A stretch of 64,000 nt of DNA from NCBI GenBank assembly GCA_016209105.1, contig JACQWR010000004.1, forward strand, positions 62,001-126,000, written 5' to 3'. Each line of letters opens with the position of its first letter. Within the stretch, counting starts at the first letter, position 1. The notes under the pieces are model-generated. The model had not been told where the DNA came from. It saw nothing but the letters and a program-made list of their open reading frames with translations, and ran no database searches. The DNA comes from Deltaproteobacteria bacterium (GTDB taxonomy: Bacteria; Desulfobacterota; Syntrophia; Syntrophales; JACQWR01). Positions 1 to 64,000 of the stretch are shown here, in pieces. Position numbers and translations under genes: made by a program.

Positions 1-1521
1 GACGGGTATGCGCGGGCCTCGGGAAAAATCGGCGTGTGTCTGGTCACCTCAGGCCCCGGCGCCACGAATACGGTAACGGGCATCGCCAATGCCTATATGG
101 ATTCCATTCCCATCGTTGTCATGACGGGACAGGTTCCCGTTTCCCTGATCGGCAATGACGCCTTTCAGGAGGTGGATATCACAGGCATCACCCGGCCCTG
201 CACCAAGCATAATTTCCTGGTGCGGGATCCCGAAAACCTGGCCCGGACGATAAAAGAGGCCTTTCATATCGCCCGGGCGGGACGTCCCGGGCCGGTGTTG
301 ATTGATCTGCCCAAAAACGTCATGCAGGCACTGGTGGACGACACGACCCTGTCCTATCCCATAAGCTTCTCCGATGAGGAAACCGATCCTATTGAGAAAG
401 ACTGCGCCGAGGCCCTGGAACTGATCAGAAAATCTCGGAAACCCCTGATTTTCTGCGGCGGCGGCGTGATTCTGGGACGGGCATGGAAGGAGTTCCGTAC
501 GTTTGCAAAAAAACTCAACTGTCCCGTCACCTCATCCCTCATGGGATTAGGGGCGTTTCCCGGCACCGACCCTCTCTGGCTGGGCATGCTCGGCATGCAC
601 GGAACCTACTACGCGAACATGGCGATCAGCAACGCCGATCTGCTTATCGCCGTGGGGGTGCGGTTCGATGACCGCGTCACCTCCAAGGTGGAGGCCTTTG
701 CGCCTCACGCCCGGATTATCCACATTGATATTGATCCGGTGTCCATTGATAAAACCATCAAGGCTGACGTTTCCATTATCAGCGATTGCAAACCCGTGCT
801 CCAACTCCTCAACGAGTGGCTATCCCACGATCCGGTGGTCACCCCGCAAGAGCATACGAAGGAGTGGCGCGCGCAGATCGCCGAATGGAAAGAGAAGGTT
901 CCCCTGTCCTACTGCCGGGGCGAGAAAATAAAACCCCAGTACGTTATTGAAACGCTGTACGAACTTACCAAGGGGAAAGCCATCATCACCACGGAAGTGG
1001 GCCAGAACCAGATGTGGACGGCGCAGTTCTACCCCTTCGAAGCGCCGAATACCTTCATCTCGTCAGGTGGCTTGGGCACGATGGGCTTCGGATTTCCCGC
1101 GGCAATCGGGGCGCAGGTTGCCTGTCCCGAAAAACTGGTCGTGGATATAGCCGGCGACGGCAGCATTCAGATGAACATTCAGGAAATGGCAACCGCGGTT
1201 CAGTACAAGCTGCCCGTCAAGATCGTCATTCTGAATAACGGCTTTCTGGGCATGGTCCGCCAATGGCAAGAGTTATTTTACGGCAAGCGATACTCTCAGA
1301 CCGATATGTCCTATGCCCCCGACTTTGTGAAACTGGCCGAGGCGTACGGCGCGACCGGCCTGAGATGCACCAAGCCAAACGAAGTGAAAGCCACGCTTCA
1401 AAAGGGCCTCGATACCCCCGGCACGGTCGTCATGGATTTCCGGGTGGAACCGGAGGAGGGCGTTTTTCCCATGGTCAAGCCGGGCCTTTCCCTGTCGGAA
1501 ATGTCCCTGGGAAAAACATGA
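1..1521 (+). CDS. ilvB: Acetolactate synthase large subunit, 5'-truncated by window edge
   Basis: Thiamine-diphosphate enzyme that condenses two pyruvates to acetolactate (or pyruvate with 2-ketobutyrate), the first common step of valine, leucine and isoleucine synthesis. The frame is open from base 1, so the gene starts outside the window; 506 residues are visible against about 560 usual, so roughly 55-60 N-terminal residues, including the catalytic glutamate region, are missing. Visible marks are the SGPGATN segment of the PYR domain, a central FAD/transhydrogenase-like domain (VGVRFDDRVT), and the C-terminal ThDP motif GDGS...NNGFLGMVRQWQ. The GTG at base 34 is internal. ilvN, the regulatory subunit, follows 111 bp downstream on the same strand. 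Confidence 0.96.
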   Translation, partial: DGYARASGKIGVCLVTSGPGATNTVTGIANAYMDSIPIVVMTGQVPVSLIGNDAFQEVDITGITRPCTKHNFLVRDPENLARTIKEAFHIARAGRPGPVLIDLPKNVMQALVDDTTLSYPISFSDEETDPIEKDCAEALELIRKSRKPLIFCGGGVILGRAWKEFRTFAKKLNCPVTSSLMGLGAFPGTDPLWLGMLGMHGTYYANMAISNADLLIAVGVRFDDRVTSKVEAFAPHARIIHIDIDPVSIDKTIKADVSIISDCKPVLQLLNEWLSHDPVVTPQEHTKEWRAQIAEWKEKVPLSYCRGEKIKPQYVIETLYELTKGKAIITTEVGQNQMWTAQFYPFEAPNTFISSGGLGTMGFGFPAAIGAQVACPEKLVVDIAGDGSIQMNIQEMATAVQYKLPVKIVILNNGFLGMVRQWQELFYGKRYSQTDMSYAPDFVKLAEAYGATGLRCTKPNEVKATLQKGLDTPGTVVMDFRVEPEEGVFPMVKPGLSLSEMSLGKT

Positions 1522-1567
1522 AGCTCCCCGCCTCCACAGCGGGGCTTGCAGGACGTGCCCCCGGTCA
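1519..1567. repeat. REP-like hairpin repeat, copy A
   Basis: A GC-rich hairpin with arms AGCTCCCCGC and GCGGGGCTT, followed by the tail GCAGGACGTGCCCCCGGTCA. It begins at the ilvB stop codon. The same core recurs at 16683, 16755, 18177, 31519 and, inverted, at 37510. It could act as a transcription attenuator or mRNA stabiliser between ilvB and ilvN, but no T-run follows it. Confidence 0.6.
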
Positions 1568-1632
1568 TAACCGTATCGTCCGGCAGAGGGCGTCGCGCCT
1601 GTTTACTTTAACAGAAAGGGAACACAAGCATT

Positions 1633-2133
1633 ATGGAAATTAAGGAAAATACGATTTCGATCCTGGTGAACAACAAACCCGATGTCATGGCGCGGATAGC
1701 CGGAACCTTTAGCGGCCGCGGTTTCAACATTGAAACCATCGCGGTGAATGTTACGAAGGATCCCAATATCTCCAAGATCATTCTCACGATCTTCGGCAAT
1801 CAGGACACGATTACCAAAATCGAAAAACAGTTAAAGCGGATGCTGGACGTGATCCAGGTGGATGATTTAACCGGCAGAGACGCCATCAGGCGGGAAATGA
1901 TCCTGGTCCGCATGAAGACGACGGAGGAACAGAGAACCCAGCTTACGAAAACTATTGACACCTACAAATGGAAAATAGTAAGCAGCAGCCCGGATTACTG
2001 CATCGTGGAAATTACGGGTCATCGGGATGACATCGAAAACGCCCTGGCCATTCTTGAGCCGCTGGGCATTGATGATTTTACCAGAACGGGGACCGTTGCA
2101 TTAGCCAGACAGAATAATAACTCAAGGGGGTAG
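1633..2133 (+). CDS. ilvN: Acetolactate synthase small (regulatory) subunit
   Basis: Regulatory partner of IlvB that increases its activity and normally binds valine for feedback inhibition. It has 166 residues, the usual size of IlvH/IlvN small subunits. The N-terminal ACT domain (about residues 5-78) shows ISILVNNKPDVMARIAGTF and the GRGFNIETIAV segment; a C-terminal ACT-like ALS_ss_C domain ends in LARQ. The start ATG follows an AGAAAGGGA ribosome-binding site at 1613-1621. It sits between ilvB and ilvC, with ilvC beginning 3 bp after its stop, so the three are very probably cotranscribed. Confidence 0.96.
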   Translation: MEIKENTISILVNNKPDVMARIAGTFSGRGFNIETIAVNVTKDPNISKIILTIFGNQDTITKIEKQLKRMLDVIQVDDLTGRDAIRREMILVRMKTTEEQRTQLTKTIDTYKWKIVSSSPDYCIVEITGHRDDIENALAILEPLGIDDFTRTGTVALARQNNNSRG

Positions 2134-2136
2134 GAT

Positions 2137-3183
2137 ATGGCAAAGATCAATTTCGGCGGTACATGGGAAGAGGTTATAACCTCCGATGAATTTACGCTCA
2201 CGAAGGCGAAGGAGGTATTGAAAAACGAGACCGTGGCCGTCATCGGGTACGGCGTTCAGGGACGAGGCCAGGCGCTAAACATGAAGGACAACGGGATCCG
2301 GGTGATCGTCGGTGAGGGCGATTACAACTGGAAGAAGGCCATCGAGGAAGGCTTCGTTCCCGGAGAGACCCTCTTTCCGCCTATGGAGGCGGCGAAACGC
2401 GGCACCATCATCCAATATCTCCAGTCCGACGCCGGACAGAAGGAAATGTGGGCGGAATTGAAGCCGACGCTGACGAAGGGCAAGGCGCTCTATTTTTCCC
2501 ACGGGTTTTCCATCGTGTACAAGGAACAGACCGGCGTTATCCCTCCCCCGGACATTGACGTTATCATGGTGGCGCCCAAGGGGTCGGGCCGGACTGTCCG
2601 GGACAACTTCCTGGCCGGCAGCGGGATCAATTCCAGCTATGCCGTCTTCCAGGATGCCACGGGCAGAGCCCTGGAGAGGACGTTGGCCACGGGCGTGGGC
2701 ATCGGATCGGGCTATCTCTTCCCCACGACCTTTGAGATGGAAGTCTACAGCGACCTGACAGGGGAACGAGGGGTCCTCATGGGATGCCTGGCAGGGATTC
2801 TGGAGGCACAGTACAACGAACTGCGCAAGCACGGACATAGTCCCAGCGAGGCCTTCAACGAGACGGTGGAAGAACTGACGCAGAGTCTGATGCCGCTGGT
2901 TGCCCAGAACGGCATGGATTGGATGTACGCCAACTGCAGCACTACCGCCCAGCGCGGCGCGCTCGATTGGAAGGATAAATTCCGCGATGCCGTCGCCCCG
3001 GTCTTTAAAGACCTGTATGACCGCGTCGCCTCCGGCAAGGAGACGGCGGTTGTTCTGGATGTAAACAGCAAACCCGATTACCGGGACAAACTCCAGAAAG
3101 AACTGGACGTCATTAAAAACAGCGAAATGTGGCAGGCAGGCGCGGCTGTGCGGTCTCTGCGGCCGGAACGGAGAAAGAAGTAA
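2137..3183 (+). CDS. ilvC: Ketol-acid reductoisomerase, fungal Ilv5-like type
   Basis: Isomerises and reduces acetolactate or acetohydroxybutyrate to the dihydroxy acid. 348 residues. The N-terminal Rossmann motif is [12 protein letters not shown] (residues 37-48); the all-helical C-terminal domain carries the acidic metal ligands in SDLTGERG and [11 protein letters not shown]. Several stretches ([47 protein letters not shown]) resemble yeast Ilv5 more than common class I bacterial enzymes; this is from memory of family sequences. The cofactor loop after beta-2 ([12 protein letters not shown], residues 56-67) is short and holds Glu and Asp where NADPH enzymes carry Arg/Lys/Ser, which suggests NADH use. 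A strong AAGGGGG ribosome-binding site precedes the ATG. Confidence 0.95.
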
Positions 3184-3191
3184 TTCTCGCA

Positions 3192-3220
3192 GGGAGATGC
3201 AAAGCATCTCCCTTTTTATT
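3192..3220 (+). terminator. Rho-independent terminator after ilvC
   Basis: A perfect 9-bp stem GGGAGATGC / GCATCTCCC closes a three-base AAA loop and is followed directly by TTTTTATT. It lies 9 bp after the ilvC stop and 32 bp before ilvD, so it should end or attenuate transcription inside the ilv cluster and reduce ilvD transcription relative to ilvBNC. Confidence 0.88.
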
Positions 3221-3251
3221 GTCTCATGATATCAACGATTGGGGGTGCACT

Positions 3252-4928
3252 ATGAAACGGGAAAAAGGCATGCGCAGTGACCTCATGAAAAAAGGCGCCG
3301 AGCGGGCGCCTCACCGGTCCCTCTTCAAGGCCATGGGATACACGGACGAAGAGATCGCCCGTCCACTGATCGGCGTGGTGAATGCCGCGAACGAGATCAT
3401 CCCCGGGCACATCCATCTCGATATCATTGCCGAGGACGTGAAGGCCGGCATCCGAATGGCCGGCGGGACACCGGTGGAATTCCCCGCTATCGGGGTCTGT
3501 GACGGCATCGCCATGGGCCACACGGGCATGAAATACTCCCTCGCCAGCCGCGAGCTGATCGCCGATTCCGTCGAGGTTATGGCCATGGCCCATCCCTTCG
3601 ACGCCCTCGTGCTCATCCCCAACTGCGACAAGATCGTTCCGGGGATGCTCATGGCGGCACTGCGGTTGAACATACCTGCCGTCTTTGTAAGCGGCGGTCC
3701 CATGCTGTCCGGATTTCAGACGGGCAAGAAGGTAGATTTGATCACCGTTTTCGAAGGCGTGGGCGCGGTGAAGGCCGGCCGCATGACAAAAAAGATGCTC
3801 AAATCCCTCGAAGATTCCGCCTGCCCCGGCTGCGGCTCCTGTTCCGGCATGTACACGGCAAATTCCATGAACTGCGTCACCGAGGCGTTAGGGCTCGGAC
3901 TGCCGGGAAACGGGACCGTTCCCGCCGTCCATGCGGCCCGCAGGCGTATGGCCAAGCATGCAGGCATGAAGGTCATGGAACTGCTTAAAAAAAACATCCG
4001 GCCGCGGGACATTGCCACGCTGGCCGCCTTTAAGAACACCCTCGCCGTGGACATGGCGCTCGGATGCTCCACCAATACGGCGCTCCACATCCCCGCCATC
4101 GCCCACGAGGCGGGGATCAAGCTCGATCTCAATCTGTTCAACACGATCAGCAAAAAGACGCCCCACCTCTGCCATCTCAGTCCGGCGGGCCCCCATCATA
4201 TTGAAGATCTGGATGCGGCCGGCGGCATCCAGGGCGTGATGAAGGAGCTCAACACGCTCGGCATCCTCGATCTGAAGGTTATGACGGCAACCGGAAAAAA
4301 CCTGGGGGCGAATTTGAAAGACGCCCGCATCCTGAACCGCGAGGTTATCCGCTCGGTGAAGAATCCCTACCACCGCGAGGGAGGGCTTGCTATCCTTAAA
4401 GGGAACCTCGCCCCCGACGGGGCGGTCGTAAAACAATCGGCGGTAGAGGCGGAGATGATGGTGAACGAGGGTAAGGCCCGCGTCTTTGACAGCGAAGAAG
4501 CCGCTATTGACGCCATCCTCGGCGGCCGCATCCATGCGGGCGACATCGTGGTCATCCGTTATGAAGGCCCCAAGGGCGGACCGGGGATGCGGGAGATGCT
4601 TGGTCCCACGTCGGCCATCGCGGGGATGGGCCTTGACAGGACCGTAGCCCTTATTACGGACGGCCGCTTCAGCGGCGGGTCGCGGGGTGCGGCCATCGGC
4701 CACGTATCCCCGGAGGCGGCGGAAGGCGGCACCATCGGCCTGGTGCGGGAAGGAGACCTGATCGCCATCGACATTCCCAAGAAGACCCTCACCCTAAAAG
4801 TAAGCGAAAAGGAGCTTGCCGCAAGGCGCAAGACCTTCAAGCCGAAGCCGCCCTCCGTCAAGAGCGGCTACCTGGTCCGGTACGCCCGGCAGGTGACCTC
4901 AGCCAGTACAGGCGCAATATTTAAATAA
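3252..4928 (+). CDS. ilvD: Dihydroxy-acid dehydratase
   Basis: Iron-sulfur dehydratase that converts dihydroxyisovalerate or dihydroxymethylvalerate into the 2-keto acid, the step after IlvC. 558 residues from ATG 3252, the usual length. The open frame extends upstream to 3129 across the end of ilvC and the terminator, but only 3252 has a ribosome-binding site (GGGGGTG). Motifs: IPNCDK (Cys125) and [10 protein letters not shown] provide cluster ligands; GGSRG near the C terminus is in the conserved ITDGRFSGG block. The N-terminal site reads IIPGHIHL, with Gly at the position where plant and mycobacterial [2Fe-2S] enzymes have a third cysteine, as in the oxygen-sensitive E. coli enzyme. This fits an anaerobe. 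Confidence 0.96.
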
Positions 4929-4940
4929 ACGGGACACCGA

Positions 4941-5933
4941 TTGTTGCCCCTTTGTTGTTGTTATCCCCTCACCTGTCAAAATTGCCTCTACGAGCCCCAT
5001 GACTCCGCATTGAGTTATGATCATGCAAGTCTTGGACGGCCAACTGTCAACTTCCTCCTAACTAATGTCAAATTAGGACACTACCAGCAGATGATCTACA
5101 ATAACTACCGCTCTATGCAACTGATAAAGGAGCATTTGACAGAGCCCCTTTCTGCGGAATTGATGCAAAAAATCCACAGCCGTATGACGGAAAACACCTT
5201 GGACACGCCATCATGGGCAGGCAGATTCAGAACATCTACGGATGAAGATATCCATATCCTGGACCAGGAAGGACAGCATATCCTCTACGTTCCGCCGAAA
5301 GCCGCCGATGTCCCTGCCTTGATGCAGGATCTTTGCGATTATATAAACGACAACAGGGAAGATGAATTCGTCAATCCCCTTATCAAGGGAATACTGCTCC
5401 ATTTCTGGCTTGCCTACGCGCATCCTTTTATGGACGGCAATGGACGCACGGCACGGGCGCTTTTTTACTGGTATATGCTCAAGCGCCATTATTGGCTTTT
5501 CGAATACCTCACCGTGTCCACAATTATCTTGGGTGCGCGGGCTCAGTACTATCGTGCATTTCTGTATGCTGAAATTGATGACAACGACGCTACCTATTTC
5601 CTTGCATATAATCTCCGGGCCGTCCATAAAGCAATAGAGACGCTCAATGCATACCTTGAAAGAAAACAACAAGAGAAGAAACAGGCAAATCGCTTTACCG
5701 AGATATATCCTTCTCTGAATTTGAGGCAACGCACGTTGCTTGCCGGTGCGCTTGAAAAATCCAGCGAAGTATTCACCATAGAAACCCATGCCAATGTGCA
5801 CGGCGTCACGTACCAGACCGCACGTACGGACCTGCTCAGCCTTAGAAACATGGGTCTTCTGGCAATGCGAAAAGAGGGCAAGAAATTCGTTTTTACGCCG
5901 GTTGCCGACATTGCAGATCGCCTGAAGAAATAA
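4941..5933 (+). CDS. Fic/DOC family protein, N-terminally shortened
   Basis: Fic enzymes usually transfer AMP to a hydroxyl side chain of a target protein. The full active-site motif HPFMDGNGRTAR is present, followed by a C-terminal winged-helix-like region (YQTARTDLLSLRNMGLL). The frame opens at a TTG only 12 bp after the ilvD stop, with no ribosome-binding site. The first 50 residues do not look like a Fic N terminus, and family similarity appears to begin near NNYRSMQLIKEH just after ATG 5091. The usual N-terminal region, including any inhibitory SxxxE(G/N) helix, is missing. It may be a truncated import joined to the end of the ilv cluster, and expression is doubtful. The catalytic domain is intact by eye. 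Confidence 0.75.
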   Translation: MLPLCCCYPLTCQNCLYEPHDSALSYDHASLGRPTVNFLLTNVKLGHYQQMIYNNYRSMQLIKEHLTEPLSAELMQKIHSRMTENTLDTPSWAGRFRTSTDEDIHILDQEGQHILYVPPKAADVPALMQDLCDYINDNREDEFVNPLIKGILLHFWLAYAHPFMDGNGRTARALFYWYMLKRHYWLFEYLTVSTIILGARAQYYRAFLYAEIDDNDATYFLAYNLRAVHKAIETLNAYLERKQQEKKQANRFTEIYPSLNLRQRTLLAGALEKSSEVFTIETHANVHGVTYQTARTDLLSLRNMGLLAMRKEGKKFVFTPVADIADRLKK

Positions 5934-6021
5934 AGCTTGATTCTCAACGCAGGTACCTGTATTTGAAAACAGCTTTGCGTACTATCGAAAACATCCCTTC
6001 ACGGCATCGAGAGCAGAAAAC

Positions 6022-7251
6022 ATGACTTCCTCCTCGGATCCGCAATTTTCCCCTTTCGTCTCGCTGAAAAATCGGGATTTCCGGTGGATGTGGTCCGGGC
6101 AAATGATTTCGGAAGCCGGCTCGCAGATGCAACTGGTGGCAATCAGCTGGCATGTTTACCTTTTGACAAACTCTCCGGTAGCGCTGGGCTTGATCGGACT
6201 GATCCGCGTGTTTCCCACCATTCTTTTTTCCCTGGTGGGAGGGGTCTACGCCGACGCCCATGACCGGCGGCGGATTCTGTTCCTTACCCAGAGCACAATG
6301 ATGATCCTGGCGGCAATACTCGGTCTATTCACTACGGCTGGATGGATATCCGTCGGCGTGATCTACCTGCTCCTGGCCGCGGTCTCGGCTGCCTTGGCCT
6401 TTGACGGGCCAGCCTGGCAGGCAATTGTTCCCAACCTTGTGCCCCTGGGGCACCTGACCAACGCGCTCAGCCTCAACAACATCATGCGCCAGACGGCCCA
6501 GATTGTGGGGCCGGCCATCGGCGGTTTCGTTATTGCCTGGTTGGGGGTGGAAGGCGTTTACTGGATCAACATGGCGTCTTTCGTTGCCGTTCTCATCGCC
6601 CTCGTCAAGATGAAAACACCCGCGCAGAAATCGCTGGGGGCATCCAAGGTCAGCCTTTCCGCCCTCCGCGAGGGCATCCATTTCGTGTTCCATTCGCGCC
6701 TCCTGCTCTCCACCACGCTCCTCGATTTCTTCAGCACCCTGTTCGGCTCCGCATCGGCCCTGCTCCCGATCTTTGCCAAAGAAATCCTGATGGTCGGCCC
6801 CCAGGGGCTGGGAATCCTCTATTCGGCCCAGTCTGCCGGGGCCGTTGCCGCCGGGGTGGGAATGTCGTTCGTCGGGAATGTAAAGAAACAGGGCACGCTG
6901 GTGCTCGGCGCCTTGACTGTCTATGGAGTTGCTACCGCGATATATGGAGGGTCGCGATGGTTCCCCCTGTCCATTCTCGCCCTCGCGCTGGTGGGCGCCG
7001 CGGATACAATCAGCACCATCATGCGTCATAACATCAGGCAGCTTGCCACGCCCGACCATTTGCGTGGGCGGATGACCTCGGTCATCCGTATCTTTTCGAA
7101 CGGAGGCCCCCAACTCGGGAATCTCGAAGCGGGTCTTCTGGCTGCGCTGATCGGCGCACCGTTGTCGGTGATCACGGGCGGCATCGGCACCCTGCTCGTT
7201 GTCGGTTTCGTTGCCTGGCGCGTTCCCTCGCTAAGGGATTTTCAGCATTAG
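6022..7251 (+). CDS. MFS transporter, EntS-like
   Basis: Predicted inner-membrane exporter of the major facilitator superfamily, 409 residues with about 12 hydrophobic segments. The N terminus (FRWMWSGQMISEAGSQMQLVAISWHVYLLT) is typical of the branch that includes enterobactin exporter EntS and many drug-exporter-like proteins. The cytoplasmic loop after TM2 has the MFS motif A remnant GGVYADAHDRRRILF. The C-terminal half carries HLRGRMTSVIRIF, another branch hallmark. The substrate cannot be read from the sequence, and no siderophore or resistance genes adjoin. The gene stands alone between the Fic gene and a lipoprotein gene. Confidence 0.85.
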   Translation: MTSSSDPQFSPFVSLKNRDFRWMWSGQMISEAGSQMQLVAISWHVYLLTNSPVALGLIGLIRVFPTILFSLVGGVYADAHDRRRILFLTQSTMMILAAILGLFTTAGWISVGVIYLLLAAVSAALAFDGPAWQAIVPNLVPLGHLTNALSLNNIMRQTAQIVGPAIGGFVIAWLGVEGVYWINMASFVAVLIALVKMKTPAQKSLGASKVSLSALREGIHFVFHSRLLLSTTLLDFFSTLFGSASALLPIFAKEILMVGPQGLGILYSAQSAGAVAAGVGMSFVGNVKKQGTLVLGALTVYGVATAIYGGSRWFPLSILALALVGAADTISTIMRHNIRQLATPDHLRGRMTSVIRIFSNGGPQLGNLEAGLLAALIGAPLSVITGGIGTLLVVGFVAWRVPSLRDFQH

Positions 7252-7361
7252 TGTTTCCCGCTCTGTCCCCCTTCTTATCGCTTGACACGGTAAAATACCC
7301 CGCGGCAGAAACCACAAGGTGAAATCAATTATATAAGTGCTCGCTGCACATTATATTGTTC

Positions 7362-7389
7362 TTGACATCGTGTTGTTTTTACCTATAGT
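7362..7389 (+). promoter_or_regulatory. Sigma70-type promoter for the 7440 lipoprotein
   Basis: TTGACA (7362-7367) and TATAGT (7384-7389) with a 16-bp spacer, about 45 bp upstream of the ATG. A second TTGACA occurs at about 7282 without a clear -10. The surrounding intergenic stretch is otherwise AT-rich with no gene. Confidence 0.65.
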
Positions 7390-7439
7390 CTTTCGACGAT
7401 TGCCGCTCTTAACATCAAACCGGAAAGGGTCAAACAAGC

Positions 7440-8645
7440 ATGTCAAGATATTTTGTCATTGGCGTAAGTTTGATGGCTCTTCTCCTCGCAGCCTGTTCCA
7501 GCATAAAGGTCGCCACAATCCCGCCGCCGCCTTCAACTGCCAAGGTGCGCATTTACGTCGAGGCTGTTTCGACAATAATCGGTTCTAAAGGCAGATGGGG
7601 CATCTCCGCTGAAGACTTCTCAGATAAGCAGATCCGCAATATTGAGCGCATCCTGCAACAAAGCGGTATCTTTGAAGTGGTGAATGACGATGATGTGGGA
7701 GCTGTACTAGGCGAGCAGCAGCCGACTCGCTGGGATCTCGAACAGAATAATTGGGCGCTTGCCCATCGAATTACCGATGCGCTCCATGCCGATTATGCGC
7801 TGATCCTGGAACGGGGCAAAGGTAAAAACAGTGGGTCTTTCTTTGAGACGGTTCTGATCAACGCCGCAACTGGTAAACGCTTCGGCGTATCCTTGCAGTT
7901 CTTCAATCGGGCAAAGGGCGAGGGAGCGTGGCCGTCCGGCACTCCAACAGTGGCATACCGGGAATTGTTTAAAGATGCAAAAGGAGATCTCCTAAACACT
8001 GCCGTTCGCAAAAGCATGTTGCCGACGTCTACCCCGCCTGGAACAACCCGGACGAAACGAGCCGAGAAGGAAAAATCCCTTGCCCTCAAAGAAAAAGAGA
8101 GTACCGAACGGAAACGTGCCGAAACAGTCGATGATACCAAGACGACCGTGTCGGTAAAAGATCAGAAAACGGAGACGGGGAGTCGTATAATAAATATGGA
8201 CGATCAGGACAGTGGATTATTTGAAACTGCGCCGGCAGGAACAGGTGAACGCCTCGTGGTCTATGACCTGGAAGCTGTGGAAAATCTGAAACCCACCGCC
8301 CTTATCCTCTCCGAATGTCTCCGGGAAGAATTATTCAAGTTCCGGCGTTTCTCCCTCGTGAACCGGGAAAATCTGCTCCAGCTCATGGACGAGTTGAAAT
8401 TTCATCAATCCGGTTTCGTGGACGAAAAACAGGCGGTGCAGCTTGGCAAGGGAATGGCCGCCAATCAGGTGGTAACCGGCAGACTCGGGCCGCTTGGAGG
8501 AAGCTATCTTTTGCAGGCAAAGCGGATCGATGTGCAGTCGCTCGGCACCAAGGCCCTGGGTTCACTGAAATGCAAACAGGGCGAAGAGGAACTGCTCCTT
8601 GAACAGCTGCCTGCTCTGGCGAAGAAACTGGCCGAAGCACCCTGA
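7440..8645 (+). CDS. Lipoprotein with C-terminal CsgG/LpoB-like domain
   Basis: 401 residues. A lipoprotein signal peptide ends in LLLAAC, with Cys19 as the likely lipidated residue. An N-terminal domain (about residues 35-185) is followed by a highly charged Lys/Glu/Thr-rich linker (about 200-255). The C-terminal domain (about 265-400) reads ERLVVYDLEAVENLKPTA...REELFKFRRFSLVNRENL...LGKGMAANQVVTGRLG, the pattern of CsgG-, GNA1162- or LpoB-like outer-membrane lipoproteins. Such domains assemble secretion channels or activate cell-wall enzymes, but no curli or PBP partner is adjacent. The exact role is unknown. A good promoter lies 50 bp upstream. Confidence 0.7.
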   Translation: MSRYFVIGVSLMALLLAACSSIKVATIPPPPSTAKVRIYVEAVSTIIGSKGRWGISAEDFSDKQIRNIERILQQSGIFEVVNDDDVGAVLGEQQPTRWDLEQNNWALAHRITDALHADYALILERGKGKNSGSFFETVLINAATGKRFGVSLQFFNRAKGEGAWPSGTPTVAYRELFKDAKGDLLNTAVRKSMLPTSTPPGTTRTKRAEKEKSLALKEKESTERKRAETVDDTKTTVSVKDQKTETGSRIINMDDQDSGLFETAPAGTGERLVVYDLEAVENLKPTALILSECLREELFKFRRFSLVNRENLLQLMDELKFHQSGFVDEKQAVQLGKGMAANQVVTGRLGPLGGSYLLQAKRIDVQSLGTKALGSLKCKQGEEELLLEQLPALAKKLAEAP

Positions 8646-8676
8646 AATCTATCCGATAACGTAACTCAACCATCTA

Positions 8677-8967
8677 TTACACACAGTCCTCCAGGGGAAG
8701 CTGAAACGCCCGTAATCCTGAGCGGGGATGCTCTTTCTTCAGTTGCCTGACAAGTTCCTTCGCCTTCTGTGTCTCATTATCCTCAACAACGACGAAGAGG
8801 GCATTGTTCTTTCCCGGCCAGATGTGGGATCCCAGCTTCGGTTCGGTTTCCCGGCCTTCCCCGCAAACTTCCTTTACCTTTGTGTACCCTCCCATACCGG
8901 ATCGTTTGAATGCCGTAACGATTGCCTCATCAATCTCCAGGGAATAGATAATAAATAACATCTTCAT
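8677..8967 (-). CDS. PII-like protein of the PG0541 family
   Basis: A small 96-residue ferredoxin-fold protein resembling the PG0541 / transporter-associated PII-like family: MKMLFIIYSLEIDEAIVTAF, GYTKVKEVCGEGR, GSHIWPGKNNALFVVVED and the C-terminal LPLEDCV. The frame is open up to 9075, but ATG 8967 has a GGAGG site at the right distance, so it was chosen. Relatives often sit beside RND or cation transporters and are thought to sense small molecules; here no transporter adjoins. It is convergent with the lipoprotein gene and divergent from the deacetylase-family gene. Confidence 0.8.
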   Translation of the reverse strand: MKMLFIIYSLEIDEAIVTAFKRSGMGGYTKVKEVCGEGRETEPKLGSHIWPGKNNALFVVVEDNETQKAKELVRQLKKEHPRSGLRAFQLPLEDCV

Positions 8968-9164
8968 GGCCATTTCCTCCAGATAAAGGGTGCGCCCCCG
9001 GTCAACGGCGGAGAGCTTTAACACCCGTTGCCGAAGGAGCAGAATTTTTTGGATGAAATCTCTGCCTCTTGACACAGCATCACCATCTCCATATACTCAA
9101 CTCAATAAACTGACAAGTTATCTTTCCATAACTTTTTGTTGTTTGCTCATATCAAGGAGGCGCC

Positions 9165-10271
9165 GTGGCTGTTGCTATACTCTACCGAGAAGATGTGCGG
9201 GAATATGATTTTGGGCCCGGTCATCCCTTCCGCGGCGACCGGTATGAGATCTTCCCCAAATTCCTCAAGGAACGTGTCCCCGAAAACGATAATTACCGCC
9301 TCTTGGAGGCAGCCCCGGCTACCGATGAGGACATCCTCCTGATCTGCAGCAGAGACTATATGGAGTTCACGCGTGCTTACTATCAAGCCGCCCATAATGG
9401 TACGATAGATCACGATGCATTTGAACGTTACCAGAGCATGGATAACATGCCTTTTGAGGCGCCGGGGAAAATTGAGGAAGCCGCCAGGCTCATCATCGGC
9501 CAGGCTAAGTTCGGGTGTGACCTCATTCAGAAAGGCACCTATAAAAAGGTTATCTCAATCGGCGGCGGGTTGCATCATGCCAATTCCTGTTTCGGCGAGG
9601 GGTTTTGCCTGTACAATGACGTTGCGTTTGCGGCACGATACCTGCTGAACAACTACCAACTGGAACGCGTGTTGATCTTGGATACCGATGCCCACGCTGG
9701 CAACGGAACCTGCGCTTATTTTTATGAAGATCCGAGAGTCCTGTTCATTGACCTGCACCAAGACCCGCACACGCTTTATCCCGGCACCGGTTTTGCCCGC
9801 GATATCGGCGCTGCTCAAGGCAAGGGGTTTACGGTCAATGTTCCCCTGCCCCCGAACGCAGGGTGCGATTCGTACCAGAGCCTTTTCGATGAAATCGTGG
9901 AACCGCTGGCGCGGGAGTTTCAGCCGCAGATCATCATCCGGAATGGCGGTTCCGACCCGCACCCGGAAGATGGGCTAACCGACCTCGACCTTCCAATACA
10001 CGGCTTCCATATGATAGGGGAGAAGGTTCGCTGCCTGGCAGACGAAATATGCCAGGGCAGGGAACTGGACCTGATCGCTTCAGGCTACAATAAACGTATT
10101 CTCCCTTATGCCTGGCTCGCTTTGATCTCCGGCATAGCCGACTGGAACACCACTGTCGAGGAGCCGGCGCCAGCCACGCGAACCGTCTATAAAGACCCTG
10201 TCGGCCAAGCGAAACTCATCGAAACGGAACTCAAGAACCACCTGAAACCCTACTGGAAGTGTTTTCAATAA
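9165..10271 (+). CDS. Histone deacetylase / acetoin-utilisation family hydrolase
   Basis: A zinc amidohydrolase of the arginase/deacetylase fold, 368 residues. The active-site pair is in GGGLHHA (His137-His138). The predicted metal ligands are Asp175 and His177 in DTDAHAGNGT, and Asp264 in NGGSDPHPEDG. Bacterial members hydrolyse acetyl-lysine or acetylpolyamines, or act as AcuC-like deacetylases of acetyl-CoA synthetase; the true substrate here is not visible. The start is GTG 9165, set by an AAGGAGG site at 9154-9160. The gene stands alone, divergent from the PII-like gene and convergent with the next. Confidence 0.88.
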   Translation: MAVAILYREDVREYDFGPGHPFRGDRYEIFPKFLKERVPENDNYRLLEAAPATDEDILLICSRDYMEFTRAYYQAAHNGTIDHDAFERYQSMDNMPFEAPGKIEEAARLIIGQAKFGCDLIQKGTYKKVISIGGGLHHANSCFGEGFCLYNDVAFAARYLLNNYQLERVLILDTDAHAGNGTCAYFYEDPRVLFIDLHQDPHTLYPGTGFARDIGAAQGKGFTVNVPLPPNAGCDSYQSLFDEIVEPLAREFQPQIIIRNGGSDPHPEDGLTDLDLPIHGFHMIGEKVRCLADEICQGRELDLIASGYNKRILPYAWLALISGIADWNTTVEEPAPATRTVYKDPVGQAKLIETELKNHLKPYWKCFQ

Positions 10272-10328
10272 CCCGCTCTTGGATAAAGGTAAAGACAGGT
10301 CAGCAAACCCCAACAAGCTGCGGCGCCT

Positions 10329-10964
10329 CTAAGTCTGCTTCGGCAAGCTTTCACGGATGAACTCAAGCACGCTTTCAAAAAAGTCAAAGGCCAAAACGTC
10401 CCGTATTTCTCCGATAGAAGCCCCCACCGCAAACTCATGGTCGGTTTCTTTACAGTGCTTGATTATTATTTCAAAGGAAACGCTCTTGTTGATGGAGTGT
10501 GCGGTACTCAAAATGCAAAGATATGAGAAGTTTGTCTCCAGCGCATGGGGGCATCTGAATCGCAGACCATGCGGACTGAAATCCATTAAAACGCCCTGTG
10601 TGGAAAAATCACCTTTTTGTATGGAGAGTCGTATGTGCTGGTGGTATCCTTCCGGAAAAGGAAATCGCTCCTCGCTCCTGAACTCAGCCATATCACTCTC
10701 TGATAACGGGACAAGCATTTTAATATCCCGGATCACCTGCAGGTACTTGATCCAGTTCAGCAGTTTGGAAGATGCTTGCAAGGCCTGGTTTATATATTCC
10801 TGGATACTATCCTTTGGATCTTCTTTCTTGGCCCGATCAAGCAGTAGCGCTATGGTAAATAATTTATTGGTGACCATGTCCGCGATGCAGTCGAGCTGTT
10901 TTTTATTGTCCACAAAACAGTGCTCTGCATCATCTCCACAAATTTTTGCGCACCTTTTCTGCAT
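10329..10964 (-). CDS. PilZ-like domain protein with Cys-rich N terminus
   Basis: 211 residues from ATG 10964, which has a GGGGGTG site; the frame extends to GTG 11018 without one. The N terminus is rich in cysteine (CAKICGDDAEHC), then helical. The C-terminal half shows a PilZ-like pattern, with arginines in EFRSEERFPFPEG followed by DFSPHGLRF, the D-x-S-x-x-G motif that contacts cyclic di-GMP. A weak match means a c-di-GMP effector is probable, not certain. The cysteines could bind metal. It is separate from, but functionally akin to, the gene at 11971. Confidence 0.6.
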   Translation of the reverse strand: MQKRCAKICGDDAEHCFVDNKKQLDCIADMVTNKLFTIALLLDRAKKEDPKDSIQEYINQALQASSKLLNWIKYLQVIRDIKMLVPLSESDMAEFRSEERFPFPEGYHQHIRLSIQKGDFSTQGVLMDFSPHGLRFRCPHALETNFSYLCILSTAHSINKSVSFEIIIKHCKETDHEFAVGASIGEIRDVLAFDFFESVLEFIRESLPKQT

Positions 10965-11196
10965 GGCAACACACCCCCGAATGAATATGTCCGGTTCGCT
11001 CCGCACAGCCTTGTGCACCAGTCAGGGCGCCGGGGAAAAAAAGGAGTTCCCGGAATCCCGCATTTTCACGATATATTGTTCCGGCTGACCTTCAATGCGG
11101 CATCAGTCTCCCGGTGGGAAGATTAACCTTAAGTCGCTTCGGTCAACAAGATAGGGAATGGCTTGAAGGGGTTACATCGTCGTTGCTGCCGGCAAC

Positions 11197-11715
11197 TTAA
11201 GCCTTGTCCAGCTCCTTGTTCCATTCGGCCACGTCCGCTTTTACCGAAGAGAGAGGCTCCGTTGCGTCACCTTCAATCACGATGGAGGCGATTCGGCTAT
11301 TCTGGGATATACTGTTGACCACCCGCATATCCTCCTCCCCAATGACCTCTCCGAATACCGTGTGGTGGTCATCAAGCCAAGGGGTCGGCACATGTGTTAT
11401 GAAGAATTGGCTTCCGTTGGTGTTGGGGCCTGCATTGGCCATTGATAGCATGCCGGGCTTGTCGTGGCGCAGGTCGGCGACAAACTCATCACGGAACCGG
11501 TAGCCCGGACCGCCGGTTCCGTTCCCTATCGGGCATCCGCCCTGGATCATGAAATCATTTATCACTCGATGAAAGGTAAGATTGTTGTAAAAGCCGCGAT
11601 TGGCAAGGTTAACAAAATTGGCAACCGTAAGCGGCGTCTTATCGGGAAAAAGTCTCAGGCGTATAGTCCCCTTGTCGGTACTGATCGAAGCAATCAACCC
11701 AGTCTCTTCTGGCAT
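11197..11715 (-). CDS. Peptidyl-prolyl cis-trans isomerase, cyclophilin type
   Basis: A 172-residue single-domain cyclophilin that speeds prolyl isomerisation during folding. Characteristic segments are [15 protein letters not shown] (catalytic Arg and Phe), [16 protein letters not shown] (substrate pocket) and [13 protein letters not shown]. No signal peptide is seen, so it is probably cytoplasmic. It is transcribed alone; 230-250 bp regions on each side contain no other gene. Confidence 0.95.
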
Positions 11716-11861
11716 ATTGGTTTTCCTTTCTGTTGGCCGTTATTCTAATCATGATACCATAACATCCGTTAAATGCGATACCCTAAACTTCACCATAACG
11801 GCCTCCCGGTCAACCGCTCACGAATACGATGTAGCATCTTCTTGCAATCGCACAAAGGTCA

Positions 11862-11890
11862 TTGACAACGATAACATACAAGCCTATACT
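11862..11890 (+). promoter_or_regulatory. Sigma70-type promoter for the 11971 PilZ gene
   Basis: TTGACA (11862-11867), a 17-bp spacer and TATACT (11885-11890), ending 80 bp before the ATG. This is one of the best consensus promoters in the window. The rest of 11716-11970 shows no gene. Confidence 0.75.
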
Positions 11891-11970
11891 TACACGGCAT
11901 AGCTGGGGATATTAGGCAATTTGCTGCGGTAGGCGTCTTTTCAATAACAAAAAAGTGGAGGCAAAACACC

Positions 11971-12627
11971 ATGCAAATCGCTCTCGTGTCAAGGCCCGGC
12001 GATGTTTTGGAAGCCTATGTCCGCTTCTTTGAAGCGAACGGAGTGCATCCGTTGCACTGCATGTCTGTTTCGGAACTGTATCACAAGCTCCCCGATACGT
12101 CACTCAGCGGCGTGGTTGTTGATATGCCGACCCTGGTCAAGTCCGTGGGAACGGAAAAATTTCTGCTCCAGACGCTTGAAGGGGTATTCCCCAATATCAG
12201 AACCAATTGGAATCCAAAAGCCGGGTTTCAGGCAATTTTCCATGACAGCAGCAAATCGGGCGAAGAAAACCTCAGGGCCTTCCTGCAAGACTGCCGTAAT
12301 TTTAAACCGCGCGGTCTGCGTAAGGATAAACGAACAGCAAAAAACTTCAATGTCCTGTTCTGGCTCGATGGGGAATCCGAGCAAACAGCTCAACGGGCAT
12401 ACACGTCAGATATCTGCGGTGGCGGTCTGTTTGTCTGTACCTGTTACCCTCCTCCGGTTGACACCTCCGTGTGGGTAAAGCTGCTGGATTTGGATGAACG
12501 GCCCTTCAAGCTCGTGGTGCGGTGGAAAATGGACTGGGGTGTCGCCAAGCGCGTCCCTGGATTCGGCGGCATGTTTGTTGATCTGCAGGATGACCTGGCC
12601 AAAAAAGTGGCTGATGTACTGATATAA
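11971..12627 (+). CDS. Receiver-like plus PilZ domain protein
   Basis: 218 residues with two parts. Residues 1-110 resemble a response-regulator receiver fold (MQIALVSRPGDVLEAYVRFF, then VVVDMPTLV) but lack the usual acidic cluster. Residues 118-218 look like a PilZ domain: RKDKRTAKNFNVLFWL at its start, SDICGGGLFV in place of D-x-S-x-x-G, and FGGMFVDL at the end. A role as c-di-GMP-related regulator of surface behaviour is inference. It is driven by the strong promoter at 11862. Confidence 0.65.
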   Translation: MQIALVSRPGDVLEAYVRFFEANGVHPLHCMSVSELYHKLPDTSLSGVVVDMPTLVKSVGTEKFLLQTLEGVFPNIRTNWNPKAGFQAIFHDSSKSGEENLRAFLQDCRNFKPRGLRKDKRTAKNFNVLFWLDGESEQTAQRAYTSDICGGGLFVCTCYPPPVDTSVWVKLLDLDERPFKLVVRWKMDWGVAKRVPGFGGMFVDLQDDLAKKVADVLI

Positions 12628-12654
12628 CAACACACAGGGGCGGGACGATTAAGG

Positions 12655-12678
12655 TTCTCCGCCGCAAGCTGCGGAGAA
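12655..12678 (+). terminator. Possible terminator hairpin after the PilZ gene
   Basis: TTCTCCGC and GCGGAGAA form an 8-bp stem around an 8-base loop, 28 bp after the stop of the 11971 gene. It lacks a clear T-run, so termination is uncertain. Downstream, about 12733-12752, another GC-rich imperfect repeat (CCCCGCGGC...CCACGGGG) resembles the REP-like elements elsewhere. Confidence 0.4.
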
Positions 12679-12805
12679 TCTTCGATTCCCAAGGAACATT
12701 ATCGTCCATCATTCGCTCGCTTACCCCGCGGCACGCCACGGGGAATGCGCTCGCTGCCGAATTCATGAACTGTATCGTACCGAGCTTCCCGGATTGCCTC
12801 CCTGC

Positions 12806-13123
12806 TCATTGCAGCAGGTAGCCTGCCCGTTTCCAACCTTCTACGCCGCCGCCCAGGATCGTTATGTTTTCGTATCCCTTGTCGAGGAAGTCTGCTGCCA
12901 CACGGGCAGACGTGCGCTCCTCGGGTCAGGCGCAGTAGAAGATGATCTCCTGTGTTTTTGGCATACCGGGAAGCATGCTCTTGAACTTACTGAAGGGGAT
13001 GGAACCCTCGATCTTGAAATTCGCGTATTTCTCGTCGCTGTCATAGGCGCAGACGAAAAGAGCGTTGCCCGATTTCACTCTCTTGTACACTTCTTCCGCA
13101 CTGATACGCACCGGTGTCGTCAT
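12806..13123 (-). CDS. Rhodanese-domain selenoprotein (in-frame UGA = Sec66)
   Basis: A single-domain rhodanese-like sulfurtransferase of 105 residues. Conventional reading stops at UGA 12928-12926, giving a 65-residue stub; reading UGA as selenocysteine continues the frame for 39 more residues to TGA 12808-12806. The continuation completes the family's C-terminal half: YCA-U-PEERTSARVAADFLDKGY and ILGGGVEGWKRAGY. The Sec falls exactly at the catalytic Cys position of rhodaneses. The start ATG 13123 has a GGAGGG site. A stable hairpin directly follows the UGA and is a good SECIS candidate. Sec rhodaneses are known in anaerobic proteobacteria. The alternative, a nonsense mutation of a Cys codon, is less likely. 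Confidence 0.88.
12883..12928 (-). promoter_or_regulatory. Candidate bacterial SECIS element
   Basis: Immediately after the UGA (12928-12926), on the minus strand, CGAGGA pairs with UCCUCG (6 bp). Above an asymmetric internal loop, GUCUGC pairs with GCAGAC (6 bp), leaving a 10-base apical loop CCGUGUGGCA. Position and shape fit a SelB-binding SECIS inside the coding sequence. Confidence 0.7.
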
Positions 13124-13324
13124 AATTTTCCCTCCGTACATTCATTAAGGGTTGTTTGCCGAGTGCTCAGCATCTGTCCTGACCTTCAGGCCTTCTGCGT
13201 CTTTTCCGCGGGCACGGCAATTGGCAACAGCTTCTGGAGGAACCTTCCTTATCGCAACAATGACAAAAAGGGGAATAATAGCGGCTCCGCAACGAGGAAA
13301 AACCCGGAGAACAAGGTCGGCTGA

Positions 13325-14062
13325 TTATCGCCCCTTGATGATGCCGCGCACGCGCTCCAGTTCCTCCGGCGTATCCACCTCCACAGAGTCATAGGGGGTC
13401 TCCACGACCTTGATCCGGTAGCCGTGCTCGAGCGCCCGCAACTGTTCCAGCGCCTCCAGTCGCTCCAGCACTCCCTCGGAAAGTTGGGTAAAGACGGAAA
13501 GAAAAGACCTCCGATAGGCATATATTCCGTGGTGTTTGTAATAGGAAACGTTCAGTCTGCCGCCCCGCACGTAGGGGATGGTGGAGCGGGAAAAGTACAA
13601 GGCAAAATGTTCGTGATCAAAAACCGTCTTGACTGCGTTGGGGTGGGTGATCTCCTCCGCGCGCACGATTTTGTAAATAAGCGTTGCCATGGGCAGGGTG
13701 GGATCGGCAAGCAGCGGCCCTGATACTTCAGCAATCTGCGATGGTTCAAATAGCGGCTGGTCGCCTTGGACATTCACCACAATATCGTCATCTTTGACGC
13801 CCAGGATAGCAACAGCCTCGGCAATCCTGTCGGTACCCGACCGGTGCCTGGGTGACGTCATGACCGCCTGACCGCCAAAGTTTCTCACGGCGGCGGCGAT
13901 CCGCTCGTCATCCGTTGCTACGGCGGTACGGGAGACTGTCTTCGCCTGTTGCACGCGTTCATACACATGCTGGATCATGGGTTTGCCGCACAGATCCGCC
14001 AGGGGCTTCCCGGCAAAGCGCGTGGATTCATAACGCGAAGGAATGACGCAGACTACGTTCAT
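13325..14062 (-). CDS. kdsB: 3-deoxy-manno-octulosonate cytidylyltransferase
   Basis: Transfers CMP from CTP to Kdo (or 8-amino-Kdo) for lipopolysaccharide inner-core synthesis. 245 residues, the usual size. Diagnostic segments are IPSRYESTRFAGKPL (nucleotide loop), ATDDERI, RHRSGTDRIAEA, VNVQGDQPL and the C-terminal ETPYDSVEVDTPEEL. It is the last gene of a minus-strand set with kdnB, kdnA and hldD. In Shewanella, kdnB, kdnA and kdsB are neighbours and KdsB prefers Kdo8N; the context here suggests the same substrate. Between this gene and the rhodanese start, 13124-13324 has no supportable gene. Confidence 0.96.
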   Translation of the reverse strand: MNVVCVIPSRYESTRFAGKPLADLCGKPMIQHVYERVQQAKTVSRTAVATDDERIAAAVRNFGGQAVMTSPRHRSGTDRIAEAVAILGVKDDDIVVNVQGDQPLFEPSQIAEVSGPLLADPTLPMATLIYKIVRAEEITHPNAVKTVFDHEHFALYFSRSTIPYVRGGRLNVSYYKHHGIYAYRRSFLSVFTQLSEGVLERLEALEQLRALEHGYRIKVVETPYDSVEVDTPEELERVRGIIKGR

Positions 14063-14155
14063 AGGCAGAGAGAGAATGATTCTCTATGGTTTTCTTCAAA
14101 TAGTAGCTCTATTCTTCATTTACCGGATCATCTTGTTTTCTGAATCTTACATTTA

Positions 14156-14283
14156 GGCGGCTTCGCAAAAAGACTCAGAGGCAAGGCGTGCAAACCCTGA
14201 GGAATGAGGCGTACATTTAGCGTACGCTGCAACGACGAAGGGTGAAGCACAACACAGCATATGAGGCGTTTTCCAAAGCCGTC
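14156..14283. repeat. Dispersed ~125-bp palindromic repeat, copy 1
   Basis: Ends GGCGGCTTCGCAAAAAG and CGTTTTCCAAAGCCGTC are inverted. The interior shows GCAAGGCGTGCAAACCCTGAGGAATGAGGCGTAC around the centre CGTACATTTAGCGTACGC. Related copies lie at 15268, 16816, 33523 and 38289. This copy ends inside the stop codon of hldD and lies between hldD and kdsB. Confidence 0.75.
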
Positions 14284-15253
14284 ACAAATAGGGGTTGTTC
14301 GTCTGTAGATAACCGGTCACATAGTCACGGACAGCATCCTCCAAGCTGCGAAACGCCACGGGGCATCCGGCATTCCCGATCTTTTCCATCTTCGCCTCCG
14401 TGAAATACTGGTACTGGTCGCGGATAGCGGGCGGCATCTCGATATATTCAATACGGGGCTCGGATCCCATGGCGGTAAAAACGGCCTGAACAAGGTCGTT
14501 CCACGTCCGCGCGCGGCCCGCGCCGAGGTTGAAAATCCCGTTGACCCTGCGGTGCTTCAGCAGCCACCACAGTACATCCACGCAGTCTTTCACGTAAACG
14601 AAATCGCGCATCTGCCCGCCGTCACTGTATTCCGGCTTGTAGGATTTGAAAAGGCGTACGCTGCCCCGTTCCCGTATCTGGAAAAAGGCCTTGTAAACAA
14701 CGCTCGTCATGTCGCCCTTATGGTACTCATGGGGGCCGAAGACGTTGAAAAATTTGATCCCCGTTATTTTCCGTTCCGCCTGGTGCCGCAATACCCACAG
14801 GTCAAAAAACTGCTTCGAGAAGCCGTATTTATTGATGGGCTGCAAGCTCCGGGTTGCCTCGTCATCGTCGGAGAAGCCCGCCGTGCCGTCTCCATACGTG
14901 GCCGCCGAGCTGGCGTAGATGAAACGCACCTTGTGATTCATGGCCCACTCGGCCAGCCGGCGGGTATACCGGTAGTTATTCTCCATCAGGTACCCGGCAT
15001 CCTGTTCCGTCGTGGAAGAGCAGGCCCCCATATGGATCAGCGCCCGGATGTTGAAGGGCAGCTTTTCCGCCTGGAGCATCTTCAGGAAATCGTCCTTGTG
15101 GAGATAATCGGCATATCGCCGCTTTACGAGGTTCTTCCACTTGTCCGACGTGTCCAGCTCATCAACGACAATGATATCGTTGATTCCCTCATTGTTCAAT
15201 TTCCAGACAAAGGCGCTGCCGATGAAGCCTGCGCCGCCGGTTACCACGATCAT
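14282..15253 (-). CDS. hldD: ADP-glyceromanno-heptose 6-epimerase
   Basis: Converts ADP-D-glycero-D-manno-heptose to the L-glycero form for the LPS inner core. A short-chain dehydrogenase-like enzyme of 323 residues. It has the N-terminal NAD(P)-binding GGAGFIGSAFV, the HMGACSSTTEQD segment, the catalytic Tyr-Lys in NKYGFSKQ, and FNVFGPHEYHKGDMTSV, all typical of HldD. The start ATG 15253 is preceded by AAGGAGAAAGC. It lies between kdsB and kdnA on the same strand, so four core-sugar genes are grouped. Confidence 0.96.
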   Translation of the reverse strand: MIVVTGGAGFIGSAFVWKLNNEGINDIIVVDELDTSDKWKNLVKRRYADYLHKDDFLKMLQAEKLPFNIRALIHMGACSSTTEQDAGYLMENNYRYTRRLAEWAMNHKVRFIYASSAATYGDGTAGFSDDDEATRSLQPINKYGFSKQFFDLWVLRHQAERKITGIKFFNVFGPHEYHKGDMTSVVYKAFFQIRERGSVRLFKSYKPEYSDGGQMRDFVYVKDCVDVLWWLLKHRRVNGIFNLGAGRARTWNDLVQAVFTAMGSEPRIEYIEMPPAIRDQYQYFTEAKMEKIGNAGCPVAFRSLEDAVRDYVTGYLQTNNPYL

Positions 15254-15267
15254 GCTTTCTCCTTACC

Positions 15268-15390
15268 AGGCTGTTGAAAAACGCCCGTCTGCTGCGTTAC
15301 CCTCGTCCTTCGTCGCTACGACGTACGGACAAGCACGCCTCACTCCTCAGGACTTCGGAGGCCTTGCATCCGAGCATTTTTGAACAGCCT
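15268..15390. repeat. Dispersed palindromic repeat, copy 2
   Basis: Clear terminal inverted repeat: AGGCTGTTGAAAAA at the left and TTTTTGAACAGCCT at the right. The interior includes CTGCGTTACCCTCGTCCTTCGTCGCTACGACGTACGG, shared with the other copies. It lies between kdnA and hldD and could alter their cotranscription. Confidence 0.8.
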
Positions 15391-15417
15391 GAGCAAATGC
15401 AGTTTTTCAATTGCCCG

Positions 15418-16617
15418 CTAAAGTTCCCGTGCTGCCTGTTCAATCCCTTTTTTGATGGTGGCAATCTTCTCTTCGGGCATCTTTACCGCGATCCCCATGA
15501 CGAGTGTCCGCCCCAGGATATCCTCCGCTTGAGGAATGTTTTCCCGCCGGTAATCGGCCTTCCCCTTGTAGCCAGGATCGTTAAATGGATATTTTTTCGA
15601 GCTGGCGGTAGAACGCGCCAGGAAATGTTCCCAGTTGGGCACATAATGCCACATATTATCCTTGTAGCGGACCGTATCTATCCCCTGCCCCGCGAGGGCC
15701 TTCTGAAATTTCTTTGCCCGGTCCTCCGACGGCAGATTGAATGCCAGAAAGGTGGCCGAATCTCCGGCGGGGTCGGGAATATCCCGGAACCCGATCCCCT
15801 TGACGGCCTTCAGGGCCTCCCTGATGCTCGCCTTGTTCTTTCTCTGCGCGGCGATAATGCCGTCCAACTTGCGCAGTTGGGCCAGGCCCAGGGCGCCCTG
15901 TATCTCGTTCATCCTATAATTGAAGCCGAGAATCGTTCTCCCGTCCATGGCGCGGCCCGCCGCCTTGTGATCGTGCCCGTGGTCGTGATACCATTCGGCG
16001 CGGTCGGCCAAATCCTTGTTGTCCGTCAGGACCATCCCCCCCTCGCCCGTGGTAACGGTCTTCACGTAATCAAAGCTGAAGATGCCCATATCGCCGAAGG
16101 TGCCCAGTTTTTTTCCCTTAAAGCCCGCGCCGCATCCCTGGGCATTGTCTTCCAGCACCAGAAGTTTGTGCTGTCGGGCGACGGCAACAATCTTATCTAT
16201 CCGTGCCGGCGCCCCGCACATATGGACGGGGATGACCGCCTTCGTGTAGGGGGTGATTTTCCTCGGGATATCGTCGGGGTCCAGGCAGAGGGATGTGTCA
16301 ATGTCCGCCATGACGGGAACGGCGCCCACTTCCATGACCGCCTCGTACGTAGCCAGAAACGTGAAGGCGGGAACGATTACCTCATCACCCGGGCCGATAT
16401 CCATGGCCATAAGCGCTACCTTGAGAGCGGCGGATCCGGATGTTACCCCCAGGGCATATCTTGCCCCGCAGTACTTCGCAAACGCCTCTTCAAATTCCCG
16501 ACACTTGAAAACGCCCTTTCGTTCCACGTCGAAATTGTATCGTATGAGGATGCCCGTCTCCAGAACTTCGAGCACTTCTTTTATTTCTTCTTTCCCGATT
16601 ACTTCCGCACCAGCCAT
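15418..16617 (-). CDS. kdnA: 8-amino-3,8-dideoxy-manno-octulosonate transaminase, KdnA-like
   Basis: A PLP aminotransferase of the DegT/DnrJ/EryC1/StrS family, 399 residues. The Schiff-base lysine is in FSFDYVKTVTTGEGG. Segments recalled from Shewanella KdnA match well: RYNFDVER near the N terminus, HMCGAPARIDKI, DHGHDHKAAGR, LRKLDGIIAAQRKNK and FRDIPDPAGDSATFLAF. KdnA aminates the 8-oxo-Kdo made by KdnB, using glutamate, to give Kdo8N. The start ATG 16617 has a GGGAGGAC site; the open frame runs to 16728 across a hairpin repeat and was not extended. Neighbours kdnB and kdsB support the assignment. Confidence 0.87.
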   Translation of the reverse strand: MAGAEVIGKEEIKEVLEVLETGILIRYNFDVERKGVFKCREFEEAFAKYCGARYALGVTSGSAALKVALMAMDIGPGDEVIVPAFTFLATYEAVMEVGAVPVMADIDTSLCLDPDDIPRKITPYTKAVIPVHMCGAPARIDKIVAVARQHKLLVLEDNAQGCGAGFKGKKLGTFGDMGIFSFDYVKTVTTGEGGMVLTDNKDLADRAEWYHDHGHDHKAAGRAMDGRTILGFNYRMNEIQGALGLAQLRKLDGIIAAQRKNKASIREALKAVKGIGFRDIPDPAGDSATFLAFNLPSEDRAKKFQKALAGQGIDTVRYKDNMWHYVPNWEHFLARSTASSKKYPFNDPGYKGKADYRRENIPQAEDILGRTLVMGIAVKMPEEKIATIKKGIEQAAREL

Positions 16618-16682
16618 TACGTCCTCCCTGCCTTGTTCGTTTCTTACAGGCACCAACCTCTCGCCTGCCGGACTTGTAAAAA

Positions 16683-16797
16683 GTGAAGCTCCCCGCTCAG
16701 GAGAGCGGGGCTTCCCGGCAAGGAACATCTCTGTTCATCATTGCGCCCCTTACCCCGCCTGGAAGGCGGGGCTTGCGGAGGACGCCCCCGGTCACGA
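16683..16797. repeat. Two REP-like hairpins in tandem
   Basis: First unit, 16683-16724: GTGAAGCTCCCCGCT / AGCGGGGCTTCCCGGCAAGGAAC. Second unit, about 16751-16797: TACCCCGCC / GGCGGGGCTTGCGGAGGACGCCCCCGGTCA. They represent two subtypes that differ in the tail after the stem. They fill the kdnB-kdnA gap together with the palindromic repeat at 16816. Confidence 0.6.
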
Positions 16798-16815
16798 AAC
16801 TGTTAATTTTTTCAG

Positions 16816-16944
16816 GACGGCTTCGTAAAAAGCTCCGCAGGCAAGGCGCGCGAAGCCTGAGGAGTGAGGCGTACTTTTGGACGTACGCTGCAACGACGAA
16901 GGATGAAGCACAACTTGAGCATCCGGGCGTTTTACGAAGTCGTC
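16816..16944. repeat. Dispersed palindromic repeat, copy 3
   Basis: Inverted ends GACGGCTTCGTAAAAAGC and CGTTTTACGAAGTCGTC. The interior CCTGAGGAGTGAGGCGTAC and CGTACGCTGCAACGACGAAGG is nearly identical to copy 1. The right end overlaps the stop codon of kdnB. Confidence 0.8.
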
Positions 16945-18097
16945 ACGCCTGCCCGTAAATATCTATGGCATCTTTTAGCGTTACTTTCCGGGGATTGTTC
17001 TCCAGCGGTCTTGCCACGGTCATGGCAACTTTCGCCAGTTCGGAAAAATCTTTCTCGGAAATATCAAAATCACTCAGATCGGAATCAATGCCGCAATCTT
17101 CGATCAGGGCCTCCACCGCTTCCAGCGCCAAAAAAGCCGCTTCCCGAAGCGGAAGTCCGTCCGTCTCTTCCCCCATAACTTCCGCAATAACCGTAAATTT
17201 TTCCAACGCCCCCGGCAGATTGAACGCCATAACAGGAGGCAGCATGATGGTGTTGGCCAACCCATGGGGAATGCCGTATTTGCCGCCCAGAGGATAGGAG
17301 AGAGAATGGACGGCAGTAACCCCGGCGTTGGCCAGCCCCAGCCCGGCATAAAGACTTCCCAAGAGCATTTTCTCCCTGGCTTCCAGGTTCCCCTCCTCAT
17401 GAACGCAGGTCCGGAGGTTTTCCGCAATCAGCCCGATTGCTTCCAGCGAAATCAATTCGCTCATCGGAGAGGCGTTGATCGAGGTATAGGATTCGATGGC
17501 GTGGCAGAGGGCGTCTATGCCCGTGGTGGCCGTGGGGCCGGGGGGCAGACTTACGGTAAGCTGCGGATCGAGGAGAGCCAGGTGTGGATAGAGGTAGGGG
17601 CTGTTCATGCCCTCCTTCTTTTTCAAGTTTTTCCTGATGAAGACGGCGGTAAAGGTCACCTCGCTCCCCGTACCGGCGGTTGTAGGAACCATGATCGTGG
17701 GCAACCCGGGACCGGGCACCTTGTTCAAACCGAGATAGGCCTCGGCCTTGCCCTTGTTCGTCACGAGTACGGAAACGGCCTTAGCCACATCCATGGCGCT
17801 GCCGCCGCCGATGCCGATGACCGAGTCGCATTTCGCCTTGAGAGCATATTTGGCGCCCTCGTCGGCCAGCTCCAGGGGCGGCTCTGCTTCCACACGGTCG
17901 AACAGAACAGCGTCCATTCCCGTCCCCTTCAGAAGGCGGGCCACTCTCTTGCCGAAACCCGAAGCCGCCAGATTTTTATCCAGAACAACCAGGGGCCGGG
18001 TGACCTTCATTTCCCGCATGTGTTCATCCAGGGCGTCAAAGGATCCGCTGCCGAAAACCACTTTCCTTGCCCCGGTAAAGGTAAAACGTTTTATCAT
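16943..18097 (-). CDS. kdnB: Iron-containing alcohol dehydrogenase, Kdo 8-oxidase KdnB-like
   Basis: 384 residues of the group III iron-dependent alcohol dehydrogenase family. It shows the NAD-binding GIGGGSAMDVAKAVSV, the metal-site segments TTGIDALCHAIESYTS and HSLSYPLGGKYGIPHGLANTI, and VPTTAGTGSEVT. The family alone would only say alcohol dehydrogenase. The specific call rests on kdnA directly downstream and kdsB in the same set, matching the Shewanella kdnB-kdnA-kdsB arrangement, in which KdnB oxidises the C8 hydroxyl of Kdo. The start ATG has an AAGGAGAAG site. Its stop codon lies in repeat copy 3. Confidence 0.8.
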   Translation of the reverse strand: MIKRFTFTGARKVVFGSGSFDALDEHMREMKVTRPLVVLDKNLAASGFGKRVARLLKGTGMDAVLFDRVEAEPPLELADEGAKYALKAKCDSVIGIGGGSAMDVAKAVSVLVTNKGKAEAYLGLNKVPGPGLPTIMVPTTAGTGSEVTFTAVFIRKNLKKKEGMNSPYLYPHLALLDPQLTVSLPPGPTATTGIDALCHAIESYTSINASPMSELISLEAIGLIAENLRTCVHEEGNLEAREKMLLGSLYAGLGLANAGVTAVHSLSYPLGGKYGIPHGLANTIMLPPVMAFNLPGALEKFTVIAEVMGEETDGLPLREAAFLALEAVEALIEDCGIDSDLSDFDISEKDFSELAKVAMTVARPLENNPRKVTLKDAIDIYGQA

Positions 18098-18176
18098 GAT
18101 TTCTTCTCCTTAAATCCTTTGTTCAGGGCTGCTAGCGCCCCGCAGCACGCCGAGTGGCAAGCATTCCCCGCTGAAG

Positions 18177-18227
18177 TAAAGCCTCCCGCCCACGGGGCGG
18201 GACTTGCAGGGTGCTCCCCCTGGTCAA
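18177..18227. repeat. REP-like hairpin repeat, copy D
   Basis: GTAAAGCCTCCCGCC / GGGCGGGACTTGCAGGGTGCTCCCCCTGGTCA, the same core and tail as copy A. It sits upstream of kdnB and after a related imperfect repeat (18130-18175). Confidence 0.55.
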
Positions 18228-18273
18228 CAGGGCGCAGCATCTGCCCGTGTAATAAGTGTCTGTCCGCGGAAAG

Positions 18274-19020
18274 TCAAGTTTTTTTGCGCTTTCCATTTTC
18301 CATATACCAGTCCAATTGCCGGCATATGCCGCGGATAATTTTTACCTCCCTGGCCAGGAGGCTCGTCCGGGAAAGGAACCGGCGGATGTGCAGCATCCAG
18401 TAATCGGGATTCTGCGGGTTTAAAAATCCAATTTTCGTCAGGAGACATTTCACCTGTTCATACATCGCCTCCGTTTCCCCCGAGGTGGCCAGACGGGGCT
18501 CATGAGGTCTGTCGGATGGTAATGTCCGCGCCACGAAAATTTCATAACAGATGATCATCACGGCATGGGAAAGATTCAGGGATTTGAATTCGGCCGTGGG
18601 AATCGTTACCAGCATATGGCAGAGGCGGATATCTTCATTTGAAAGACCCGTATCCTCGGGTCCGAACACAAGCGCAATCTCGTTTTGTTGCGACATCTCC
18701 ACGATTCGCCCGGCCATCTCCCGCGGCGATACCGCAGGACCACGCGCCGATCCGAGGCGCGAGGTTGTTCCCACGACGTAGTTAAATCCTGCCACCGCCT
18801 CCTCCAAACTGTTACAATACCGGATACCGTCTATGATCTCGGCGGCAAAATGGGTGGATACCTGCTTCATCTCCGCCGGATCCAGTTCCCGGCCTCCTAC
18901 AACGAGGATTTTGTCTATACCCATATTCCTGGCGCATCGCGCCGCAAATCCCACATTGCCCGCATATTTTGGCTGATTGAGAACGATGGTTATGCTTTCC
19001 GTCTTCGCTTTCGCCTGCAT
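18274..19020 (-). CDS. trmJ: tRNA (cytidine/uridine-2'-O-)-methyltransferase TrmJ-like
   Basis: A SPOUT-fold methyltransferase that modifies position 32 of tRNA anticodon loops. 248 residues. Motif 1 is LNQPKYAGNVGFAARCARNMG, motif 2 FGPEDTGLSNEDI and motif 3 IPTAEFKSLNLSHAV, the knotted SAM site of the TrmH/SpoU superfamily. A C-terminal helical extension (residues 180-248) is typical of TrmJ. It is divergent from rsmG. Confidence 0.87.
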   Translation of the reverse strand: MQAKAKTESITIVLNQPKYAGNVGFAARCARNMGIDKILVVGGRELDPAEMKQVSTHFAAEIIDGIRYCNSLEEAVAGFNYVVGTTSRLGSARGPAVSPREMAGRIVEMSQQNEIALVFGPEDTGLSNEDIRLCHMLVTIPTAEFKSLNLSHAVMIICYEIFVARTLPSDRPHEPRLATSGETEAMYEQVKCLLTKIGFLNPQNPDYWMLHIRRFLSRTSLLAREVKIIRGICRQLDWYMENGKRKKT

Positions 19021-19138
19021 CTGTCGCTCATTCCTAAAAAAGCTTTATTATTATGAGGCATTAACTGTAGCACAAAATCCAACTAACCTCCCGAATTATT
19101 CATTGCCGCCGGCAGCTTTTTTCTGCTATCCTCTCTCC

Positions 19139-19804
19139 ATGGAAAACGATTTCTGTCGCCTGATCCGGGAGTCGGCCCTTGAACTGGGCATCAGTCTTGA
19201 TGACCGGCAGGTGTTCCAATTTGCAAAGTATCACGGGGAACTGCTCCTGTGGAACAAAAAAATCAATCTCATTTCAGAGCGGTCTTCCCTCGACATACCG
19301 ATAAAACACTTCATTGATTCTCTGACGGCGCTGCCTTTTCTCAACAATAAGGACAGCAAGGTTCTCGACATCGGCAGTGGGGGCGGCTTCCCCGCCCTTC
19401 CCCTAAAAATCGCCGCGCCCGGGCTGGAGATGCTCCTCGTCGAATCCTCGCGCAAGAAAGCTTCTTTCCTTAAGCACTGCGTCCGCTCTCTGGAACTCTG
19501 CCGTGTCACCGTCACGACCACGCGGGTGGAAAAACTGGCAAAATCGGGGAACTACTCAAACAGTTTTGATGCAGTCATCTCCCGCGCAACGTTCAAGCTG
19601 CCGGATTTCGTCTCTGCCGGCGCCCCTTTTCTCCGCCCCGGGGGAATCCTGATTGCCATGAAGGGCGCCAACTTTTCCGACGAATTGGAAAAAACCGCCA
19701 CCATCCTGCAACCCCTCGGATTGCAACTCCTTTCCTGTCATGAAATCAGGCTGCCCGTAATCGGCGATGAGCGGAATATCGTTCTCTACAGAAAGGTTGT
19801 CTAA
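19139..19804 (+). CDS. rsmG: 16S rRNA (guanine527-N7)-methyltransferase
   Basis: Methylates G527 of 16S rRNA. 221 residues from ATG 19139; the frame opens earlier at 18977, but the added residues are unlike the family. The SAM motif is VLDIGSGGGFPALPLKI, followed by LVESSRKKASFL and VISRATFKLPDFV. There is no clear ribosome-binding site. The order rsmG-parA-parB is widely conserved near bacterial origins. The 103-bp gap to parA is AT-rich and carries no gene. Confidence 0.94.
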   Translation: MENDFCRLIRESALELGISLDDRQVFQFAKYHGELLLWNKKINLISERSSLDIPIKHFIDSLTALPFLNNKDSKVLDIGSGGGFPALPLKIAAPGLEMLLVESSRKKASFLKHCVRSLELCRVTVTTTRVEKLAKSGNYSNSFDAVISRATFKLPDFVSAGAPFLRPGGILIAMKGANFSDELEKTATILQPLGLQLLSCHEIRLPVIGDERNIVLYRKVV

Positions 19805-19907
19805 CCCCGTTTTGCGGGTAAAATATCCCTTCTCAAAGATTGCGTTTTGTGCTAACGATACCCTTTATTCCACAACAATTAACATATTGGATTTGCTCTA
19901 TTAAATA

Positions 19908-20678
19908 ATGAATAAAGTCATATGCATAGCAAATCAAAAGGGCGGCGTCGGGAAAACGACGACAGCGATAAATCTGGCTGCCTCGCTGGCAACGGCGGAG
20001 AAAAAAACCCTTTTGATCGACTGCGATTCCCAGGGCAACGCCAGTAGCGGTGTGGGTATCGACAGGGAAGCGGTGCGTACGAAAAACCTCTATCATAGTT
20101 TGATCGGCAGGGTGCCGCTCAAAGACGTAGTAGTGAGCACCCCCTTCCCCTATCTGGATGTGGTGCCGACCAACCAAGATCTTATCGGGATAGAGGTTGA
20201 GTTCATCAATCTTGAGGAGCGAGAGAAAAAACTCCGGAACTTGCTGAAGAACCTTGACATACCGTATGACTTTATTATTATCGATTGTCCGCCTTCACTG
20301 GGATTCTTAACCATAAATGCCCTGGTCGCCGCCGATGTGGTGATTGTGCCGCTGCAGTGCGAATACTTTGCCATGGAAGGCCTGGGACATCTGCTCAACA
20401 CGTTAAAGCTGGTCAAAGCAAGACTCAATCCCGCCCTGGTGCTCGGAGGGATACTGCTCACCATGTTTGATGTAAGAAATTTGCTTGCGCATAAAGTCAG
20501 TGAAGACGTAAGGAAACATTTTGGCAACCGAGTTTTCAATACCGTTATTCCTCGGAACGTCAGGCTTTCGGAAAGCCCCAGTCATGGGCTTCCCATTATT
20601 ACGTACGATATAAAATCCAAGGGAGCCCTGGCATACATGGAACTCGCGCGGGAAATCCTTGCGGATGGGAGGGTGTAG
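19908..20678 (+). CDS. parA: Chromosome partitioning ATPase ParA/Soj
   Basis: A deviant Walker-A ATPase that moves or senses the ParB-parS complex during chromosome segregation. 256 residues. Walker A is KGGVGKTTT (residues 11-19) with the signature lysine; Walker A' is LLIDCDSQGNAS; Walker B is FIIIDCPPSLG. The short N terminus fits the chromosomal (Soj) type without a DNA-binding extension. parB starts at the base after its stop codon. Confidence 0.96.
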   Translation: MNKVICIANQKGGVGKTTTAINLAASLATAEKKTLLIDCDSQGNASSGVGIDREAVRTKNLYHSLIGRVPLKDVVVSTPFPYLDVVPTNQDLIGIEVEFINLEEREKKLRNLLKNLDIPYDFIIIDCPPSLGFLTINALVAADVVIVPLQCEYFAMEGLGHLLNTLKLVKARLNPALVLGGILLTMFDVRNLLAHKVSEDVRKHFGNRVFNTVIPRNVRLSESPSHGLPIITYDIKSKGALAYMELAREILADGRV

Positions 20679-21536
20679 ATGCCGCCTAAAAACTCGCTCG
20701 GCAAGGGGCTGGGAGCCATGTTCCCCGATCTCCTCGGTGGAGACATCCTCGGCAAAGGGTCCCTGCTCACCTGCGGCATAGAGGAGCTTTGTCCCAACAA
20801 GTTCCAGCCGCGCAAGGATTTCGATGATCGGGCACAGAAGCGCCTGGTGGCATCCATCAAGAAAAACGGCATGCTTCAGCCCATCATTGCGAGAAAGGCC
20901 GGGGCCGGATACGAGATCATTGCGGGCGAACGCCGATGGCGCGCCGCCCAGGAGGCCGGGCTTCGGGATGTTCCCGTTATTATCAGGAACGCGGAAGATG
21001 TGGAGGTCGCCGAACTGTCGCTCGTAGAAAACATTCAGCGGGAAGCGTTGAATCCCCTTGAAGAGGCGCACGCTTACCAGCTGCTTGGTGAGACGTTCGG
21101 CCTTTCCCAAGACGATATATCGGCACGGGTGGGGAAGGATCGTTCCACGATAGCCAATACAATCAGGTTACTGAAACTCCCGAAGGAAGCCCGGACGGCC
21201 ATAATCAAAAAAACCATCACTCCCGGCCACGCGAGAGCGCTGCTGGCGCTAACTTCGGGCGCAGAACAGCTTAAGGTGCTCGATCTTATCATCAAAAAGA
21301 ACCTGAGCGTACGGGAAGCGGAACGCCTGGTGCAGCAGCTCAACACACTGCCACGGGAAAAACCTGTCCCAAAGAAAAACCACTACCTACACGATCTGGA
21401 AGAAACCCTGTCCAAGAGGTTCCGAACCAAGGTGCAAATAAAACAGGGGAGTAAGCGGGGCTCTATCGAACTTGGCTTTACCACGACCGAAGACTTAAAC
21501 CGTATAGTACATATTCTTTTGGACGAAAAGATGTAA
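20679..21536 (+). CDS. parB: Chromosome partitioning protein ParB/Spo0J
   Basis: A CTP-dependent DNA clamp that loads at parS sites. 285 residues. The N terminus has the ParA-interaction segment LGKGLGAMFPDLL. The CTP-binding domain carries GERRWRAAQEAG and ENIQREALNPLEEA. The helix-turn-helix is LSQDDISARVGKDRSTIANTIRLL, and a C-terminal dimerisation domain follows. The gene abuts parA with no gap. No convincing parS site was found in the window. Confidence 0.96.
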   Translation: MPPKNSLGKGLGAMFPDLLGGDILGKGSLLTCGIEELCPNKFQPRKDFDDRAQKRLVASIKKNGMLQPIIARKAGAGYEIIAGERRWRAAQEAGLRDVPVIIRNAEDVEVAELSLVENIQREALNPLEEAHAYQLLGETFGLSQDDISARVGKDRSTIANTIRLLKLPKEARTAIIKKTITPGHARALLALTSGAEQLKVLDLIIKKNLSVREAERLVQQLNTLPREKPVPKKNHYLHDLEETLSKRFRTKVQIKQGSKRGSIELGFTTTEDLNRIVHILLDEKM

Positions 21537-21563
21537 GGTCATAAAACCGTTCCTGGCTTTGAT

Positions 21564-21595
21564 TTATCCACAGCTGTTGATAAAACTGTTTATAA
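21564..21595. promoter_or_regulatory. Cluster of three DnaA boxes before dnaA
   Basis: TTATCCACA (21564-21572, plus) is a perfect DnaA box. TTATCAACA reads on the minus strand at 21575-21583, and TTATAAACA on the minus strand at 21587-21595. All three lie in the 60-70 bp between parB and dnaA. They probably mediate DnaA autoregulation and may form part of oriC. Confidence 0.75.
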
Positions 21596-21607
21596 GGTGT
21601 GGCGACA

Positions 21608-22951
21608 TTGAATACCCTTTGGGAAAAAAGCATTAAAATTATTAAGCAAAATATCAGCAAACAGAATTTCGACACCTGGATCAGGCCGATTAATGTTGTC
21701 GCCAGGGAGGATAACCGCGTTCAATTATCCGTGCCCAACAAGTTCTTCCGGGAATGGATCATGGAAAACTACCGCAGCAGCATCGGTGACGCCATTTCTT
21801 CCGTGGCGGGAACCGAAATTGAACTCGATTTTACCATCAATCATAATGGTGTAACGGCACCCTCTTCCGTTGGCACTGACGATGAAATACCGCGCAAAAT
21901 GGAAAAATCATCGAAGAAACGTCTCCATCCGTCCTTAAATCCCAATTATACCTTCGAGCGGTTTGTGGTGGGATCTTGTAATCAGTTCGCCCATGCCGCT
22001 TCCGTAGCGGTAGCAGAAAAACCAGCCAAGAACTACAATCCGCTGTTTATCTACGGCGGCGTGGGCCTCGGGAAGACACACCTCCTGAACGCTATAGGAT
22101 TTAGAACTCTGTCGCTCTACCCTGACATTTACGTTCTCTATGTTTCGGCTGAGGAATTTATGAACGAGCTGATCAACTCCATCCGCTATGATAAAATGCA
22201 AAAATTCAGGGAAAAATTCAGGAATATCGAGTGCCTTCTTATTGACGACATCCAGTTTATCGCAGGCAAGGAGAGAACGCAGGAAGAGTTCTTCCATACC
22301 TTCAATACCCTCCATGATTCCGGCAAACAGATTGTCGTTACCAGCGATAAATTTCCCAAGGATATTCCGAATCTTGAGGGAAGACTGCGGTCGCGATTTG
22401 AATGGGGGCTGATTGCCGATATCGCGCCTCCGGAGACGGAAACCAAAATGGCCATCATCGAAAAGAAAGCGCAGGAAAACGGCATTGCCATACCCAATAA
22501 CGCCGCCTACTATATCTGTTCCCATGCAGAATCGAACATCAGGGAACTGGAAGGTCTCCTGGTAAGAATCGGCGCCTATTCTTCCCTGACGGGTAGAGAA
22601 ATAGATATGGATCTCGTTAAGGAGGTCCTCAAAAAACTTCTTAAGCATCATGAAAAGAAGGAAGTGACTGTTGATGAAATTATAAAAGCGGTGGCCAGTA
22701 AATTAAACGTGAAAATAGCGGATATCAAATCACAGAACAAGACAAAAAGCTTTGTGTTATCAAGGCAGATTGCTATGTATCTCTCAAGAAAAATGACCAA
22801 CGCCTCTTTTCCCGACATTGGTGAAAAGATTGGCGGACGCGACCACTCAACGGTCATCTATTCCAATAACAAGATTAGAAAATTAATAGAAATAGACAAG
22901 AAATTAAATATGCTTATTCAAGAAATAGAAGACGTCCTAAATAAAGATTAG
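21608..22951 (+). CDS. dnaA: Chromosomal replication initiator protein
   Basis: Binds DnaA boxes and opens the origin. About 447 residues from TTG 21608, which has AAGGTG eight bases upstream; GTG 21599 in the same frame would add three residues but lies almost on top of that site. Domain I opens LWEKSIKIIKQNISKQNFDTW. The AAA+ domain has Walker A GGVGLGKTHLLNAIG, Walker B LLIDDIQFI and sensor regions. Domain IV ends with the DnaA signature around GGRDHSTVIYSNNKI. The order is parB-dnaA-dnaN. Confidence 0.96.
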   Translation: MNTLWEKSIKIIKQNISKQNFDTWIRPINVVAREDNRVQLSVPNKFFREWIMENYRSSIGDAISSVAGTEIELDFTINHNGVTAPSSVGTDDEIPRKMEKSSKKRLHPSLNPNYTFERFVVGSCNQFAHAASVAVAEKPAKNYNPLFIYGGVGLGKTHLLNAIGFRTLSLYPDIYVLYVSAEEFMNELINSIRYDKMQKFREKFRNIECLLIDDIQFIAGKERTQEEFFHTFNTLHDSGKQIVVTSDKFPKDIPNLEGRLRSRFEWGLIADIAPPETETKMAIIEKKAQENGIAIPNNAAYYICSHAESNIRELEGLLVRIGAYSSLTGREIDMDLVKEVLKKLLKHHEKKEVTVDEIIKAVASKLNVKIADIKSQNKTKSFVLSRQIAMYLSRKMTNASFPDIGEKIGGRDHSTVIYSNNKIRKLIEIDKKLNMLIQEIEDVLNKD

Positions 22952-23131
22952 TGTTTGTATCGTTTAACGCGCCATTAAATTTACATGCACCGTCTATAAA
23001 CAGTTATTTCACGTTTAAGTATCGATACTCCTTACAGTAAGGAAATACATTAACAGATTAAACATGCGCTATTATTACTACTAATTTTATTTATATAAAA
23101 CAAAAGTAAGAAAGAAAGGAAGGGCACGGCA
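22952..23131. other. AT-rich dnaA-dnaN intergenic region, possible oriC/promoter part
   Basis: 180 bp, strongly AT-rich compared with the neighbourhood, without a gene. It holds two adjacent perfect palindromes: AGTATCGATACT (23018-23029) and CCTTAC-A-GTAAGG (23030-23042). An AT-rich tract runs just before dnaN. It must contain the dnaN promoter and could serve as the duplex-unwinding element, but no strict DnaA box was found inside. Confidence 0.5.
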
Positions 23132-24250
23132 ATGGAATTTAATATCCAACGAAATGTCTTCTTGAGTGGCATTCAAAAAACATTGGGCATTGTGGAGAGA
23201 AAAACAACCATGCCGATCCTGAATAATATCCTCATTAGGACTGATAAGGGTAAAATAAAAATTGTAGCCACTGACAGAGAGATTTCCCTCTTGGCACGCT
23301 ATGATGCCCAGGTGATCAAAGAGGGAGATATTACTCTTTCTGCGAGGAAGATCTATGAAATGGTTCGTGAAATGGAAGGGGAGACTGTTCACTTCCTAAA
23401 AAACGATAACAATATGGTTACCATGACTTGCCAGAAGGTTTTGTATAAGATTCCTGGTATAGCGGCGGAGGACTACCCCCGTGTTGCTGATGATGAAGAG
23501 GCAAAAGTGTTTAATATACCAGGGGCGATTCTGAGAGAGTTGATTCACAAAACCTCATTTGCGGTTTCTACAGATGAGATGCGCAGAAATTTAACGGGTG
23601 TTTTTTTGGAGACGCCGAGAGATGGTGACAACCGGCTGGTGCAGATGGTGGCGACGGACGGGCATCGTCTGGCCATAGCCCGTTCATTTGCCGGTGAGAA
23701 GGAATATCTGGAATTGGAGAAGGGGGTAATCATACCGCGCAAGGGACTGGGGGAAATACGGAAGATTATAGAGGACGAGACCGGTATGATTACAATGGGG
23801 GTGCATAAGGGGGCATGCATTGTGAGAGCCGGCAATGTGATGCTGAAGGTAAGTCTGATTGATGCGGAGTTTCCCGAGTTCCGCAAGATCATTCCGGCGG
23901 AGCGGGATATATTTGCCGTGATTGACAGGAATGCGATGCTACATGCCCTCCGGAGAATGAATGTCATCGCCAGCGAGGGGTACAGTGGTGTCATCGTATC
24001 CCTTTCCGAAGGGAAGATGGTGCTCAGCTCTACAAACCCGGACGTGGGAGAGGCGAACGAGGAAATTGATATTTCCTACACCGAACGGGATATCAGTATG
24101 GGATATAACGTTAATTATCTCTTAAGCGCCATCGAGGTCATTGACGAAGAAAAGATTGTTTTTGAGTTTAGCGGAGGCATGAAGCCGGGCGTGGTAAAAC
24201 CAGCGAATAATGACAGCTACATGTGCATTATCATGCCGCTGAAGATATAA
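23132..24250 (+). CDS. dnaN: DNA polymerase III beta sliding clamp
   Basis: The ring-shaped processivity clamp. 372 residues, the standard length for three repeated clamp domains. Recognisable parts are KTLGIVERKTTMPILNNILI, FAVSTDEMRRNLTGVF, the VATDGHRLA motif, and the C-terminal YMCIIMPLKI. The start ATG follows AAGAAAGGAAGG. gyrB begins 34 bp downstream; recF, often found here, is absent. Confidence 0.97.
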   Translation: MEFNIQRNVFLSGIQKTLGIVERKTTMPILNNILIRTDKGKIKIVATDREISLLARYDAQVIKEGDITLSARKIYEMVREMEGETVHFLKNDNNMVTMTCQKVLYKIPGIAAEDYPRVADDEEAKVFNIPGAILRELIHKTSFAVSTDEMRRNLTGVFLETPRDGDNRLVQMVATDGHRLAIARSFAGEKEYLELEKGVIIPRKGLGEIRKIIEDETGMITMGVHKGACIVRAGNVMLKVSLIDAEFPEFRKIIPAERDIFAVIDRNAMLHALRRMNVIASEGYSGVIVSLSEGKMVLSSTNPDVGEANEEIDISYTERDISMGYNVNYLLSAIEVIDEEKIVFEFSGGMKPGVVKPANNDSYMCIIMPLKI

Positions 24251-24254
24251 TTGA

Positions 24255-26729
<2,475 letters not shown>

Positions 26730-26850
26730 ACCCATGCCCACGGTTTAAGAGAAAATGTTGTTGATGATACAGGAACAAGGCACGTTGCCCATGCAAGCGG
26801 ATAACCGGCAATAGCGCTTTTGCGACCCCAAAAGGAGAAGAGAAATCAGC

Positions 26851-29313
26851 ATGGATCAGCAGATCTACCAGAAGAATATACCGGTCAACATCGAAAGTGA
26901 AATGAAAAAATCCTACCTTGATTACGCCATGAGCGTGATCATCGGCCGGGCGATCCCCGACGTGCGCGACGGACTGAAACCGGTGCACCGCCGCGTGCTG
27001 TTTGCCATGTCGGAGATGGGGAACCGCTGGAACAAGCCCTACAAGAAGTCGGCCAGGATCGTGGGTGATATCATCGGTAAATACCATCCACACGGGGACG
27101 TGGCGGCCTACGACACCATCGTGCGAATGGCCCAGGATTTTTCCATGCGCTATCTCCTGGTTGATGGACAGGGCAATTTCGGTTCCATTGACGGCGACCC
27201 TCCGGCGGCGATGCGGTACACGGAAGTGCGGATGGCGCGGATTGCCGAGGAGATGCTGGCCGATCTGGAAAAGGATACGGTTGATTTCGTGCCCAATTAC
27301 GACGAATCCCTGCAGGAACCAACCGTCCTCGCGTCCCGCCTGCCTACGATCCTGTTGAACGGCAGTTCCGGCATCGCCGTGGGCATGGCGACCAACATCC
27401 CGCCCCATAACCTGAGCGAGGTGATAACAGGCGCCATCGCCCTCGTTCGCAACCCGGAAATCACGATTGAAGAACTGTTTCAGCATATTCACGGTCCTGA
27501 CTTTCCCACCGCCGGTTTCATCAACGGGCGGGAAGGCATCGTCTCCGCGTACAAAACAGGCCGGGGCATCATCCAGGTTCGTGCCCGTTCCTTGATTGAA
27601 AAGAATGCGCGCAACGACAAGGAGAGCATCGTCATCACGGAACTGCCCTACCAGGTAAACAAGGCCTCTCTCATCGAGAAGATTTCCGACCTGGTGAAGG
27701 ACAAAAAGATAAACGGTATCTCCGACCTTCGGGATGAATCTGACCGGGAGGGAATACGCGTCGTCATTGATCTGAAGCGGGACGAGCCCTCTGCGGTGAT
27801 CTTAAACCAGCTGTACAAGCATACCCAGATGGAGGCCACCTTCGGGATCATTATGTTGGCAATAGACAATGGTCAGCCGCGGGTCTTCAATCTCAAGGAA
27901 ATTCTGCAGAGTTTCGTTGTCTTCCGGAAACAGGTCGTCGTCCGCCGGACGACCTTCGATCTGGCGCGGGCCAAGGAACGAGCCCATATACTGGAAGGGT
28001 TGATCATCGCGATCAGCAATATTGATCGGGTGGTGGCCATCATCAAGGGATCGAAAAACCCACCGGCAGCGCTCGCGGCCCTATGCGACACATTCAAGTT
28101 GAGCGAGATTCAGGCAAAAGCCATTCTCGACATGCGGCTGCAACGCTTGACCGGGCTCGAGCGCGAGAAGATAGACGAAGAATATAAGGAGGTATCGGCG
28201 CTTATCGCTGAACTGCAGGGCATTCTTGACGATCCTCGCAAGGTGTTGGACGTGATCGTGACGGAACTGGAGGAGATCAAGGCAAAATACGGCGACGAGA
28301 GGCGCACGGAGATCGTGGCCAGCTCCGAAGACATCAATATCGAAGACCTGATCGTGGAAGAAGACATGGTCGTTACGGTATCCCACACGGGATATATCAA
28401 GCGGAATCCCGTCAGCCTTTACAAAAGCCAGCATCGCGGCGGTCGCGGCAAGGTCGCCATGGGCACAAAGGAAGAGGATTTCGTGGAGAAGATCTTTATT
28501 GCTTCCACCCACGACTATATTCTGATCTTTACGAACAAAGGCCGGCTGTACTGGCTCAAGGTTTACCAGATTCCCCAGGCTGGACGGATGGCGAAAGGCA
28601 AAGCGATCGTCAATCTCGTGAACCTGGCGCCCGGCGAACGGGTGGCGGCGCTTCTTCCCGTTCGCGAATTTACCGAAGGAAAGTCGGTGGTCATGGCAAC
28701 GAAGAAGGGAACGGTCAAAAAGACAGACCTCGCGGCCTATTCCAATCCCCGGACAACGGGCATCATCGCGATCAGTATTGATGAGGGCGACGAACTGATA
28801 GACGTGCAGCTCAGCATGGGCAATCAGGATGTCTTTCTCGGCACCAGGAAAGGGAAGGCCATCCGCTTCAAGGAAAGCAATATCCGGGAAATGGGCCGTG
28901 TGGCCCGCGGCGTTCGGGGGATCATGATGGACAAGGACGATGCCGTGGTGGGCATGGAGATCCCCCATGACGGAACATCCGTTCTTACCGTTTCCGAACG
29001 GGGTTTCGGCAAACGGACGGGCATTGAGGAATACCGTGTGCAAACGCGGGGAGGGAAGGGAACCATCAATATCAAAACGACCCCCAAGGTCGGGGCTGTG
29101 GCCGGTATCCTGCAGGTGACCGGTGACGAGGACATTATTCTGATCAGCAATGCCGGGAAGATCATCCGGTTGAAAGTGGAAGAAATTCCCGTTATCCACC
29201 GCAGCACCCAGGGGGTGCGGCTGATCGAGCTGGATGCGGAAGAAAAACTGGTGGGCTTGGCCCGCACGGAGCGGGAAACACCGGAGCGGGAAGAAGAGCT
29301 TCCGCCGGAATGA
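26851..29313 (+). CDS. gyrA: DNA gyrase subunit A
   Basis: The breakage-reunion subunit. 820 residues. The quinolone-region segment is [19 protein letters not shown] and the catalytic tyrosine is in MRYTEVRM. The C-terminal beta-pinwheel has the GyrA box QHRGGRGK, which separates gyrase from topoisomerase IV. The start ATG follows AAAGGAGAAGAG. It probably forms one transcript with gyrB (121-bp gap). The tail is Glu-rich (EREEELPPE). Confidence 0.97.
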
Positions 29314-29342
29314 TGGCAAGAAACGGGAAAGGAGAGAGGAAG

Positions 29343-30080
29343 ATGAACAAATTAATACTTGGCGTTAATTTTTTTGTTTTCATTTTTGCATTTACTGTGT
29401 TTGCCGCGGACAAGCTGGAAACGGATACGTTTAAGACGTCCGCCGGTGAACTCAAAATCACCTTTATCGGACACGGATCGCTGATGTTCACCTTCGGCGG
29501 GAAGGTCATTCATGTGGACCCCACGGGCCAGATGGGAGACTATGCCAAAATGCCCAAGGCGGATGTTATTCTTATCACCCACGACCATCCCGATCACCTG
29601 GATGTAAAGACGATCGGGTTGTTGAAAAAGGTGGCGACAGAGTTGATACTGACGGAAAGTTGCGCCGGCCAGGTAAAGGGCGGTGCCGTGATGAAGAACG
29701 GGGATAAAAAAGTCGTATCCGGCGTGAAGATAGAGGCGGTACCGGCTTACAACCTCGTGCATATGTACGCCCCGGGGCAGCCGTTCCATCCAAAGGGCGC
29801 GGGCAACGGTTACGTACTCACCTTCGGCGATAAGAGGGTGTACGTGGCGGGAGACACGGAAAATATCCCGGAAATGAAGGCTCTGGCCGGCGTGGATTGC
29901 GCCTTTCTGCCCATGAACCTGCCCTATACCATGACCCCGGAAATGGTGGCCGATGCGGCCAAGATATTGAAGCCGAAGATTCTCTATCCCTACCACTACG
30001 GGGAAACGGATACATCCAAAATCGTAGCGTTGCTCAAGGATATGCCCGGCATTGAAGTGCGTATCCGCAAATTGAAGTAA
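29343..30080 (+). CDS. Exported metallo-beta-lactamase-fold hydrolase, UlaG-like
   Basis: 245 residues from ATG 29343, chosen for its AGGAGAGAGG site; the frame extends to 29310. An N-terminal signal peptide ends near VFAADK, so it is likely periplasmic. The metal motif is THDHPDHLD, with GDTEN and PYHYG supplying further ligands. The short-core architecture (FIGHGSLMFTFGGKVIHVDP) matches the metal-dependent hydrolase group that includes UlaG/YtkL. The substrate is unknown. It is followed by a hairpin and a patatin lipoprotein. Confidence 0.85.
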   Translation: MNKLILGVNFFVFIFAFTVFAADKLETDTFKTSAGELKITFIGHGSLMFTFGGKVIHVDPTGQMGDYAKMPKADVILITHDHPDHLDVKTIGLLKKVATELILTESCAGQVKGGAVMKNGDKKVVSGVKIEAVPAYNLVHMYAPGQPFHPKGAGNGYVLTFGDKRVYVAGDTENIPEMKALAGVDCAFLPMNLPYTMTPEMVADAAKILKPKILYPYHYGETDTSKIVALLKDMPGIEVRIRKLK

Positions 30081-30137
30081 GATGGCTCCGTAAAAAGCCC
30101 CCCCCTTTTTGCGAAGGGGGGCACGGGGATTTATTCT

Positions 30138-31019
30138 ATGGAACGCTTCAAATACCTGTTTATCTTTTCTTTTATTGTCTTCTTTACCGTCTCCGGCTGT
30201 ACGCCCACCACACTTCCGCCCGCACCGAAACCGGCGCGGATCGCCGTGGTGCTGGGCGCCGGGGCGGCAAAGGGCTTCGCCCACATCGGCGTCCTGAAGG
30301 TCCTTGAATCGCAGAAAATTCCCATCCACATGATTGTAGGGACCAGCGCCGGAAGTTTTGTGGGCAGTCTGTACGCCTATAGCCACGACGCCTTTAAGCT
30401 CCAGACGATGTCTTTCGCCATCGAGAAGGACCACGTGGTGGATCTGATGCTTCCCGACAACGGCTTCATCCGGGGCGAAAAGCTGGAAGCTTACATCAAC
30501 CGGCAGCTGAAGGGCGCCACAATCGAGAAGCTTGCGATTCCATTTTATGCCGTGGCCACGGATATCCAGAGCGGACAGGAAATGGTATTCGGGAGCGGCA
30601 ACACGGGCCGGGCGGTCCGGGCGAGCTGCTCGGTTCCCGGTGTGTTCAAGCCCGTGAACATTTCCGGCAGGATGTACGTGGATGGGGGTGTCGTCAGTCC
30701 GCTGGCCGTAGACGTGGCAAAACGGTACGGGGCGGACGTGATCATTGCCGTAGACATTGCTTCGGCGATCGGGGGTGAGGCGCCCCAGGGCACCCTGGAC
30801 ACCATCCTGCAATCCATCGGCATCATGTACGCAAAGATCTCGGCGATCCAGAGGCTAAAAGCGGACGTAGTGATCACGCCCAAGGTCGGCACTATCGGCT
30901 CCAGTGACTTTTCCAAAAGACATGAAGCGGTTCTGGAAGGGGAAAAAGCCGCCCAGGCTGCGCTGCCGGCGATCTTGGAAATCATCAACAAACTGAAACA
31001 GGAAGGTCGGCTTCCCTGA
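30138..31019 (+). CDS. Patatin-like phospholipase lipoprotein
   Basis: 293 residues. Lipoprotein signal peptide with FTVSGC (Cys21 lipidated), then a patatin domain. It has the oxyanion loop LGAGAAKGFAHIG, the nucleophile elbow GTSAGS with the catalytic serine, and the catalytic Asp in DGGVVSP. It resembles RssA/YchK-type lipid acyl hydrolases tethered to the periplasmic face of a membrane. The 57-bp gap before it contains a GC hairpin (about 30100-30121) without a T-run. HicBA follows downstream. Confidence 0.88.
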   Translation: MERFKYLFIFSFIVFFTVSGCTPTTLPPAPKPARIAVVLGAGAAKGFAHIGVLKVLESQKIPIHMIVGTSAGSFVGSLYAYSHDAFKLQTMSFAIEKDHVVDLMLPDNGFIRGEKLEAYINRQLKGATIEKLAIPFYAVATDIQSGQEMVFGSGNTGRAVRASCSVPGVFKPVNISGRMYVDGGVVSPLAVDVAKRYGADVIIAVDIASAIGGEAPQGTLDTILQSIGIMYAKISAIQRLKADVVITPKVGTIGSSDFSKRHEAVLEGEKAAQAALPAILEIINKLKQEGRLP

Positions 31020-31048
31020 CCAGGGGCGCAGCCCTTTAAGCCCTGCCC

Positions 31049-31273
31049 GTGAGTAGGGACCCTTATAAAATAGTTGTTGAAAAACATCCTGACGGATATG
31101 TTGCCTATCCTTTGGGAATTAAGGGAGCCGTTGTTGGACAGGGGGAGACCTATGAAGAGGCTCTGTCTGATATTAAGTCTGCAATTCGTTTCCATATTGA
31201 AACCTTCGGAGACGAAGATATTGGTATCGAGCCGCCCATTCTTGAGGCATTTGTTGCCGAAGCAGGGATTTAA
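31049..31273 (+). CDS. hicB: HicB-family antitoxin
   Basis: 74 residues with the HicB RNase-H-like antitoxin fold: YKIVVEKHPDGYVAYPLG then GQGETYEEALSDIKSAIRFHI. The start is GTG 31049, without a visible ribosome-binding site, yet the fold looks complete. Partner hicA begins 5 bp after its stop, so antitoxin precedes toxin, the reverse of the usual hicA-hicB order. There is no C-terminal DNA-binding domain. Confidence 0.82.
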   Translation: MSRDPYKIVVEKHPDGYVAYPLGIKGAVVGQGETYEEALSDIKSAIRFHIETFGDEDIGIEPPILEAFVAEAGI

Positions 31274-31278
31274 TCGTA

Positions 31279-31497
31279 ATGTCTAAATTTCCCATTGATG
31301 CGCCGAAACGAAACGTTGTAAAAGCTCCCGAGATATTAGGGTTTCACGTGGTTCGTGAGAAGGAGCATATTGCTCTGGAACGAGAAAATCCAGACGGCAG
31401 CAAAACCCCTTTAACCATGCCAAATCATCCAAAAATAAAGGCTTCTACTTTAAGAACAATCTGCACGCAAACGGGTATTTCAAGAGACGATTTTTAA
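31279..31497 (+). CDS. hicA: HicA-family mRNA interferase toxin
   Basis: 72 residues, the size of HicA. The double-stranded-RNA-binding-like fold shows ILGFHVVREKEHIALERE, with the conserved catalytic histidine in EKEH, then PNHPKIKASTLRTICTQTGISRDDF, the standard HicA ending. Predicted to cleave mRNA when HicB is lost. A hairpin repeat follows 22 bp downstream. Confidence 0.82.
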   Translation: MSKFPIDAPKRNVVKAPEILGFHVVREKEHIALERENPDGSKTPLTMPNHPKIKASTLRTICTQTGISRDDF

Positions 31498-31518
31498 AAG
31501 CATACGAAAAGACATGAC

Positions 31519-31568
31519 GTGAAGCTCCCTGCCCACAGGATGGAGCTTGCAGGTGCGCCCCCATCAAC
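31519..31568. repeat. REP-like hairpin repeat, copy E
   Basis: GTGAAGCTCCCTGCC / GGATGGAGCTTGCAGGTGCGCCCCCATCAAC, a diverged copy with the same tail as copy A. It lies between hicA and the archease gene. Confidence 0.55.
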
Positions 31569-31658
31569 TTTCAGATAACTCAACGTAAGCGGTCGCTGGC
31601 AACTCTATGCTGCTGCGACAAGGCCCTTTGTCACAAGGAAGGAAAAACAGTTCGGAAC

Positions 31659-32075
31659 ATGAAACGCTATGTCCTGTTCGATCACACGGCGGATTTGGGG
31701 ATAGAGATATACGGTGCGGACATGAAGACGCTGTTTGAAAATGCCGCATTTGCCCTTTACGATATCATGACGGACCTGGATTCCGTGGGAACCGGAGAGA
31801 CCGGTGAGATCGTTGCGGAGGGAACGGACCGGGAAGACCTCCTGGTAAATTACCTGCGGGAATCGCTCCATGCGTTCAACGGCAAGGGACTATTGCTCAA
31901 GGAACAGGCAATCACGGCCATGGATGAAAAACACCTGGTGGCGACCTTCCGGGGAGAGTTCTTCGATCCTGAGCGGCACCGGCTGGACAAGGAGATAAAA
32001 GCGGTGACCTATTACGGGGCCGAGGTGAAGCAAACTCCCCGGGGCTGGGTCGCGAGGCTGATTATGGATGTCTGA
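31659..32075 (+). CDS. Archease, RtcB cofactor
   Basis: 138 residues, complete archease. It has the N-terminal FDHTADLGIEIYG with the metal-binding Asp, an internal YLRESLHAFNGKG, and the C-terminal VKAVTYYG-like segment (IKAVTYYGAEV) ending in RLIMDV, whose final Asp is the usual C-terminal ligand. Archease accelerates guanylation and turnover of the RNA ligase RtcB, whose gene overlaps this one by 8 bp, so the two are translationally coupled. Confidence 0.93.
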   Translation: MKRYVLFDHTADLGIEIYGADMKTLFENAAFALYDIMTDLDSVGTGETGEIVAEGTDREDLLVNYLRESLHAFNGKGLLLKEQAITAMDEKHLVATFRGEFFDPERHRLDKEIKAVTYYGAEVKQTPRGWVARLIMDV

Positions 32076-33516
32076 AAAAAACGTTCGACTCCAGAAGATC
32101 GATGCATACCGCTGGTTGATTGAGCCAACGGGAGGGATGCGGGTTCCGGGCATCATTTACGGTGATGAGGTTCTTATCAGCGCCCTCGGCGCCGACAGGA
32201 GCCCCCAGCAGGTGGCCAACGTGGCCCATCTGCCCGGCATCGTGAAATATTCTCTCGCCATGCCCGATATGCACTGGGGATACGGGTTTCCCATCGGGGG
32301 CGTGGCTGCCTTTGACACGGCGGAAGGTATCGTTTCCCCCGGCGGAGTCGGCTACGACATCAACTGTGGCTGCCGCCTCATGACGACCCGCCTTTTGTTC
32401 GATGATATCCGGGACCGTGTGTCCGATCTCGTAACGGCGCTCTTTCAACACATCCCGTCCGGCGTCGGTTCAAGGGGGCAGGTGAAACTTTCTCCCCGTG
32501 AGGAGAAGGCGGTGCTGACGGAGGGGTCAGCGTGGGCCGTCGCTCAGGGATACGGCGAGAAAAACGATCTGGAAACGACCGAAGACCGGGGAACGATGGC
32601 GGGGGCCGATCCCGACAAGCTGAGCTCGCGGGCGCTGGAACGGGGCCGGGATCAGCTCGGCACCCTCGGTTCGGGGAACCATTTTTTGGAGATCGAGGTC
32701 GTGGAGGAAATCTATGACGAGGCCGCAGCGCAGGCGTTCGGTCTTGTAAAAAACCAGGTCGCCGTCCTCATCCACAGCGGTTCCCGCGGCCTGGGCTATC
32801 AGGTCTGTGATGATTACCTGGCCAGGCTGGTAAAGCACATGGGTGAAACGGGGATCGAACTGCCCGACCGGCAACTGGCCTGCGCCCGTCTCGATTCCGC
32901 GCGGGGACGCGATTATCTTGCCGCCATGGCATGCGCCGCGAACTATGCCTGGGCCAACCGGCAGATCCTGATGCACCGCACACGGGAGACCTTTGAGAAA
33001 ACCCTCGGAAAAAGTCCGCGCGAGATAGGCATGCGGCTCCTCTACGACGTCTGCCACAATATCGCCAAAATGGAAACGCTTCCCGTGGAAGGGAAAGAGA
33101 TGCGGCTGTGCGTCCACCGCAAGGGGGCCACGCGTGCATTCCCGCCGGGGCATCCCGCACTGCCGGCGTCTTACCGCGCTGCGGGCCAGCCGGTGCTCAT
33201 CCCCGGCGACATGGGGACGGGCTCCTATGTGCTCGCGGGAACCCGGAAGGCCTTTGAGGAGACCTTCGGGAGCACCTGCCACGGCGCGGGACGCGTCATG
33301 AGCCGCACCCAGGCCACCAAGGCGAGTCAGGGCAGATCAATCGTCCAGGATCTGGCGGCGAAGGGCGTCATCGTTATGGCAAGCGGCAAAGGAACCCTGA
33401 AGGAAGAGATACCGGAAGCCTACAAGAATCTGGACCAGGTGGTCGAAGCGGTGCACGGGGCGGGGATTGCGCGGAAGGTGGCCAGACTTCGATCAATCGG
33501 CTGCATCAAGGGGTAG
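32068..33516 (+). CDS. rtcB: RNA-splicing ligase RtcB
   Basis: Joins RNA 2',3'-cyclic phosphate or 3'-phosphate ends to 5'-OH ends using GTP and Mn2+. 482 residues, full length. It has the metal-binding GGVGYDINCGCRLM, GSGNHFLEIE and HSGSRGLGYQV. The guanylated histidine lies in STCHGAGRVMSR, and the end reads VARLRSIGCIKG. Together with archease it forms an RNA repair or tRNA-ligation pair; no rtcA or rtcR is present. Confidence 0.95.
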   Translation: MSEKNVRLQKIDAYRWLIEPTGGMRVPGIIYGDEVLISALGADRSPQQVANVAHLPGIVKYSLAMPDMHWGYGFPIGGVAAFDTAEGIVSPGGVGYDINCGCRLMTTRLLFDDIRDRVSDLVTALFQHIPSGVGSRGQVKLSPREEKAVLTEGSAWAVAQGYGEKNDLETTEDRGTMAGADPDKLSSRALERGRDQLGTLGSGNHFLEIEVVEEIYDEAAAQAFGLVKNQVAVLIHSGSRGLGYQVCDDYLARLVKHMGETGIELPDRQLACARLDSARGRDYLAAMACAANYAWANRQILMHRTRETFEKTLGKSPREIGMRLLYDVCHNIAKMETLPVEGKEMRLCVHRKGATRAFPPGHPALPASYRAAGQPVLIPGDMGTGSYVLAGTRKAFEETFGSTCHGAGRVMSRTQATKASQGRSIVQDLAAKGVIVMASGKGTLKEEIPEAYKNLDQVVEAVHGAGIARKVARLRSIGCIKG

Positions 33517-33522
33517 TGACGC

Positions 33523-33648
33523 GACGGCTACGGAAAAAGGCCGGATGCGGCGTTGCGCTTCCCCCTTAGTCGCTGCGACGTACCAAAAAGTACGCCTACG
33601 CTCCTAAGGGGTCGCGCGCCTTGCCTGCGACCTTTTTGCGAAGCCGTT
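33523..33648. repeat. Dispersed palindromic repeat, copy 4
   Basis: Inverted ends GACGGCTACGGAAAAAGG and CCTTTTTGCGAAGCCGTT. The centre GCTGCGACGTACCAAAAAGTACGCCTACGC is a strong internal palindrome shared with copy 5. It separates rtcB from the restriction-modification genes. Confidence 0.8.
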
Positions 33649-33748
33649 GGCCTGTCCTATACAGAAAGGGATCGTCTATATTTACCGATTTCTACAGACG
33701 ATGGAATCTTTATTTGGCTTTAAGGTACAATAACTGTATGGTGCTGCA

Positions 33749-35035
33749 ATGAAAACAATGCACAAAATAGTTAACGGTGATTGCAGGCAGATGAATCTGG
33801 TATCGGATGAATCGGTTCATTTGATCATTACGTCACCTCCATACTGGCAGCTTAAAGACTACGGGACGAATAAGCAAATCGGATACCACGAGACATATGA
33901 AGGCTACATAAATAACCTGAATCTTGTATGGAAAGAATGTCATAGGGTCTTACACCCCGGATGCAGGCTCTGTATTAACATCGGCGATCAGTTTGCCCGT
34001 TCGGTGTACTACGGGCGTTATAAAGTAATTCCCATCAGGACTGAAATTACTAAATTCTGTGAGATAATGGGCTTCGATTACATGGGGGCTGTCATCTGGC
34101 AAAAGGTGACAACAACGAATACAACCGGTGGTGCAACCATAATGGGCAGTTTTCCCTATCCCCGGAATGGAATTCTAAAGCTGGACTATGAATTTATTCT
34201 GATTTTCAAGAAACAAGGATCTTCCCCGAAGCCGACAAAGGAGCAAAAAGACCTTTCCATAATATCAACAGGGGACTGGAATACCTACTTTTCCGGCCAT
34301 TGGTGTTTTGCGGGAGCAAAACAAGAGGGGCACATTGCAATGTTCCCGGAAGAATTGCCTGTGCGTCTCATTCGGATGTTTGCTTTTGTCGGTGACACAG
34401 TTCTTGATCCGTTCCTCGGCAGCGGTACAACATCGGTGGCTGCCCGCAATCTGGAACGAAATTCAATCGGCTATGAAATTAATCCGGAGTTTATTCCGAT
34501 TATTAAGAATAAACTGCATATCAGGCAACTCGATATTGCCGGAACGGGATACGAGTTTCTGAAAGACACCATGAAATCTGATATTAATGAAGTAATGGCA
34601 ACGCTGCCCTATATCTTCAAAGATCCTCACAAGCTTGATAAAAAGATCGATCCGAAGAAACTTCAATTCGGTTCGAGAATTGACGAAGGAAGCGGAGACC
34701 GCGAAGAATATTATTCGGTCAAAGAAGTGATCAGCCCTGAGTTGGTTAAACTCAGCAACGACGCGCTTGTGCGTCTTATCGGGGTAAAAGAAAATAAGGC
34801 AGTGAACGGGTTGGCCATCAATTTCATTGCCGAAAAAACAAAAGGTCAGAAGGTTTTTCTGAAATTTGACAATCTAAAATACGATGATGAGAACCATTTG
34901 CTTTGTTATCTTTACCTGAAAAATAAAACTTTTCTGAATGCGCACTTAATCAAAGAAGGTTTTGCAGAAGTAGATTGCTCCATTGAGTTTAAATACAAGA
35001 ACAAATTCATACAACTCGGAGCCAAACATGCCTAA
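33749..35035 (+). CDS. DNA methyltransferase (beta class) with SNase-like C-terminal domain
   Basis: 428 residues. The catalytic motif IV TSPPYW (residues 28-33) comes before the SAM motif DPFLGSGTT (about 220-228), the beta-class order used by N4-cytosine and some N6-adenine methyltransferases. TSPPYW favours N4-cytosine. Residues about 341-428 (VRLIGVKENKAVNGLAINF, KGQKVFLKFDNLKYDDENHLLCYLYL, HLIKEGFAEVD) follow the staphylococcal nuclease fold, but the DTPE catalytic loop is replaced by VKEN and the second catalytic arginine is missing, so this part is probably non-catalytic. The restriction enzyme gene overlaps the 3' end by 8 bp. The lower-GC, Lys/Ile/Asn-rich composition suggests acquisition. 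Confidence 0.85.
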   Translation: MKTMHKIVNGDCRQMNLVSDESVHLIITSPPYWQLKDYGTNKQIGYHETYEGYINNLNLVWKECHRVLHPGCRLCINIGDQFARSVYYGRYKVIPIRTEITKFCEIMGFDYMGAVIWQKVTTTNTTGGATIMGSFPYPRNGILKLDYEFILIFKKQGSSPKPTKEQKDLSIISTGDWNTYFSGHWCFAGAKQEGHIAMFPEELPVRLIRMFAFVGDTVLDPFLGSGTTSVAARNLERNSIGYEINPEFIPIIKNKLHIRQLDIAGTGYEFLKDTMKSDINEVMATLPYIFKDPHKLDKKIDPKKLQFGSRIDEGSGDREEYYSVKEVISPELVKLSNDALVRLIGVKENKAVNGLAINFIAEKTKGQKVFLKFDNLKYDDENHLLCYLYLKNKTFLNAHLIKEGFAEVDCSIEFKYKNKFIQLGAKHA

Positions 35036-35660
35036 AGAATGGATTTTAAACAGTGCAATGAATAGGTTTCAGTTGAACTTTAAAAGGAATGTCGGACCTA
35101 CTTCTGAAAGTATCAGGCAGTGTGCGCCAAAGACCGTTGATGAATGGCAAGAGTATTACTTTACGAATGTTCGATCAAAGGATCACATCGAGGATCTCGG
35201 GAAAAAGCTTTATGTCAAAATAACCGAAGTTATTCAGGCCGAAGTGGAAGAAATTACCGAGCAGGACTGTGTCGATTATATGGTTCAACTTGTCATTGAC
35301 CGTACATTCGATGGCTATATGACTGAAATAAAAACTATCTACGGACAGTTGGAAAAAGAACTCGATGTCAACATTGAACCTGCGCCTGACGAATGGGACA
35401 GACTTTTCAATGTTGATTTCTTTATAAAAATCAGTGACAAATACATCGGCATACAGATAAAACCAATCAATCAAGGAATACAGCTCTCACAAATTTTCAA
35501 GGAAAAGAACTTGCAACGTAAAACTCATGAAAAATTTACAAAGCAATATGGTGGCAAAGTATTCTATGTTTTTTCATCTAAGGTAGGAGAGAAAAAAGAA
35601 ATTAGAAATAAAGAAGTGATAGACGAGATAAAGCAGGAAATTGAACGACTAAGACAATAA
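35028..35660 (+). CDS. Type II restriction endonuclease, MjaI-like
   Basis: 210 residues from ATG 35028, which overlaps the methyltransferase end; the frame extends to 34983 but that start lies within the partner gene. EWILNSAMNRFQLNFKRNVGPTSESIR, KTVDEWQEYYF and APDEWDRLFNVDFFIKI resemble the RE_MjaI family as remembered. MjaI recognises CTAG, so CTAG is a candidate target here. A PD-(D/E)xK-like core may be DFFIKI...YIGIQIK. Gene order and overlap with a methyltransferase support a type II system. Composition is AT-rich relative to the chromosome. Confidence 0.75.
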   Translation: MPKEWILNSAMNRFQLNFKRNVGPTSESIRQCAPKTVDEWQEYYFTNVRSKDHIEDLGKKLYVKITEVIQAEVEEITEQDCVDYMVQLVIDRTFDGYMTEIKTIYGQLEKELDVNIEPAPDEWDRLFNVDFFIKISDKYIGIQIKPINQGIQLSQIFKEKNLQRKTHEKFTKQYGGKVFYVFSSKVGEKKEIRNKEVIDEIKQEIERLRQ

Positions 35661-35749
35661 ACCTCTTGTGAACGAATCAATCCATCAGCCGCTGTAAAGC
35701 TCACCGCTGATTTCTAACGTTCGATAGAAAAACGACTAACCTTCCTTAC

Positions 35750-35820
35750 ACGCTGCCAGAGGCGGATGAGGCGGACGCTCGCCATCGCCACGAGCAGGCG
35801 GGGGACATAGAGCCAGAAGG
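35750..35820. repeat. 71-bp direct repeat, left copy (fragment of 36559 gene)
   Basis: Identical for 71 bases to 36583-36653. It corresponds to the antisense of the C-terminal part of the Gate-domain gene (LYVPRLLVAMASVRLIRLWQR). Here it is an orphan gene fragment, bounding the toxin-antitoxin module on its left. Confidence 0.92.
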
Positions 35821-35863
35821 ACTTCAGCCCCCTTTTGCCCAGCCCTCAAGCAAATAAAAATGT

Positions 35864-35892
35864 TTGCCAGACCAGTTAACTGGTGCTATTAT
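35864..35892 (+). promoter_or_regulatory. Promoter and palindromic operator of the toxin-antitoxin operon
   Basis: TTGCCA (35864-35869), a 17-bp spacer and TATTAT (35887-35892). Within the spacer lies the perfect 14-bp palindrome ACCAGTTAACTGGT (35871-35884). Binding of the Phd-like antitoxin there would block RNA polymerase, the usual autorepression of such modules. A GGGGGGG-rich ribosome-binding site follows before ATG 35930. Confidence 0.75.
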
Positions 35893-35929
35893 CAGTACTA
35901 TGAAAAGCACCAGAAGGGGGGGGGTGATT

Positions 35930-36205
35930 ATGCCGACATCTACGAAGTTTTCTGAAGACATTGTGCCGTTGAGTGATCTGAAGGTTAATCCCGGCCGGGT
36001 TCTTAAGCAGGTTGATAAAACCCACCGCCCTGTGCTTTTAACCAACCGGGGGCGGAGTGTTGCCGTTGTCCAATCGCTTCAGGACTATGAAATGGAAACG
36101 GAAGAGCGAGCCTTTCTCCGGAACGTCGTCCAAGGTTTGATGGACCTGGAAGAGAGCCGGGAAATGAATCTGGCCGACGTGAAGGCGCGGCTTGGCTTGA
36201 GCTGA
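35930..36205 (+). CDS. Phd/YefM-family antitoxin
   Basis: 91 residues from ATG 35930, just after a G-rich ribosome-binding site; the frame extends to 35864 through the promoter. The Phd/YefM DNA-binding fold reads EDIVPLSDLKVNPGRVLKQV then RPVLLTNRGRSVAVVQSLQDYE. The C-terminal tail (ESREMNLADVKARLGL) should wrap the toxin. The toxin gene starts 4 bp after its stop. It is likely the repressor acting at the palindrome in the promoter. Confidence 0.88.
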   Translation: MPTSTKFSEDIVPLSDLKVNPGRVLKQVDKTHRPVLLTNRGRSVAVVQSLQDYEMETEERAFLRNVVQGLMDLEESREMNLADVKARLGLS

Positions 36206-36209
36206 AACC

Positions 36210-36509
36210 ATGACGCGACGCTATGCCATCACGTTGGCTGCCTCGGCAGTCAAGGATCTTGAGGAAATCCGGGTCTGGTACGCCGATCAACAGGTGCCCG
36301 ATGTGGGGGAGAGACTGCTTGGAGAAGTGATTTCCCAAATAGAAAGGCTTGCCTTTTTCCCGGAGAGCGGCCGCATTGTGCCCGAGTTTGGCGTCGCGCA
36401 TCTGCGGGAGATTATTCATCCGCCGTTCCGCATCGTGTATCGTCTCGATACAATGCAGGTGCGTATTGTCCGCGTTTGGCGCAGCGAACGATTGCTCAAA
36501 ATGCCTTAG
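36210..36509 (+). CDS. ParE/RelE-family toxin
   Basis: 99 residues of the RelE/ParE superfamily: ITLAASAVKDLEEIRVWYADQ at the N terminus, LAFFPESGRIVPEFG, and HPPFRIVYRLDTMQVRIVRVWRSER at the end. The FRIVYR...VRIVRVWR ending is closest to ParE-like gyrase inhibitors, but RelE-type mRNA cleavage cannot be excluded by eye. Paired with the antitoxin at 35930. Confidence 0.87.
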   Translation: MTRRYAITLAASAVKDLEEIRVWYADQQVPDVGERLLGEVISQIERLAFFPESGRIVPEFGVAHLREIIHPPFRIVYRLDTMQVRIVRVWRSERLLKMP

Positions 36510-36558
36510 ACGACGATTGCCACGATAAAAAGTACCGAACCGTTTACCACACCCGGGT

Positions 36559-37494
36559 TCATGCCTGTTCCTGCACCCGGAAACGCTGCCAGAGGCGGAT
36601 GAGGCGGACGCTCGCCATCGCCACGAGCAGGCGGGGGACATAGAGCCAGAAGGGGCTCAGTCCAAAAGTGAAGAACAGCGCCGGGTCTTCTACGAGCGAG
36701 TGGTTGATGCCGATGGACAGGTGCAGCGTTTCCCGTTCCTCCTCCGAAAGATTCCCGTTTTTTATTTCCTCCACGAGAATGGCGCCCCCGTAAGCCAGAC
36801 CGAAAATTACCGCGGTCATCCAGAGAAAACCCACTTTTTTATCGAGCCCCATGAGTTTCAACAGGGGGGATAAAAATCGGACAAGGGGATGTATCCAGCC
36901 GGTTGACCGAATTATTTCCATGACCGTCATCAGCGTCATGATGATGATAAAAACTTTGAGCATCAAAAACAACGTGGCGGTAAGCCAGTGCTCCAACGTG
37001 AGAGACAGGGAAAGAGAGGCCGGGATCGCGCCGGCATGGATTGGCGTCGGGGCGCCGGCGGGCAACCAGGGCGCCACCGCTATTACGGAAATAATTGCCG
37101 ATGCCAGGCGGTAAAGCGTTGCCTTGATGGGGTTGATGCCGGATTTTGCCTGGATGATCCCTTCCTGAACCAGGTTATGGGCGTTCAGGACAAAGATGGC
37201 CATGAGGGTCATCTGGCTTGTGGTGAACGGCAGAACAGCCATGGCGGCGACCGTCCCGTAGATGCCCGTGAGCATGCCGATGAGGATGGGAACGGCAGCC
37301 ATGGAAGGGAGGCTGAGCAGTCCCATGAGGGGATTGAACAGGAAGTCAACCTGATTGAGCCACCCGCTCCAGTCGAGCAGGGTGGTCGCAAAAGAGACGG
37401 GGACGATGATCTTGAGTGTCCAGAGAAAGCCGCGCCATCCCCTGCCGACGCCGGAGACGGCCCCCTTTTTCAGCAATCCGATCATATCCTCCAT
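36559..37494 (-). CDS. Nucleoside-recognition (Gate) domain membrane protein
   Basis: 311 residues, a polytopic membrane protein with about 8 hydrophobic segments. It has two Gate-like halves, around ILIGMLTGIYGTVAAM and FGLAYGGAILVEEI, as in spore maturation protein SpmA/B and YjiH relatives, which are thought to be transport related. The substrate is unknown. The last 30 codons include the 71-bp sequence duplicated at 35750. Hairpin repeat copy F lies just upstream of its start. Confidence 0.75.
   Translation of the reverse strand: MEDMIGLLKKGAVSGVGRGWRGFLWTLKIIVPVSFATTLLDWSGWLNQVDFLFNPLMGLLSLPSMAAVPILIGMLTGIYGTVAAMAVLPFTTSQMTLMAIFVLNAHNLVQEGIIQAKSGINPIKATLYRLASAIISVIAVAPWLPAGAPTPIHAGAIPASLSLSLTLEHWLTATLFLMLKVFIIIMTLMTVMEIIRSTGWIHPLVRFLSPLLKLMGLDKKVGFLWMTAVIFGLAYGGAILVEEIKNGNLSEEERETLHLSIGINHSLVEDPALFFTFGLSPFWLYVPRLLVAMASVRLIRLWQRFRVQEQA
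36583..36653. repeat. 71-bp direct repeat, right copy (inside 36559 gene)
   Basis: The original in-gene copy of the sequence also found at 35750-35820. Together the two copies bracket the toxin-antitoxin module at a distance of about 830 bp. Confidence 0.92.
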
Positions 37495-37509
37495 CTATGT
37501 TCCTTACCG

Positions 37510-37541
37510 GAAAGCCCCGCCCTCTGGGCGGGAGCTTCACT
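37510..37541 (-). repeat. REP-like hairpin repeat, copy F (inverted)
   Basis: On the minus strand it reads GTGAAGCTCCCGCCC / GGGCGGGGCTTTCCGG, then TAAGGAACAT. The tail matches the first unit at 16683 (CCCGGCAAGGAACAT). It lies in the 5' leader of the 36559 gene, so it would be transcribed before the start codon. Confidence 0.6.
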
Positions 37542-37725
37542 TTTTTCTTTTTGAGGCAACAGAAAATACTGCATTTGTTTTTTAAAAGCAAAGCAATCTT
37601 CCTTTTTTTTGAAGAAAGACTTTGAACTGGCGAAAAAAAAACGACCAAACGATTCGTGCCGATGGTTGCTGTTGACTTTTCATTGTTCGTTAAGAGATAA
37701 TGAAAACCAACGTTGAGGGTTGAGC

Positions 37726-38286
37726 ATGGCTAAAGACAACATCATTATCCGGTGCTTGAGCTGCGGGACCAAGAACCGCATCCCTGAGAACCGCTTCCAT
37801 GATCGCCCTACCTGTGGGCGTTGCCATGCCTTGCTCGATGAAATCATTATCCGGTGTTTGAGTTGCGGAACCAAAAACAGGATGCCCGAGAACCGGCTCA
37901 ACGACCTGCCGTTGTGCGGAAAATGCGGGGAACAGTTGGTCATCCGGGGCGACGAGGGACGGCCCATTGATGTCGCCGATGCGACCTTCTTGCCGGAGGT
38001 GCTTTCCCACTCCGGGGCCGTTCTCGTGGATTGCTGGGCTCCCTGGTGTGTCCCGTGTCGGGCAATGGCGCCGATTATGGATGAAATCGCCTCGAAATAT
38101 GCCGGCGGGATCAAGGTGGCCAAACTCAATGTGGACGAAAATCCGCTGACTGCTTCACAGTACGGCATCAGAAGCATTCCCACCATGCTGATCTTTAAAG
38201 ACGGCGAACTGATCAATACCCTCGTGGGCGCCCAACCCAAAGAAGCGATTGAGCGGCAGCTTCTTTCCATCATGAAAAAAAATTAG
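37726..38286 (+). CDS. Thioredoxin with duplicated N-terminal zinc ribbon
   Basis: 186 residues. E. coli Trx2 (TrxC) has one N-terminal zinc ribbon; here the unit IIIRCLSCGTKNR(I/M)PENR appears twice (about residues 7-35 and 42-70), each with two CxxC pairs (CLSCG...CGRC and CLSCG...CGKC). A thioredoxin domain follows, with active site WCVPCR and the cis-Pro segment SIPTMLIF. The Val between the cysteine and proline (CVPC) replaces the usual Gly. The start ATG 37726 follows GAGGG. A thiol-disulfide reductant role is secure; the reason for the second ribbon is unknown. Confidence 0.92.
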   Translation: MAKDNIIIRCLSCGTKNRIPENRFHDRPTCGRCHALLDEIIIRCLSCGTKNRMPENRLNDLPLCGKCGEQLVIRGDEGRPIDVADATFLPEVLSHSGAVLVDCWAPWCVPCRAMAPIMDEIASKYAGGIKVAKLNVDENPLTASQYGIRSIPTMLIFKDGELINTLVGAQPKEAIERQLLSIMKKN

Positions 38287-38288
38287 GA

Positions 38289-38407
38289 AACTGTTGAAAA
38301 ACACCCATCTGCTGCGTTCCCTCAGCGTTCGTCGCTGCGACGTACCGAAAAGTACGTCTCACTCCTCACGCTTTCGGAGCCTTGCATCTGGATATTTTTG
38401 AACAGTT
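38289..38407. repeat. Dispersed palindromic repeat, copy 5
   Basis: Ends AACTGTTGAAAAA and TTTTTGAACAGTT are inverted. The centre CTGCGACGTACCGAAAAGTACGTCTCACTCCTCA matches copies 2 and 4. It starts 3 bp after the thioredoxin stop codon and may serve as its transcript end. Confidence 0.8.
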
Positions 38408-38416
38408 CGCTTTTTT

Positions 38417-38495
38417 GTCATTTCGAGTGTAGCGAGAAATCTTAATTATAAATGAGATTCATATCTTAAGATTCCTCACATGCGTTCGGAATGAC
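38417..38495. repeat. Second-type inverted repeat
   Basis: Arms GTCATTTCGAGTGTAGCGAG...AAATCTTAA and TTAAGATTCCTCACATGCG...GGAATGAC form a long imperfect stem around an AT-rich loop. The sequence is unlike the five-copy family and occurs once in this window. The rest of 38496-38581 shows no gene. Confidence 0.6.
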
Positions 38496-38581
38496 TCTTT
38501 TCCCTAATTGCGACACAATCTAATCTCGCAGGGGGTTTTCCGACGGGCTGCTAAAAGCGGGGATGTTTGTTTTCGGAGGGA

Positions 38582-39115
38582 TCAGCGAAGCTTTCGGTCC
38601 CGCTTCTCGAGTTCGATCTCGAGATTTTTCAACGTTTGAATATCTTTCCTCAGTTGTTCATTTTCCTGGGCGAGCCCGGACGTTTCCGTCTGCAGTTTTT
38701 CATGCAACGCCCGCATCTGCCGCTTCAACTGATCGTTTTCCTGGGCGAGCCGGTTCTTGTCCGCGAGGGACTTTTCTGCAAGCCGGCGATGGGATGCCGC
38801 ATTGTCAATCAGCAAGATCAGTTTTTCGGACAGGGAGCGCCATTTGCTTTTGGGGTATGCTTTCAGCAGCGTTTCAATATCTGCACGGGCGCTTGCGTAA
38901 TCGTCAACGTGAGCCGGCTCGTTTAACGATGACAGGGCGCTGTTGAAGAGTTCGGTATCTTCCGCGGGGCCGAAAAAGGACATTTCCCCGGGAAGCGAGG
39001 ATGCGGTTTGCGGGGGATGGCGCTCGCCGTCCGGAGCTCTCTGTATGGAAGAGCAGGCTCCCCCGAGGAGAACAAGAACGAACAGGCAGAGGGTGCAGAA
39101 CCGTGGTTTATGCAT
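38582..39115 (-). CDS. Coiled-coil lipoprotein, QseG-like
   Basis: 177 residues. Lipobox LLGGAC (Cys21), then a short helical domain with a TPR-like stretch (DDYASARADIETLLKAYPKSKW), then a long coiled coil (about residues 110-175) rich in Leu, Glu, Gln and Lys. Its start overlaps the end of the upstream GGDEF sensor gene by 8 bp. Size, lipidation and layout recall QseG, the lipoprotein partner of the QseE/GlrK sensor kinase, but the match is by architecture only. Confidence 0.65.
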   Translation of the reverse strand: MHKPRFCTLCLFVLVLLGGACSSIQRAPDGERHPPQTASSLPGEMSFFGPAEDTELFNSALSSLNEPAHVDDYASARADIETLLKAYPKSKWRSLSEKLILLIDNAASHRRLAEKSLADKNRLAQENDQLKRQMRALHEKLQTETSGLAQENEQLRKDIQTLKNLEIELEKRDRKLR

Positions 39116-40451
39116 TTTGCTTTTCCTCCTCCATTTCTCCCTGTTTCACATATTTGTTGCCGGGCAACCGTTTTGCGTGTTCCTTCAGTTCGGCAGCAAC
39201 TTTTGCCATTTCATGGGGGGTTTTAAAACGAGTCCCGTCATCGGTGACCACCGCTATCGTTACGGTGATAAGAGGAAATTGTTGCGGCTTGCCGCTCCTG
39301 TCGTTGCCGAGGATGAACCCCGTTTTCCGGTCCTGTTCCGTGTAAAATTTCATGATGGATTGATCGAAGCCGGAGACGATCTGCTTGCAGATCGTCTCCG
39401 CTTTGTCCGGTTCAGCTATGACGATGAAATCATCCCCGCCGATATGACCGATGAAGGCATCGGTATGGCCGGTGGCCTTCACCCTGTCTACAATGATGTT
39501 TCCCACTTCCTTGATGACCTCGCTGGCCCAGGCGTAACCATATTTGTCGGCAAAGGGCTTGAAGTTGTCCAGATCCACGTGGCACAGAGAGAAGGGTTTT
39601 CTCTCTCGCTGCCATTTTTTCAGGCAGTTTTCAATCGCTATATTGCCGGGGAGGCCGGTAAGAGGACTGGCATCGCGGTTGATTGTTTCCAGTATCTTCA
39701 ACCGTTCGGCCATGAAGATGAATGCCTGGGCCAGACTGCCGATGGAGTCCTGGCGGTTCATATTGAGATCGTAGTTGAAGTTCCCCTCGGCGATGAGTCT
39801 CGCCATTCTTTCCAGCTTCTTGAGCGGCCGTGCAATATTGTAGGTAATGAGCAGGGCGAGGGAAAATCCGGCGATGAGGCTCGTGACGCTTAAAATGGCA
39901 GTGATCCGGGTAGCGGTCGTGCTCCGATCCCGGATCAGGTTCATCCGAGAATCCATGTCTTTACCGGCGCGATTTTCGATTTGATGCACCAGCGCCGCCA
40001 TATCCTCTATGGATTTTCTGCCTTCCCGCTCCGAAACTGTCGCCGCTTCTTCAATACGGTTTTCGCCGATAAAGGCAGTTTCCCGCCGGAAGAGATTATC
40101 ATATTGATCGTGCATTCCTGAAAGGAGTGCAAGCGTGCTCGTCATGTCAGGCAACTGGTTTTTGTGCATGCGCTCTATGCTGTTTTTGAATGTCCTGCTG
40201 CGTTCCCAGAATATGTTTGCCAGGGAAGGGTCTTTGAGAATGAGGTATTTTTTTTCCGCGCTTTCCTGGGCAAGCAGGGTATCGAGCATCTGCCTGCTCG
40301 TGTCGAGAAGGAGGAAATCTTTGTTGATGATGGCATAGGCCAGTTTGTTGAGGTGTTGCAGGCTGACAATGGCGTAGGCGCTGGCCACAACAGTCAATAG
40401 CGCCATTGCCAGGTAGCTCAAAAGCAACTTTTGATTTATGGTAAGCTTCAT
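39108..40451 (-). CDS. Membrane-bound GGDEF diguanylate cyclase-like sensor
   Basis: 447 residues. TM1 is at about residues 8-30, a helical periplasmic sensor region at 31-180, TM2 at about 182-205, then HAMP (ARPLKKLERMARLIAEGNFNYDL) and a GGDEF domain (about 265-430). The signature is GGDDF, and ASPLTGLPGN stands for the usual DxLTGLPNR. The active-site Glu/Asp is thus conservative, but activity is unproven. The sensor region (TSRQMLDTLLAQESAEKKYLILKDPSLANIF) resembles that of QseE/GlrK-type kinases. The overlapping lipoprotein gene likely encodes its partner. There is an unusual insertion in the GGDEF domain near EQDRKTGFILGNDRSG. Confidence 0.8.
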   Translation of the reverse strand: MKLTINQKLLLSYLAMALLTVVASAYAIVSLQHLNKLAYAIINKDFLLLDTSRQMLDTLLAQESAEKKYLILKDPSLANIFWERSRTFKNSIERMHKNQLPDMTSTLALLSGMHDQYDNLFRRETAFIGENRIEEAATVSEREGRKSIEDMAALVHQIENRAGKDMDSRMNLIRDRSTTATRITAILSVTSLIAGFSLALLITYNIARPLKKLERMARLIAEGNFNYDLNMNRQDSIGSLAQAFIFMAERLKILETINRDASPLTGLPGNIAIENCLKKWQRERKPFSLCHVDLDNFKPFADKYGYAWASEVIKEVGNIIVDRVKATGHTDAFIGHIGGDDFIVIAEPDKAETICKQIVSGFDQSIMKFYTEQDRKTGFILGNDRSGKPQQFPLITVTIAVVTDDGTRFKTPHEMAKVAAELKEHAKRLPGNKYVKQGEMEEEKQNA

Positions 40452-40585
40452 CCCCTCAACCTGACGTGCGTTTCTTCCCTACCCTGTGGGGAAAATAGGT
40501 AGCACATCCGGCCAATTTGTGTAAAGGGAAAACAGGGAAATTATTCTAAAAAAATATTTTTTATGGTCGTTGGACGGGTAGGCGG

Positions 40586-42295
40586 TTATTTTACCGTCAT
40601 GCCCACCACCCGGTAATTGAATTCATAGCTCAGAGCCCCGCTCCAATCTTCCTCGAAAATACCTTTATAGCGCGTTCCGTCCACAGGGCCCACCGGCTTG
40701 CCGTAGGTATAAAACCAGTTAACGACAGGGCTGCCGCTGAATCCCAGGGCGATCCAGTACGCGCCCGGCATAAGCACGGGCTTGTCTTTGCTGAAGTCGA
40801 AATCCGTCCACCGGTATCCCGGTTTAGGGGAGAGCTGATCAAGGCTTACCATGCTGCTGGTGGCGATAAGCTGCCCCGGCTTTCCCTGATTGTCTGCAAA
40901 AAGATCGGCCCAGAGCCAGCCGTCGCCGCCGAAGTTGTGCAGCGCCAGGCCTACCTTCTGAAGTTTGACGGGTTTCTGCAGGACGGCGACCTGGGCGTAC
41001 TGGGTGGCTTTCGTGGTGACATACTCGGCGGTTTCCACGAGGAAGTTCCTCTTCATCTCAAATTGATTTATACCCGCGGCGGTGGTTACCCGCGGAAAGG
41101 CAAAATCCACGTCCTCGGGAAACTCCAGGTTGCCGAAGAGAAAAGGGACCTCGTAACGGAGTTTGCGCTTTTCCTCGTCCGGGATGACCGGCGGCGGCGG
41201 GGTCGGTTTCAGCGCAATCTGTTTAAATTCGGCGTTTACGCCGGGAGACAGGAGCAGGTTTTGCGGGCCGTAGGACTGTCGGTCACCCCGGACCTTGACG
41301 TTGTCGCTGTCAAAGTTGGCACTGATATTTTCCTGGAGTTTCGGCTTGGAGCGGGCGTCTTTCAACTGAGTCCACTGCAACAGGCCGTCGTTTTTGGTTT
41401 CATTGTTGTCCACACCCGTTTCGATCCGGAGGAAGCGGTTGGAGACGAAAAGCTGGGTATTCTGGGGATCGAAGGGCACCCAGCCGAGGTCGGGGAACCA
41501 CACTTCAATCCAGGAATGGCGGCCCTGTCCCATTTTGAAGGTCAGTACCCCTTTTTGCCAGGCGATATCGAAGGGCTGGTTCATGGTAACACCGTTCACG
41601 ATCCGGGTGGGGATGCCGCCGGCCCGCAGGAGGGCGGCGGTCAAGTGGGAGAAGTTTTGGCAGTTGCCCTTGCCGCTGTCGAGAGAGTAGACGGCATCAT
41701 ACTGAACCGGGGGCGTTACATAATGCACGTGGTCCACCACCCAGGAAATCACCCGCTGCACGGCGTCAAATTCTGTTTTTACATCGCGGGTCAAACGGGA
41801 GGACAATTCCCGGATGCGGGGATGGTCGGCCTGCACCTGTTCTGTCGAGGTAAGATAGTCGCGGAGCCCCCGGTCCAGATCCTGGAGCGGGAAGGGGGCG
41901 CGTGTTTGCAGCACGGGCAGCTTCGTTTCGTTCAGGGCATTGAGGGAGAGACGCACATCAATCACGGCGGGCGTCGTCGTCCAGGTGGCGGTGACGATCT
42001 GGTTGCCCCGTCCATCGGTGCGGGTTTTCTTTTCCTGCGGTGCGGGAGAGAAGCGCAGGTCGAAATCCTTCACCTTCTGGCTATAGGTGGGCGAGGAGAA
42101 GTCCTGGGGCACCACAAAACTGAGGACCAGCTTTTTCACGCCGTCGCCGGTGGTCACCTGTTCCTGAAGCTCGTAGCGTATGGTAGAGCCCATGCTGCCC
42201 TCGACGGTGTAGTTTTCAGCTGTTGCCAAGGGGGCATGGAACAGGCCGTAAAACAGCAAGATACCCATCGCGAATATTCCCCGTGCTTTTCTCAT
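40586..42295 (-). CDS. Exported transglutaminase-like (papain-fold) protein
   Basis: 569 residues from ATG 42295, which has AGGAGA upstream; the frame extends to 42337. A signal peptide ends near PLATAEN. The transglutaminase core is at about 190-300: GKGNCQNFSHLTAALLRAGGIPTRIV with the catalytic Cys, RHSWIEVWFPD with His, and VPFDP with Asp. The C-terminal 250 residues show beta-rich segments (LALHNFGGDGWLWADLF, YWIALGFSG) that may bind carbohydrate or protein. It is likely a periplasmic protease or cross-linking enzyme; the substrate is unknown. Confidence 0.82.
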   Translation of the reverse strand: MRKARGIFAMGILLFYGLFHAPLATAENYTVEGSMGSTIRYELQEQVTTGDGVKKLVLSFVVPQDFSSPTYSQKVKDFDLRFSPAPQEKKTRTDGRGNQIVTATWTTTPAVIDVRLSLNALNETKLPVLQTRAPFPLQDLDRGLRDYLTSTEQVQADHPRIRELSSRLTRDVKTEFDAVQRVISWVVDHVHYVTPPVQYDAVYSLDSGKGNCQNFSHLTAALLRAGGIPTRIVNGVTMNQPFDIAWQKGVLTFKMGQGRHSWIEVWFPDLGWVPFDPQNTQLFVSNRFLRIETGVDNNETKNDGLLQWTQLKDARSKPKLQENISANFDSDNVKVRGDRQSYGPQNLLLSPGVNAEFKQIALKPTPPPPVIPDEEKRKLRYEVPFLFGNLEFPEDVDFAFPRVTTAAGINQFEMKRNFLVETAEYVTTKATQYAQVAVLQKPVKLQKVGLALHNFGGDGWLWADLFADNQGKPGQLIATSSMVSLDQLSPKPGYRWTDFDFSKDKPVLMPGAYWIALGFSGSPVVNWFYTYGKPVGPVDGTRYKGIFEEDWSGALSYEFNYRVVGMTVK

Positions 42296-42345
42296 GAGAT
42301 TTCTCCTGTTAAAGACGCGTACCGAATGCGGGAGCAAGCTCCCCG

Positions 42346-42930
42346 TCAGAACCGTACGGGCTTGCAGATAACTTCCCAGACTTTCAGGTCAAAGCAATAG
42401 GCGCTGTTCGCCGGTTGCAGCAGCAGGGCAGTATCAGCGCCCCTGCCGGACCCGGCGATGGAGATGACATCTTCGTCTGTTCTTACCAGACCCGCATCGG
42501 CGGCCATCAGCGCCAACTCTATCGCCACCTTGGTGCCTTGCCCGAATACCCGCAGGCTGTAGGCGATAATTTCGTCCACCTGGTAGGTGCCAAGTTTGTG
42601 TCTCACCCCGCGGCCTACTCCGCCGAAGGCGTGGGGGCCAGTAAGCACTTTTATCCCCAGGGATTCCAGTTCTTCCCGTTTCGTTTCGCTCAGTTCCTGG
42701 AAGTTTGGTTTCACGTATCCCGTCACGTGGGATACGGCAATAAGGTGGATTTTATGGTCAAGAACCTTTCGAGCTTCCAGCGCCGTTCTCCCGGTACTGC
42801 TGGCCACCAGAACCTTGCGGACGTCAAGTTCTTTCGCACGTCGTGCGACCGCCTCCAGGACATTGTCGGTGTTTTTAGCGCCCGGTTTTGCCAGATAGCG
42901 GCACGCCACGTCAGTGTATGGTGAAGTCAT
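42346..42930 (-). CDS. Pyruvate kinase C-terminal-like domain protein
   Basis: 194 residues from ATG 42930 (GGGGAGG site). It matches the stand-alone pyruvate kinase alpha/beta (PK_C) domain: KVLVASSTGRTALEARKVL, LIAVSHVTGYVKPNFQELSETKREELESLG and the C-terminal SIAGSGRGADTALLL. No catalytic barrel is present, so it cannot be a pyruvate kinase itself. Such proteins are common in anaerobes but uncharacterised. It may be at the end of the sulfur operon (113 bp after cysN) or separate. Confidence 0.8.
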   Translation of the reverse strand: MTSPYTDVACRYLAKPGAKNTDNVLEAVARRAKELDVRKVLVASSTGRTALEARKVLDHKIHLIAVSHVTGYVKPNFQELSETKREELESLGIKVLTGPHAFGGVGRGVRHKLGTYQVDEIIAYSLRVFGQGTKVAIELALMAADAGLVRTDEDVISIAGSGRGADTALLLQPANSAYCFDLKVWEVICKPVRF

Positions 42931-43042
42931 GGATGCCTCCCCCGATGGATTATTCATCGGCGTGATTCTAACATTGATGTAGTGCTTCTGTGAAGCAATT
43001 TTCCCGTATACCCGGGAGAAGGAGTTTTAACAGGAGGGGAGG

Positions 43043-44842
43043 CTATATGCTGTAATCCGGAATGATAGCCTCTTTCCGGAGTAGGTCGAAGATCGCGATG
43101 ACCGTCGCCGGCACGTCGGCGTCTTCCCCGATGTGCATATCGGGGCTGAAGCTGCTGAAGGTGTTGGTTCCCACGTTCAGCACCAGGATTTCATGGGGGG
43201 CGTTGAGCATTTTCAGTGTTTCCAGGTCGTAGTCGTCGGCTTCCCCGACCGCCGTGATGAGTATCTGTCCCGAATCGGTGAGGATCCTGGCCAGCTCTCC
43301 CAGGCGCCGGATGCGCTCTTCCTTCATTTCCTGGTCGTCCGTGACGTCGGCATCGAGGCCGCTGTCCATATTTTCGATTCCCAGGTAGTAGGTGACGTAA
43401 TTGTCTTCGAAGAGCTTTTTTTCGAGCATTTTGGCAATCTCCCGCTTTTTTGCGTCCGCGCCGCCGGTGAACAGGACGAACTTAGCCTTGTGGTGGTAGC
43501 GGCTCTGCCGGTGGCCGGCCGAAACGTGACCCTTTTCCCAGGAAATCTCGCGGCGCCGGATATGATCCCGCAGGATTGAATCGGTATCGGGCAGGCTCTC
43601 CATGATGATGCCCCCGCCGGCGATCTCGTAATGGTCCACGATGACGAAACGACCCGTTGCTTCGATTTCGGAGAGGGTGTCGAAGGCCAAGGGCTTGGTT
43701 GCTTCCAGAATGCATTCGGCCACGTCGTGGCGGTCAAGCTGCAATTTTCCCGGTGAACGCGAGAGGTCGGTCGCGTCCGTTACGGTCACGATTTCCACCA
43801 GCTTCACGAAGGCGCGGGAGGTCGCGAGCTTCAATTTGTACTTTCTGTTTTGTATCATGGGCGCCCTGCCCATCCAGAAGATGTTAGCCTTGAACCGCGA
43901 GGAGACGTGGGGCGGCGGTTCGTTTGCCCGGCACATGATTTCTCCCGGCCGCACGTATATCTCTTCCGTAAGGGTGAACCCGGCGGTGGAACCAGCTCCC
44001 GCCTCGTCCCGGACGGGCGTATGGAATCCCTCGATGTTTTTGATCTGCGATTTTTTCCGGGAGGGCAGGAAGAGTACTTTGTCGCCGGTCTTAACGGAGC
44101 CCGTTTCGACGGTGCCCGCGAAAATCCTCCGGTCGTCGTTGTCGGCGGTGAACTTGTAGATGTCCTGCAGGGGAAAGCGGAAAGGCTTCTGTTCTTTTCC
44201 GGCGCTGTTCTTCAGGGCATCAAGGTGTTCCAGGACGCTCATGCCCGTATACCAGGGGGTGTTGGGGCTTCTGGTTGCGATGTTGTCGCCGTGCCGCGCG
44301 GAGACAGGCACGAAACCGACCGGCCTGATGCCCAGATTGCCGAGAAAATCTGCGCACTGCATCCGGATGTCCTCGAAAAGGGCGCCGTCGAAATTGAGGA
44401 GATCCATCTTGTTCACGAGGACCACGAACTGGGTAATGTCCAGCAGGGAGGCAAGGTATCCATGCCGGCGCGAGTTTTCAGCGATGCCCTCCTGGGCATC
44501 TATAACGAGGAGCGCCGCTTCCGCGCGGGCGGCGCCGGTCACCATGTTCTTGAGAAATTCGACGTGGCCCGGCGCGTCAATGATGATATAGTCCCGGAGC
44601 TTCGTCTTGAAGAAGCAGCGGGCCGTATCTATCGTGATGCCCTGCGCCTGCTCGTCCTTGAGCGCATCGAGCAGAAAGGCGTACTCGAAGGGACGGGCAT
44701 TCTTGGCGCAGGTCGCCTGCACCTGCTCCAGCTTTCCCTCGGGCAGAGAATGGGTGTCTGCCAGCAGCCTGCCGATTGCCGTGCTCTTGCCGTGGTCCAC
44801 GTGTCCCAGGACGACGATGTTCATTTGTTCTTGCTGTGCCAT
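43043..44842 (-). CDS. cysN: Sulfate adenylyltransferase subunit 1 with degenerate APS-kinase domain
   Basis: 599 residues. The N-terminal GTPase ([30 protein letters not shown]) regulates and drives sulfate activation to APS by CysD; beta-barrel domains follow. The last ~170 residues align with APS kinase (CysC), yet the P-loop reads [13 protein letters not shown] instead of G-x-S-G-x-G-K-S/T, and the APS-binding arginine and asparagine motifs are not recognisable. PAPS synthesis is therefore unlikely, which fits the adjacent APS-type CysH. Its start codon overlaps the cysD stop. Confidence 0.94.
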
Positions 44843-45723
44843 TACATATAACCTTCCCTGCGGAGCGTTTCCAAGCCCCCGCCGTCTTCCTTATCCTGGT
44901 CTCTCCCCGACCGCTCGGCGATGTTGGCCAGTTTACCGCTGCCGAGCTCTACGATTATTTCCGCCACCGTCCTCGCCTCGGAGGCAATGGGTTTTGTGCA
45001 GGGCAGGCAGCCGAGCGATCGGTAACGCTGTCCAGCTCCCTGGTTGAAGTACAGGGAGACCACGGGGATTTCCTCCCGTTCTATGTATTCCCAGATGTTG
45101 AGTTCCGTCCAGTCCAGGAGGGGATGGATGCGCACGTGGGTGCCGGGGGCAAAATCGGTTTTGAACTGGTTCCACAACTCCGGAGGCTGATCGCCCACGT
45201 CCCATTCGCTCTCCTTGTCCCGGGCGGAGAAATACCGTTCCTTGGACCTGCTTCCCTCTTCGTCGGCCCGGACGCCGACGATGACGCCTGTGTAGGGTTC
45301 CTTTTCCTTGTCCACCACGTACTTTTTCAGGTTGTGGTCCATCCGGTACCGCGGCCATTCGCCGGAGAGGGTACGCTTCAAGGCTTCGCTCTTTAAATTC
45401 CGGCAGCAGGTCAGGCGGTCCACCGTGCCGTCGGGGAATGTTTGCTTGTTCCGGAGCGCTTCCACGTTTTCTCCGTAGATCATGTTTACGTTCCACTCTA
45501 ATGCCAGGCGGTCCCGGTAGGCGATCATTTCCGGTATCTTGTAGTGGGTATCAATATGCACGAGCGGGAAGGGCACGTGGCCGAAAAACGCCTTGCGTGC
45601 CAGCCACAGGAGCACCGTGCTGTCCTTGCCTATTGACCAGAGCATGCACAGGTTCTTGAATTCCCGGTATGCCTCCCGGAGGATGTAAACGCTCTTTGCT
45701 TCCAGTCTATCGAGATGATCCAT
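44842..45723 (-). CDS. cysD: Sulfate adenylyltransferase subunit 2
   Basis: The adenylating subunit of ATP sulfurylase, 293 residues from ATG 45723. The open frame reaches 45927 inside cysH, but the extra residues are unlike the family. The PP-loop [51 protein letters not shown] and [10 protein letters not shown] are diagnostic. It lies 8 bp after cysH and overlaps cysN by one base. Confidence 0.96.
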
Positions 45724-45731
45724 GGCCTGTC

Positions 45732-46454
45732 CTATCCTTTTCCCGGAATTGCGGTATGCCGGTGCAAACCGCATTCTTTGTGTTCCGGGTCTTCCCACCA
45801 CCAGCGGCCGGCGCGGATGTCCTGGTCCGGGGCCGTGGCCCGCGTACAGGGGGCGCAGCCGATGCTTCTGAAGCCCCGGTCGTACAGGGCGTTGTAAGGC
45901 ACGTCGTGGCGCCGGATGTACTGCCACACGTCATCTTCGCTCCAGTCGAACAGGGGGGAAATCTTGTATATGCCGTGCGCGGCGTCCCACTCGATAACCT
46001 CGGTTTCCTTGCGCGTAAGTCCCTGGTCCCGCCGCAGGCCGCAGATCCATGCGTCGGCGGTTGCGAGTATTTTCTTGAGCGGCCGGATCTTGCGTATCTC
46101 GCAGCAGCGTTCCCGTTTTTTCCGGGACGCATACATGGCATTGGGCCCCTCTGCGGACACCAGCGTGGCGACCTCTCCGCTGTCCGGCACGCAAGTTTCA
46201 TAGCGGATCTGGTATTTATCCATGGAGCGCTGCATCACGTCGTAGGTTTCCTGGAACAGTCTTCCCGTGTCGAGGGTAAATATGCGGGCGCTGTGACTGC
46301 TCTTGCACAGCATGTCCGTGAGTACCTGGTCTTCCGCGCTGAAGCTCGATGCCAGGATCACCCTCTCGGCGCCGAATTTCCGGAGAGACCACGCCAGGGT
46401 CTCCTCGGCGTTCTTGCCCGCAAGTTCCTTTTTGTATTGTTCCAGTTTTTCCAT
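45732..46454 (-). CDS. cysH: Adenylylsulfate (APS) reductase
   Basis: Reduces APS to sulfite with thioredoxin. 240 residues. In addition to the C-terminal catalytic ECGLH (Cys228), it carries Cys117-Cys118 in RCCEIRKI and Cys200/Cys203 in IGCAPC, the four ligands of the [4Fe-4S] cluster that mark APS-specific rather than PAPS-specific reductases. PP-loop-like [11 protein letters not shown] is at residues 35-45. This makes APS kinase unnecessary, matching the decayed domain in CysN. Confidence 0.95.
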
Positions 46455-46478
46455 GGTTCCTTACCCTCTCTCGGCATC

Positions 46479-46709
46479 CTATATTTGATAGTCCTGCGAC
46501 GGAGGAGCATACCGCCCCAGGGAAATTCTGTTCCAGAGACGTTCATGCAGGTAGAACAGGGAGATTTTTGTAAACAGCTCCACGGCGCCGATGGAAACGG
46601 CCATTTTTATTTGTCCCGTTATCAGAAAGGAAATGACGATCGTGTCGAGGGTTCCCAGTATCCGCCACGACGTCGCCTTGATGAGACTGCGGTAATGTTT
46701 TTCCGCCAC
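46479..46709 (-). CDS. DUF2061 small membrane protein
   Basis: 76 residues with two hydrophobic segments: KATSWRILGTLDTIVISFLITG and MAVSIGAVELFTKISLFYLHERLW. This is the DUF2061 pattern, frequently found in sulfate-assimilation operons. It may aid sulfate uptake or anchor enzymes, but no function is established. It starts 2 bp after the sulfite reductase stop. Confidence 0.87.
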   Translation of the reverse strand: MAEKHYRSLIKATSWRILGTLDTIVISFLITGQIKMAVSIGAVELFTKISLFYLHERLWNRISLGRYAPPSQDYQI

Positions 46710-46711
46710 AG

Positions 46712-49075
46712 TTAGTGCCTCTCTATAAGGACAGACCAGTAGTCGCCTGTCTTGGTCTGTTCCATGACCCGGTGTCCCTCTTCGGCGACAGAGCGGGGGA
46801 CATTGACGATGGGTTCTCCATCATCGAGGAATATCCGGAGCCGTTGCCCGGGTTGCATCGCCGAAAGTTCCATCTTTGTTTTGACGAAATTCATGGGGCA
46901 GGCGACGCCGCGCAGATCTTTAAACGTCTGCTCCTGTGCGGTTCCGGTCGCTGCCGCTGCGGGTTTGCTTTTTTCGCCCGGTGAAGGGGTTTCCGCCGCT
47001 TTTTTTTCCGCCGGGAACTTGAGAGAATCATCCATGCTTTCGTATAAATCCTCTACGGTCCGGGTGAGGGCGAAAATATCTTCCTTCATCGTTGCCAGCT
47101 GTGCCCGGTTTTCATTCTTTGCCAGCTCCAGCAGGGGAAGGAAACGCCGGTCCACCAGGCCGCACTCCACGAAGTAGTGCACAAAGTTATCAAACACCTC
47201 ACGATCGGAAGATGCCTCAACGCCCCTCGTAATAAGCAGCATCCGCGCCGCGGCAAGCGCAATCCGATACAGGACATCCGCGCTGGCTGACGGGTCCGAG
47301 AGTTTCTCCAGTTCTTTCTGCCCTTTTTTGATCGTTTTCATATCCAGCTCGATCAGGTCGAAGAGACCGGCGGAGCACTCTCCCACCCCCCTACCGACGA
47401 GCGAGAATATCTCTTCCGCCCCCCAGTCGAAGTAGTAGTTTTTGTCCTCCTCAAAGCCGGGTATATCGACGTATTTGGCGCAGAGCCGTTTGATGTCCTT
47501 GGTTCCTTCTTTCTCCATGTACGCAGCAAAATCCGGGTATTGGTCTTTTTTCCTAATGTAAAGCCGGAAAAACCCGGCCACAAAGTCCGGTAGATCGCGG
47601 GCGCTTACGTCGCCTATCCTTGCAGCAAGGCGCGGGGCATCGCTGCCCACGCGCGCGCCGGCCACGACGGCGTAGGAAGGGTACATCCGCTGTCCCTTGC
47701 GTTCCACCTGACCGAAGAAGCCGAGATCGGCCGTCATGTGCGCCCCGCACGTGTTGGGGCAGCCCGAAATATTGAGCCGCAGCCGGCCGACGGCGTCCAT
47801 GTCCAGTTTCGAGCTCATCAGCTTCCGGTTGACGGCGGTAAGCGCGCCGCGCGGCAGGCAGATGCCGAGCTTGCAGGTGCCGGCGCCGGTGCAGGCGATG
47901 CAGTTGCCGTAGAATTTGGGAGCGGAGGAAAGGTCCGACGCATCCTTCAGGACGCTGTAGATGTGCCCCAGGTATGCTTCCGGGATATTCCGGATGCTCA
48001 AATTCTGCTCCAGGGTGCAGCGGAGCACGTTCTCGCCAAACGTCTCCAGCGTCTCGGCCAGCGCAACCGCATGACGGCAGGAGATATTGCCCAGCGTGAC
48101 AGGCGCCAGAATGGAAAAGAGACCTGCCTGCTTCTGCGAAGAAACGAACCGCTCCTTCCAGAGGGAAAATCCGGAAGCGGGTTCCCCGGCGGCAAGACCG
48201 GGGCGGGAAGCAGCCTCGTTTCTTATCTCACCTATCGCGGGCAGCGGGGCGCCCTCCAGCGCCCGGTATTCCTCTTCATAGAGTTCGCGGAATTTCGCTT
48301 CACCCAGCTTGTTCCAGAGGAAGCGAAGCCGGGCGGCGTGTTTGTTCTTCCGGTTGCCGTGGCGGTCAAATACCTTTTTTACGGCCTCGGCGACACGGTA
48401 CGCCTGGGCGGCGGGAATAAACTCGTGGAGCACGTGCCCCGTCTGCGGCTTTGTCCCCATGCCTCCGGCGACATACACCCTGAACCCTTCTTCTGTGCCC
48501 GCTTTTGCCGCGATGAAGCCCAGGTCGTTGAAGACTGCGTGGGCATTGTCCTCGTCGGAGTTGGAAAAGGCGATCTTGTATTTTCTCGGCAGCGTCCAGG
48601 AGTCCGGCTTCGCGATCAGCATGCTTGTGAGGCTCACGGCATAGGGGGTCACGTCGAAGGGTTCGCCCGGGGCGATGCCCGCGTCCCACGAGGCCATAAT
48701 GTTGCGCACCGTATTGCCCCCTCCGCCCCTCGTGGCCAGATCTGCCTTGCGCAGCTCCCGAAGGATCGCCGGGACATTTTCCAGGATGACGTCGTGGATC
48801 TGCAATTCCTGCCTCGTGGTGATGTGGATCGTATCTGCGCCGTATTGTTCGGAAAGAAGCGCCACCGCCTTCAACTGCCGGGGGGTGACCCCGCCGCCGG
48901 CGCACCTGATGCGGACCATATAGGTGTCGGCGGCGCGCTGTTCGTAGACCCCGAAGGGAACGCGGTGCGCCCTAAATTTTGTCGCCTCCAGGGCGCCCTG
49001 ACGATAGCTTTGTATCAATCGTTCCAGCTCGTCGATCTCAGCGTCGTACGAGGGCGGTATTTCGTAGAAATTCAT
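46712..49075 (-). CDS. Siroheme sulfite reductase fused to TusA-like sulfur carrier
   Basis: 787 residues in three parts. Residues about 1-560 form a NirA/CysI-type hemoprotein: substrate residues in FRAHRVPFGVYEQR and ITTRQELQIHDV, then cluster/siroheme cysteines in CTGAGTCKLGIC and SGCPNTCG. Residues about 575-690 form a helical domain (FDLIELDMKTIKKGQKEL, VFDNFVHYFVECGLVD), HEPN-like. The last ~75 residues are a TusA domain with the sulfur-carrying Cys in DLRGVACPMNFVKTK. The linker between is Ala/Pro/Lys-rich. It reduces sulfite to sulfide and may load sulfur onto its own carrier. It overlaps the JAMM gene by 4 bp. Confidence 0.92.
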   Translation of the reverse strand: MNFYEIPPSYDAEIDELERLIQSYRQGALEATKFRAHRVPFGVYEQRAADTYMVRIRCAGGGVTPRQLKAVALLSEQYGADTIHITTRQELQIHDVILENVPAILRELRKADLATRGGGGNTVRNIMASWDAGIAPGEPFDVTPYAVSLTSMLIAKPDSWTLPRKYKIAFSNSDEDNAHAVFNDLGFIAAKAGTEEGFRVYVAGGMGTKPQTGHVLHEFIPAAQAYRVAEAVKKVFDRHGNRKNKHAARLRFLWNKLGEAKFRELYEEEYRALEGAPLPAIGEIRNEAASRPGLAAGEPASGFSLWKERFVSSQKQAGLFSILAPVTLGNISCRHAVALAETLETFGENVLRCTLEQNLSIRNIPEAYLGHIYSVLKDASDLSSAPKFYGNCIACTGAGTCKLGICLPRGALTAVNRKLMSSKLDMDAVGRLRLNISGCPNTCGAHMTADLGFFGQVERKGQRMYPSYAVVAGARVGSDAPRLAARIGDVSARDLPDFVAGFFRLYIRKKDQYPDFAAYMEKEGTKDIKRLCAKYVDIPGFEEDKNYYFDWGAEEIFSLVGRGVGECSAGLFDLIELDMKTIKKGQKELEKLSDPSASADVLYRIALAAARMLLITRGVEASSDREVFDNFVHYFVECGLVDRRFLPLLELAKNENRAQLATMKEDIFALTRTVEDLYESMDDSLKFPAEKKAAETPSPGEKSKPAAAATGTAQEQTFKDLRGVACPMNFVKTKMELSAMQPGQRLRIFLDDGEPIVNVPRSVAEEGHRVMEQTKTGDYWSVLIERH

Positions 49076-49527
49076 GTTCTATTGCTCCTTTGCTGCTTGT
49101 TCTCCTGCGGCGTTCTGCCGACTGGAAATTGCGCTACGATTTCCATATCTTCCTGTTCCACCTGAGCGGCCCTGATCCGGAAAGACCGGACCACGTCGTT
49201 TCCCTCTTTCAGGGAGACAATGACGTAGCTGATATCGGGGTCATAAGCCAGCCTGATGTCTTCCTCGGACGGCCGCGCCTCGGAAGCGGGGTGGCTGTGA
49301 TAGATGGCGCGCAGTCGCAGCCCTTGGGAGCGCATCTTGCGGACGGCGGCGAATTGCTCCTTCGGCGCGAGGGAAAAATGTTCCGGCGAGGCGTCCACAT
49401 TGGTGAGCGGGTAATGCCGGACAACGATGCCCTCTTTCTCGGCCAGATAGCCGCAGGCTTCGAGTGGCGCCTCCGAGTGGGCGTGGGCGATAATGGCGTC
49501 AATGGTCTCCGGGGATATATATAACAT
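49072..49527 (-). CDS. JAMM/MPN (Mec-type) metalloprotease
   Basis: 151 residues from ATG 49527; an in-frame ATG at 49542, adjacent to the upstream stop, is possible but lacks a ribosome-binding site. The JAMM zinc motif is HSHPASEARPSEED, with the upstream Glu in EACGYL. Mec+ family proteases trim residues beyond the Gly-Gly of sulfur carrier proteins or release cysteine/homocysteine from them. The carrier gene at 51575 encodes just such a C-terminal extension. Confidence 0.92.
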   Translation of the reverse strand: MLYISPETIDAIIAHAHSEAPLEACGYLAEKEGIVVRHYPLTNVDASPEHFSLAPKEQFAAVRKMRSQGLRLRAIYHSHPASEARPSEEDIRLAYDPDISYVIVSLKEGNDVVRSFRIRAAQVEQEDMEIVAQFPVGRTPQENKQQRSNRT

Positions 49528-49542
49528 TTCTTTTTTCCTCAT

Positions 49543-50349
49543 TTATTTCAGGTCGCACCCGGCCTGTTCTTCGTCAACGAGTTCCCTGATGGAGGGATTG
49601 TCGCCGCAGACGGCGCATTTCCCGTTACGCCGGAGCGCGATCGTTCTGAAAACCATGGACTTGGTGTCGAAGGTAAGCAAGCTATCCGCGAGCAAGGTTC
49701 CCGTTTTGGTTATGAATTTTAGACACTCCGTCGCCTGGATCGTCCCCAGGATGCCCGCGACCGCGCCCAGGACGCCCGCCTGCGAGCAGGTAGGGACCCG
49801 TCCCGGCGGCGGTGGGGAGGGGAATACGCAACGGTAGCAGGCGGACCGGCTGGGCAGGATCGTCATTGTCTGGCCGTTGAAGCGCAGGATGCCGCCGTGT
49901 GAAAAGGGCTTCCCCGCAAGGATGCAGGCATCGTTGATGAGAAACTTGGTGGCAAAATTGTCCGTCCCGTCAATAATGAAGTCATAATCGGCAATCATCG
50001 GCCCGATGTTGGCGGCGCGTACAAACTCATGGTACATTTTTACGGTAACATCCGGATTTATTTCCCGCATCTTTTCCGCCGCCGATTCCACCTTGGGGCG
50101 GTTTACGTCTTTGGTAAAGTGTATAACCTGGCGCTGCAGGTTTGACAGTTCGACACAGTCCGCATCGGCAATGCCAATGGTGCCTGCGCCTGCGGCCGCC
50201 AGATAGAGCGCCGCCGGCGATCCCAGGCCGCCCGCCCCGATGATCAGTACCCGTGCCTCCCGTATCCGGGCCTGCCCTTCGATGCCGATGTCCTTCAAGA
50301 TAATGTGCCTGCTGTACCGTTCCAGTTCTTCGTCGGTAAAAGAGATCAT
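49543..50349 (-). CDS. E1-like sulfur carrier adenylyltransferase (MoeB/ThiF/HesA type)
   Basis: 268 residues. It has ATP-binding GAGGLGSPAALYLAAAG, the conserved Asp and Arg in DADCVELSNLQRQ, the zinc Cys pairs CYRC and CAVC, and the conserved Cys in PTCSQAGVLG. It should adenylate the C-terminal glycine of the ThiS-like carrier in this operon so that it can receive sulfur. The gene overlaps the MetY-like gene by 4 bp. MoeB or ThiF function is the alternative, but no molybdopterin or thiamine genes adjoin. Confidence 0.92.
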   Translation of the reverse strand: MISFTDEELERYSRHIILKDIGIEGQARIREARVLIIGAGGLGSPAALYLAAAGAGTIGIADADCVELSNLQRQVIHFTKDVNRPKVESAAEKMREINPDVTVKMYHEFVRAANIGPMIADYDFIIDGTDNFATKFLINDACILAGKPFSHGGILRFNGQTMTILPSRSACYRCVFPSPPPPGRVPTCSQAGVLGAVAGILGTIQATECLKFITKTGTLLADSLLTFDTKSMVFRTIALRRNGKCAVCGDNPSIRELVDEEQAGCDLK

Positions 50350-51578
50350 AGTTTCTTTAGTCCCTCCCGAAGATCGGCGATGATGTCTTCGGCATCCTCT
50401 ATGCCTACGGCAAGCCGGAGCATGGAAGCGGGAACACCCAGCCGTTTCTTTTCCTCTTCCGAGTATTCGCAGAATATCGTCGAGGCGGGATGCAGGATAA
50501 GGGTTTTGTTATCGTTGATGTTCGTTGCCCGCCGGACGAGGGACAGGCTGTCCATGAATCTGAAGCACGTATCTTTGTCGGCCAGATCGAAGGTTAAAAT
50601 ACTGCCGAACCGGTTGCCGAATTGTCGTTTCGCCGTTTCATGACCGGGGGAAGCCGCAAGACCCGGATAGTTGACGGACCGCACCTCGGTGCACGTTTCC
50701 AGGAACAGGGCGATGGCGAGCGCATTCGTGCAACTTTTCTCGATGCGCAAACTGAGCGTCTCCAGGCCGAGGCTTTGCATGTAGGCGTTGTGGGGCGACA
50801 GGCAGGAGCCGAAGTTTCTGTATGCCTCGCGCCGCAGGAGCGCGATAAGGGCAAATGGCCCGTACTGGGCGGAGGCCTTTTTTAATCTCGGGCATGTGCT
50901 CCAGTCGTAGTTGCCGTTATCAACGATCAATCCGCCCACCGTTGTTGCCCCGCCCGATATATGCTTGGTGCTTGAGACGACCTCGACCGCCACGCCGAAA
51001 TCTTTCGATTTAAAAAGATACGGCGTGGTCAGGGTGCCGTCCAGGATCACGGGGATGCCCGCGGCCGCGGCAGTGCTTGATACCTCCGCGATATCGGCGA
51101 CCTCCAACTGCGGGTTCGTGATTGTCTCCAGAAAAACGGCCCTCGTTTTTTCCGTGATGCTTTGTTTCAAGCTCTTCGGCTTTGTCATGTCTGCGTACCG
51201 CACCTCCATGCCCCAGGGTTTCAGGGTATGTTCGAAGAGCGAATAGGTGTTTCCGAACAGGCGCCGGGAAGAGATAATGTTTGACCCCGTTTCGGCGAGC
51301 ACAAGGATTACATTGGAGATGGCGGCCATGCCGGAGGACACGGCTACCACCCCGGTCGCATCGGTCAGGAGGCGGATGCGCTGTTCGAAATCCTCCACCG
51401 TGGGGTTGGAGATGCGGGTGTAGGAATGGCCGAGCGCTTTTCCTTCGAAGGCGAGCTCAAGGGCATGGGATGTTTCAAATTCAAAGGCGACGTTCTCGTA
51501 GATCGGCGTCCTCAGGGCGCCGTGCACGTCTTTTTTCAGGGCGCTGCCGTGAATCGCATTTGTGGAAAAACCTCTCAT
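50346..51578 (-). CDS. metY: O-acetylhomoserine sulfhydrylase-like PLP enzyme
   Basis: 410 residues of the Cys/Met-metabolism PLP family. The PLP lysine is in VVSSTKHISGGATTVGG, with SGMAAISNVILVL and YSRI-type segment HSYTRISNPTVEDFE. It is closest in feel to O-acetylhomoserine sulfhydrylase, making homocysteine from an activated homoserine and sulfide or a protein thiocarboxylate. The operon context (carrier, E1-like, JAMM protease) matches the thiocarboxylate-dependent pathway described in Wolinella. It overlaps the carrier gene by 4 bp. Cystathionine gamma-lyase or -synthase activity cannot be ruled out from sequence alone. Confidence 0.87.
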   Translation of the reverse strand: MRGFSTNAIHGSALKKDVHGALRTPIYENVAFEFETSHALELAFEGKALGHSYTRISNPTVEDFEQRIRLLTDATGVVAVSSGMAAISNVILVLAETGSNIISSRRLFGNTYSLFEHTLKPWGMEVRYADMTKPKSLKQSITEKTRAVFLETITNPQLEVADIAEVSSTAAAAGIPVILDGTLTTPYLFKSKDFGVAVEVVSSTKHISGGATTVGGLIVDNGNYDWSTCPRLKKASAQYGPFALIALLRREAYRNFGSCLSPHNAYMQSLGLETLSLRIEKSCTNALAIALFLETCTEVRSVNYPGLAASPGHETAKRQFGNRFGSILTFDLADKDTCFRFMDSLSLVRRATNINDNKTLILHPASTIFCEYSEEEKKRLGVPASMLRLAVGIEDAEDIIADLREGLKKL

Positions 51579-51790
51579 CGCAGCGTTCCCCCTCCCATGA
51601 AATAGACAAAATCCACCGCGTCCTCGTTCGTGATCATTTTCGAGGGATATTCTTTTCTGTCCACGAAAGAGCCGTTGATTTGCACGGAAACCATTTCCGG
51701 CATCTCCACCTTGTTCAGCTTGAGCAATTCGGAAATGGTAATATGGGCGCCCACTACGGTCTTTTTTTCTCCGTTGACGGTGATGATCAT
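51575..51790 (-). CDS. ThiS/MoaD-like sulfur carrier with masked C terminus
   Basis: 71 residues with the ubiquitin-like beta-grasp fold: MIITVNGEKKTV, ISELLKLNKVEMPEMVSVQINGSFV, then DAVDFVYFMGGGTLR. Active carriers end in Gly-Gly; here Gly66-Gly67-Gly68 is followed by Thr-Leu-Arg. A protease must remove the tail before adenylation, and the JAMM gene in the same operon is the obvious candidate. This mirrors HcyS/CysO-type systems. No thiamine genes are nearby, so a role in homocysteine or cysteine synthesis is favoured over ThiS. Confidence 0.88.
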   Translation of the reverse strand: MIITVNGEKKTVVGAHITISELLKLNKVEMPEMVSVQINGSFVDRKEYPSKMITNEDAVDFVYFMGGGTLR

Positions 51791-51825
51791 GCTCTCTTCT
51801 CCTGTTTTTAACGGTGTGGTGGTAA

Positions 51826-52752
51826 CTATTCTTTCAGAAGTTTTGTTACGCTGGTATATCGTTCCCCGCTGTCGGGAAAGATGATGACGATGTTTTTATC
51901 CCTGAGTTCGTGGGCGGCCAGATATTTTTGCGTAGCGCACACGGCGGCCCCGGATGACAACCCGGCCAGGATGCCCTCTTCCCGGATCAGCTTTCGCGTC
52001 CAGAGCATCGTTTCTTCATCGGAGACGGATACGACTTCGTCAATCAAGTCGGTATTGAGAATCCGGGGGATAAATCCCGCGCCGATGCCTTGGATCATGT
52101 GGGGGCCGCCCTTCCCGCCGCTCAAGACGGCGGAAGAAGTGGGTTCCACGGCCACGATGATTATTGCCGGATTCCGCCGCTTCAGTTTGCCGGCGATACC
52201 GGTTATGGTTCCGCCGGTACCCACACCCGCGACCAGCATGTCCACGGCGCCGTCCATATCGGCGAGGATTTCTTCCGCCGTCGTCTCTTCGTGCGCACGG
52301 GTGTTTGCGGGATTTTCGAATTGCCGCACCAGGAAGGAATCGGGGATTTCCCGGTGGATGGCTTCGGCGCGGTCAATGGCGCCTTTCATTCCCAGCTGGG
52401 CGGGAGTAAGCTCCACGCGGGTGCCGAACAGCTTCAGCAGGTTTTGGCGTTCCAGGGTCATGGAATTGGGCATCACGATGATAAGTTTGTAACGACGGGC
52501 GGCGGCAATGAAAGCCAGCGCAATGCCCGTGTTTCCGCTCGTTCCTTCGATGATCGTGGCGCCCGGCTTCAAGAGTCCCTTTTCTTCTGCATCGTTAATC
52601 ATGCCGACTGCCGGCCGGTCTTTTATGGAGGAGCAGGGGTTAAACTGCTCCAGCTTTGCAACGATTAGATTTTCGTTCCCGTTTATCACCTTGTTGAGCC
52701 TGACGAGCGGTGTATGCCCGATAAGATGGGTAATGTCTTCTGCAATGCGCAC
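51826..52752 (-). CDS. cysK: Cysteine synthase
   Basis: PLP enzyme that makes cysteine from O-acetylserine and sulfide (or a thiocarboxylated carrier). 308 residues. The PLP lysine is in NPCSSIKDRPAVGMI, the substrate loop is EGTSGNTGIALAF, and the PLP phosphate site is VGTGGTITGIAGKLK. The CysK/CysM choice is not decided. The C-terminal LSSGAAVCA and FPDSGERY are typical. It is the second gene of the operon, 13 bp after the Rrf2 regulator. Confidence 0.94.
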   Translation of the reverse strand: MRIAEDITHLIGHTPLVRLNKVINGNENLIVAKLEQFNPCSSIKDRPAVGMINDAEEKGLLKPGATIIEGTSGNTGIALAFIAAARRYKLIIVMPNSMTLERQNLLKLFGTRVELTPAQLGMKGAIDRAEAIHREIPDSFLVRQFENPANTRAHEETTAEEILADMDGAVDMLVAGVGTGGTITGIAGKLKRRNPAIIIVAVEPTSSAVLSGGKGGPHMIQGIGAGFIPRILNTDLIDEVVSVSDEETMLWTRKLIREEGILAGLSSGAAVCATQKYLAAHELRDKNIVIIFPDSGERYTSVTKLLKE

Positions 52753-52765
52753 GGTCGTATCTCCC

Positions 52766-53176
52766 TTAAATATGGAACATCATGCCTTCATCATAGTTTT
52801 TCTGCCTGATCATCAGCTCGGCGAGGGAAAGGGAGAAGACCTTTTTCACCTCTCCTTCCGCCAGCCGGTAGAGATCTTCCAGGGCATCGAGGGAACCGCT
52901 TCCGGCATGCTCGCCTCCGCCTTCCAAGATATCGAGTATCTGGAGGAACGTGATATTTGCCGGGTCTTCTGCCAGCCCGTACCCGCCTTTGTTGCCCCTG
53001 ACCGCCCTCACAATGCCTGCTTTGGTGAGCAGGTTCAGCAGTTGTTCGAGATAATTCGGCGGGATCCCGCGGCGTTCAGCGATAACCTTTGATTGCAGTA
53101 ACTTGCCCCCGTAATTGTTGGCGAGTTCGAGCAGCGCCGCTGTGCCGTATCGTACCTTGCTTGATATAATCAGCAT
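52766..53176 (-). CDS. Rrf2-family regulator, CymR-like
   Basis: 136 residues. A winged helix-turn-helix opens with SSKVRYGTAALLELANNYGG, then KVIAERRGIPPNYLEQLLNLLTKAGIVRAVRGNKGGYGLA. The cysteines that bind an Fe-S cluster in IscR and RsrR are absent, as in CymR, the cysteine-metabolism repressor that works with CysK. It heads the sulfur operon, directly behind the promoter and inverted repeat at 53183-53243, so it probably autoregulates the whole operon, perhaps through the adjacent CysK. Confidence 0.9.
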   Translation of the reverse strand: MLIISSKVRYGTAALLELANNYGGKLLQSKVIAERRGIPPNYLEQLLNLLTKAGIVRAVRGNKGGYGLAEDPANITFLQILDILEGGGEHAGSGSLDALEDLYRLAEGEVKKVFSLSLAELMIRQKNYDEGMMFHI

Positions 53177-53182
53177 TTGTTC

Positions 53183-53243
53183 ACCAAGTATGTTGATCTA
53201 TTTACTTGGTAATGAGTATAGCGATGTCCGGGCATAAAGTCAA
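53183..53243 (-). promoter_or_regulatory. Promoter and inverted-repeat operator of the sulfur operon
   Basis: On the minus strand, TTGACT (53243-53238), a 17-bp spacer and TATACT (53220-53215) form a near-consensus promoter. Just downstream, ACCAAGTA (53210-53203) and TACTTGGT (53190-53183) form a perfect 8-bp inverted repeat with a 12-bp spacer, overlapping the expected transcription start and ending 6 bp before the Rrf2 ATG. This is well placed for repression by the Rrf2 protein. Confidence 0.85.
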
Positions 53244-53453
53244 GAATTTTTTTCAGGGAATTTAACGTTTGAGCAGGAAACAGATAATCAAGCTTAATAT
53301 ATTGAAATCACGAGTTTTTTGTGCGAGAAGGGTTTTTTGAAGGTGTGGCCAGGCAGCCTGAATAAATAAATATATTGACAAAAGTTCTTTTATGTATAGG
53401 TTATCTCAAACAATATAGAGGTTGCGCCATAAAAACGCGGTAAGGAGGAAACA

Positions 53454-53768
53454 ATGTTTCAGGTGTCCGATAAGGCGAGCGAGGTAATAAAGGAATTCCT
53501 CAAGGACAAGGAGGAGCCACATTCCGTGCGAATCGTCATGTCTGAAGGCGGCTGATCCGGGCCCACGTTGGGCATGGCTCTGGACGAGTCACAGGATGAC
53601 GATAAGGTTTTTACGGATAAGGGAATTACGTTCCTGGTTAACAGTCAACTCTTAGAAAAGGTTCAGCCGATCAGTGTGGATTATATAACCACTGTACATG
53701 GTGCAGGGTTCAAGGTCGCATCCGCTCTCGATGCCGGTGCCGCCTGTGGGCCGACATGCAGTTGCTGA
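53454..53768 (+). CDS. HesB-like selenoprotein (in-frame UGA = Sec34)
   Basis: 104 residues when UGA 53553-53555 is read as selenocysteine. Conventional reading would split the gene into a 33-residue stub and an internal fragment. The upstream part (MFQVSDKASEVIKEFLKDKE) starts at an ATG with a TAAGGAGGAA site. The two halves join as RIVMSEGG-U-SGPTLGMALDES, where the Sec takes the first cysteine position of IscA/HesB proteins. The C terminus keeps ACGPTCSC. HesB-like selenoproteins of this shape are a known family in anaerobic bacteria. A role in Fe-S or sulfur trafficking is inferred. It is divergent from the sulfur operon. Confidence 0.9.
53553..53584 (+). promoter_or_regulatory. Candidate SECIS hairpin of the HesB-like selenoprotein
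   Basis: Directly after UGA, UCCGG (53556-53560) can pair with CUGGA (53580-53584), and GCCCA (53561-53565) with UGGGC (53569-53573), leaving a CGU loop and a 6-base bulge. The apical loop is closer to the UGA than in E. coli fdhF, so the exact structure is uncertain. Confidence 0.5.
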
Positions 53769-53779
53769 AAAATAAAGAA

Positions 53780-53824
53780 AGCGGGGCGGCAACGAGTCAT
53801 TGTTATGCTGCCCCGCTTTTTTTG
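53780..53824 (+). terminator. Rho-independent terminator after the HesB-like gene
   Basis: AGCGGGGCGGCA and TGCTGCCCCGCT form a 12-bp stem with one G-T pair around a 13-base loop, followed by TTTTTTTG. It is 11 bp after the stop codon. Confidence 0.9.
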
Positions 53825-53889
53825 TGTCCGCGTGGGATATGATATATCGGCCGTCATCGGGCGGCAGAAGTTTGTTTGAGGAGCTATGT

Positions 53890-54459
53890 ATGGGGCAGTT
53901 GAACAACGACGCAGCAGCACTATCAGTGCAGAGGAAACCGTTTATCGTCGGCGTGATGGGGAGCCACAAGGAAGAGCCGTCGGTCATGGAAGACGCCCGC
54001 CGCCTGGGTGAGGCGATTGCCCGCCGGGGCCACGTGCTGCTCACGGGCGGGGGACCGGGCCTGATGCGGGCGGCTTCGGAAGGTGCCTACCGGGCCGGAG
54101 GCCTTGTGATCGGCATCCTTCCCAACGACAGGAGGCGCATACTTAATGGTTATCCCAATGAATTTGTCCACATACCGATTTATACCGGGATGTCCGATGC
54201 CCGGAACGTAATCAATGCCAAAACGCCCCATATGCTCGTGGCGCTCAACGGCAGCGTGGGCACCCTCTCGGAAATCGCCCTGGCGCTCCGCGTCGGTACG
54301 CCCGTCATCGGCCTTCATTGTCCGAAATTCAGCCTGCCGGAAGATCAGGATTTTACCCCGGTTGCATCTATCGAAGAGGCCATCCGGGAAATGGACAGAA
54401 TCCTGGAGAGATGCAACGATCACGCGGCGGGGTGCGCAAAAAATATCCCGTTGCTTTAA
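53890..54459 (+). CDS. TIGR00725/LOG-like Rossmann-fold protein
   Basis: 189 residues from ATG 53890 (GAGGAG at good spacing); the frame reaches back to 53800 through the preceding terminator. Segments FIVGVMGSHKEEPSVMEDARRLGEAIA, LLTGGGPGLMRAASEGAYRAGGLVIGILP and LVALNGSVGTLSEIALALRVGTPVIGL match the TIGR00725 group, relatives of the lysine-decarboxylase/LOG nucleotide-binding fold. LOG enzymes carry PGGxGTxxE; here it is NGSVGTLSE, so phosphoribohydrolase activity is doubtful. Function unknown. Confidence 0.82.
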   Translation: MGQLNNDAAALSVQRKPFIVGVMGSHKEEPSVMEDARRLGEAIARRGHVLLTGGGPGLMRAASEGAYRAGGLVIGILPNDRRRILNGYPNEFVHIPIYTGMSDARNVINAKTPHMLVALNGSVGTLSEIALALRVGTPVIGLHCPKFSLPEDQDFTPVASIEEAIREMDRILERCNDHAAGCAKNIPLL

Positions 54460-54484
54460 AACGGAGAAGATTTTTCTTGAGCGT

Positions 54485-55444
54485 ATGACCGAGCGTATTG
54501 ACATAAAGCAGACTGGCGATCCCCGCAGGGAGATTGCCGAGCAATACCTGAAAGAGGGCCGCCTTCAGGAGGCTATCGGCGTTTACCGTGAACTGGTAAA
54601 CGAGTACCCGGACCAGGATTCCTACCTGCTTGCCCTTGCCTGGGCCTGCCACGACGCCGGTCAAATAGATGCAGCCGTCGGCTGTTTTGATTGTCTGCTC
54701 GAAAAGGAACTCGCACGGAATGTCTTCACCGGATTTGCCTTTGACGAACTGGTCAGGATATTCAAAAAGGGTCGGCAATTCGACCGTCTGGTGGCACTCT
54801 GTGAAAAGGCGGTTGCCCGGTATCCTGGCGATGCGGGACTGCTCGGTGAACTGGGGCAGGCCTGCCTTGCGGCGGGCGATCCCGGGAGGGCAGCGGGAGC
54901 ATATAAAAGATTGATCGCCCTCGACCCCGACGATCCCGTTTTTTTCTGCTGCTTGGGCGATGCCCTCCTGGCGGCGCGCAACCCGGAAGGCGCGGAAGAG
55001 GCATACCGCCGGGCCGTGGAGCTCGACGCCGACACGGCAGGCGGTTACTACAGCAAGTTGGCCGAAGGGCTGCTCCAGGTAGGCGCTGAAGAGCGGGCCG
55101 AGAAGGTCTTGAGAAAGTGCCTGGAATGCTCCCCGGAAGAATCCCTGTACCATTTGCTGCTGGGGGATTGCCTGCTCCGGAGGAAAAAGTTGGAAGAAGG
55201 GGAAGACCAATACGAACAGGCCGTGAAAATGAATCCCGCCTCCGCGGGGGTTTACTATAATCGTTTGGGAAATGCCTTTGCCCGGGCCCGCCACCACCGC
55301 CGGGCGGCGGAGTGTTTCCGAAAAGCAATTGCCGCCGATCCCTCGAACACCTTTTATCAGGTGCGCCTTGCGGAGGCCTGCGCTGCGGCCCGGGATTCGG
55401 ATCCGGCAAAAGAGACGGCCGGCCGGACAGACCAACCGGATTAA
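54485..55444 (+). CDS. TPR-repeat protein
   Basis: 319 residues. About seven tetratricopeptide-like repeats cover nearly the whole protein, for example AEQYLKEGRLQEAIGVYRELV, LGELGQACLAAGDPGRAAGAYKRLIALDP, LGDALLAARNPEGAEEAYRRAVELD and AFARARHHRRAAECFRKAIAADPSN. No signal peptide or catalytic domain is seen. The frame opens at 54215 inside the preceding gene; ATG 54485 is the first plausible start, but its ribosome-binding site is poor. Likely a protein-interaction scaffold. It is convergent with the pilus-motor genes. Confidence 0.85.
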   Translation: MTERIDIKQTGDPRREIAEQYLKEGRLQEAIGVYRELVNEYPDQDSYLLALAWACHDAGQIDAAVGCFDCLLEKELARNVFTGFAFDELVRIFKKGRQFDRLVALCEKAVARYPGDAGLLGELGQACLAAGDPGRAAGAYKRLIALDPDDPVFFCCLGDALLAARNPEGAEEAYRRAVELDADTAGGYYSKLAEGLLQVGAEERAEKVLRKCLECSPEESLYHLLLGDCLLRRKKLEEGEDQYEQAVKMNPASAGVYYNRLGNAFARARHHRRAAECFRKAIAADPSNTFYQVRLAEACAAARDSDPAKETAGRTDQPD

Positions 55445-55445
55445 A

Positions 55446-55958
55446 TCAGATACGTCCCGTCTTCTTCAGGGTTTCTTTAAAGACGTGATAAAAAGCGGTA
55501 TTATCGGCGATGCCGCCTTTGATGATCGTGCCGATGTCGTCCATGTTTTTCGGGTTGATCACGATGTTGACGCTCCGGTTGAAGGCCGCCATGTTGTCCA
55601 TGGTACGATATTTGTCGCTGATCAGGGCGACGAAGATATTGCGTCTCGTATGCATGGCCAGGTTTTCCAGGTAGATGAGCACGCCGTTTCCCTGCCCTGC
55701 GCCCTCGAAATTCTCATTGACCACCACCACATCGTAGACATGGAAACGCATACTTTTCAGGGCATCCCTCGCTGCCACGGCCTCGGTAATCTGGTAGCCC
55801 ATTTCCTTCAGGGCCCGGCCGATCTTTTCCCGTGCGGTGCTCTCGGTCTCGCAAATCAGGGCCGTTTCCGCATCCGCTTCGACAAAATCAAAGGGTCTTT
55901 CGGAGGCATTGTAGGAACCCGACGCGACTTCATTCAATAAGCTTTTTTCATCCCCCAT
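55446..55958 (-). CDS. Receiver-like protein without phospho-acceptor, pilT-linked
   Basis: 170 residues. About residues 28-150 follow a receiver-domain topology (ETALICETESTAREKIGRALKEMGY, DALKSMRFHVYDVVVVNENF, IFVALISDKYRT, VNIVINPKNMDDIG), but at the usual phospho-Asp position it reads VVVNENF, and the second-strand acidic pair is missing. It is therefore likely a non-phosphorylated adaptor. It lies 30 bp downstream of the pilU-like gene on the same strand, suggesting a part in pilus retraction control. Confidence 0.65.
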   Translation of the reverse strand: MGDEKSLLNEVASGSYNASERPFDFVEADAETALICETESTAREKIGRALKEMGYQITEAVAARDALKSMRFHVYDVVVVNENFEGAGQGNGVLIYLENLAMHTRRNIFVALISDKYRTMDNMAAFNRSVNIVINPKNMDDIGTIIKGGIADNTAFYHVFKETLKKTGRI

Positions 55959-55988
55959 GACGTTACTCCCTTTTTTTTCAACAGCCTG

Positions 55989-57164
55989 TTACGGCTTCAG
56001 TTTGGGCTTGCCGTAATCCTTGTCAACCTCGAGCTTGCCGATGTCCGTCGTGGCCTCGCCCTTGGTGCTCTTTACCGAATCAATGCCGCGGCCCACGATA
56101 CCCTTGTTGGACGCGTAGGCCTTGGCCGTGTCCTCGCTCACCAGGCCGTTCTTGTACAATTCGACGATGTAGTCATCGAAAGTGATCATCCCGAAGGCCT
56201 TGCCCGCCTGGATAATTTCATAGAAGGTCTTCCCTTCCGATTCCCCGTGCAGGATGGTGTCCTTGACGCGCATGTTCGAACCCATGATCTCGAAGGCCGC
56301 AACACGGCCGCCGCCCTCCTTGGGGAGGAGCCTCTGGCAGACGACCCAGCGTATCGTGTCGGCCAGCCGGATGCGGACCTGGTTTTCCTCTTCCGTGGAG
56401 AACATGCCCAGGATGCGGTTGATGGTCTGACCCGCATCCACTGTGTGCAGGGTGCTCAGCACCAGGTGTCCCGTTTCCGCGGCGCTCAATCCGATCTCCA
56501 CCGTTTCCCGGTCGCGCATCTCGCCCACGAGGATCACCTTCGGCGCCTGGCGGAGTGCGGCGCGCAGGCCGCTGGCAAAGGTGTCGAAGTCGCTGCCCAT
56601 CTCGCGCTGGTTGAAGGTGGCCTTTTTGTGGGGATGGGAGAATTCCACGGGATCTTCCAGCGTCACGATGTGCACGGATTTTTTTTCGTTGATCTCGTTC
56701 AACACGCCTGCCAGGGAAGTGGATTTACCGCTGCCGGTCGCGCCGGTGACGAGGATAATTCCGTTTTTCTCCTCGGCCATTTTGTAGAAGGCCTCGGGCA
56801 GGTTCAGCTCCTTGCAGGTGGGGATCTTCGTTTCCAGCTTGCGCAGCACGACGGAGTAGTTGCCCCGCTGGGAGAAGATATTGACGCGGAAACGGGCCTT
56901 GCCCGGAAGCTCGTAGGATGAATCGCAGGAACCCTCTTTGAGCAGGTTTTCCGTGAGGCGGCGATCTTCGTTGATCAGGTTGAGGGCAAATATCTCCGTC
57001 TGAAAGGGGGTCAGATTCGCGAAGGGCGGATCAATCTCCACGCCGGTCAACTGGCCGGAACTTTCCACCTGAAAGGGTTTGCCCACCGTAATGTTCAGGT
57101 CGGATACGTTGCCGAGTGAATCGAGCATCTTGGTAAGGATATAATCAATTTCCTGTTTTTTCAT
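55989..57164 (-). CDS. Type IV pilus retraction ATPase, PilU/PilT2-like
   Basis: 391 residues of the GspE/PilT secretion-ATPase family. Walker A is VTGATGSGKSTSLAG, the Asp box is VTLEDPVEFSHPHKKATFNQREMG, Walker B is KVILVGEMRDRETVEIGLSAAETGHLV, and the His box is LSTLHTVDAG. In place of the PilT AIRNLIRE motif it has RVKDTILHGESEGKTF. A C-terminal tail of about 40 residues (IGKLEVDKDYGKPKLKP) is extra. This fits an accessory PilU-type motor following a canonical pilT 22 bp upstream. Confidence 0.9.
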   Translation of the reverse strand: MKKQEIDYILTKMLDSLGNVSDLNITVGKPFQVESSGQLTGVEIDPPFANLTPFQTEIFALNLINEDRRLTENLLKEGSCDSSYELPGKARFRVNIFSQRGNYSVVLRKLETKIPTCKELNLPEAFYKMAEEKNGIILVTGATGSGKSTSLAGVLNEINEKKSVHIVTLEDPVEFSHPHKKATFNQREMGSDFDTFASGLRAALRQAPKVILVGEMRDRETVEIGLSAAETGHLVLSTLHTVDAGQTINRILGMFSTEEENQVRIRLADTIRWVVCQRLLPKEGGGRVAAFEIMGSNMRVKDTILHGESEGKTFYEIIQAGKAFGMITFDDYIVELYKNGLVSEDTAKAYASNKGIVGRGIDSVKSTKGEATTDIGKLEVDKDYGKPKLKP

Positions 57165-57186
57165 AACTCCTCCTGACCCTGGACGG

Positions 57187-58269
57187 CTATACCTCGGTAA
57201 AGTCCGTAGGCGGCGATTTCAGGAGCGGCCGGAACTTGGCTTTGTCGTTGCACTTGATATAGGCGTCGTCGGCGCCGATCCAGCCCCTGTTTAAGAGGTC
57301 CATGATGGCATCGTCGAGGAGCTGCATGCCGTACTTCTTGCCCGTCTGAATCATGGAGGGGATCTGGAAGGTTTTGGATTCCCGGATAAGGTTCCGTACC
57401 GCCGCATTGGCGATCAGTATCTCCAGGGCGGCGCAGCGGCCCTTCTTGTCCACCCGCTTGAAGAGCACCTGGGCGATAATGGCCCGGAGACCGTCGGCCA
57501 GGGTGGATCGGATCTGCATCTGCTCACTGGAGGGGAAGACCTCAATGATCCGGTCCACGGTCTTGGCGGCGCTGGTGGTGTGCAGGGTGCCGAAGACGAG
57601 ATGACCGGTCGAGGCCGCTTCCACGGCGAGCGAGATGGTTTCCAGATCGCGTAATTCACCCACCAGGATAACGTCGGGATCCTCGCGGAGCGCCCCGCGG
57701 AGCGCCGAGGAGAAGGTCTTGGTGTGAATGCCCACTTCCCGGTGGTTCACGATACAGCTCTGGCTTTTGTGCACGAATTCGATGGGGTCTTCTATGGTGA
57801 TGATATGGTCTTTCCGGACGCGGTTCGCCTCGTCTATGATGGCGGCCAGCGTCGTGGATTTTCCACTTCCTGTGGGACCGGTCACCAGCACCAGGCCCCT
57901 CGGCAGGGTCGCCAGTTGGGAGACGACGGGGGGCAGGCCCAGTTGCTGGGCGGTGAGTATGGTGCTGGGGATTTCCCGGAAGACGGCCGCCACGCCGTAT
58001 TTTTGCTGGAAGTAGTTGGCGCGATAGCGGGCGAGGTTGGGGATTTCATAGGCAAAATCAATGTCGCCCGTTTCTTCAAACTGCTTGACCTTGTGTTCGG
58101 GCGTTATTTCGTAGAGCATGGCTTTGAGGCCGTCGTTGGTCAGGACGTCGAACTTGACGCGTTCCATTTCGCCCCGGATCCGAAGGGCGGGCTGTTGGCC
58201 GGAAACGAGGTGCAGGTCCGATGCGCCTTGGTCGTGCATCAGCTGAAAAAAGGCGTCAATTTTTGCCAT
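57187..58269 (-). CDS. pilT: Type IV pilus retraction ATPase PilT
   Basis: Hexameric ATPase that depolymerises pili for twitching. 360 residues. The N-terminal PAS-like part has GASDLHLVSGQQPALRIRGE; Walker A is VTGPTGSGKSTTLAA; the Asp box is TIEDPIEFVHKS; Walker B is VILVGELRDLETI; the His box is FGTLHTTSA. The retraction motif is AVRNLIRE near residue 290, as in genuine PilT. It is first of a three-gene unit with the pilU-like and receiver-like genes. Confidence 0.95.
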   Translation of the reverse strand: MAKIDAFFQLMHDQGASDLHLVSGQQPALRIRGEMERVKFDVLTNDGLKAMLYEITPEHKVKQFEETGDIDFAYEIPNLARYRANYFQQKYGVAAVFREIPSTILTAQQLGLPPVVSQLATLPRGLVLVTGPTGSGKSTTLAAIIDEANRVRKDHIITIEDPIEFVHKSQSCIVNHREVGIHTKTFSSALRGALREDPDVILVGELRDLETISLAVEAASTGHLVFGTLHTTSAAKTVDRIIEVFPSSEQMQIRSTLADGLRAIIAQVLFKRVDKKGRCAALEILIANAAVRNLIRESKTFQIPSMIQTGKKYGMQLLDDAIMDLLNRGWIGADDAYIKCNDKAKFRPLLKSPPTDFTEV

Positions 58270-58546
58270 GAAGTTCCTCCTCGGATATGTATTGAGTGTT
58301 AATGAGCATCACCCGGGCGTAAAGATACGGGCGCGGATACGTTCCCGGCGCGACAGCTTGCCGTTGCGGTGGAATGACAGGAAGAGGTTTTTCGACATGC
58401 CGGCAGCAAAATTGTCTCGCAGGGGAACCCGTCCCGCCTGGATCGGCAAAAGCCCAAGGAGTATAGGAAATGGACTGATGTTTGTCAAGATTAAATGGTT
58501 TGCCCGTTAGGATACGCCGTTATCCAAGACGGTCCGCAACAATTCC

Positions 58547-58573
58547 TTGACAGGGAACTGCGGATATTATAAT
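58547..58573 (+). promoter_or_regulatory. Promoter of tRNA-Ala
   Basis: Perfect hexamers TTGACA (58547-58552) and TATAAT (58568-58573) with a short 15-bp spacer, followed by a GC-rich TTGCGGGCC discriminator typical of stringently controlled stable RNA genes. Upstream, 58270-58546 holds no recognisable gene. Confidence 0.7.
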
Positions 58574-58638
58574 TTGCGGGCCTTCTGTGGGAGTTGTTTT
58601 TCTTGCCGTGTCCCGCCGGTGGTGCAGAGGAACGGATT

Positions 58639-58714
<76 letters not shown>

Positions 58715-58724
58715 TTTTTTGTGT

Positions 58725-58749
58725 CTGCCGCCGCCCCTGTGGGGGGCAG
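58725..58749. terminator. Hairpin between tRNA-Ala and the lipoprotein gene
   Basis: CTGCC...CCCC-TGT-GGGGGGCAG can form a 9-bp stem with a GCCG bulge. The T6 run lies before the hairpin (58715-58720), so its value for plus-strand termination is unclear. It may serve both converging transcripts. Confidence 0.4.
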
Positions 58750-58756
58750 GCGTCTT

Positions 58757-59416
58757 CTAATGCATCAGATCAATCCTCTTGCGCACCCTGTCTTCTTTTT
58801 CCGCTTCCTTTTTCATTTTGTAATAGTCTGCCAGTTTTTCCAGATAGACGAGGAGCGCCTTTTTCCAACCGTTTCTCGATGCCGTATCCGCGGCATTTTG
58901 CAGTAGCTTTTCATCGCATTCCTCATATTGAATAATGATGCCGACTGCAATGAGCCGGGAGAGGGGGTCGTTTATTTTTAAGCCTTCCGCTGTAATGTCC
59001 GTTTTGTTTCCCCTCCGGAGGGCATCCACGATGTTTCGATATTGTTCCGGTAGATACCGGGTATCGGCCTGATCAAACCTACCCTTCATAAAATCATAAT
59101 AATTGCTGTTTTCCGGCGTTGACTGTACGGCGGCTATTTTCAGATAGCAGCTGTCGTCAATGCGCTCCAGGAGCGCGGTCTGCACGGCATATTTCGTCAG
59201 GTGGGCCTGGGCAAGGACATCGAGGTCGCCGCTTTTTTTGATTTCTTCCGTAGCCTTGGCAAAGTGGAGCGCGGCAATTTTTTCTCTACCGGCAAGGTAG
59301 GCTTTTTTAAAGTCTTCCAGTTGGTTGTAGCCCGCATAGGTCCAGTCCGGAATGTGTTTGGAACTGCATCCGGCCAGGAGGAGACAAAAGAGCAAGAGCG
59401 TAATGAATTTTTTCAT
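58757..59416 (-). CDS. Lipoprotein of the Mla-like cluster
   Basis: 219 residues. Signal peptide with lipobox LLLAGC (Cys17). The mature part is helical (LEDFKKAYLAGREKIAALHFAKATEEIKKSGDLD, DKLLQNAADTASRNGWKKALLVYLEKLADYY), without a domain I can name. Its start overlaps the mlaD-like stop by 4 bp, and it is last in the minus-strand Mla-type operon. By position it may take the role of the periplasmic or outer-membrane partner lipoprotein, but it does not look like MlaA or ABC_trans_aux. Confidence 0.75.
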   Translation of the reverse strand: MKKFITLLLFCLLLAGCSSKHIPDWTYAGYNQLEDFKKAYLAGREKIAALHFAKATEEIKKSGDLDVLAQAHLTKYAVQTALLERIDDSCYLKIAAVQSTPENSNYYDFMKGRFDQADTRYLPEQYRNIVDALRRGNKTDITAEGLKINDPLSRLIAVGIIIQYEECDEKLLQNAADTASRNGWKKALLVYLEKLADYYKMKKEAEKEDRVRKRIDLMH

Positions 59417-60345
59417 GGAAGTTTTATCTCCGGCTCCTTTTTAAAGGGTATTTTCTTGTCCAGTTCGCTTGCCAGATTGCCTATGGACTTCACGGTGGCA
59501 TCTATCTCGCTTCTCAACAACTTCAGGTCTGTGGTGGAATCTGCAGCATCGGTGCTGATCTTGTTTATGTTATCAACTGTTTTGTTCAGCTTATCCAGTT
59601 TTGCCAGGAGATCCTTGAGTATCCCGTTTACCTGGGGGATGAGTCCTTCCGGGCCGTAAACACCGATGTCCGTTTTCTTCAGGATGGCGTCGACGTGTTC
59701 GGTAATGTCCTTTACCTTCTTCAGGCCTCCATGAATGGATTTGACACTCTCCTCGTTTCCCACGGCCATTTCCAGAATAGATTTTTTGCTTGCCAGGTTT
59801 TCCGTAATTTCGCTCGCACTCCTTAATATCTTGTTTACATCCCCCTGCGGGTCGGCCAGGTTTCCCGTCATTTTTTCAATGTTGGCCGCGATCTGGTTTA
59901 TCCTTTCGATAAGCGGCTGCAGCTTCTTTATCGTTTCGTTGATGTCGTTCACCGTCATTACTTCCCGTATCTCCTCGGTGGACAGGGGCGGGCTTTTCAC
60001 GTTATCCGTTACTATGATCATCCGGGGGGAACCGATAAGGGGTTTGCTGATGATGAAGGTGCTGTCCACCCTGATCCATTTGGTGTGGCGTTGCGGCACT
60101 CTGATCTTGATGAGGACGATCCCGGACTCGTTGAGTTCGAGCTTCTGGACCCTCCCGATGGTGAACCCGGCAAACGTCACCGGCATTCCTTCCGTCAGGT
60201 CTTCTCCTGATTTCGAAGAAAGGGTATAGGTGGAAACGGTTTCAAAAAGGCCTTTCTTATAAGCTATGTATCCGATGGATGCGAAAATCAGGAGCGTGGT
60301 TATAACCACATATAATCCTACTTTCAGTTCTGTTTTACGGGGCAT
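59413..60345 (-). CDS. mlaD: MlaD/MCE-domain lipid-transport protein
   Basis: 310 residues. One N-terminal TM (KVGLYVVITTLLIFASIGYIAY), then an MCE domain (about 38-115: YTLSSKSGEDLTEGMPVTFAGFTIGRVQKLEL, SPRMIIVTD), then a long helical/coiled-coil region with regular hydrophobic spacing (IEKMTGNLADPQGDVNKIL, LAKLDKLNKTVDNINKIS). MCE proteins form periplasmic hexamers that carry phospholipid between membranes. It overlaps the upstream ATPase-position gene by 11 bp. Confidence 0.9.
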   Translation of the reverse strand: MPRKTELKVGLYVVITTLLIFASIGYIAYKKGLFETVSTYTLSSKSGEDLTEGMPVTFAGFTIGRVQKLELNESGIVLIKIRVPQRHTKWIRVDSTFIISKPLIGSPRMIIVTDNVKSPPLSTEEIREVMTVNDINETIKKLQPLIERINQIAANIEKMTGNLADPQGDVNKILRSASEITENLASKKSILEMAVGNEESVKSIHGGLKKVKDITEHVDAILKKTDIGVYGPEGLIPQVNGILKDLLAKLDKLNKTVDNINKISTDAADSTTDLKLLRSEIDATVKSIGNLASELDKKIPFKKEPEIKLP

Positions 60346-60817
60346 CGCTCATCCTGTATCTGTCTTTATTCCACGTCAGGTCAAAAATGTAGCATTCTTT
60401 AAATGAATCATCAATAACTTTCAGGGTATCATCGAAAAAACCCAGGTCTTTACCGTAATGCATGATTTTGAAGGGCTGATTGATCACGAGGACGGGGTCC
60501 TTAACCATGATGGCCCTCAGAAGCATGACGCGAAATCGTTCCTCATCGGTGAGAGCGGGGTCTCTCTTCGAGGCGATCCTTTCCAGAGCGTATCTGCGCA
60601 GGTATCCTTCTACCAGGCGCCTTGCCTCATTTGTTGGCAGGTGTTCGTGGCACTGCCTGATCAAGGCGATGTTTCCGTAGACATCGAGGTTGGAGATAAG
60701 GGGCACGTCCGGGGAGACCCAGCCCAGACGGTTTTTTTTATCCGCGGCGAAATCGGCGAGCGCCCTCTTCAGACTTTCTTCATCCGGAAAAAGTCTTAAA
60801 TGAACCTGATTATTAAT
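60335..60817 (-). CDS. Degenerate ABC-ATPase-like protein in the MlaF position
   Basis: Located between the MlaE permease and MlaD genes, where the ATPase MlaF normally lies. About 160 residues if begun at ATT 60817, which has AGAGGTG 5-6 bases upstream; GTG 60706 is the first conventional start and would remove 37 residues. It keeps Q-loop-like and signature-region context (PLISNLDVYGNIALI, LTDEERFRVMLLRAIMVKDPVLVINQPF). However, it has no Walker A, the LSGGQ signature reads LTDEE, and Walker B reads VLVINQP instead of LLLDEP. ATP hydrolysis is therefore not expected. The frame is intact, so it may be a structural pseudo-ATPase rather than debris. Confidence 0.7.
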   Translation of the reverse strand: MNNQVHLRLFPDEESLKRALADFAADKKNRLGWVSPDVPLISNLDVYGNIALIRQCHEHLPTNEARRLVEGYLRRYALERIASKRDPALTDEERFRVMLLRAIMVKDPVLVINQPFKIMHYGKDLGFFDDTLKVIDDSFKECYIFDLTWNKDRYRMSDAP

Positions 60818-61581
60818 GACAGCACCTCTATAGTAATGATGGTGATGAAAACCTTGACCATACCATGTAAAACCGCTATGGGAATGCTGGTCAGCTCATT
60901 GGTGGCATTCAGACCGCACTGGATCGGAATCAGCGTGATGAAAAAACCGAAAGCGGAGCATTTCAAAAAGAGGATGACAATATCGGAAAAAGTCGCCGAA
61001 TTTAATATGAGGATTGTATAGGCGTCCAAGCTCATACCGAAAATAAGCTTGGAAAACAGCATACCGCTTGCCAGAACCACAATGGAGAAAAGGCTGCTTA
61101 ACAGGACGACCGATATTATGCCGTTGATAATTCTCGGCAGGAACAGGTAATTGCTAAGGTTGATGTTGAAACGCAGCAAGGTATTGATTTCATTGTTTAC
61201 TTTCATGACGGCGATTTCCGTGTTCATGGCGGAGCTTGACCGCAGGGTGATAAGCAGTACCGTAATCATGGGGGATAATTCTGTAACGACGAAACCCATG
61301 AGGATGCGTCCGGTGAGCTCTGCCAGCCCCATGTCCTTAATGATTTGAAAAACGATGCCTATGAGCAGGGAACCGATAAGAATGGAAGCCAAGAGGAACA
61401 AAGGCAGTATCTGGACGGAGGTATAATATATCTGGTTTATGAGCACTGCCCGCATGGCGGGATTGTACGTTTCTCTGTTGAACATCTTCCGTATGATGCG
61501 GAAGGAAAAAGAAAGGGTATCCCGCAGGGTCGAGCTAATGTTAAGAGTAGACCTTCCGATATGTTCGATGACGGCGACCAT
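60796..61581 (-). CDS. mlaE: MlaE-family ABC permease
   Basis: 261 residues with about five to six hydrophobic segments and the MlaE layout: MRAVLINQIYYTSVQILPLFLLASILIGSLLIG, an ELSPMITVLLITLRSSSAMNTEIAVMKVN segment (the coupling region), and a C-terminal HGMVKVFITIITIEVLSLIIRFI. It is the inner-membrane channel of a phospholipid transport system with the MlaD-like protein. Its stop codon overlaps the ATPase-position gene. It is the first gene of the minus-strand unit. Confidence 0.88.
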   Translation of the reverse strand: MVAVIEHIGRSTLNISSTLRDTLSFSFRIIRKMFNRETYNPAMRAVLINQIYYTSVQILPLFLLASILIGSLLIGIVFQIIKDMGLAELTGRILMGFVVTELSPMITVLLITLRSSSAMNTEIAVMKVNNEINTLLRFNINLSNYLFLPRIINGIISVVLLSSLFSIVVLASGMLFSKLIFGMSLDAYTILILNSATFSDIVILFLKCSAFGFFITLIPIQCGLNATNELTSIPIAVLHGMVKVFITIITIEVLSLIIRFI

Positions 61582-62073
61582 GGCATATTGCCCCGGTGTG
61601 ATTTGTCCTTCCGCTAGTTCGGTTCTGCGGTATCATAACAATGCGTTTGTGCGGCTTGTATAAAGACGTCACAGGCGTGAAGCGAGAAGTGCCTGCGATA
61701 GGAGGAATGCTACCATGCGTTGGCGGAGAATGCAAATGGTATTAGAATGTTGCCCGCTAATTGGCAGGGCAGAGAAAAACATCCGCTCAGGACTGAAGCC
61801 TAAACGGGGAACTTGATCCGGCAGCATATCTGGCATTGACAAAAGCGTATAAGAAGTTATATTACGGCAACGATTGATGGGCTTGTAAAAAATTGAAAAG
61901 TGTGGCGAACCCCTCACGGTGAATACACAGTACAACGATGAGAGGGCCGATGGTATTGATAGATAGCGGGGAAAGAGAACCGGCATCGGCGCGGGTACGA
62001 TAAAGGGGGTTTGTGACGTTCCTTTGCGCTATAGGGAACAGAATGGGGTGCATTAAAATTAGGGGAGGTTGCT
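61582..62073. other. 492-bp gap without a recognised gene
   Basis: Must carry promoters for the divergent mlaE and htrA genes. An open frame on the minus strand (61669-61986) has no recognisable family pattern. Possible stems include GCCGATG/CATCGGC (about 61944-61990) and GTGT/ACAC around GGCGAACCCCTCACGG (61899-61930). It could hold a structured RNA or a decayed element; I cannot assign it. htrA itself has AGGGGAGG before its ATG. Confidence 0.4.
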
Positions 62074-63567
62074 ATGAATAAAGAGAATAATAACAGAAAA
62101 ACCTTCATTATGTTTTTGTTGGCTTTTCTGATTGCTTTTTTCATTGTATCTTTTGTGGAGGTACTGCGTTCTTCGTTTGCCCCACTGGGAACCGGGCCGG
62201 ACGTACAGATGGCGTCGGCGGTTTCACCCGGGGATTCCTCCACGCGGGCGCCCGGGTCATTTGCGGATCTTGCGGAGAGGCTCAAGCCTGCGGTCGTGAA
62301 CATCAGTACCACAAAGACGGTCAAAACGGGCGGTAGACAATTTCGTACGCCGTTTGGCGATGGCGCGCCTTTCGATCGCTTCTTCGGAGGCGATGATTTC
62401 TTCGAACGGTTTTTCGGTGATATGCCCCAGCGGGAATTCAAGCAAAGAAGCCTGGGGTCCGGTTTTATCATCAGTCCCGACGGCTATATCTTTACCAATA
62501 ACCATGTGGTGGAGCAGGCGGATAAGATCGTGGTGAAACTCTCCGACGGGAAGGAATATAGCGCCAAGGTCATTGGGAGGGATGCAAAAACGGATATTGC
62601 ACTCATAAAAATAAAGCCGAGCGGCAACCTACCGGTGGCGGAAATCGGCGATTCAGATAAGTTGCGAGTGGGAGACTGGGTGATGGCGATTGGGAATCCC
62701 TTCGGTCTGGAACAAACCGTTACCGCCGGTATAGTGAGTGCCAAGGGGCGCGTGATCGGCGCCGGGCCCTATGATAATTTTATCCAGACGGATGCATCCA
62801 TCAATCCGGGCAACAGTGGCGGACCTCTTTTCAATATGGAGGGCAAGGTAATCGGAATCAATACCGCGATTGTCGCCCAGGGACAGGGTATCGGGTTTGC
62901 CATACCCGTCAGCATGGCCAAGGATATACTGCCGGACCTCAAGACCAAGGGGAAGGTCACCCGCGGCTGGCTCGGTGTCTCCATTCAGGACATTTCCGAG
63001 AATATTGCCAGAGGGCTTAAATACAAGGATAAAAACGGCGCGTTGATATCCGAGGTGTTCCCGGGAGATCCGGCGGACAAGGCAGGGATAAAAGCGGGTG
63101 ATATCATTATCGAGGTGAATGGAAAGGCGATACGCAATACCCATGAGTTGCTCATGATCGTTGCTTCCTTCCATGTGGGGGATAAGGTTACTGTCAAGGT
63201 TGTCCGCGAAGGCAAGGAAATGACTTTCCGGGTGGAGGTTGCAGAAAGAAAAGAACAGCCTGATATGGCCTCGGCAAAAGATACCCAGGAGAATTTGGGG
63301 ATGACTGTTCAGGAAATTACACCGGACATCGCCAGGCACCTGGGTATGTCTAAAAAGATCGGGGTGATCGTAGTTGACGTAAAAGAAGGCGGCATTGCCG
63401 ATGAGGCCGGAATCCAACCCCAGGACATTATTCTCCAGGTCAACAAGGTACCAATTGCTTCGATGAAGGATTACTTGCGTGAAATTGCGAAGAAGAACGG
63501 CAAGGACATTATTATGCTCCTCAAACGGGGGAAGGACACCTATTTTGTAGGCCTCCATCATGAGTAG
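62074..63567 (+). CDS. HtrA/Deg-type periplasmic serine protease
   Basis: 497 residues. An N-terminal membrane anchor or signal (FIMFLLAFLIAFFIVSFVEVL), a Gly/Phe-rich stretch near 95-120, then a trypsin-like domain with catalytic His144 (NNHVVEQ), Asp174 (KTDIALI) and Ser248 (NPGNSGGPL). Two PDZ domains follow (about 285-375 and 395-490; GWLGVSIQDI, GALISEVFPGDPADKAGIKAGDIII and IGVIVVDVKEGGIADEAGIQPQDIIL). This is the DegP/DegQ form, for envelope protein quality control. Confidence 0.95.
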   Translation: MNKENNNRKTFIMFLLAFLIAFFIVSFVEVLRSSFAPLGTGPDVQMASAVSPGDSSTRAPGSFADLAERLKPAVVNISTTKTVKTGGRQFRTPFGDGAPFDRFFGGDDFFERFFGDMPQREFKQRSLGSGFIISPDGYIFTNNHVVEQADKIVVKLSDGKEYSAKVIGRDAKTDIALIKIKPSGNLPVAEIGDSDKLRVGDWVMAIGNPFGLEQTVTAGIVSAKGRVIGAGPYDNFIQTDASINPGNSGGPLFNMEGKVIGINTAIVAQGQGIGFAIPVSMAKDILPDLKTKGKVTRGWLGVSIQDISENIARGLKYKDKNGALISEVFPGDPADKAGIKAGDIIIEVNGKAIRNTHELLMIVASFHVGDKVTVKVVREGKEMTFRVEVAERKEQPDMASAKDTQENLGMTVQEITPDIARHLGMSKKIGVIVVDVKEGGIADEAGIQPQDIILQVNKVPIASMKDYLREIAKKNGKDIIMLLKRGKDTYFVGLHHE

Positions 63568-63594
63568 AGGGAGGTGTGCAAGCACTGTGGTCTA

Positions 63595-64000
63595 ATGCGC
63601 CGACAGCTGTTGCGGATTTATGATTTACTGAGCGATTATTTTGGCGATCTTCACTGGTGGCCGGGCGAAACCCCCTTCGAGGTGATTGTGGGGGCCATTC
63701 TGACGCAGAACACGGCCTGGCGTAATGTGGAAATAGCGATCGCGAACCTTCAGGCGGCAGGAATGCTTTCGCCGGAAGGCATACTGCAGACGGACGATAA
63801 TACCCTGGCAGGTCTAATCAGGCCGTCAGGGTATTATAATATAAAGACACAGAGACTCAAGGCGTTCATCCGTTTTCTGCATGAAGAATTCGGGGGAAAT
63901 CTGGGAAAGATGTTTGCGGAGGATGCCCCCGTCCTTAGAAAAAAATTGCTGCAGATAAAGGGTATCGGTGAGGAAACAGCGGACAGCATTCTTCTCTACG
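63595..64000 (+). CDS. Endonuclease III-related HhH-GPD DNA glycosylase, 3'-truncated by window edge
   Basis: 135 codons are visible from ATG 63595. HWWPGETPFEVIVGAILTQNTAWRNVE and LLQIKGIGEETADSILLY are the family's N-terminal helix and helix-hairpin-helix; WWPGET and TQNTAW point to the Nth-related/MagIII-like group rather than classical Nth. The catalytic Asp and any [4Fe-4S] cluster lie beyond the window. An in-frame GTG at 63574 beside AGGGAG is an alternative start. Removal of damaged bases, possibly 3-methyladenine, is inferred. Confidence 0.87.
   Translation, partial: MRRQLLRIYDLLSDYFGDLHWWPGETPFEVIVGAILTQNTAWRNVEIAIANLQAAGMLSPEGILQTDDNTLAGLIRPSGYYNIKTQRLKAFIRFLHEEFGGNLGKMFAEDAPVLRKKLLQIKGIGEETADSILLY

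Follow-up and report, generated by a model that had tools for sequence, protein, structure and literature searches.

Does the gene cluster described here allow a bacterium of the order Syntrophales to build its lipopolysaccharide (LPS) on an amino sugar rather than on Kdo? Kdo is the sugar by which Gram-negative bacteria anchor the polysaccharide of their outer membrane, and it is among the most conserved of LPS sugars. In S. oneidensis, the kdnB-kdnA-kdsB cluster is reported (Gattis et al. 2013) to serve the biosynthesis of Kdo8N (8-amino-3,8-dideoxy-D-manno-octulosonate). This derivative, whose C8 gives an NMR signal near 44 ppm, has been termed a hallmark of Shewanella (PMC6357163). The original prediction for the stretch of 64,000 nucleotides analysed here (the window) was a Kdo8N-type pathway outside that genus, which is still the best reading but was framed too narrowly, since the operon is close to universal in the order and several phyla contain kdn genes. 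Judged by its sequence, the cluster is very probably a Kdo8N operon in which an iron-type alcohol dehydrogenase (Fe-ADH), here called ADH-A, would act as the first enzyme.

The gene cluster and its conservation

The genes trmJ, ADH-A, kdnA, hldD and kdsB form a single cluster on the minus strand (Table 1). The last four had been proposed to lie together on one strand between positions 13325 and 18097, and all of them were found there; the labels given to KdsB and HldD also hold, both proteins exceeding the curated cut-offs. The cluster extends upstream into trmJ, the conserved neighbour in relatives, which probably stands outside the Kdo8N pathway. The longest open reading frame of kdnA spans 15418-16728, but its homologues start only near residue 38 of that frame, which makes the ATG at 16617 almost certainly the true start; the additional 37 N-terminal codons cover repeat-like sequence.

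Table 1. Genes and repeats of the cluster, in window coordinates
Feature	Position	Strand	Evidence or remark
kdsB	13325..14062	minus	TIGR00466, 244.8 bits (cut-off 155.2)
hldD	14282..15253	minus	TIGR02197, 416.8 bits (cut-off 274.6)
kdnA, PLP aminotransferase	15418..16617 (start corrected)	minus	5k8b, 372.5 bits; start from homologues
ADH-A, iron-type alcohol dehydrogenase	16943..18097	minus	metal ligands and TTAGTGSE motif intact
trmJ-family RNA methyltransferase	18274..19020	minus	TIGR00050, 187.8 bits (cut-off 167.15)
Dispersed palindromic repeat copy	16801..16935	none	between ADH-A and kdnA
Further copies of the same palindromic repeat	14141-14275, 15286-15400		

The palindromic repeats noticed between the genes are real, but they are not parts of the pathway. 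One palindrome family is matched 13-22 times within 864 kb of examined sequence from this genome and, being dispersed in this way, is not specific to the operon; a role as dedicated operon regulators was rejected on the same grounds. Some relatives, L040 and L041 among them, have several of these cluster genes abutting or overlapping.

KdnA was found in 83 of 100 sampled Syntrophales genomes and in 71 of 297 sampled across the phylum, and in the Syntrophales an orthologue of ADH-A usually adjoins it. Genomes spanning many Syntrophales families repeat the order trmJ-ADH-A-kdnA-hldD-kdsB, so the arrangement lies far beyond chance. The hldD gene, which encodes ADP-glyceromanno-heptose 6-epimerase, an enzyme of inner-core heptose synthesis, sits between kdnA and kdsB in most of the Syntrophales members examined; rather than being an extra of this one organism, it belongs to an operon seen throughout the order. 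Elsewhere too, kdnA-kdnB pairs are found in a Kdo context, adjoining a kdsA-like gene in one genome (L113) and kdsB with a waaA-like gene in another (L129).

The aminotransferase belongs with KdnA

The DHGHDH, RYNFD and IPDPAGDSA segments that had first suggested KdnA were all located in the aminotransferase, which matches PF01041 (DegT/DnrJ/EryC1/StrS aminotransferase) with 306.9 bits and carries its PLP lysine as the invariant K186 within SFDxxKTxTxGEGG. Its best solved relative is Shewanella KdnA (372.5 bits), while the next solved family reaches 194.9 bits, and it is 45 % identical to KdnA of S. oneidensis. PseC (209.5 bits against a cut-off of 423.5), ArnB (194.3 against 631) and other curated models score about half their cut-offs or less. 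The protein therefore sides with Shewanella KdnA, and the solved-structure scores together with the curated cut-offs exclude PseC, ArnB and perosamine synthase as identities; the grouping with other sugar aminotransferases that would have spoken against the original prediction was not observed. It is predicted to transaminate 8-oxo-Kdo to Kdo8N.

In the KdnA tree the protein falls into a clade separate from that of Shewanella, with a support of 100/100. This tree was rooted by midpoint only: four other DegT proteins intended as outgroup were removed, as their branches were about 10 long and made the root unusable, the open reading frames having probably been wrongly chosen. A recent transfer of kdnA from Shewanella can be dismissed, given the separate clade and the presence of KdnA across the order.

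The dehydrogenase is not KdnB

The dehydrogenase had been described as KdnB-like. It is an Fe-ADH, yet not an orthologue of KdnB, the 3-deoxy-alpha-D-manno-octulosonate 8-oxidase of the FeADH3/cd08184 group (PDB 5k8c; PMC5125639). ADH-A scores 104.1 bits against 5k8c and 246.5 bits against an NAD-methanol dehydrogenase; for comparison, a true KdnB from the phylum reaches 412 bits. The two enzymes also form separate clades in the Fe-ADH tree, although the point at which KdnB joins relative to the ADH-A group is not resolved. On scores and clades alike, KdnB was rejected as the identity of the dehydrogenase. A search of the window's genome found no true KdnB, and ADH-A is the only Fe-ADH detected there. 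No NCBIfam equivalog attains its cut-off on ADH-A.

What ADH-A has in common with KdnB is Tyr268, the proposed reaction and, in alternation, the presumed role of KdnA's partner; the two differ in clade, are only about 30 % identical, and carry distinct motifs, TTAGTGSE in ADH-A and mostly T(L/I/V)SGTGAE in KdnB. With the Group III alcohol dehydrogenases (FucO, DhaT, NAD-methanol dehydrogenase), among which its highest PDB scores are found, ADH-A shares the fold, the metal ligands and the GGGS and TTAGTGSE-type motifs, but it departs from them by a Tyr for His at position 268, a Glu at position 72 and its linkage to kdnA. Position 268 is Tyr in 52 of 52 ADH-A and 26 of 26 KdnB sequences and His in 10 of 12 other Fe-ADHs. 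For ADH-A, the predicted reaction is the oxidation of Kdo at C8, substituting for KdnB.

These results bear on the simplest reading of the locus, namely an orthologous Shewanella-type kdnB-kdnA-kdsB set outside the genus. KdnA and KdsB agree with it and the gene content is similar, but with a dehydrogenase that is not KdnB, a KdnA clade separated at 100/100 and an operon that runs through most of the order and was not recently acquired, it is extremely improbable. The likeness to the S. oneidensis cluster extends to the KdnA family, three residues of KdsB, a presumed first enzyme of Fe-ADH fold and the grouping of the genes. Here, however, the first enzyme comes from another Fe-ADH lineage, the KdnA clade is a separate one, the order is anaerobic, and the genes run dehydrogenase-kdnA-hldD-kdsB after trmJ, with hldD included. 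The most likely account is a Kdo8N pathway that extends across the order and begins with a non-orthologous enzyme.

Two dehydrogenases alternate beside KdnA

Among the 71 KdnA genomes of the phylum sample, 47 have ADH-A only (beside kdnA in 44, elsewhere in 3), KdnB alone occurs in 20, one has both and three have neither. Short contigs perhaps explain two of these last three. Conversely, KdnB at at least 53 % identity to the L096 query occurs in 21 genomes, and KdnA accompanies it in 21 of 21.

Within this alternation, KdnB takes the place of ADH-A in two natural swaps. In family f19 the native kdnA-kdsB operon persists, ADH-A is missing from it, and the KdnB present is 62-63 % identical to that of Shewanella; in none of the other genomes among the 100 Syntrophales was a true KdnB found. 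Six f35 genomes also lack ADH-A and encode KdnB elsewhere, and those of their KdnAs that were placed on the tree fall within the ADH-A clade. In total, the KdnA tree requires three partner changes. These two exchanges provide the best evidence for ADH-A performing the job of KdnB.

Could ADH-A instead be an unrelated enzyme of fermentation or alcohol metabolism that lies near kdnA by chance, another oxidoreductase making 8-oxo-Kdo? Its best solved relatives, the methanol, 1,3-propanediol and lactaldehyde enzymes, would fit such a role, as would two f20 genomes that retain trmJ-ADH-A without a close KdnA. Nevertheless, adjacency to kdnA over tens of families, the alternation with KdnB, the lack of another detected Fe-ADH in this genome and the clear separation of ADH-A orthologues (60-80 % identical) from the order's remaining Fe-ADHs, none of which exceeds 46 %, make this very unlikely.

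KdsB and the identity of the sugar

The kdsB product, a 3-deoxy-manno-octulosonate cytidylyltransferase, is the only KdsB above cut-off in this genome and has Q102, D225 and E228, as does Shewanella KdsB; the solved Kdo-type KdsB chains among the matches listed have E at 102 and G at 228. This signature is present in 60 of 67 KdnA genomes versus 4 of 42 without KdnA, and in 16 of 16 KdnA genomes retrieved after the pattern had been noticed. It is phylogenetically clustered, leaving an independent-pairs test powerless (3 pairs), and some complete KdnA-free genomes also carry it. KdsB is predicted to activate Kdo8N.

An alternative is that ADH-A and KdnA make another amino sugar, from some other free or phosphorylated octulosonate or heptose derivative, while KdsB uses plain Kdo. 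In its favour are the limited identity between the KdnAs of this clade and Shewanella KdnA (45-50 %), a dehydrogenase other than KdnB and the inclusion of hldD in the operon. But in two lineages true KdnB substitutes for ADH-A with the same KdnA clade, which argues that both dehydrogenases yield the same intermediate, and the genome's sole KdsB above cut-off matches that of Shewanella at the residues named. We consider this alternative unlikely.

The proposed pathway

In the favoured Kdo8N pathway, ADH-A would oxidise free Kdo at its C8 hydroxyl, probably with NAD(P)+, giving an aldehyde, and KdnA would transaminate this 8-aldehyde to Kdo8N using PLP and an amino donor, which in Shewanella is glutamate. 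The single KdsB would then form CMP-Kdo8N for the LPS inner core, to which HldD would contribute the neighbouring heptose. The data show which genes these are, their order and conservation, the exclusion of KdnB orthology, the alternation of the two dehydrogenases and the two swaps; the substrates, the cofactor and a Kdo8N-containing LPS are what we infer. Neither waaA nor kdsA was found in the scanned 864 kb (32 %) of the 2.7 Mb genome.

Implications

If the reading is correct, a positively charged 8-amino Kdo replaces Kdo as a rule in the Syntrophales and commonly in other lineages, where it may also change drug resistance as originally predicted for this organism, and ADH-A together with KdsB residues 102, 225 and 228 would provide ready markers for predicting Kdo8N. 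KdnB is reported to require oxygen rather than NAD(P). It is named an oxidase, yet a true KdnB is encoded in a metagenome-assembled genome of Desulfosudis, a group known as strict anaerobes, and other anaerobes have ADH-A; the dehydrogenase swap thus makes the electron acceptor of Kdo oxidation testable by comparison. More broadly, Kdo8N is likely to be no speciality of Shewanella but an old inner-core sugar of several phyla. Two non-orthologous iron-type dehydrogenases, KdnB and the probably NAD-linked ADH-A, would then perform its first step, having displaced each other repeatedly while the aminotransferase stayed the same, and whole anaerobic orders may build their LPS on amino-Kdo.

Gene content of the operon

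The aminotransferase encoded third in the operon scores 372.5 bits against the KdnA of Shewanella oneidensis (5k8b); among solved relatives a perosamine synthase comes second with 194.9. With the NCBIfam models of PseC, ArnB and enzymes of that kind it stays far below the cut-offs. It is 45% identical to the S. oneidensis protein and retains the pyridoxal phosphate lysine as well as long invariant stretches. The scores set it apart from the PseC and ArnB types, and the KdnA of the original prediction stands. Translation most likely starts at ATG 16617, because residue 38 of the open frame is roughly where homologous proteins start. The predicted KdsB and HldD are likewise confirmed, both exceeding the curated cut-offs of their own NCBIfam equivalogs.

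Over positions 18274-24250 the operon adjoins a probable replication-origin block reading as rsmG, parA, parB, dnaA and dnaN, a neighbourhood also present at locus L226 and partly at locus L050. A dispersed palindromic repeat (13-22 matches in 864 kb of this genome) occupies the gaps between the operon genes, which are packed more tightly in relatives. The TGA within a small rhodanese-like frame is a candidate selenocysteine codon; the hairpin that follows has an unremarkable fold (z -1.36), and the scanned third of the genome gave no tRNA-Sec.

Positions of the operon genes, in transcription order, and of other features in the window
Feature	Position	Strand	Remark
trmJ	19020-18274	minus	first gene
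ADH-A, iron-type alcohol dehydrogenase	18097-16943	minus	second gene, 3' of trmJ
kdnA-like aminotransferase	16728-15418 (open frame)	minus	third gene, 3' of ADH-A
hldD	15253-14282	minus	fourth gene, 3' of kdnA
kdsB	14062-13325	minus	fifth gene, 3' of hldD
small rhodanese-like frame	12806-13122	minus	one in-frame TGA near 12927 (FYCA*PEERTSARVAADF), then hairpin
dispersed palindromic repeat, about 120-135 bp	16801-16935, 14141-14275, 15286-15400, ~33534-33647, ~38295-38400		

Identity of the dehydrogenase

The iron-type alcohol dehydrogenase (Fe-ADH) next to kdnA, which together with its orthologues we call ADH-A, had been read as KdnB, the Kdo 8-oxidase of Shewanella (PMC5125639). This assignment fails: the protein reaches 246.5 bits with an NAD-dependent methanol dehydrogenase versus 104.1 with KdnB (5k8c). 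The latter score rules KdnB out together with a Fe-ADH tree in which long, well supported branches part the two enzymes, the exact attachment among the ADH-A sequences being unresolved. True KdnBs do exist in the phylum: they are the short Fe-ADHs that adjoin kdnA at other loci, such as L096 (412 bits against 5k8c). ADH-A probably uses NAD, because all four metal-ligand positions are intact and its PTTAGTGSE motif is that of NAD-linked group III dehydrogenases; the KdnB counterpart is mostly PT(L/I)SGTGAE. In the window's genome, which is 92% complete, ADH-A is the only Fe-ADH detected and a single KdsB exceeds the cut-off.

Tyr268, near the metal site, is present in 52/52 ADH-A and 26/26 KdnB sequences, with His in 10 of 12 other Fe-ADHs, and Glu72, Thr150 and Gly163 are likewise common to ADH-A and KdnB. 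Such residues may reflect either common descent or convergence.

Distribution and exchange of the two dehydrogenases

KdnA occurs in 83 of 100 sampled Syntrophales genomes (64 of the 72 of good quality) and in 71 of 297 sampled from the phylum. ADH-A-like matches at E <= 1e-70 are found in 87 of the 100 Syntrophales genomes; most are orthologues with 60-80% identity, nearly all adjoining kdnA. The order trmJ-ADH-A-kdnA-hldD-kdsB recurs in many Syntrophales families, often with close spacing, and the cluster is also present at other loci named Syntrophales or Syntrophaceae. A KdnA-specific DNA pattern, the scan for which shows presence and does not measure frequency, includes among the matches listed Bacteroidota, Shewanella, Sulfurivirga, one Synergistaceae genome and one Rhodobacteraceae genome. 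A gene reading as kdsA comes after kdnA-kdnB on a Bacteroidia contig, and one reading as waaA after kdnA-kdnB-kdsB on a Sulfurivirga contig, both names being sequence readings.

With score thresholds, chosen after the scores were seen, that mark off orthologues of ADH-A and of KdnB among the Fe-ADHs, the 71 KdnA genomes of the phylum sample have ADH-A adjacent to kdnA in 44 and elsewhere in 3, and KdnB adjacent in 12 and elsewhere in 8. In one further genome KdnB is adjacent and a remote relative of ADH-A (44% identity) is present as well; the last three have neither enzyme (kdnA lies on short contigs in two, and a weak relative of KdnB is present in one). KdnB at at least 53% identity to the L096 query is confined to 21 genomes, all within the KdnA set, a count from which a line drawn post hoc excludes six genomes of family f60 whose relative is more remote (42-45%).

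The KdnA tree contains a 100/100 split between a clade of mostly ADH-A genomes and a clade of KdnB genomes that includes Shewanella. The most telling observation is a pair of exceptions inside the ADH-A clade. Family f19 of the Syntrophales retains the kdnA-kdsB operon without ADH-A, and three of its genomes carry a solitary KdnB that is 62-63% identical to the Shewanella enzyme (measured directly for two, the third being 90% identical to those); no true KdnB was found in the rest of the 100 Syntrophales genomes. Six genomes of f35, a family that appears Desulfobulbaceae-like by tree position, also lack ADH-A and have KdnB at another site. That ADH-A and KdnB substitute for each other beside the same aminotransferase argues that both would yield the same intermediate.

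A true kdnA-kdnB pair is present at locus L121 in a MAG named Desulfosudis oleivorans. This species is a strict anaerobe, which fits a little awkwardly with the name of KdnB as an oxidase.

Changes also affect kdnA. In genus g35 kdnA has been lost from the operon, and a KdnA from another ADH-A subclade lies at another site. Genomes G087 and G044 (loci L104, L105 with L229, L230) have the native operon without kdnA and an other-subclade KdnA (49% identical) elsewhere; kdnA itself seems to have been replaced there. Two f20 genomes, G020 and G036 (L226, L227), carry trmJ-ADH-A with no adjacent or close KdnA, G036 having only a 40% identical DegT at another site; the pathway may have been lost there, or another aminotransferase may be in use.

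KdsB residues and the proposed pathway

Q102, D225 and E228 of KdsB are found in 60 of 67 proteins from KdnA genomes versus 4 of 42 from KdnA-free genomes, counts that omit two KdnA-free f59 genomes, which are incomplete and come from a KdnA-bearing family. Among 20 KdsBs fetched once the pattern was known, it fits in 16/16 KdnA genomes and 1/4 KdnA-free genomes. The KdsBs of Shewanella and Sulfurivirga have the identical three residues, and solved Kdo-type chains with printed alignments have Glu at 102 and Gly at 228. Since the association with KdnA clusters on the phylogeny and an independent-pairs test is without power, we regard it as supporting evidence only. Loci L280, L283, L314 and L353 encode a KdsB with all three residues in genomes where no KdnA was detected, and a few such KdnA-free genomes are complete; possibly these enzymes serve another modified Kdo, or an aminotransferase was missed.

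A search of 864 kb of this genome (about one third) with one motif and two distantly related query sequences detected neither waaA nor kdsA. Kdo8N, the amino form of the lipopolysaccharide (LPS) sugar Kdo, has been called a hallmark of Shewanella (PMC6357163); no report of it outside this genus was found in the literature examined, an absence that is not proof of novelty. As judged from gene content and sequence, the best explanation is a route in which ADH-A would convert Kdo to 8-oxo-Kdo, KdnA would turn this into Kdo8N, and KdsB would form CMP-Kdo8N, destined for the LPS.

Follow-up and report, generated by a model that had tools for sequence, protein, structure and literature searches.

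The window, i.e. the whole stretch of 64,000 nucleotides that was analysed, carries a set of 11 genes on the minus strand, from position 53176 to 43043, in the order rrf2, cysK, carrier, metY, E1, JAMM, sulfite reductase-TusA, DUF2061, cysH, cysD and cysN. The initial annotation had described 11 tightly spaced or overlapping minus-strand genes, and this was confirmed: all of them were present in the order claimed, and the successive intergenic gaps from rrf2 to cysN were 13, 35, -4, -4, 0, -4, 2, 24, 8 and -1 nt (range -4 to +35 nt). The genes and the candidate sites upstream of them are the following:

53215..53243, minus strand: candidate sigma-70-like promoter, TTGACT-17-TATACT (consensus scan, 10/12 matches; a consensus match only)
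53183..53210, no strand assigned: candidate Rrf2 operator, perfect 8+8 inverted repeat ACCAAGTA-N12-TACTTGGT, just before rrf2
52766..53176, minus strand: rrf2, CymR-like Rrf2 regulator with no cysteine and the C-terminus MMFHI (PF02082, 2.3e-26)
51826..52752, minus strand: cysK, O-acetylserine sulfhydrylase (TIGR01139, 419 bits, cut-off 351)
51575..51790, minus strand: carrier (HcyS type), ThiS-like beta-grasp protein of 71 aa ending in FVYFMGGG-TLR (TIGR01683/PF02597; solved match 2k5p/3cwi)
50346..51578, minus strand: metY, carrier-type O-acetylhomoserine sulfhydrylase (solved match 3ri6, clade, loop deletion)
49543..50349, minus strand: E1-like adenylyltransferase (HcyF type) without rhodanese domain (PF00899, 2.5e-81; ThiF/Uba4-like)
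49072..49542, minus strand: JAMM/JAB metalloprotease (HcyD type) (PF14464, 1.7e-25)
46712..49075, minus strand: siroheme sulfite reductase of the NirA/SirA type, joined by a helical linker to a C-terminal TusA domain (PF01077, PF03460, PF01206)
46479..46709, minus strand: DUF2061 small predicted membrane protein (PF09834, 2.4e-21)
45732..46454, minus strand: cysH, assimilatory APS reductase (TIGR02055 over cut-off; CC...CxxC motif)
44842..45723, minus strand: cysD, sulfate adenylyltransferase subunit 2 (PRK05253, 350 bits)
43043..44842, minus strand: cysN, GTPase subunit of sulfate adenylyltransferase; its C-terminal domain is APS-kinase-like and has lost the P-loop (PF00009, PF01583)

Judged from the spacing, the 11 genes would be transcribed as a single unit. 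Only one terminator-like site was found on the operon strand, weak and located at 48189 inside the sulfite reductase gene. When the 40-nt stretch with the inverted repeat was shuffled 5000 times, a perfect 8+8 repeat arose in 14 cases; a conserved Rrf2 operator was looked for upstream of distant rrf2 genes and was not found there. A gene for a protein of 203 aa (42346-42957), also on the minus strand, follows cysN at a distance of 85 nt and is possibly co-transcribed.

The MetY protein had as its best solved match the Wolinella enzyme 3ri6 (449.5 bits, 51% identity), followed by a structure with 321.9 bits. A tree of 44 rows placed the carrier-linked MetY proteins, including 3ri6, in a clade apart from conventional MetY, with supports of 99/95 and 100/99, and the second MetY of the same genome, encoded on contig C22, fell with the conventional enzymes; the nearest relatives of the operon MetY were from Calditrichota and Desulfobacterales. 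The segment from DW to SPHNA had 35-36 residues in the carrier-type MetY proteins in which both motifs were readable and 47-50 in conventional MetY; it had 36 in the operon MetY, as in 3ri6, corresponding to a shared loop deletion of 11-14 residues. The operon MetY is thus an orthologue of the carrier-using MetY of Wolinella, and MetY of this type is linked to carrier, E1 and JAMM in almost all loci. In W. succinogenes, the enzyme takes its sulfur from a protein thiocarboxylate (PMC6271081) and, as far as its sequence can tell, the operon MetY is of this same type.

The carrier ends in Gly-Gly-Gly masked by a presumably removable tail, Thr-Leu-Arg, and a tail after the three glycines was present in 36 of 37 related carriers, that of the Campylobacteraceae being a single Ala (GGGA). 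In Wolinella, too, the carrier has a C-terminal Ala when first made, and HcyD removes it. The three Gly codons are GGAGGGGGA, lying 8 nt upstream of the ATG of metY, where they can also serve as the metY ribosome-binding site; the next gene started at 8 nt or less from the Gly codons in 25/35 related carriers.

Encoded together with the carrier is the E1-like adenylating enzyme, in which Cys 171/174/245/248 (zinc pattern), Cys188 and Cys265 were invariant in 35 homologues. Cys265 is an invariant C-terminal cysteine (EQxxCDL), additional to the ThiF-like Cys188. The active site of the JAMM protease was intact, with E28, H82, H84, S92 and D95 invariant in 30 homologues. Targeted searches of the genome detected one Prok-JAB protein over the cut-off and two E1 proteins. 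The thiamine ThiS of this genome (L028:7466-7687, contig C28) ends in RFMGGG-AVAWRTH; the ThiS proteins of relatives that were read end in GGG without such a tail, and the one of G051, which is the only other genome with both JAMM and a ThiS match, ends in GGGG. As the genome has only one JAMM and one E1 that is not MoeB-like, the operon enzymes may also serve the tailed ThiS. The missing thiF beside thiS was considered as a sign of takeover by the operon E1 and was dropped, since relatives likewise have no thiF nearby.

The AF2 model of the sulfite reductase-TusA protein (pLDDT 80) gave Foldseek matches to 1zj8 and, at its end, to TusA. The only cysteines invariant in 14 homologues were 395, 401, 439 and 443, which are the cluster ligands, Cys567 in the helical linker and Cys726 in the TusA domain. 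The linker itself (47006-47470, between sulfite reductase and TusA) carries the invariant motif GECSAG, which includes Cys567; it had no Pfam match, and its best Foldseek match was a HEPN protein, which was weak (E 0.067).

TusA was encoded directly after JAMM in 23 of the 23 readable loci, i.e. those in which the sequence continued for about 1.5 kb or more beyond JAMM, a count conditional on the loci having been collected through MetY patterns; it was fused to sulfite reductase in 14, standalone in 8 and fused to JAMM in 1 (L038). No sulfite reductase was found there in 6 of the 23 loci, all of them labelled Desulfobulbaceae or Deltaproteobacteria. In L038 (4155-4811), JAMM and TusA share one reading frame of 218 residues. 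Iyer et al. had already remarked that SirA (TusA) is a constant member of such neighbourhoods and that rhodanese is missing from their E1 (PMC1779556). Since TusA follows JAMM in all readable loci, even in the six without sulfite reductase, it is likely to be the direct sulfur donor, and this constant partner argues for delivery of protein-bound sulfur to the carrier. Transfer of sulfur from TusA to the carrier, with TusA in the role of rhodanese, thus appears somewhat more probable than its opposite; cysteine invariance alone is no proof of transfer. Against this relay counts the Wolinella scheme of Krishnamoorthy and Begley from 2011, which reportedly used bisulfide from sulfite reductase and had no need of TusA. 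The constancy of the TusA partner makes the question of the carrier's sulfur supply a testable one.

Concerning sulfate activation, the CC...CxxC pattern of APS reductases was present in CysH and in all 17 homologues read. The start of cysD was reassigned to the homologous ATG at 45723, instead of 45927, the long ORF beginning inside cysH. DUF2061 adjoins cysH also in L090 and L054, and the P-loop of the kinase-like tail of CysN was lost in L043, L089 and L090 as well as in the window.

CysK had 4lma as its closest solved match and conserved the TSGNTG and GIGAGF motifs; the CysM models remained below cut-off. It was 67% identical to the CysK of the Elusimicrobia operon L032, the two forming a diverged pair in the tree (100/100). 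A cysK gene next to or near carrier or metY was found only in this operon, L032, L067, L058 and, less closely, L074, and it was missing from most related operons. The solved matches of Rrf2 were the BadM/Rrf2 protein 4cic and then CymR, 2y75. The operon Rrf2 may be of the CymR type: it has none of the IscR-type cluster cysteines, ends in Ile and has cysK adjoining; CymR is among the partners of CysK that have an isoleucine motif (PMC12895370). A C-terminal [YF]xI was found in 20/20 related Rrf2 proteins besides the operon Rrf2 (FHI), and this end may be a wider family trait, as it also occurs on Rrf2 proteins encoded outside these operons. With the CymR precedent and a cysteine-free Rrf2 ending in FHI, the presence of rrf2 and cysK at the front would be explained most simply by a CymR-CysK-like sensor, a pairing to which we give an even chance.

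The host genome has a size of 2.7 Mb and is 92% complete, and the statements made at genome level rest on targeted searches. The genes dsrA, dsrB, dsrK and dsrM were detected, and L023 (C12:20001-36000) carries dsrA, dsrB, a small DsrD-like ORF, dsrM and dsrK. Neither aprA (best 27.9 bits against a cut-off of 641.75) nor sat was detected in the 92% of the genome available. The operon is therefore the only sulfate-activating route detected, a claim limited by the missing 8% of the genome, and the host may respire sulfite or use sulfonates instead of respiring sulfate. Contig C22 carries a conventional metX-cysK-metY set (MetX identified by sequence inspection) and cysE. This set could make homocysteine from free sulfide, so the operon may be conditional. 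The alternative homocysteine route through DUF39/HcyBio was looked for in the genome and was absent.

Gene order, orthology, catalytic motifs and the constant linkage to TusA were observed directly, and from them the reactions in this organism can be proposed. Most probably, the operon encodes a carrier-dependent homocysteine route (HcyS/HcyF/HcyD/MetY) fed by assimilatory sulfate reduction. CysDN would make APS, which CysH would convert to sulfite without a PAPS step, given that CysN has a degenerate kinase domain; the sulfite would next be reduced by the siroheme sulfite reductase. The fused TusA domain (Cys726) would take the sulfur and pass it on to the carrier, probably via Cys188 and Cys265 of E1. 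JAMM would first cut the Thr-Leu-Arg tail off the carrier, exposing Gly-Gly-Gly; E1 would adenylate the trimmed end, and replacement of AMP by sulfur would yield the thiocarboxylate. MetY would then add the carrier thiocarboxylate to O-acetylhomoserine, supplied by the MetX encoded on C22, and JAMM would release homocysteine. Rrf2 and CysK would probably act as the sensor pair, CysK making cysteine from free sulfide as well. The initial annotation had every step encoded in the operon, which held from sulfate to sulfide; the homoserine and serine acetyltransferases are encoded elsewhere (C22), and the operon includes no sulfate transporter.

It had also been suggested that sulfide could be channelled on proteins and never be set free. 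In an extended form of the homocysteine route, the sulfur would never be free between sulfite reductase and homocysteine (siroheme, TusA Cys726, E1 Cys, carrier, MetY); E1 and JAMM of the operon would in addition prepare the tailed ThiS for thiamine. The operon would then be the shared carrier-loading station of the cell; we regard this extension as doubtful.

Somewhat less credible is that the carrier feeds CysK, besides or instead of MetY, as CysO feeds CysM in Mycobacterium tuberculosis, so that cysteine would also be made from the thiocarboxylate. The position of cysK next to or near carrier or metY, shared by this operon with L032, L067, L074 and L058, and the diverged pair formed by the CysK proteins of the window and L032 would agree with it, but most carrier operons have no cysK, CysK resembles O-acetylserine sulfhydrylases most in its sequence and stays below the CysM cut-offs, and a CymR-CysK-like sensor pair explains the proximity of rrf2 equally well. 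The carrier-fed cysteine synthesis of the initial annotation did not find support, CysK being ordinary by family and motifs and missing from most related operons. Cysteine synthesis of the CysM/CysO type as the main role was not favoured either, in view of the family, structure match and tree position of CysK.

Very unlikely, finally, is an ordinary operon for assimilatory sulfate reduction whose MetY and CysK work with free sulfide, carrier, E1 and JAMM being only co-regulated, for another sulfur transfer or a protein modification. The ordinary family and motifs of CysK would fit such an operon, and the tailed ThiS offers another possible use for E1 and JAMM; however, MetY is linked to these three genes in nearly every locus and belongs to the clade of the Wolinella enzyme, away from the conventional MetY of the genome, beside which a second conventional MetY would be redundant. 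Chance or misannotation was ruled out by the Pfam/NCBIfam matches, with E-values from 1e-9 (carrier) to 1e-125, and by the recurrence of the operon gene sets in other phyla.

The operon preferred here, with its carrier-dependent homocysteine synthesis, is another and unusually complete copy of a pathway known from Wolinella, and it belongs to a class already described: Iyer, Burroughs and Aravind included it in their catalogue of 2006 (row 4e) and listed such operons for Wolinella and Geobacter (PMC1779556). Common to the operon and row 4e are a ThiS-like protein, JAB, SirA/TusA and an E1 lacking rhodanese, in the company of sulfate-assimilation genes; cysteine synthase, Rrf2 and DUF2061 are not listed in that row. 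The likeness to the HcyS/HcyD/HcyF route of Wolinella, already proposed in the initial annotation, was borne out at the level of orthology by the match, clade and loop deletion of MetY (51% identity), to which the tailed carrier, E1 without rhodanese and JAMM can be added, as well as sulfite reductase-TusA and cysHDN, present in related Campylobacteraceae clusters too. The two differ in gene order, in rrf2 and cysK at the front, in the carrier tail (TLR, not A), in the dead kinase domain of CysN and in that the host of the window also has a conventional MetY and dsrAB. The claim that the operon extends the Wolinella route could be kept only for the rrf2-cysK front end, as the Campylobacteraceae clusters (L060, L062 and L065) already join cysH-cysD-cysN-carrier-E1-JAMM-sulfite reductase-TusA with metY; DUF2061 is a further addition.

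The CysO/CysM/Mec+/MoeZ system of M. tuberculosis likewise synthesizes an amino acid with carrier, E1 and JAMM protease, but the carrier-linked sulfhydrylase is here MetY, E1 has no rhodanese domain, and in place of a CysM-type sulfhydrylase linked to the carrier there is a CysK over its equivalog cut-off. With CymR-CysK of Bacillus subtilis, the operon shares an Rrf2 ending in Ile beside cysK and has CymR among the best solved matches of this Rrf2; the phylum is different.

Default annotations, which name MetY a plain sulfhydrylase, the carrier ThiS and E1 MoeB, hide this pathway from metabolic predictions. The Wolinella-type homocysteine route is widespread yet patchy, with carrier-type loci in at least eight phyla and carrier-type MetY in 2 of 99 sampled relatives of the window's own order. 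Nearly the whole operon was found in an unclassified bacterium (L043: rrf2-carrier-metY-E1-JAMM-sulfite reductase-TusA-cysH-cysD-cysN). In G051, one of the two relatives, DUF2061-cysHDN is directly preceded by fragments of a metY and a sulfite reductase-TusA gene of the window type (L090:4086-4786) and followed by a second set, metY-carrier-E1-JAMM-sulfite reductase-TusA. The fragments are apparently a decayed copy beside its replacement, and together with the second set they indicate that these modules get replaced and moved.
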